From NCBI GenBank assembly GCA_030535715.1, contig JAUNRL010000008.1, positions 1 to 15,846 on the forward strand: a DNA stretch of 15,846 bases, given 5' to 3'. The notes under the pieces are model-generated. The model saw only the letters and a list, made by a program, of their open reading frames with translations, did not search any database and was not told the DNA's origin. This DNA comes from Bacillota bacterium. GTDB lineage: Bacteria > Bacillota > Clostridia > Peptostreptococcales > Anaerovoracaceae. A program made the translations under genes and the position numbers. This document shows positions 1 through 15,846 of the stretch, one piece after another; the first letter of the stretch is position 1, and each line of letters opens with the position of its first letter.

Positions 1-678
1 TTCAGCATCGGAAGTGTGAACTTCACAGAGACGGTAGTCCTCGGCTGGATCATCAGCATTATCATTCTGATCTTCGCTTTCTGCGCGACGAGAAATATGC
101 AGCGCGTACCCAGGGGAGCTCAGCTGGTGGGCGAGCTCCTGGTCGGCTTCATGTATAAAATGGTTCGCGATACCATGGGAGAAATCGGCGAGAGGTTCAC
201 TCCTTACATGGGCACGTTGATCGTCTTTCTGGGATTCGGCAGTATGCTGGGTCTGCTGGAGCTGCGGCCCATCACGGCGGATCTGAACTGCACCGGTCCG
301 CTGGCGCTGGTTTCCTTCGTTATGATTCATTACAACTCCATCAGAGCAAGAGGATTCATCGGATACAACAAGCACATGGCTTCGCCTTATCTGTGGATGT
401 GGCCTCTCAACCTCATGAGTGAGTGCATGTTCCCCGTTACTCTGGCCTGCCGGATTTTCGGCAACATCTTCGCGGGCGTCATTGTCATGACGCTGGTCTA
501 CAGCGGACTGGCCACCGCATCTCACGCACTGGGTTCGGTCGTTCCGTTCTTCCAGATCGCTTTCCCGCTGCCGCTGAACTTCTGGTTCGACATGTTCGAG
601 CCTATCCTGCAGGCATACATCTTTACTATGTTAACAATGGTGTTCATCGCCACCGGCAGAACCGTTGACGAGGACTAA
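1..678 (+). CDS. atpB: F-type ATP synthase subunit a (5' end outside window)
   Basis: Membrane subunit a of the Fo motor, which forms the ion half-channels next to the c-ring. The frame is open from base 1 and reads FSIGSVNFTETVV before a possible GTG at 16. This matches the usual N-terminal part of subunit a, so the gene almost certainly starts upstream and the GTG is internal. 225 residues are visible. The essential stator arginine lies in the motif LACRIFGN (codon at 451-453), the counterpart of E. coli Arg210. Several hydrophobic segments follow the family pattern, ending with the helix containing FEPILQAYIFTMLTMVF. It is followed 28 bp later by atpE, in the standard atp operon order. Assignment is secure; only the start is missing. 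Confidence 0.97.
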   Translation, partial: FSIGSVNFTETVVLGWIISIIILIFAFCATRNMQRVPRGAQLVGELLVGFMYKMVRDTMGEIGERFTPYMGTLIVFLGFGSMLGLLELRPITADLNCTGPLALVSFVMIHYNSIRARGFIGYNKHMASPYLWMWPLNLMSECMFPVTLACRIFGNIFAGVIVMTLVYSGLATASHALGSVVPFFQIAFPLPLNFWFDMFEPILQAYIFTMLTMVFIATGRTVDED

Positions 679-706
679 CCGTTAAAGGAATAAGGAGGAT
701 ATTACA

Positions 707-967
707 ATGACTGGATTCACTGGAGCAGAATTGATTGCCGCAATGTCATCGTTGGGCGCAGGTATCGCGATGGTAGCCATGATCGGTGTCGGAGTCGGCA
801 TTGGCTTTAACGCCGGTAAGACTGTCGAAAGCACCGCGCGTCAGCCGGAGGCGCAGGGCACCCTGCTGAAGCTGATGCTGATCGGCGTAGCGCTGACCGA
901 GACGGCCGGTATTTTCGCGCTGGTTATCGCGATCATGCTACTGTTCGCCAATCCGCTTATGCCGTAA
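707..967 (+). CDS. atpE: F-type ATP synthase subunit c
   Basis: Hairpin proteolipid that oligomerises into the rotating c-ring. 86 residues, two transmembrane helices joined by the conserved polar loop ARQPEAQG (44-51). The ion-binding carboxylate is Glu65 in LTETAGIF. Aligned without gaps to the Ilyobacter tartaricus c subunit as I remember it, the positions that bind Na+ are Ile32 (Gln there), Leu63, Glu65, Thr66 (Ser there), Ala67 (Thr there) and Phe70 (Tyr there). The sodium signature is therefore only partly present and the coupling ion cannot be decided from sequence. Helix 1 has the glycine-rich GVGVGIG with Val28 where Pro is common. A strong AAGGAGG at 692-698 precedes the ATG. Confidence 0.97.
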   Translation: MTGFTGAELIAAMSSLGAGIAMVAMIGVGVGIGFNAGKTVESTARQPEAQGTLLKLMLIGVALTETAGIFALVIAIMLLFANPLMP

Positions 968-1016
968 AAAGGCGGAAGGGATGCACAGATGACAGATGAA
1001 GGAAGGAGGAAATACG

Positions 1017-1532
1017 ATGGTTGAGTTGCATCAGAGTTTGATTAAATTTGACTGGACATCACTGATGGTCGTCCTGAACCTTCTCATCCTGTATATCATC
1101 CTGAAAAAATATTTCTGGGAAAAGATCAGAAAATTCATGACCGACCGTGAGAATGCGGTGAAGGATGCTTTTGACAGCGCAGAGGCCATGAACCGGCGTG
1201 CCGATGAGAAGATGCGCAACTACAGCGCGCGGATCGCGAACGTCGAGGAAGAGGGCCGTGAGATCATCCGTCAGGCGAAACAGCAGGCGGATGCTCAGGC
1301 ACAGGAAGTTCTGGCGGACGCGCGGCAGCAGGCCAGCGCAATGATGGTCAAAGCCGAAAAGAACATTGAGCTGGAAAAGGCAAAGGCAATAGAGGAGATG
1401 CGGCAGGAAATCGGATCTCTGGCTTTGCTTGCGGCGGAGAGAATCGTCGGCAGAGAGATTGAGAACATCGGACAGGAAGCCATTGTTGACGATGTCATCA
1501 ATCAGGCAAGGAGCACGGGATGGCAGAATTAA
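1017..1532 (+). CDS. atpF: F-type ATP synthase subunit b
   Basis: Peripheral-stalk subunit that holds F1 against the rotating shaft. One N-terminal membrane helix (about residues 14-32, SLMVVLNLLILYIILKKYF) is followed by a long charged, alanine-rich helix typical of the b-subunit coiled coil. An in-frame ATG at 996 would give 178 residues. I chose the ATG at 1017 (171 residues) because AGGAGG at 1004-1009 lies inside the longer version and is correctly spaced for 1017. The end overlaps the start of atpH by 13 bp, which suggests translational coupling. Confidence 0.95.
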   Translation: MVELHQSLIKFDWTSLMVVLNLLILYIILKKYFWEKIRKFMTDRENAVKDAFDSAEAMNRRADEKMRNYSARIANVEEEGREIIRQAKQQADAQAQEVLADARQQASAMMVKAEKNIELEKAKAIEEMRQEIGSLALLAAERIVGREIENIGQEAIVDDVINQARSTGWQN

Positions 1533-2059
1533 CAGTAGGTATGACCTATGGGACTGCACTGTTCGAAGCCGCCTCGGAGCAGGGTAAGCCGGAGCAGATA
1601 AGGGAAGAGGCCGGACAGATCCTCGAAATCCTCGATAAAGAGCCGGATCTCCGTGCTTTCGTCAATTATCCGGCTATCTCCGCGGAGGAGAAGAAGAAGG
1701 TCCTGCGGGATATTTTTGAAGGAAGGATCTGCGAGGAACTGCTGAACTTCCTGTATGTGCTGATCGACAAGCGGCGCATTGGACAGTTCGAGCGGATCAT
1801 CCGAGTCTACCGGGATCTGGCCGACCATGAAGAGGGCGTGGCCTACGGCATGGTCTATTCTGCTGTGCCTCTGGACGGGGGGTGGCTGGCGGAGATCGAG
1901 GAACAGACCTCGAAGCTTCTGCAGCAGAAGGTCAGACTGACCAATGGAACAGATCCACATCTTCTGGCGGGGTTCAGGATCCTTGTGGAAGGCAAGGTGA
2001 TCGATGCTTCCTATAGAAAGAGATTTGACGAGATGGCAAGTCAATTGAACATATCCTAG
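1520..2059 (+). CDS. atpH: F-type ATP synthase subunit delta
   Basis: Delta (OSCP) subunit linking the peripheral stalk to the top of the alpha3beta3 head. 179 residues, the normal length. The N-terminal helical domain (AELTVGMTYGTALFEAA, about 1-105) and the C-terminal region ending with LLAGFRILVEGKVIDASYRKRFDEM match the family; the LAGFRI...G..IDAS pattern is its most conserved segment. AAGGAG at 1508-1513 lies inside the end of atpF. Next to atpF and atpA as expected. Confidence 0.95.
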   Translation: MAELTVGMTYGTALFEAASEQGKPEQIREEAGQILEILDKEPDLRAFVNYPAISAEEKKKVLRDIFEGRICEELLNFLYVLIDKRRIGQFERIIRVYRDLADHEEGVAYGMVYSAVPLDGGWLAEIEEQTSKLLQQKVRLTNGTDPHLLAGFRILVEGKVIDASYRKRFDEMASQLNIS

Positions 2060-3637
<1,578 letters not shown>

Positions 3638-3715
3638 CGGCCGTGGAGCCGGAGTTGCCTTTGCAGAAGCAATATCAGCGCCCGGCGGATAATCTGAGAA
3701 AAAGGAGGTGAGCGC

Positions 3716-5999
<2,284 letters not shown>

Positions 6000-6000
6000 C

Positions 6001-6441
6001 ATGGCAGTAAACAGCGTAAAACTGGAAATCATCACCCCGTCCAAACTGTTTTACCGGGGTGAGGTGGATCTGGTGATCGTGACGACGCTGGATGGAGATG
6101 AGGGCTTCATGGCCGGTCACTGCTGGGGCTGCAAGCTGCTGGATATCGGAGAACTCTGGATTCAGGAGAAGGGCGCTGATAAGAATGACTGGCGGGTTGC
6201 CGCGCTGGCCGGAGGGTTTATCGAGATCAAGGACAGCGTCATCATCTACACCGACGCGGTGGAGTGGTCCGAGGACATCGACATGGAGCGGGCCCTCAGC
6301 CAGAAAGCCATGGCGGAAGACTGGCTGACAGAGCACGAGGAATCCGGCGATCCCAACGATGTCATCAAAGCGAAGATCATCATCGCCAAGAACCTGACCC
6401 GGAGCAACGTGGCCAACGGCGGCGTGCGGCGCCGCTATTGA
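6001..6441 (+). CDS. atpC: F-type ATP synthase subunit epsilon
   Basis: Rotor subunit that links gamma to the c-ring and often acts as an inhibitor. 146 residues, slightly long for the family. The N-terminal beta-sandwich is visible (KLEIITPSKLFYRGEVDLVIVTTLDGDEGFMAGH), followed by a helical C-terminal part from about residue 93. The frame is open upstream inside atpD, but the ATG at 6001, one base after the atpD stop, gives the family N-terminus; its ribosome binding site is weak, suggesting coupling to atpD. Odd: the segment after GDEGFMAGH, usually PLLT-like, is CWGCKLL with Cys41 and Cys44. A GC-rich hairpin (6419-6435) covers the last codons without a U-run, so no terminator is visible after the operon. 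Confidence 0.93.
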   Translation: MAVNSVKLEIITPSKLFYRGEVDLVIVTTLDGDEGFMAGHCWGCKLLDIGELWIQEKGADKNDWRVAALAGGFIEIKDSVIIYTDAVEWSEDIDMERALSQKAMAEDWLTEHEESGDPNDVIKAKIIIAKNLTRSNVANGGVRRRY

Positions 6442-6582
6442 AGCCTGGCCGGAGAAAGACAGTATACGTGGCGGGGAGAGTGAGATAAAATGAGAAGGGG
6501 AAGGAAATCCCGGAGGATAAGACATCAGCGCAGCGCACAAAGACAAAGCGGTTAGCGCGGACGTAAGGAACAGGAGGGTAAT

Positions 6583-6957
6583 ATGGAACAGAGATTTTAC
6601 ATCTGCAAACACTGTGGAAACATTATCGCGAAACTGAAGGATTCCGGCGTGCCGGTCGTCTGCTGCGGAGAACCTATGGCGGAGCTCATCCCGGGAACTA
6701 CAGACGCAGCCGTGGAAAAGCATGTGCCGGAGTATTCCGTCGAGGGGAACATGGTTAGGGTGAAGGTGGGATCCGTCGAGCATCCTATGACGTTGGAGCA
6801 CTATATCGAGTGGATCCTGCTGCACACGAAACAGGGGAACCAGAGGAAGGTGCTGACGCCGAAGGACAAGCCGGAAGCCTGTTTCGCCCTGTGCGACGGA
6901 GACGAGGTGGAAGCGGTCTACGCCTACTGCAACCTGCACAGTCTCTGGAAGAGGTAA
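6583..6957 (+). CDS. dfx: Desulfoferrodoxin (superoxide reductase)
   Basis: Cytoplasmic iron protein that reduces superoxide to hydrogen peroxide without making oxygen, typical of anaerobes. 124 residues, the normal two-domain length. The N-terminal desulforedoxin domain has all four rubredoxin-like iron ligands: Cys8, Cys11, Cys27 and Cys28. The C-terminal domain has the square-pyramidal iron site: His47 in EKHVP (with Glu45 and Lys46), His67 in EHPM, His73 in HYI, and Cys116 and His119 in CNLH. All ligands are intact, so the enzyme is predicted to be active. An AGGAGGG at 6572-6578 sets the start. It lies 141 bp after atpC; the gap shows no clear promoter or terminator. Confidence 0.96.
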   Translation: MEQRFYICKHCGNIIAKLKDSGVPVVCCGEPMAELIPGTTDAAVEKHVPEYSVEGNMVRVKVGSVEHPMTLEHYIEWILLHTKQGNQRKVLTPKDKPEACFALCDGDEVEAVYAYCNLHSLWKR

Positions 6958-6983
6958 GCCCGGATCTTACAGCATGGCTCAAA

Positions 6984-7018
6984 AAACGGGGGTCAGCGAT
7001 CATAGCTGATCCCCGTTT
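6984..7018 (+). terminator. Stable hairpin between dfx and the P-type ATPase-like gene
   Basis: A 14-bp stem pairs AAACGGGGGTCAGC (6984-6997) with GCTGATCCCCGTTT (7005-7018) with one G-T wobble and a 7-base loop. On the + strand only three Ts follow, so it would be a weak terminator or a processing/attenuation hairpin for the dfx transcript. On the - strand the stem is followed by six Ts (A-run 6981-6986), which is the better terminator shape, yet no confident - strand gene ends here. It ends two bases before the ATG at 7020. Confidence 0.5.
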
Positions 7019-7019
7019 G

Positions 7020-9020
7020 ATGCCGGGGATGTTGAATAGCGGCGGCCTCCGCCCGGAAAGGGTGGTGTACGAACCGGTGCGGGCGGGATATAATATGGTC
7101 ATGGCGGACAGCAGCGGAAAGACAAAAGAAGAGAAGAAACTGCGGGCGTTCTTTGAAGAGATCGCGCGGGACAGAAATGAGATGGCGCTGGCAGGGCTGA
7201 AAAAGCGGATGATCCTGTCGGTGATCTTCCTGGTGGTTCAGTGCGCTCTTCTGCTGGCGGGCATCGAGATGGAAGTGCCCATGGATTTTCAGGCTGCGCT
7301 GATGCTGATCCCCCTGATCGCGCTGAACAGCCGCTGTTATATCGACGGGTTCCAGTCGATTCGCACCCGGCAGCCGGAGAAAAATATCCTGGCGGCCATC
7401 GGATCCATTCTGGCCATCGTGAGCTTTCATTTTGTTGCGGCATCGGTGGTGCTCACCACCATGGCGCTGTGCCGGTACTGCGAGGCCTATGTACGGTTTC
7501 GACTCAACAGCCATCTGAATGATCTGGTGGAAGCGGAACCGGATGACGGGAAACTGCATGAGGGGGATATTCTGACCATTGGCGCAGGGGAGATAATCCC
7601 TGTGGACGGTGTGATCCTGTCCGGGGGAACGATGATTGACGAAGAACTGATTACCGGAGAGCGGATCCTTTCCGGGAAGAAGGACGGGCATGTGGTGTTT
7701 GCCGGCACGGGAAACGTGGGCTCGGAGATTTCCATTCGGGTGATGCATACGGGAAAGGACCGCATGATCGCGCGGCTCATTGACCATATCAGCCAGGCGA
7801 CCCTGACACGTTCTCCCAGAGCGGCGAAGGCAGAGAAGACTGCCCGCTGGTTTGTCGCGGCCGTCCTGGCGGCGGCGGTGATCTCCACCGCGGTCTGGAC
7901 GTTGATGGGGGTGGAGTTCAAGCTGGCCACCCTGACGGGGATTGCTGCCCTCATCATCGCAAATCCCTACGCTTTTTCCGTAGCGCTGCCCATGTCGGTT
8001 CTGGCCTCCGTTGTCCGGGGTGCGGAGCAGGGAATCCTGATCCGTTCAGCGGATATTCTGGAGGATGCCCGGGACATCAATACCATCGTCATGAACAAGA
8101 CGGGAACCATCACGGCGGGAGATCCGGAAATCAGCGATGTGATCTCGTTGCGTGGGGATTTTACCCTGAAACTTGCGGGAGCTCTGGAGCGGGGCGCGAA
8201 GCATCCCTATGGCAGAATGATCTGGCAGACGGCAGTCGATCGGTATGGAGACCTGCCGGAGGGACAGATCTCCGAGTACGTCGAGGGAAGGGGAATCTGC
8301 AGTAATCTGGAAGGCAGATCCTATCTGGTTGGAAACGCCCTTTTCATGAAGGAACGTCAGGTTCCCGTGGAGGGAGAGAATATCAGAAATCTTTTTCTGC
8401 AGGGAAAGAGCGTGATCTTTTTCGCGGAGGGAAGCGAAGTCATCGGCGTTATCGCCCTGCGGGACATGCCGAAGCCGTCCAGCCTCAAGGCCATCACCCT
8501 AATAGAGGGAATGGGCATTGATGTGGGCATGCTGACCGGAGACAGCCGGCAGACGGCGGAGGCTATTCGGGGAGAACTGGGTATCGACCATATCTTCGCG
8601 GATATCCTTCCCCGGGACAAGAAGCAGATTGTGGAGAAGATCCGGCGGGAGAAAAGGAAGATCGTTGCCATGGTGGGGGACGGCGTTCACGACGCGCCGG
8701 TCATCGAGGCGGCGGATCTTGGCATCGCCATAGGAACAGGAAAGGATATCTACATCGGGCCGGGGGATATCATTCTGATAAGCGATGATCTGCTGGATGT
8801 TGTGCGGGCCATGCGGCTGGCGCATCTGACCTCGCGGAACCTGCGGCAGAGTATTGCCTTTGCATACATCTACAACATCGTTGCGGTACTCTGCACCACG
8901 GTGGTGATCGCCGCGTTCTCACAGATTACCATGGCGCCTGCCGTGGCTGCGCTGATCATGTGCGCCAGTCAGATTCTGGTCGTGTTCAATACGCTGCGCA
9001 TCGGGCGGGCGCACCTGTGA
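7020..9020 (+). CDS. Degenerate P1B-type (copper/heavy-metal) P-type ATPase homologue, phosphorylation Asp replaced by Asn
   Basis: About 666 residues with the full P1B-ATPase layout: membrane segments at about 64-155, actuator domain at about 180-240, two further helices, P and N domains, and a final helix pair at about 617-660. No N-terminal metal-binding domain is present. Key motifs are altered. The phosphorylated Asp of DKTGT is Asn359 (NKTGT). The CPC metal motif is Asn315-Pro-Tyr317. TGES is TGER (212-215). GDGVNDAP is GDGVHDAP (Asp554, His557). Retained are TGD at 506-508, the HP pair at 395-396 and the GxG at 423-425 that bind ATP in the N domain, the YN pair, and Met647/Ser650 of the last helix. 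The frame is uninterrupted, so this looks like a maintained pseudoenzyme rather than decay. No ribosome binding site is clear: ATG at 7020, 7095 or 7101 are all possible, and the frame also opens upstream into dfx. Function is not predictable; a sensor or regulatory role is inference. Confidence 0.82.
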   Translation: MPGMLNSGGLRPERVVYEPVRAGYNMVMADSSGKTKEEKKLRAFFEEIARDRNEMALAGLKKRMILSVIFLVVQCALLLAGIEMEVPMDFQAALMLIPLIALNSRCYIDGFQSIRTRQPEKNILAAIGSILAIVSFHFVAASVVLTTMALCRYCEAYVRFRLNSHLNDLVEAEPDDGKLHEGDILTIGAGEIIPVDGVILSGGTMIDEELITGERILSGKKDGHVVFAGTGNVGSEISIRVMHTGKDRMIARLIDHISQATLTRSPRAAKAEKTARWFVAAVLAAAVISTAVWTLMGVEFKLATLTGIAALIIANPYAFSVALPMSVLASVVRGAEQGILIRSADILEDARDINTIVMNKTGTITAGDPEISDVISLRGDFTLKLAGALERGAKHPYGRMIWQTAVDRYGDLPEGQISEYVEGRGICSNLEGRSYLVGNALFMKERQVPVEGENIRNLFLQGKSVIFFAEGSEVIGVIALRDMPKPSSLKAITLIEGMGIDVGMLTGDSRQTAEAIRGELGIDHIFADILPRDKKQIVEKIRREKRKIVAMVGDGVHDAPVIEAADLGIAIGTGKDIYIGPGDIILISDDLLDVVRAMRLAHLTSRNLRQSIAFAYIYNIVAVLCTTVVIAAFSQITMAPAVAALIMCASQILVVFNTLRIGRAHL

Positions 9021-9068
9021 GAGTGCTTCATTTCCTTAAATAGTCGAAAAATTTCAGCACATTTGTTA

Positions 9069-9098
9069 TTTACATCCCGTCGCATCTGGAAGTATAAT
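9069..9098 (+). promoter_or_regulatory. Promoter of the aminotransferase gene
   Basis: TTTACA (9069-9074), an 18-bp spacer and a perfect TATAAT (9093-9098) form a good sigma-A type promoter. Transcription would begin near 9105, leaving a leader of about 120 nt. The leader contains modest inverted repeats (CTGAAAGGC at 9131-9139 against GCC at 9151-9153 and TTTCAG at 9159-9164; CAGC at 9162 against GCTG at 9173). I do not recognise a known riboswitch in it. Confidence 0.7.
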
Positions 9099-9226
9099 AA
9101 TTCTGTAAAGAGACTTCTCAGAGTTCATTTCTGAAAGGCAGTTCTGGGTCGCCTGATTTTTCAGCTGGTTTTGCTGCGGAATGAATATGGGCAGACGTCA
9201 TAGTGTTTTTATAAGGAGGTCACAAG

Positions 9227-10615
9227 ATGACTGAAAGAAATATGCGGAAAGCTTTGGAAGAAGCGAAGAGAGTCGTAGGAATGATTGAGGCTGACGAGTT
9301 GACGGCGGAGCAGAAAAAGGCGATCCATGACGATTCTATCAAAAACTTCAATGAGAACGTCAATCCCGGCTGGCTGGAGTACAGAAAGTCTGTATCCACT
9401 GATGCGGCATTCGTTGAGTGGGAAGACGAGGGCGATGTATTTAGAGATCTGAACGGCGTTGAGTTCATCGACTGCCTGGGTGGATTCGGAATCTTTGCCT
9501 GCGGCCACGGCAATCCGGAAATCAAGAAGACCGTTATGGCTCAGCTGGACAGATACTCCCTGCACTCTCAGGAACTGGTTGACCCGCTGAGAGGTTACCT
9601 GGCAAACCTGCTGGGCATGATCACTCCGGGAGACCTGCAGTACTGCTTCTTTACCAACGGCGGTGCTGAAGCTGTCGAAATGGCGCTGAAACTGGCCAGA
9701 CTGGCCACCGGCGGCAGATGGTACATCTCCACCGTAGGCGCGTTCCACGGCAAGTCCATGGGCGCTATTTCCATGGGCGGCAAGGGCGCATACAGAGAAG
9801 ACTATATCCCGATGATTCAGCAGGTACAGCACGTCAGGTACGGCGATGCGGATGCGGCGAGAGTTGCGATTGAGAACCTGGAAGCGGTCGGCGAGAAGGT
9901 TGCGGGCCTGATCGTAGAGCCGATTCAGGGCGAAGCCGGCGTCATGATCCCGCCGGATGGCTATCTTGCTGACCTGAGAAAGATCTGCGACGATCACGGC
10001 GTAGCCCTGATCTTCGACGAGATCCAGACCGGTCTCGGACGTACGGGCACCCTGTGGAGATGCGACCACGAAGGCGTATGCCCCGACATCATGACCTATG
10101 GTAAGGCTTCCTCCGGCGGCCTGGTACCGATCACCGGTATCATCGCAAGACCCTGGACCTATGAGAAGTCCGGCATCGGCACGGGACAGGAAGGCAAGAT
10201 GTTCGAGAATCCGTGGATCCTGGGATCCCCGACCTTCGGCGGCAACCCGCTGGCCTGTGCGGCATTCATCTCCACCATCAGATACATGCTGGAGAACGAT
10301 CTGCCGGGACAGTCCAAGGCAAAGGGCGATAAGTATCTGGCCGGTCTGCAGAAGCTGCATGAGAAGTATCCGACCGTTCTGACCACGTTCAGAGGATCTG
10401 GCATGCTGATCTGCATGGAATTCCCAACAGACGAAATCGGCCACGAAGTCACCAAGGCTTTGTTCGCGAGAAACGTCATGACGGCAGGTACGTTGGTCAA
10501 TGCGCAGACTGTCCGTATCGAGCCGCCTCTTGTACAGGCTGACGAGACCATCGATAAGGTTCTGGCTGCTCTGGATGAGGCTCTGGCAGAAGTCAAGGAA
10601 GCGTACAAACTGTAG
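9227..10615 (+). CDS. patA: Putrescine aminotransferase-like class III aminotransferase
   Basis: PLP-dependent class III aminotransferase, 462 residues. It resembles E. coli putrescine aminotransferase (PatA/YgjG) over its whole length, including NVNPGWLEYRKSV, the block EFIDCLGGFGIF, LHSQELVDPLR, GAFHGKSMGA, EPIQGEAGVM, TFGGNPLACAA and the C-terminal VRIEPPL. The Schiff-base lysine is Lys293 in YGKASSGG, and Asp264 in IFDEIQTG contacts the PLP ring nitrogen. The expected reaction is putrescine plus 2-oxoglutarate to 4-aminobutanal (giving 1-pyrroline) plus glutamate; cadaverine or another diamine could be the real substrate. GGAGG at about 9213-9217 sets the start. It has its own promoter and terminator and so appears monocistronic. 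The family is certain; the exact substrate is less so. Confidence 0.9.
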   Translation: MTERNMRKALEEAKRVVGMIEADELTAEQKKAIHDDSIKNFNENVNPGWLEYRKSVSTDAAFVEWEDEGDVFRDLNGVEFIDCLGGFGIFACGHGNPEIKKTVMAQLDRYSLHSQELVDPLRGYLANLLGMITPGDLQYCFFTNGGAEAVEMALKLARLATGGRWYISTVGAFHGKSMGAISMGGKGAYREDYIPMIQQVQHVRYGDADAARVAIENLEAVGEKVAGLIVEPIQGEAGVMIPPDGYLADLRKICDDHGVALIFDEIQTGLGRTGTLWRCDHEGVCPDIMTYGKASSGGLVPITGIIARPWTYEKSGIGTGQEGKMFENPWILGSPTFGGNPLACAAFISTIRYMLENDLPGQSKAKGDKYLAGLQKLHEKYPTVLTTFRGSGMLICMEFPTDEIGHEVTKALFARNVMTAGTLVNAQTVRIEPPLVQADETIDKVLAALDEALAEVKEAYKL

Positions 10616-10630
10616 GTTGTCAATACATAA

Positions 10631-10651
10631 GAGGGTTGCTCCGCAGCCCTC
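10631..10651 (+). other. RNA hairpin just after the aminotransferase stop
   Basis: GAGGGTTGC pairs with GCAGCCCTC (one G-T wobble) around a TCC loop. No U-run follows, so it is not itself a terminator; it may protect the 3' end of the mRNA upstream of the true terminator. Confidence 0.5.
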
Positions 10652-10661
10652 CCAAACTGTA

Positions 10662-10697
10662 GACAAAGGCCCTCATGAAGAGGGGCCTTTTTGTCAT
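10662..10697 (+). terminator. Intrinsic terminator of the aminotransferase gene
   Basis: AAAGGCCCT (10665-10673) pairs with GGGGCCTTT (10682-10690, one T-G wobble), followed by TTG; the pairing can extend outward through GAC/GTC with a small bulge. Five Ts at 10688-10692 complete a typical intrinsic terminator. Confidence 0.85.
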
Positions 10698-10792
10698 GTT
10701 CAGAATTTAAAACAGCAGAGAAAAGAAGAGCATAAAGACGTATTTGCCTATGCGGTAGAGACAGCCTGCGATGAGAACGGACCATCCAGGCG

Positions 10793-10957
10793 TCAGTCAA
10801 ACACCAGCGAGGGGGCGGCACAGGCCCGGGTCTTCATCTCGCTGTCCAGCCTATACAGGCCCTTGGCATCGGTGCCGAAAAGCTCGAATTTCTGGACGTC
10901 GTTGTCCGTGTTGTCTTCCTCCCTCAATAGAACGAGTTCATCGGTGCAATACTGCTC
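10793..10957 (-). pseudogene. Coding-like minus-strand frame lacking a normal start codon
   Basis: Read on the - strand, the frame ending with TGA at 10795-10793 translates as EQYCTDELVLLREEDNTDND, then VQKFELFGTDAKGLYRLDSE and MKTRACAAPSLVFD. Third codon positions are mostly G or C, as in the real genes here, and the acidic, mixed composition is protein-like. No ATG or GTG lies in frame upstream; a TTG at 10927-10925 would give 44 residues but has no clear ribosome binding site. I do not recognise the family. It may be a gene remnant, a small protein with an unusual start, or chance. Confidence 0.33.
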
Positions 10958-10964
10958 CGCTCTT

Positions 10965-10973
10965 ATTATAGCA
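10965..10973 (-). promoter_or_regulatory. Extended -10 element on the minus strand
   Basis: The - strand reads TGCTATAAT, a TGn-extended consensus -10, with no good -35. Transcription would start near 10957, right at the beginning of the minus-strand coding-like frame. This is the main reason to take that frame seriously. Confidence 0.4.
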
Positions 10974-11090
10974 GAAACGCTTCGCAGTGGACAGTGAAAT
11001 TCGGTAGGCGGAACGATCTGCTGGCGGACGGCCGTGGACAGCGGAGAGGGCAGATTCCCCGGAGGATCTGATGCCCGGAAGAATTTGTTG

Positions 11091-11119
11091 TTGACAAATA
11101 ATATTATATGCTATATAGT
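11091..11119 (+). promoter_or_regulatory. Promoter of the padR operon
   Basis: TTGACA (11091-11096), a 17-bp spacer and TATAGT (11114-11119). A near-perfect housekeeping promoter, with padR starting 41 bp beyond the -10. Confidence 0.85.
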
Positions 11120-11122
11120 ATT
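11100..11122 (+). promoter_or_regulatory. AT-rich dyad overlapping the padR promoter (candidate PadR operator)
   Basis: Arms AATATTATAT (11100-11109) and ATATAGTATT (11113-11122) are inverted repeats with 9 of 10 matches around GCT. The dyad covers the promoter spacer and the whole -10, where a bound repressor would block RNA polymerase. PadR-family proteins commonly repress their own operon through AT-rich dyads; assignment to this PadR is inference. Confidence 0.55.
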
Positions 11123-11159
11123 ACGCGAGAGATAACAATAGGGCAAAAAGGAGGTAAGC

Positions 11160-11507
11160 ATGGGATTTAAAATCGAGTCAAGTCTGCTCGATGCCTGCGC
11201 CCTCGCCATACTCTCGCGGGGGGATACCTACGGCTATGAGATCACACAGCAGATGAAGGAGGCCATCACCATTTCCGAGTCCACACTGTACCCGGTACTG
11301 CGAAGGCTCCAGAAGGACGGGCTGTGCCAGACCTACGATCAGCCGTATCAGGGCAGAAACAGACGCTACTACACCATCACAAAAAAAGGACGAGAAAAAC
11401 TGGCGGATTACCGGAGCCAATGGAGAGCGTACCGGCTGGCCATCGAGAAGCTCCTCGACGGCGGCCGGACAAAAGAGGAAGAAGAGAAAGGGGGAACGGA
11501 ACAATGA
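11160..11507 (+). CDS. PadR family transcriptional regulator
   Basis: Small winged-helix repressor, 115 residues. The PadR signature is clear: LDACALAILSRGDTYGYEI (10-28) for helices 1-2, the recognition helix ESTLYPVLRRLQKDGL (40-55), and the wing GRNRRYYTITKKG (65-77), then a short C-terminal dimerisation helix. This is the short PadR type usually found with DUF1700 proteins. AGGAGG at 11149-11154 precedes the ATG. The stop overlaps the next start as ATGA. It probably autoregulates through the dyad in its promoter; the inducing signal is unknown, and envelope stress is a common proposal for such modules. Confidence 0.93.
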   Translation: MGFKIESSLLDACALAILSRGDTYGYEITQQMKEAITISESTLYPVLRRLQKDGLCQTYDQPYQGRNRRYYTITKKGREKLADYRSQWRAYRLAIEKLLDGGRTKEEEEKGGTEQ

Positions 11508-12202
11508 CCAGATCCGAATTCATACAGGACCTGAGGGATGAATTACGGAAACTTCCGCCGGAAGAGATCGTGGCGGCCACGGAATTCTATGAAGAATACT
11601 TCGATGATGTACTGGAATCGCTGGACACGGCGGGCATGACCGAAGAAGAGGTCCGGCAGCTTCGTGAAACGACGGAACAGAGAATCGTCAGGGAAATCGG
11701 CAGCCCGAAAGCGGCGGCAAAGCAGATCCGTACGGAATATGCCTCACGCATTCTGGAGGGGGAGCCGTCAGCCGGAGGGGAGAAGGTGTCCGTGGGACAT
11801 AAGATCTCTGCCGTCTGGTGGGTAATCATCGGCATCTGCAGTGCCCCGGTGTCCATCCCGATCGCCATCGCCATCGGCGGAGCGGCGATCGGCATTATCG
11901 TCTCCGCGCTGTCCGTCATGTTCAGCGTCTATGCGGGCATCATTGCTGTCGCATTAGCCGGCACAGGCTTCATTATTGCCGGATGCGCGGCCCTCGGCAC
12001 AGCCGTTTCCACCGGAGTCATGTTTATCGGCGGAGGACTGATCGCTGTATCCGCTTCGGCGGCAGCCGGCGTCGGCGCCTTCATCGGGACCAGAGAACTG
12101 ATCAAATGGCTGGCCAGGCTGGCCAGAAGGCTCAACGAAAAGAGAAAAATGAGAAAATACAATAAGCTGAAAGGAGGTGCCGGATATGAGAGCGCTCAGT
12201 AA
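11504..12202 (+). CDS. DUF1700 family membrane protein
   Basis: 232 residues. The N-terminal cytoplasmic part, EFIQDLRDELRKLPPEEIVAATEFYEEYFDD, is the hallmark of DUF1700, and is followed by the acidic helix EEEVRQLRETTEQRIVREIGSP. The middle and C-terminal part (about 105-210) is a run of hydrophobic, glycine/alanine-rich membrane segments, ending in a basic tail. The ATG shares ATGA with the padR stop, so the two are translationally coupled; the frame is open further upstream but that part overlaps padR. Molecular function is unknown for the family; it is typically encoded between a PadR regulator and a DUF4097 protein, as here. Confidence 0.9.
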   Translation: MTRSEFIQDLRDELRKLPPEEIVAATEFYEEYFDDVLESLDTAGMTEEEVRQLRETTEQRIVREIGSPKAAAKQIRTEYASRILEGEPSAGGEKVSVGHKISAVWWVIIGICSAPVSIPIAIAIGGAAIGIIVSALSVMFSVYAGIIAVALAGTGFIIAGCAALGTAVSTGVMFIGGGLIAVSASAAAGVGAFIGTRELIKWLARLARRLNEKRKMRKYNKLKGGAGYESAQ

Positions 12203-13076
12203 CCTGGCAAAATTCTTTATCATCTGTGCGGCGGTCTTCTTTGTCGGTCTGGTGTGCGCCATCGCCGGTGCGGCCGGCGGCGGAGTCGGCGGCATCGACA
12301 AGCTGGCCGAAAAGCACGACTGGATTCAGGGAAGTCCGGGTGAGAAGTGCGTGACCTGCCGGACGGTGAGAGAGTTTCATTCCATCGAGGCCACCGGTGA
12401 CGGGGATCTGTGGATCGTCGGGAAGGATTTCTATAAAAACGATAGATGGCTTGCCGATCATGACCTGCAGGAGCAGATCGGGCAGGATCTCATCGGGCCG
12501 GGCAGCGTATGCGTCATCCGCGGCGAGAACGTGGAGCAGCCGGAGATCACGGTGAAAAACGGGGTATTAACGATAAATGCAGGACAGCATGATTTCAGCG
12601 GCATCAGCTTTGATGCCTCCGGCGCATCCTGGCCGAAGGTGATCGTCTGCGTGCCGGACGGGGTGCTGCAGTCCCTGACGGTAAGCGGGCAGAGCGGAGA
12701 CATCAGCTGTCTGGGCTGCGCCTGGGACAGCGCGAAGATCCAGATGAATTCCGGTGATGTGGACATGGAAGGCGTGAAGAGCGGCGGCCTTGTCATCGAT
12801 CTGGATTCCGGCGACGCGGAGATTCAGGGCAAGTTTATGGCGGGAACGCAGATTCAGACGACTTCCGGCGATGTGGAGATCGACACGGTTCTCCCGAAGA
12901 CGGAGTATGCGCTGGAACTGCGGGCTGAAGCCGGGGATATTACCATCAAGGAGCGGGGAAAGGAGGATCGCGAGTATGACGATGTGCCTGCTGCCGTGAC
13001 GGAAAGCGGCGGGCCGCACCGGATCGCGGTGATGACGAGCGCCGGGGATCAGGAGGTCAGTTTCCAGGCAGACTGA
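12186..13076 (+). CDS. DUF4097 family protein, membrane-anchored
   Basis: 296 residues. An N-terminal hydrophobic segment (about 8-30) acts as signal or anchor. It is followed by an extracytoplasmic beta-repeat domain of DUF4097 (putative adhesin) type, seen as repeated turns such as SGQSGDISCLG, NSGDVDMEG, DSGDAEIQG, TSGDVEIDT and EAGDITIKE at about 20-residue spacing. A GTG at 12177 is in frame, but it overlaps the AAGGAGG (12171-12177) that serves the ATG at 12186, so I chose the latter. It overlaps the DUF1700 gene by 17 bp. Two CxxC pairs (Cys55/Cys58 and Cys175/Cys178) are unusual. Function is unknown. Confidence 0.87.
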   Translation: MRALSNLAKFFIICAAVFFVGLVCAIAGAAGGGVGGIDKLAEKHDWIQGSPGEKCVTCRTVREFHSIEATGDGDLWIVGKDFYKNDRWLADHDLQEQIGQDLIGPGSVCVIRGENVEQPEITVKNGVLTINAGQHDFSGISFDASGASWPKVIVCVPDGVLQSLTVSGQSGDISCLGCAWDSAKIQMNSGDVDMEGVKSGGLVIDLDSGDAEIQGKFMAGTQIQTTSGDVEIDTVLPKTEYALELRAEAGDITIKERGKEDREYDDVPAAVTESGGPHRIAVMTSAGDQEVSFQAD

Positions 13077-13099
13077 CGGAGCCGCGTTAATCATTCCAC

Positions 13100-13124
13100 A
13101 AGGGGCCGGAGGGCCCTTTTTTTT
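13100..13124 (+). terminator. Intrinsic terminator of the padR operon
   Basis: AAGGGGC (13100-13106) pairs with GCCCTTT (13113-13119) around a six-base loop, followed by an uninterrupted run of eight Ts (13117-13124). It lies 24 bp after the DUF4097 stop. Confidence 0.88.
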
Positions 13125-13183
13125 CGTTTTTCCGTGGAGCGGGCAGTTCGTGAGGGCTGGAAGGAGGAAACAGAAAAAAACGG

Positions 13184-13212
13184 TTGACAGGTTAGGAATC
13201 TCTAACTATAAT
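13184..13212 (+). promoter_or_regulatory. Consensus promoter of the feo operon
   Basis: TTGACA (13184-13189), a 17-bp spacer and TATAAT (13207-13212): a perfect match to the housekeeping consensus. Such a strong promoter implies that control is by repression, which fits the operator-like dyads in and after it. Confidence 0.92.
13191..13206 (+). promoter_or_regulatory. Operator-like dyad 1 in the feo promoter spacer
   Basis: GTTAGGAATCTCTAAC, with arms GTTAG and CTAAC, fills the spacer between -35 and -10. The half-site resembles the GTTAG of DtxR-family operators; it does not resemble a Fur box. Confidence 0.65.
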
Positions 13213-13221
13213 GAACATGAA

Positions 13222-13237
13222 GTTAAATACATCTAAC
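13222..13237 (+). promoter_or_regulatory. Operator-like dyad 2 downstream of the feo transcription start
   Basis: GTTAAATACATCTAAC, the same length and ends as dyad 1, with its start 31 bp further on (about three helical turns). One arm position differs (A for G). Confidence 0.6.
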
Positions 13238-13241
13238 AAAC

Positions 13242-13257
13242 GTTAGCTATATCTAAC
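13242..13257 (+). promoter_or_regulatory. Operator-like dyad 3 in the feo leader
   Basis: GTTAGCTATATCTAAC, extending to perfect 7-bp arms ACGTTAG and CTAACGT. It starts 20 bp after dyad 2 (about two turns). This is the best-formed of the three and lies fully inside the transcribed leader. Confidence 0.65.
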
Positions 13258-13285
13258 GTCGATCGGCGGAGGAGATGACAGGCGA

Positions 13286-13513
13286 ATGAACCTTTTGGAA
13301 GCGGAAGAAGGAAGGACTTATCAGGTGAAAGAGATCAATACAGACGATCCGGAGATGACGTCGTTTCTGTTCCGGTTGGGCTGTTATTCCGGCGAACCGG
13401 TGACGTTGATCTCAAAAAAGAGAAAAGGATGCGTCGTTGCCATCAAGGACGGAAGATACAGCTTCGACCATCTGCTCGCGTCCGCAGTCGCAATTGAAGA
13501 CGGCGGGAGATGA
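13286..13513 (+). CDS. feoA: FeoA-type ferrous iron transport protein
   Basis: Small cytoplasmic SH3-like protein that supports FeoB. 75 residues, the normal length. The family core is seen as FRLGCYSGEPVTLISKKRKGCVVAIKDGRYSF, where the LG...G..V pattern followed by a hydrophobic strand is typical, and then LLASAVAIE. GGAGGAG at about 13268-13274 lies 11 bp before the ATG. It is first in the feo operon, 50 bp before feoB. Confidence 0.9.
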   Translation: MNLLEAEEGRTYQVKEINTDDPEMTSFLFRLGCYSGEPVTLISKKRKGCVVAIKDGRYSFDHLLASAVAIEDGGR

Positions 13514-13563
13514 CGCGGAGCGCACGGAGGCTGTTGATCAATGAGTAGGAGGATAAGGATATC

Positions 13564-15591
13564 ATGAGAATTGCATTTGCGGGAAATCCGAACAGCGGGA
13601 AGACAACCATGTTCAATGCGCTGACCGGAGAAAACGAACGTGTCGGAAACTGGGGAGGCGTTACCGTCGGAAAGAAGGAGGCCCCTCTGGATAAACGTTA
13701 CACCGGGGGAGAGGAGGCCGTCGCGGTGGATCTGCCGGGCGCGTATTCCATGTCCCCGTTCACGCCGGAGGAAAGCATCACCAGTGAGTACGTCCGGGAC
13801 GAACATCCCGATGCGATCGTCAATATTGTCGATGCGACGAACCTGAGCAGAAGCCTGTTCTTCACCACGCAGCTGCTGGAACTGGGTATCCCCGTTATCG
13901 TCGCACTGAACAAGAGCGATATCAACGAGAAAGAGGGGACGACCATTGACGTCGGCGCCCTTGAACAAAAGCTGGGCTGTCCGGTGGTCAAGACCGTTTC
14001 CACGGATAAAGGCAATGCCGGACTGAAGGAAGTCGCAGAGAAAGCGATTGCGCTGAAGGACAAGGGGCAGAAGGCGCCGTACCTGCAGGCGGACATCGAT
14101 CTGCACGACAAAACGGCGGTTGACGCGGAGGAGCGGAAGCGGTTTGCCTTTGTCAATGAAATCGTCGCTGCGGTGGAGACCCGCAGACTGGCCTCCAGTG
14201 AGACAACAAAAGCAGATAAGCTCGACAACGTCCTGACCCATCCGGTTTCCGGCATTCTGATCTTCGCCGGCGTCATGTTTCTGGTGTTCCGGATCTCTCA
14301 GGCGGAGGGCTTTCTGGGGCTGGGAAAAGTATTCGAGGGCCTGTTCACCGGATGGATTGAAGCCTTTCAGGGATTTGTGGAAGGTGCGATGGAGAACAGC
14401 CCGATTCTGTTGAAGACCATCATCTGCGATGGTATCATTGGAGGTGTAGGAGCGGTTGTCGGCTTCCTGCCGCTGATCATGGTGATGTTCTTCCTGGTTG
14501 CTCTCCTGGAGGACTGCGGCTATATGGCCCGCGTCAGCGCCGTACTCGATCCGATCTTCAAGCGCGTGGGGCTTTCCGGGAAATCCGTGATCCCGATTAT
14601 CGTCGGGACAGGATGCGGTGTGCCGGGCATCATGGCCTCCCGGACAATCCGGGATGAACGGGAGAGAAGAGCGACGGCGATGCTGACCACCTTCATTCCC
14701 TGCGGAGCGAAGATTCCGGTTATCGCACTGTTCGCCGGGGCGTTTTTCGCCGGCGCCGGATGGGTTGCCTTTGTATGCTACTTCTCCGGACTGATGCTGA
14801 TTTTCCTTGGCGCTCTTCTGGTCAAGGCGGTGACCGGAGCCAAATTCAGAAAATCCTTCTTTATCATGGAACTGCCCAAATGGAAGGCGCCGAGTCTGGT
14901 GCGGGCCTTCTGGTCCATGATGGAGCGGGCCAGAGCCTATATCATCAAGGCGGCAACCATCATCCTGGTCTGCAACCTGGTTGTGCAGCTCATGCAGACC
15001 TTCAACTGGAAGTTCCAGGTGGTTCCCGAGGGAATGGAGGAGACCTCGATCCTGGCAACGATCGCCACGCCCTTCGCCTTCCTGCTTATTCCGCTGGGAT
15101 TCGGCGTATGGCAGCTGGCGGCCGCGGCTGTGACCGGCTTCATCGCCAAGGAAAACGTCGTGGGAACACTGGCCGTCGTCTACGGACTGACCCGGTTCAT
15201 CGATACGGAGGAACTGGCCATGACCGGCGGAGCCAATACGGTGGCTGAGGTTATGGGTCTGACCAGTGTCAGCGCGATGGCTTACCTGTTCTTTAATCTC
15301 TTCACCCCGCCGTGCTTCGCGGCGATTGGTGCGATGAATTCGGAGATGCGGAGCAAGGGATGGCTGTGGTGCGCTACCGGTCTGCAGATGTGCACGGGCT
15401 ATACGGTGGCCTTCCTGATCAATCAGATCGGCACGCTGATTACCGCCGGTCATGTGGCAGCGGGATTCGTCCCCGGCGCCATCGCCATCCTGGTCATGAT
15501 CTTTGTGGTCGTCATGATTTCGAGAAAAATCCGGGCCCACTTCGACGAGCAGTACAGACTGCACGCGAGCGCGGCAGTCAGCGATGCGTAG
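13564..15591 (+). CDS. feoB: Ferrous iron transporter FeoB
   Basis: Inner-membrane Fe(II) importer with an N-terminal GTPase, 675 residues. G1 is GNPNSGKT (7-14), switch I is NWGGVTV (29-35, Thr34), G3 is DLPG (56-59), G4 is NKSD (116-119) and the G5 region is VSTDKG. G4 has the Ras-like NKxD form rather than the NMxD common in FeoB. The membrane part has the two Gate motifs with conserved cysteines, GTGCGVPGIMASR and FIPCGAKIPVI, and the C-terminal FTPPCFAAIGAM. AGGAGG upstream of the ATG supports the start. It lies between feoA and the Cys-rich partner in one operon, presumably repressed when iron is plentiful. Confidence 0.97.
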   Translation: MRIAFAGNPNSGKTTMFNALTGENERVGNWGGVTVGKKEAPLDKRYTGGEEAVAVDLPGAYSMSPFTPEESITSEYVRDEHPDAIVNIVDATNLSRSLFFTTQLLELGIPVIVALNKSDINEKEGTTIDVGALEQKLGCPVVKTVSTDKGNAGLKEVAEKAIALKDKGQKAPYLQADIDLHDKTAVDAEERKRFAFVNEIVAAVETRRLASSETTKADKLDNVLTHPVSGILIFAGVMFLVFRISQAEGFLGLGKVFEGLFTGWIEAFQGFVEGAMENSPILLKTIICDGIIGGVGAVVGFLPLIMVMFFLVALLEDCGYMARVSAVLDPIFKRVGLSGKSVIPIIVGTGCGVPGIMASRTIRDERERRATAMLTTFIPCGAKIPVIALFAGAFFAGAGWVAFVCYFSGLMLIFLGALLVKAVTGAKFRKSFFIMELPKWKAPSLVRAFWSMMERARAYIIKAATIILVCNLVVQLMQTFNWKFQVVPEGMEETSILATIATPFAFLLIPLGFGVWQLAAAAVTGFIAKENVVGTLAVVYGLTRFIDTEELAMTGGANTVAEVMGLTSVSAMAYLFFNLFTPPCFAAIGAMNSEMRSKGWLWCATGLQMCTGYTVAFLINQIGTLITAGHVAAGFVPGAIAILVMIFVVVMISRKIRAHFDEQYRLHASAAVSDA

Positions 15592-15639
15592 AGAGGCTGG
15601 GAGTCCCGGTTACAGCAGGATTGCAGAAGGAGGAAAAGC

Positions 15640-15846
15640 ATGAACGCAGCATCGTGGACAGCGGTCATCGCGCTGGCGCTGATCGTCTTCCTGGCTATCC
15701 GGTACCTGATCCGGGAAAAACGAAAAGGCAGCAAATGCATCGGCTGCCCCTATGCCGGAGAGTGCAGGAAATACAATCAGAGGGAAAACCCGGCGACCGG
15801 GGGCGGTGAACGGAGAGATCCGCCTGCAAAGGCCCCGAAACAGCGA
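15640..15846 (+). CDS. FeoB-associated Cys-rich membrane protein (3' end outside window)
   Basis: 69 codons are visible and the frame is still open at the window edge. An N-terminal membrane helix (about 6-23, WTAVIALALIVFLAIRYLI) and a basic stretch are followed by the cysteine cluster CIGCPYAGEC, then a proline- and charge-rich tail. This is the layout of the small FeoB-associated proteins found directly after feoB in many Clostridia; the cysteines may hand on or sense Fe(II), which is unproven. AAGGAGG at 15627-15633 precedes the ATG. It lies 48 bp after feoB with no terminator between them. Confidence 0.88.
   Translation, partial: MNAASWTAVIALALIVFLAIRYLIREKRKGSKCIGCPYAGECRKYNQRENPATGGGERRDPPAKAPKQR

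What the first reader, a model, noticed from the sequence alone, without database searches (positions are those of the whole stretch)
7020..9020. Intact P-type ATPase homologue with the catalytic phosphorylation Asp replaced by Asn
The signature DKTGT is NKTGT, with Asn359 encoded by AAC at 8094-8096. In P-type ATPases this Asp forms the covalent phosphoenzyme, and Asp-to-Asn changes abolish transport in studied members. Yet the frame of about 666 codons is uninterrupted, and the ATP-binding HP and GxG motifs and the TGD loop remain. This points to a maintained pseudo-pump, perhaps an ATP or metal sensor, a regulator, or a partner of another protein. The role is inference.
Basis: partly seen in the sequence, partly recalled or inferred. 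Interest (0 to 1): 0.85.

Follow-up and report, generated by a model that had tools for sequence, protein, structure and literature searches.

The report
Copper pump turned non-pumping ATP binder
In a group of uncultured gut bacteria, a relative of the copper-export pump has kept its ATP-binding residues, but in all 42 family members found the amino acid that drives pumping is replaced by asparagine, so it likely works as an ATP-binding switch instead of a pump.

Summary
The frame 7020-9020 is open and Asn359 (AAC, 8094-8096) replaces the phosphorylated Asp. In a search of about 5.8 billion proteins the protein falls in a sharply bounded family of 42 clusters (961 bits or more; next protein 671), and all 42 have Asn. 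In the 41 aligned together, the copper-binding CPC has become [Ser/Asn/Asp]-Pro-Tyr and GDGxND has lost its Asn, while the nucleotide-site residues are invariant or nearly so. In the same genus, the spot upstream of one aminotransferase gene holds canonical copper pumps (DKTGT, CPC) in some genomes and shorter forms without the actuator domain in others, one of which also has Asn. Trees nest the Asn clade inside the canonical pumps of that spot. Frames are intact and dN/dS is 0.10-0.44 (rough, near saturation). Best reading: a maintained pseudo-pump, predicted not to form the phosphoenzyme or export copper, and likely an ATP-binding membrane switch. Ligand, partner and output are unknown. Asn and loss of CPC are shown; lack of activity and the switch role are inferred. 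Searches of open-access papers found no such family described. New variant of a known kind.

The parts
7020..9020 (+). Pseudo-pump gene (P1B-like, 666 codons; start may be 7095 or 7101)
   Evidence: Open frame; PF00122 and PF00702, no HMA domain; TIGR01525 406.9 bits, over its cut-off
8094..8096 (+). AAC, Asn359 at the place of the phosphorylated Asp (NKTGT)
   Evidence: Sequence; Asn in 41 of 41 aligned members and in P0032
7962..7970 (+). Asn-Pro-Tyr (315-317) in helix M4 where copper pumps have CPC
   Evidence: Aligned to CPC of 3rfu; S/N/D 24/16/1, Pro 41, Tyr 41 of 41
7470..7472 (+). Cys151, invariant in the family; Gly in canonical relatives shown
   Evidence: 41 of 41; alignment A1
7653..7661 (+). 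TGE of the actuator domain (212-214)
   Evidence: Glu in 36 of 41
8202..8207 (+). HP motif of the nucleotide domain (395-396)
   Evidence: 41 of 41
8286..8294 (+). GxG of the nucleotide domain (423-425)
   Evidence: 40 of 41 and 41 of 41
8535..8543 (+). TGD loop (506-508)
   Evidence: 41, 39 and 39 of 41
8676..8693 (+). GDGVHD (553-558), canonical GDGxND with its Asn lost
   Evidence: Asn in 0 of 41 at 557; Asp558 in 41 of 41
8871..8876 (+). Tyr-Asn (618-619) of helix M5, kept
   Evidence: 41 of 41; aligned to the YN of 3rfu
8970..8972 (+). Gln651 in helix M6 where copper pumps have Ser
   Evidence: 41 of 41; alignments
9069..9098 (+). Promoter-like TTTACA-18-TATAAT between pseudo-pump and aminotransferase
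   Evidence: TATAAT aligned in 15 of 16 upstream stretches, two of them from genomes without a pump there
9227..10615 (+). Class III aminotransferase (putrescine aminotransferase-like), constant downstream neighbour
   Evidence: NF008570 607.7 bits, just under its cut-off of 612; adjacent in 7 of 7 Asn-type genomes where it can be seen
6583..6957 (+). Desulfoferrodoxin-like gene, upstream neighbour here and in G003; divergent in G012
   Evidence: PF01880 and PF06397 over cut-off, TIGR00320 under it

Best explanation
The gene encodes a full-length copper-pump relative in which the phosphorylated Asp is Asn in all 42 family members found, so it is predicted not to form the phosphoenzyme or to pump, and it likely works as an ATP-binding membrane switch. 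Shown: Asn is fixed, CPC is lost, GDGxND is altered, nucleotide-site residues are kept, frames are intact, and the gene sits where related genomes hold a canonical copper pump. Predicted: the fold is closest to a solved CopA and to a disabled ATP7B. Inferred: ATP binds between the N and P domains but its phosphate is not transferred; an Asn there would remove the negative charge that faces the gamma phosphate and let ATP stay bound, giving a long-lived E1-ATP-like form. Inferred: the membrane site (xPY in M4, Tyr-Asn in M5, Met and Gln in M6) holds a ligand other than Cu(I). Inferred: the output is a change of shape passed to a partner, perhaps the intact copper-type pump that most of these genomes also encode.
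For: Asn in 41 of 41 aligned members and in P0032; the same 42 clusters in two searches, with a gap of 961 to 671 bits. CPC to xPY 41 of 41, GDGxND Asn lost 41 of 41; Glu390, His395, Pro396, Gly425, Gly438 41 of 41. 13 of 18 catalytic or nucleotide positions chosen by me lie in the 80 invariant columns. The ATP-site residues are also kept in 8 of 8 actuator-less relatives shown. Nested inside canonical pumps of the same spot. dN/dS 0.105-0.436; neutral change would leave about 10-13 stops. Model pLDDT 81, nearest CopA 7r0g TM 0.83 and ATP7B C983S/C985S/D1027A 0.81. D427N abolished Mg uptake by ERMA, and the paper lists D351N and D369N as inactivating (PMC13322241, passages). 6 of 8 Asn-type genomes hold another CPC/DKTGT copper-type pump. 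ATP7B forms dimers in which one mutant alters another (PMC7418023, passages).
Against: No activity, ATP binding or expression was measured. The protein evolves fast: G000 and G003 share 60% here and 96% in the aminotransferase; dN/dS is higher than in canonical pumps of the spot (0.030-0.166 in 7 of 21 pairs). dS is near saturation, so the ratios are rough. No neighbour is a clear functional partner: the aminotransferase has its own promoter and the upstream side varies. Glu of TGE, needed only for dephosphorylation, is kept in 36 of 41, more than a dead cycle would need. That Asn at this place raises ATP affinity is recalled; searches did not find it.
Confidence: 0.55

Rival explanations
1. 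A passive, ATP-gated carrier or channel: pumping is lost but the re-made membrane site still lets a substrate cross, with ATP binding as the gate.
For: The membrane site is re-made but strictly kept: Pro316, Tyr317, Tyr618, Asn619, Met647 and Gln651 are 41 of 41; helices M1/M2 and M5/M6 are among the better conserved parts.
Confidence: 0.17
2. A slowly decaying relic: copper export moved to another pump and this copy is on its way out, as in the genomes that have no pump at this spot.
For: Several kinds of damage at one spot: actuator loss in G013, G018, G049 and G053, nucleotide-domain loss in G050, no pump in 13 genomes; very fast change (G049 and G053 share 44% here and 98% in the aminotransferase).
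Against: Asn, xPY and the ATP motifs are invariant across the family at about 50% identity; none of the seven genes has a stop where neutral change would leave 10-13; dN/dS under 0.44.
Confidence: 0.15
3. A dominant partner of the intact copper pump: it pairs with it and sets its amount or activity, without an ATP-sensing role of its own.
For: 6 of 8 Asn-type genomes hold another CPC/DKTGT copper-type pump; heterodimers of ATP7B mutants alter each other (PMC7418023, passages).
Against: Two of the eight, G000 and G006, show no such pump in incomplete assemblies (G000: one partial Zn/Cd-like); the ATP site would not need to stay invariant for mere pairing.
Confidence: 0.08
4. Still a working pump: Asn is turned into Asp after translation, or another residue takes the phosphate.
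For: TGE Glu kept in 36 of 41; Lys360, Thr363 and Asp558 in 41 of 41, TGD mostly.
Against: CPC and the Asn of GDGxND are also gone, Thr361 is Arg in 9 of 41, and relatives at the same spot lack the actuator domain. Asp-to-Asn changes inactivated the pumps named in PMC13322241.
Confidence: 0.05

Closest known systems
CopA, P1B-1 Cu(I)-ATPases (3rfu, 7r0g)
   Same: Domain order A, P, N and membrane helices; nucleotide-site residues; TGE mostly; Tyr-Asn of M5 and Met of M6; best PDB matches by sequence (3rfu) and fold (7r0g, TM 0.83)
   Different: Asp is Asn, CPC is xPY, GDGxND lost its Asn, a Ser of M6 is Gln, no HMA domain; under the TIGR01511 cut-off
ATP7B C983S/C985S/D1027A (7xuk, 7xun), a mutant made by people
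   Same: Fold (TM 0.81 and 0.80); disabled at what I recall as the same two sites, CPC and the Asp; D1027A is called catalytically inactive in PMC7418023 (passages)
   Different: A laboratory mutant of a human pump with Ser-Pro-Ser and Ala; here a natural clade with xPY and Asn
TMEM94/ERMA
   Same: P-type fold with degenerate motifs (DKQGI, GSSANL, no TGES); PMC12134183 saw no ATPase activity (passages)
   Different: Eukaryotic, ten helices; keeps the Asp, which PMC13322241 reports as needed for Mg uptake; the family here has lost it and keeps GDG, TGE and the ATP motifs
Actuator-less relatives P0126-P0133, found here
   Same: Close kin; same spot upstream of the aminotransferase in four genomes; CPC changed; ATP-site residues kept
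   Different: No actuator domain (PF00122 absent); DKTGT kept except NKLGT in P0128 and, in the G049 form, DKRGT

Membership tests
P-type ATPase fold (superfamily) | E1-E2 actuator domain and HAD hydrolase (P) domain | tested here: met
   PF00122 124.1 bits and PF00702 83.2 bits, both over cut-off; 284 PDB matches at E under 0.001, P-type pumps in the 50 rows listed
P-type ATPase (active enzyme) | Phosphorylatable Asp in DKTGT | tested here: not met
   Asn in 41 of 41 aligned members and in P0032
P-type ATPase (active enzyme) | GDGxND loop | tested here: not met
   Asn absent in 41 of 41; first Asp 39 of 41, last Asp 41 of 41
P-type ATPase (active enzyme) | TGE dephosphorylation motif | tested here: met
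   TGE in this protein; Glu in 36 of 41 members
P-type ATPase (active enzyme) | Phosphoenzyme formation and transport | not testable with these tools
   Needs purified protein
P1B-1 Cu(I)-ATPase (CopA) | CPC in helix M4 | tested here: not met
   xPY in 41 of 41
P1B-1 Cu(I)-ATPase (CopA) | Score over the TIGR01511 cut-off | tested here: not met
   376.7 bits against 397; the broader TIGR01525 is met, 406.9 against 346.25
P1B-1 Cu(I)-ATPase (CopA) | N-domain residues of P1B pumps (Glu, His-Pro, GxG) | tested here: met
   41, 41, 41, 40 and 41 of 41
Pseudoenzyme | Loss of a catalytic residue fixed across a clade with intact frames under purifying selection | tested here: met
   42 of 42 clusters; dN/dS 0.105-0.436, rough
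Pseudoenzyme | Shown lack of activity and a shown other role | not testable with these tools
   No experiment

The most novel reading that the evidence does not exclude
One chromosomal spot in a genus of gut bacteria is a natural laboratory of pump-to-pseudo-pump conversion: a copper pump has been turned, by separate routes (Asp to Asn with an otherwise whole body, loss of the actuator domain, loss of the nucleotide domain), into non-pumping membrane proteins. Two of these routes keep the ATP pocket, giving a family of natural pseudo-P-type ATPases with a fixed Asn that read ATP at the membrane.
Probability: 0.4. Interest if true: 0.82.

Novelty: new variant of a known kind. Interest (0 to 1): 0.68.

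Why it matters
A current review calls the phosphorylated Asp of P-type ATPases invariant (PMC10654040, passages). A clade of 42 clusters that fixed Asn and re-made the metal site would show that the pump scaffold can live on as something else. With canonical, actuator-less and Asn forms at one spot in one genus, the steps of that change become testable on natural proteins. Where the 42 carry a name in the source databases it is heavy-metal or cation-translocating P-type ATPase (3 of 42 clusters show one), so metal-pump inventories of such genomes are likely wrong here.

Tried and rejected
Sequencing error or strain mutation: rejected (Asn in 42 of 42 clusters, several assemblies). Operon with the aminotransferase: not supported, as the aminotransferase has its own promoter, also seen in genomes without a pump there. 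RNA element in the window: no Rfam family at gathering thresholds. P0062 looked like another NKTGT pump in the regex; its NKTGT lies elsewhere in the protein and DKTGT is present, so it was dropped. Rows reading APKTAT are regex hits outside the motif. In one search the row 'TGE E' matched a TGE in the stalk of the canonical pump, not the actuator motif, and is not used. L048, the Bacteroidia hit, is a canonical DKTGT/CPC pump.

Separate origin of the second Asn (G053, NKLGT): unsettled. The pump tree puts G053 and G049 beside the Asn clade (95/85), and an AU test rejects grouping them with G051, G017, G050 and P0139 (p 0.009), but both are long branches; the aminotransferase tree groups G049 and G053 with G051, G050 and G017 (95/99).

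Limits: the protein searches scored only the 7998 or 7996 candidates sharing most words and listed 120. In one search, P0214 further down the list also lacks PF00122 but has an HMA domain; it was not examined. Three fetched loci (L095, L109, L114) show next to no DNA upstream of the aminotransferase and were not searched for a pump by profile.

Papers: 'NKTGT' gave 1 unrelated paper. P-type ATPase with pseudo (29 papers, 20 listed), pseudoenzyme, catalytically inactive, pseudophosphatase and inactive-pump terms gave none in point by their listings. The library holds open-access PMC papers only. One listing for raised ATP affinity of Asp-to-Asn pumps was followed into PMC13113771 (passages), not in point.

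Full report
What is there. Window 7020-9020 (+) is an open frame of 666 codons. It scores over the cut-off of the heavy-metal P-type ATPase model TIGR01525 (406.9 against 346.25) but under that of the copper subfamily TIGR01511 (376.7 against 397). AAC at 8094-8096 is Asn359, so DKTGT reads NKTGT. Two more hallmark sites are changed: CPC in helix M4 is Asn-Pro-Tyr, and GDGxND is GDGVHD; there is no HMA domain. The start codon is unsure (7020, 7095 or 7101).

The family. A search of about 5.8 billion proteins gave 42 clusters: the query and 41 others at 48-61% identity. Then comes a drop to 38% and to canonical DKTGT/CPC pumps. A profile search returned the same 42 with a gap from 961 to 671 bits; both searches scored only the candidates sharing most words. 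Asn stands in 41 of 41 members of alignment A2 and in P0032, aligned. Thr361 is Arg in 9 of 41 (NKRGT). M4 is Ser, Asn or Asp (24, 16, 1), then Pro-Tyr in all 41. Gln651 and Cys151 are 41 of 41. The Asn of GDGxND is lost in all 41, while its last Asp is invariant. In the N domain Glu390, His395, Pro396, Gly425 and Gly438 are 41 of 41 and Gly423 40 of 41. The actuator Glu is kept in 36 of 41. Of 18 catalytic or nucleotide positions that I chose, 13 lie among the 80 invariant columns.

Hosts. The named records are uncultured Clostridiales, Firmicutes or Bacillota metagenome genomes, two of them from goat and roe-deer jejunum. The window's genome is a 1.23 Mb assembly in 221 contigs, 90% complete and 5.6% contaminated. 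A canonical relative is labelled Lentihominibacter (P0141); I draw no firm name from that.

One spot, several fates. In the 7 Asn-type genomes where it can be seen (G000, G001, G003, G006, G011, G047, G060), the gene lies directly upstream of a class III aminotransferase gene on the same strand; in G012 the contig ends first. That aminotransferase was found in 40 of 49 genomes of the genus at E up to 1e-120. Upstream of it I found canonical pumps in G045, G046 and G051, others 2.4 and 5.6 kb off in G043 and G009, and one cut by the contig end in G017. G050 has a pump without the N domain. G013, G018, G049 and G053 have forms without the actuator domain. In 19 further loci a profile found no pump (frames of 90 aa or more), but four of these (G016, G052, G064, G041) show under 1 kb upstream. 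A database search with the four short forms put 8 clusters of 457-569 aa without PF00122 on top (P0126-P0133; P0127 and P0128 match the G013 and G053 forms). Seven keep DKTGT; P0128/G053 has NKLGT, and the G049 form has DKRGT. CPC is changed in all. Their ATP-site residues are kept in 8 of 8 shown.

Trees. In a 61-row tree (24 of the 42 Asn-type clusters) the Asn type is one clade (support 100), joined with the actuator-less forms (32 rows, 100) inside the canonical pumps of this spot (99 and 93). A careful 35-row tree with 12 of the 42 agrees (20 rows 100/100, inside 24 rows 100/99). In the tree of the neighbouring aminotransferase the seven Asn-type genomes are one clade (100/100), but the four actuator-less genomes need three changes, two of them forced by well-supported branches. 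So the actuator domain was probably lost more than once, or pumps moved between lineages. The two trees disagree on G049 and G053, and long branches may be the cause.

Selection. Among seven Asn-type genes dN/dS is 0.105-0.436 in 20 of 21 pairs, one undefined; pS is 0.57-0.76, so these are rough. Canonical pumps at the spot, the G050 form counted with them, give 0.030-0.166 in the 7 of 21 pairs that could be computed. Neutral change of the window's gene to 25-33% divergence makes 10-13 stops on average, never fewer than 2 in 100 runs each; the real genes have none. Yet evolution is fast: G000 and G003 share 60% in the pseudo-pump and 96% in the aminotransferase; G049 and G053 share 44% and 98%. 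This counts for weaker constraint than in a working pump.

Structure. The model (pLDDT 81, pTM 0.74) has the whole set of domains; the nearest solved folds are CopA 7r0g (TM 0.83) and the ATP7B mutant C983S/C985S/D1027A (0.81), disabled by people at what I recall as the same two sites. An actuator-less member, P0130, is also predicted to fold (pLDDT 80); its P and N domains match the AMPPCP- and ADP-bound CopA domains 3a1c and 3a1d. Models do not test activity.

How it likely works. Without the Asp no aspartyl phosphate can form by the known route; D427N in ERMA abolished transport, and that paper lists D351N and D369N as inactivating (PMC13322241, passages). The kept ATP pocket, in the Asn type and in the short forms alike, is the common thread, so I commit to an ATP-binding membrane switch: ATP bound but not used, and the shape change passed to a partner or coupled to a ligand at the re-made membrane site. 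That an Asn there strengthens ATP binding is recalled; two searches did not find it. Six of eight Asn-type genomes hold another CPC/DKTGT copper-type pump (G003, G001, G012, G047, G060, G011), so copper export need not depend on this gene, and that pump is a possible partner; human ATP7B is reported to form dimers in which one mutant alters another (PMC7418023, passages). An operon with the aminotransferase is not supported, since a TTTACA-18-TATAAT promoter lies between them, with TATAAT aligned in 15 of 16 genomes compared.

Known or new. P-type ATPase is the fold, but the enzyme's defining Asp was tested and is absent, so I do not file it as a pump. The nearest precedent is TMEM94/ERMA, whose activity is disputed and which keeps its Asp (PMC12134183 and PMC13322241, passages). 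The review PMC10654040 calls the Asp invariant (passages). Searches of open-access papers for NKTGT, pseudoenzyme, pseudo-pump and inactive-pump terms found no such family (listings).

Noticed in passing
L147:5130-6872 (G049) and L148:5141-6913 (G053): Zn-type P1B pumps (581 and 591 aa frames; CPCAM, DKTGT, TGE and GDGxND kept) that lack the HP motif and most of the nucleotide domain, each just downstream of a regulator-like gene. The copper-type pump of G050 at the aminotransferase spot shows the same loss.
   Followed up: partly
window 9069-9098 and the same place in 14 other genomes: The aminotransferase has its own promoter-like site; TATAAT aligns in 15 of 16 upstream stretches, with or without a pump gene before it.
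   Followed up: yes
G047:C23 and G047:C34 (L034, L092): Pseudo-pump and aminotransferase occur twice with the same scores on two contigs of one assembly; probably an assembly duplicate.
   Followed up: no
window 6583-6957; L113; L112: A desulfoferrodoxin-like gene lies just before the pseudo-pump in G000 and G003 and points away from it in G012; no such match in the other loci compared.
   Followed up: partly
window 11160-13076: A PadR-type regulator followed by a HAAS-domain protein and a DUF4097 protein, downstream of the aminotransferase.
   Followed up: no
window 13564-15591: FeoB ferrous iron transporter, 450.0 bits to TIGR00437.
   Followed up: no
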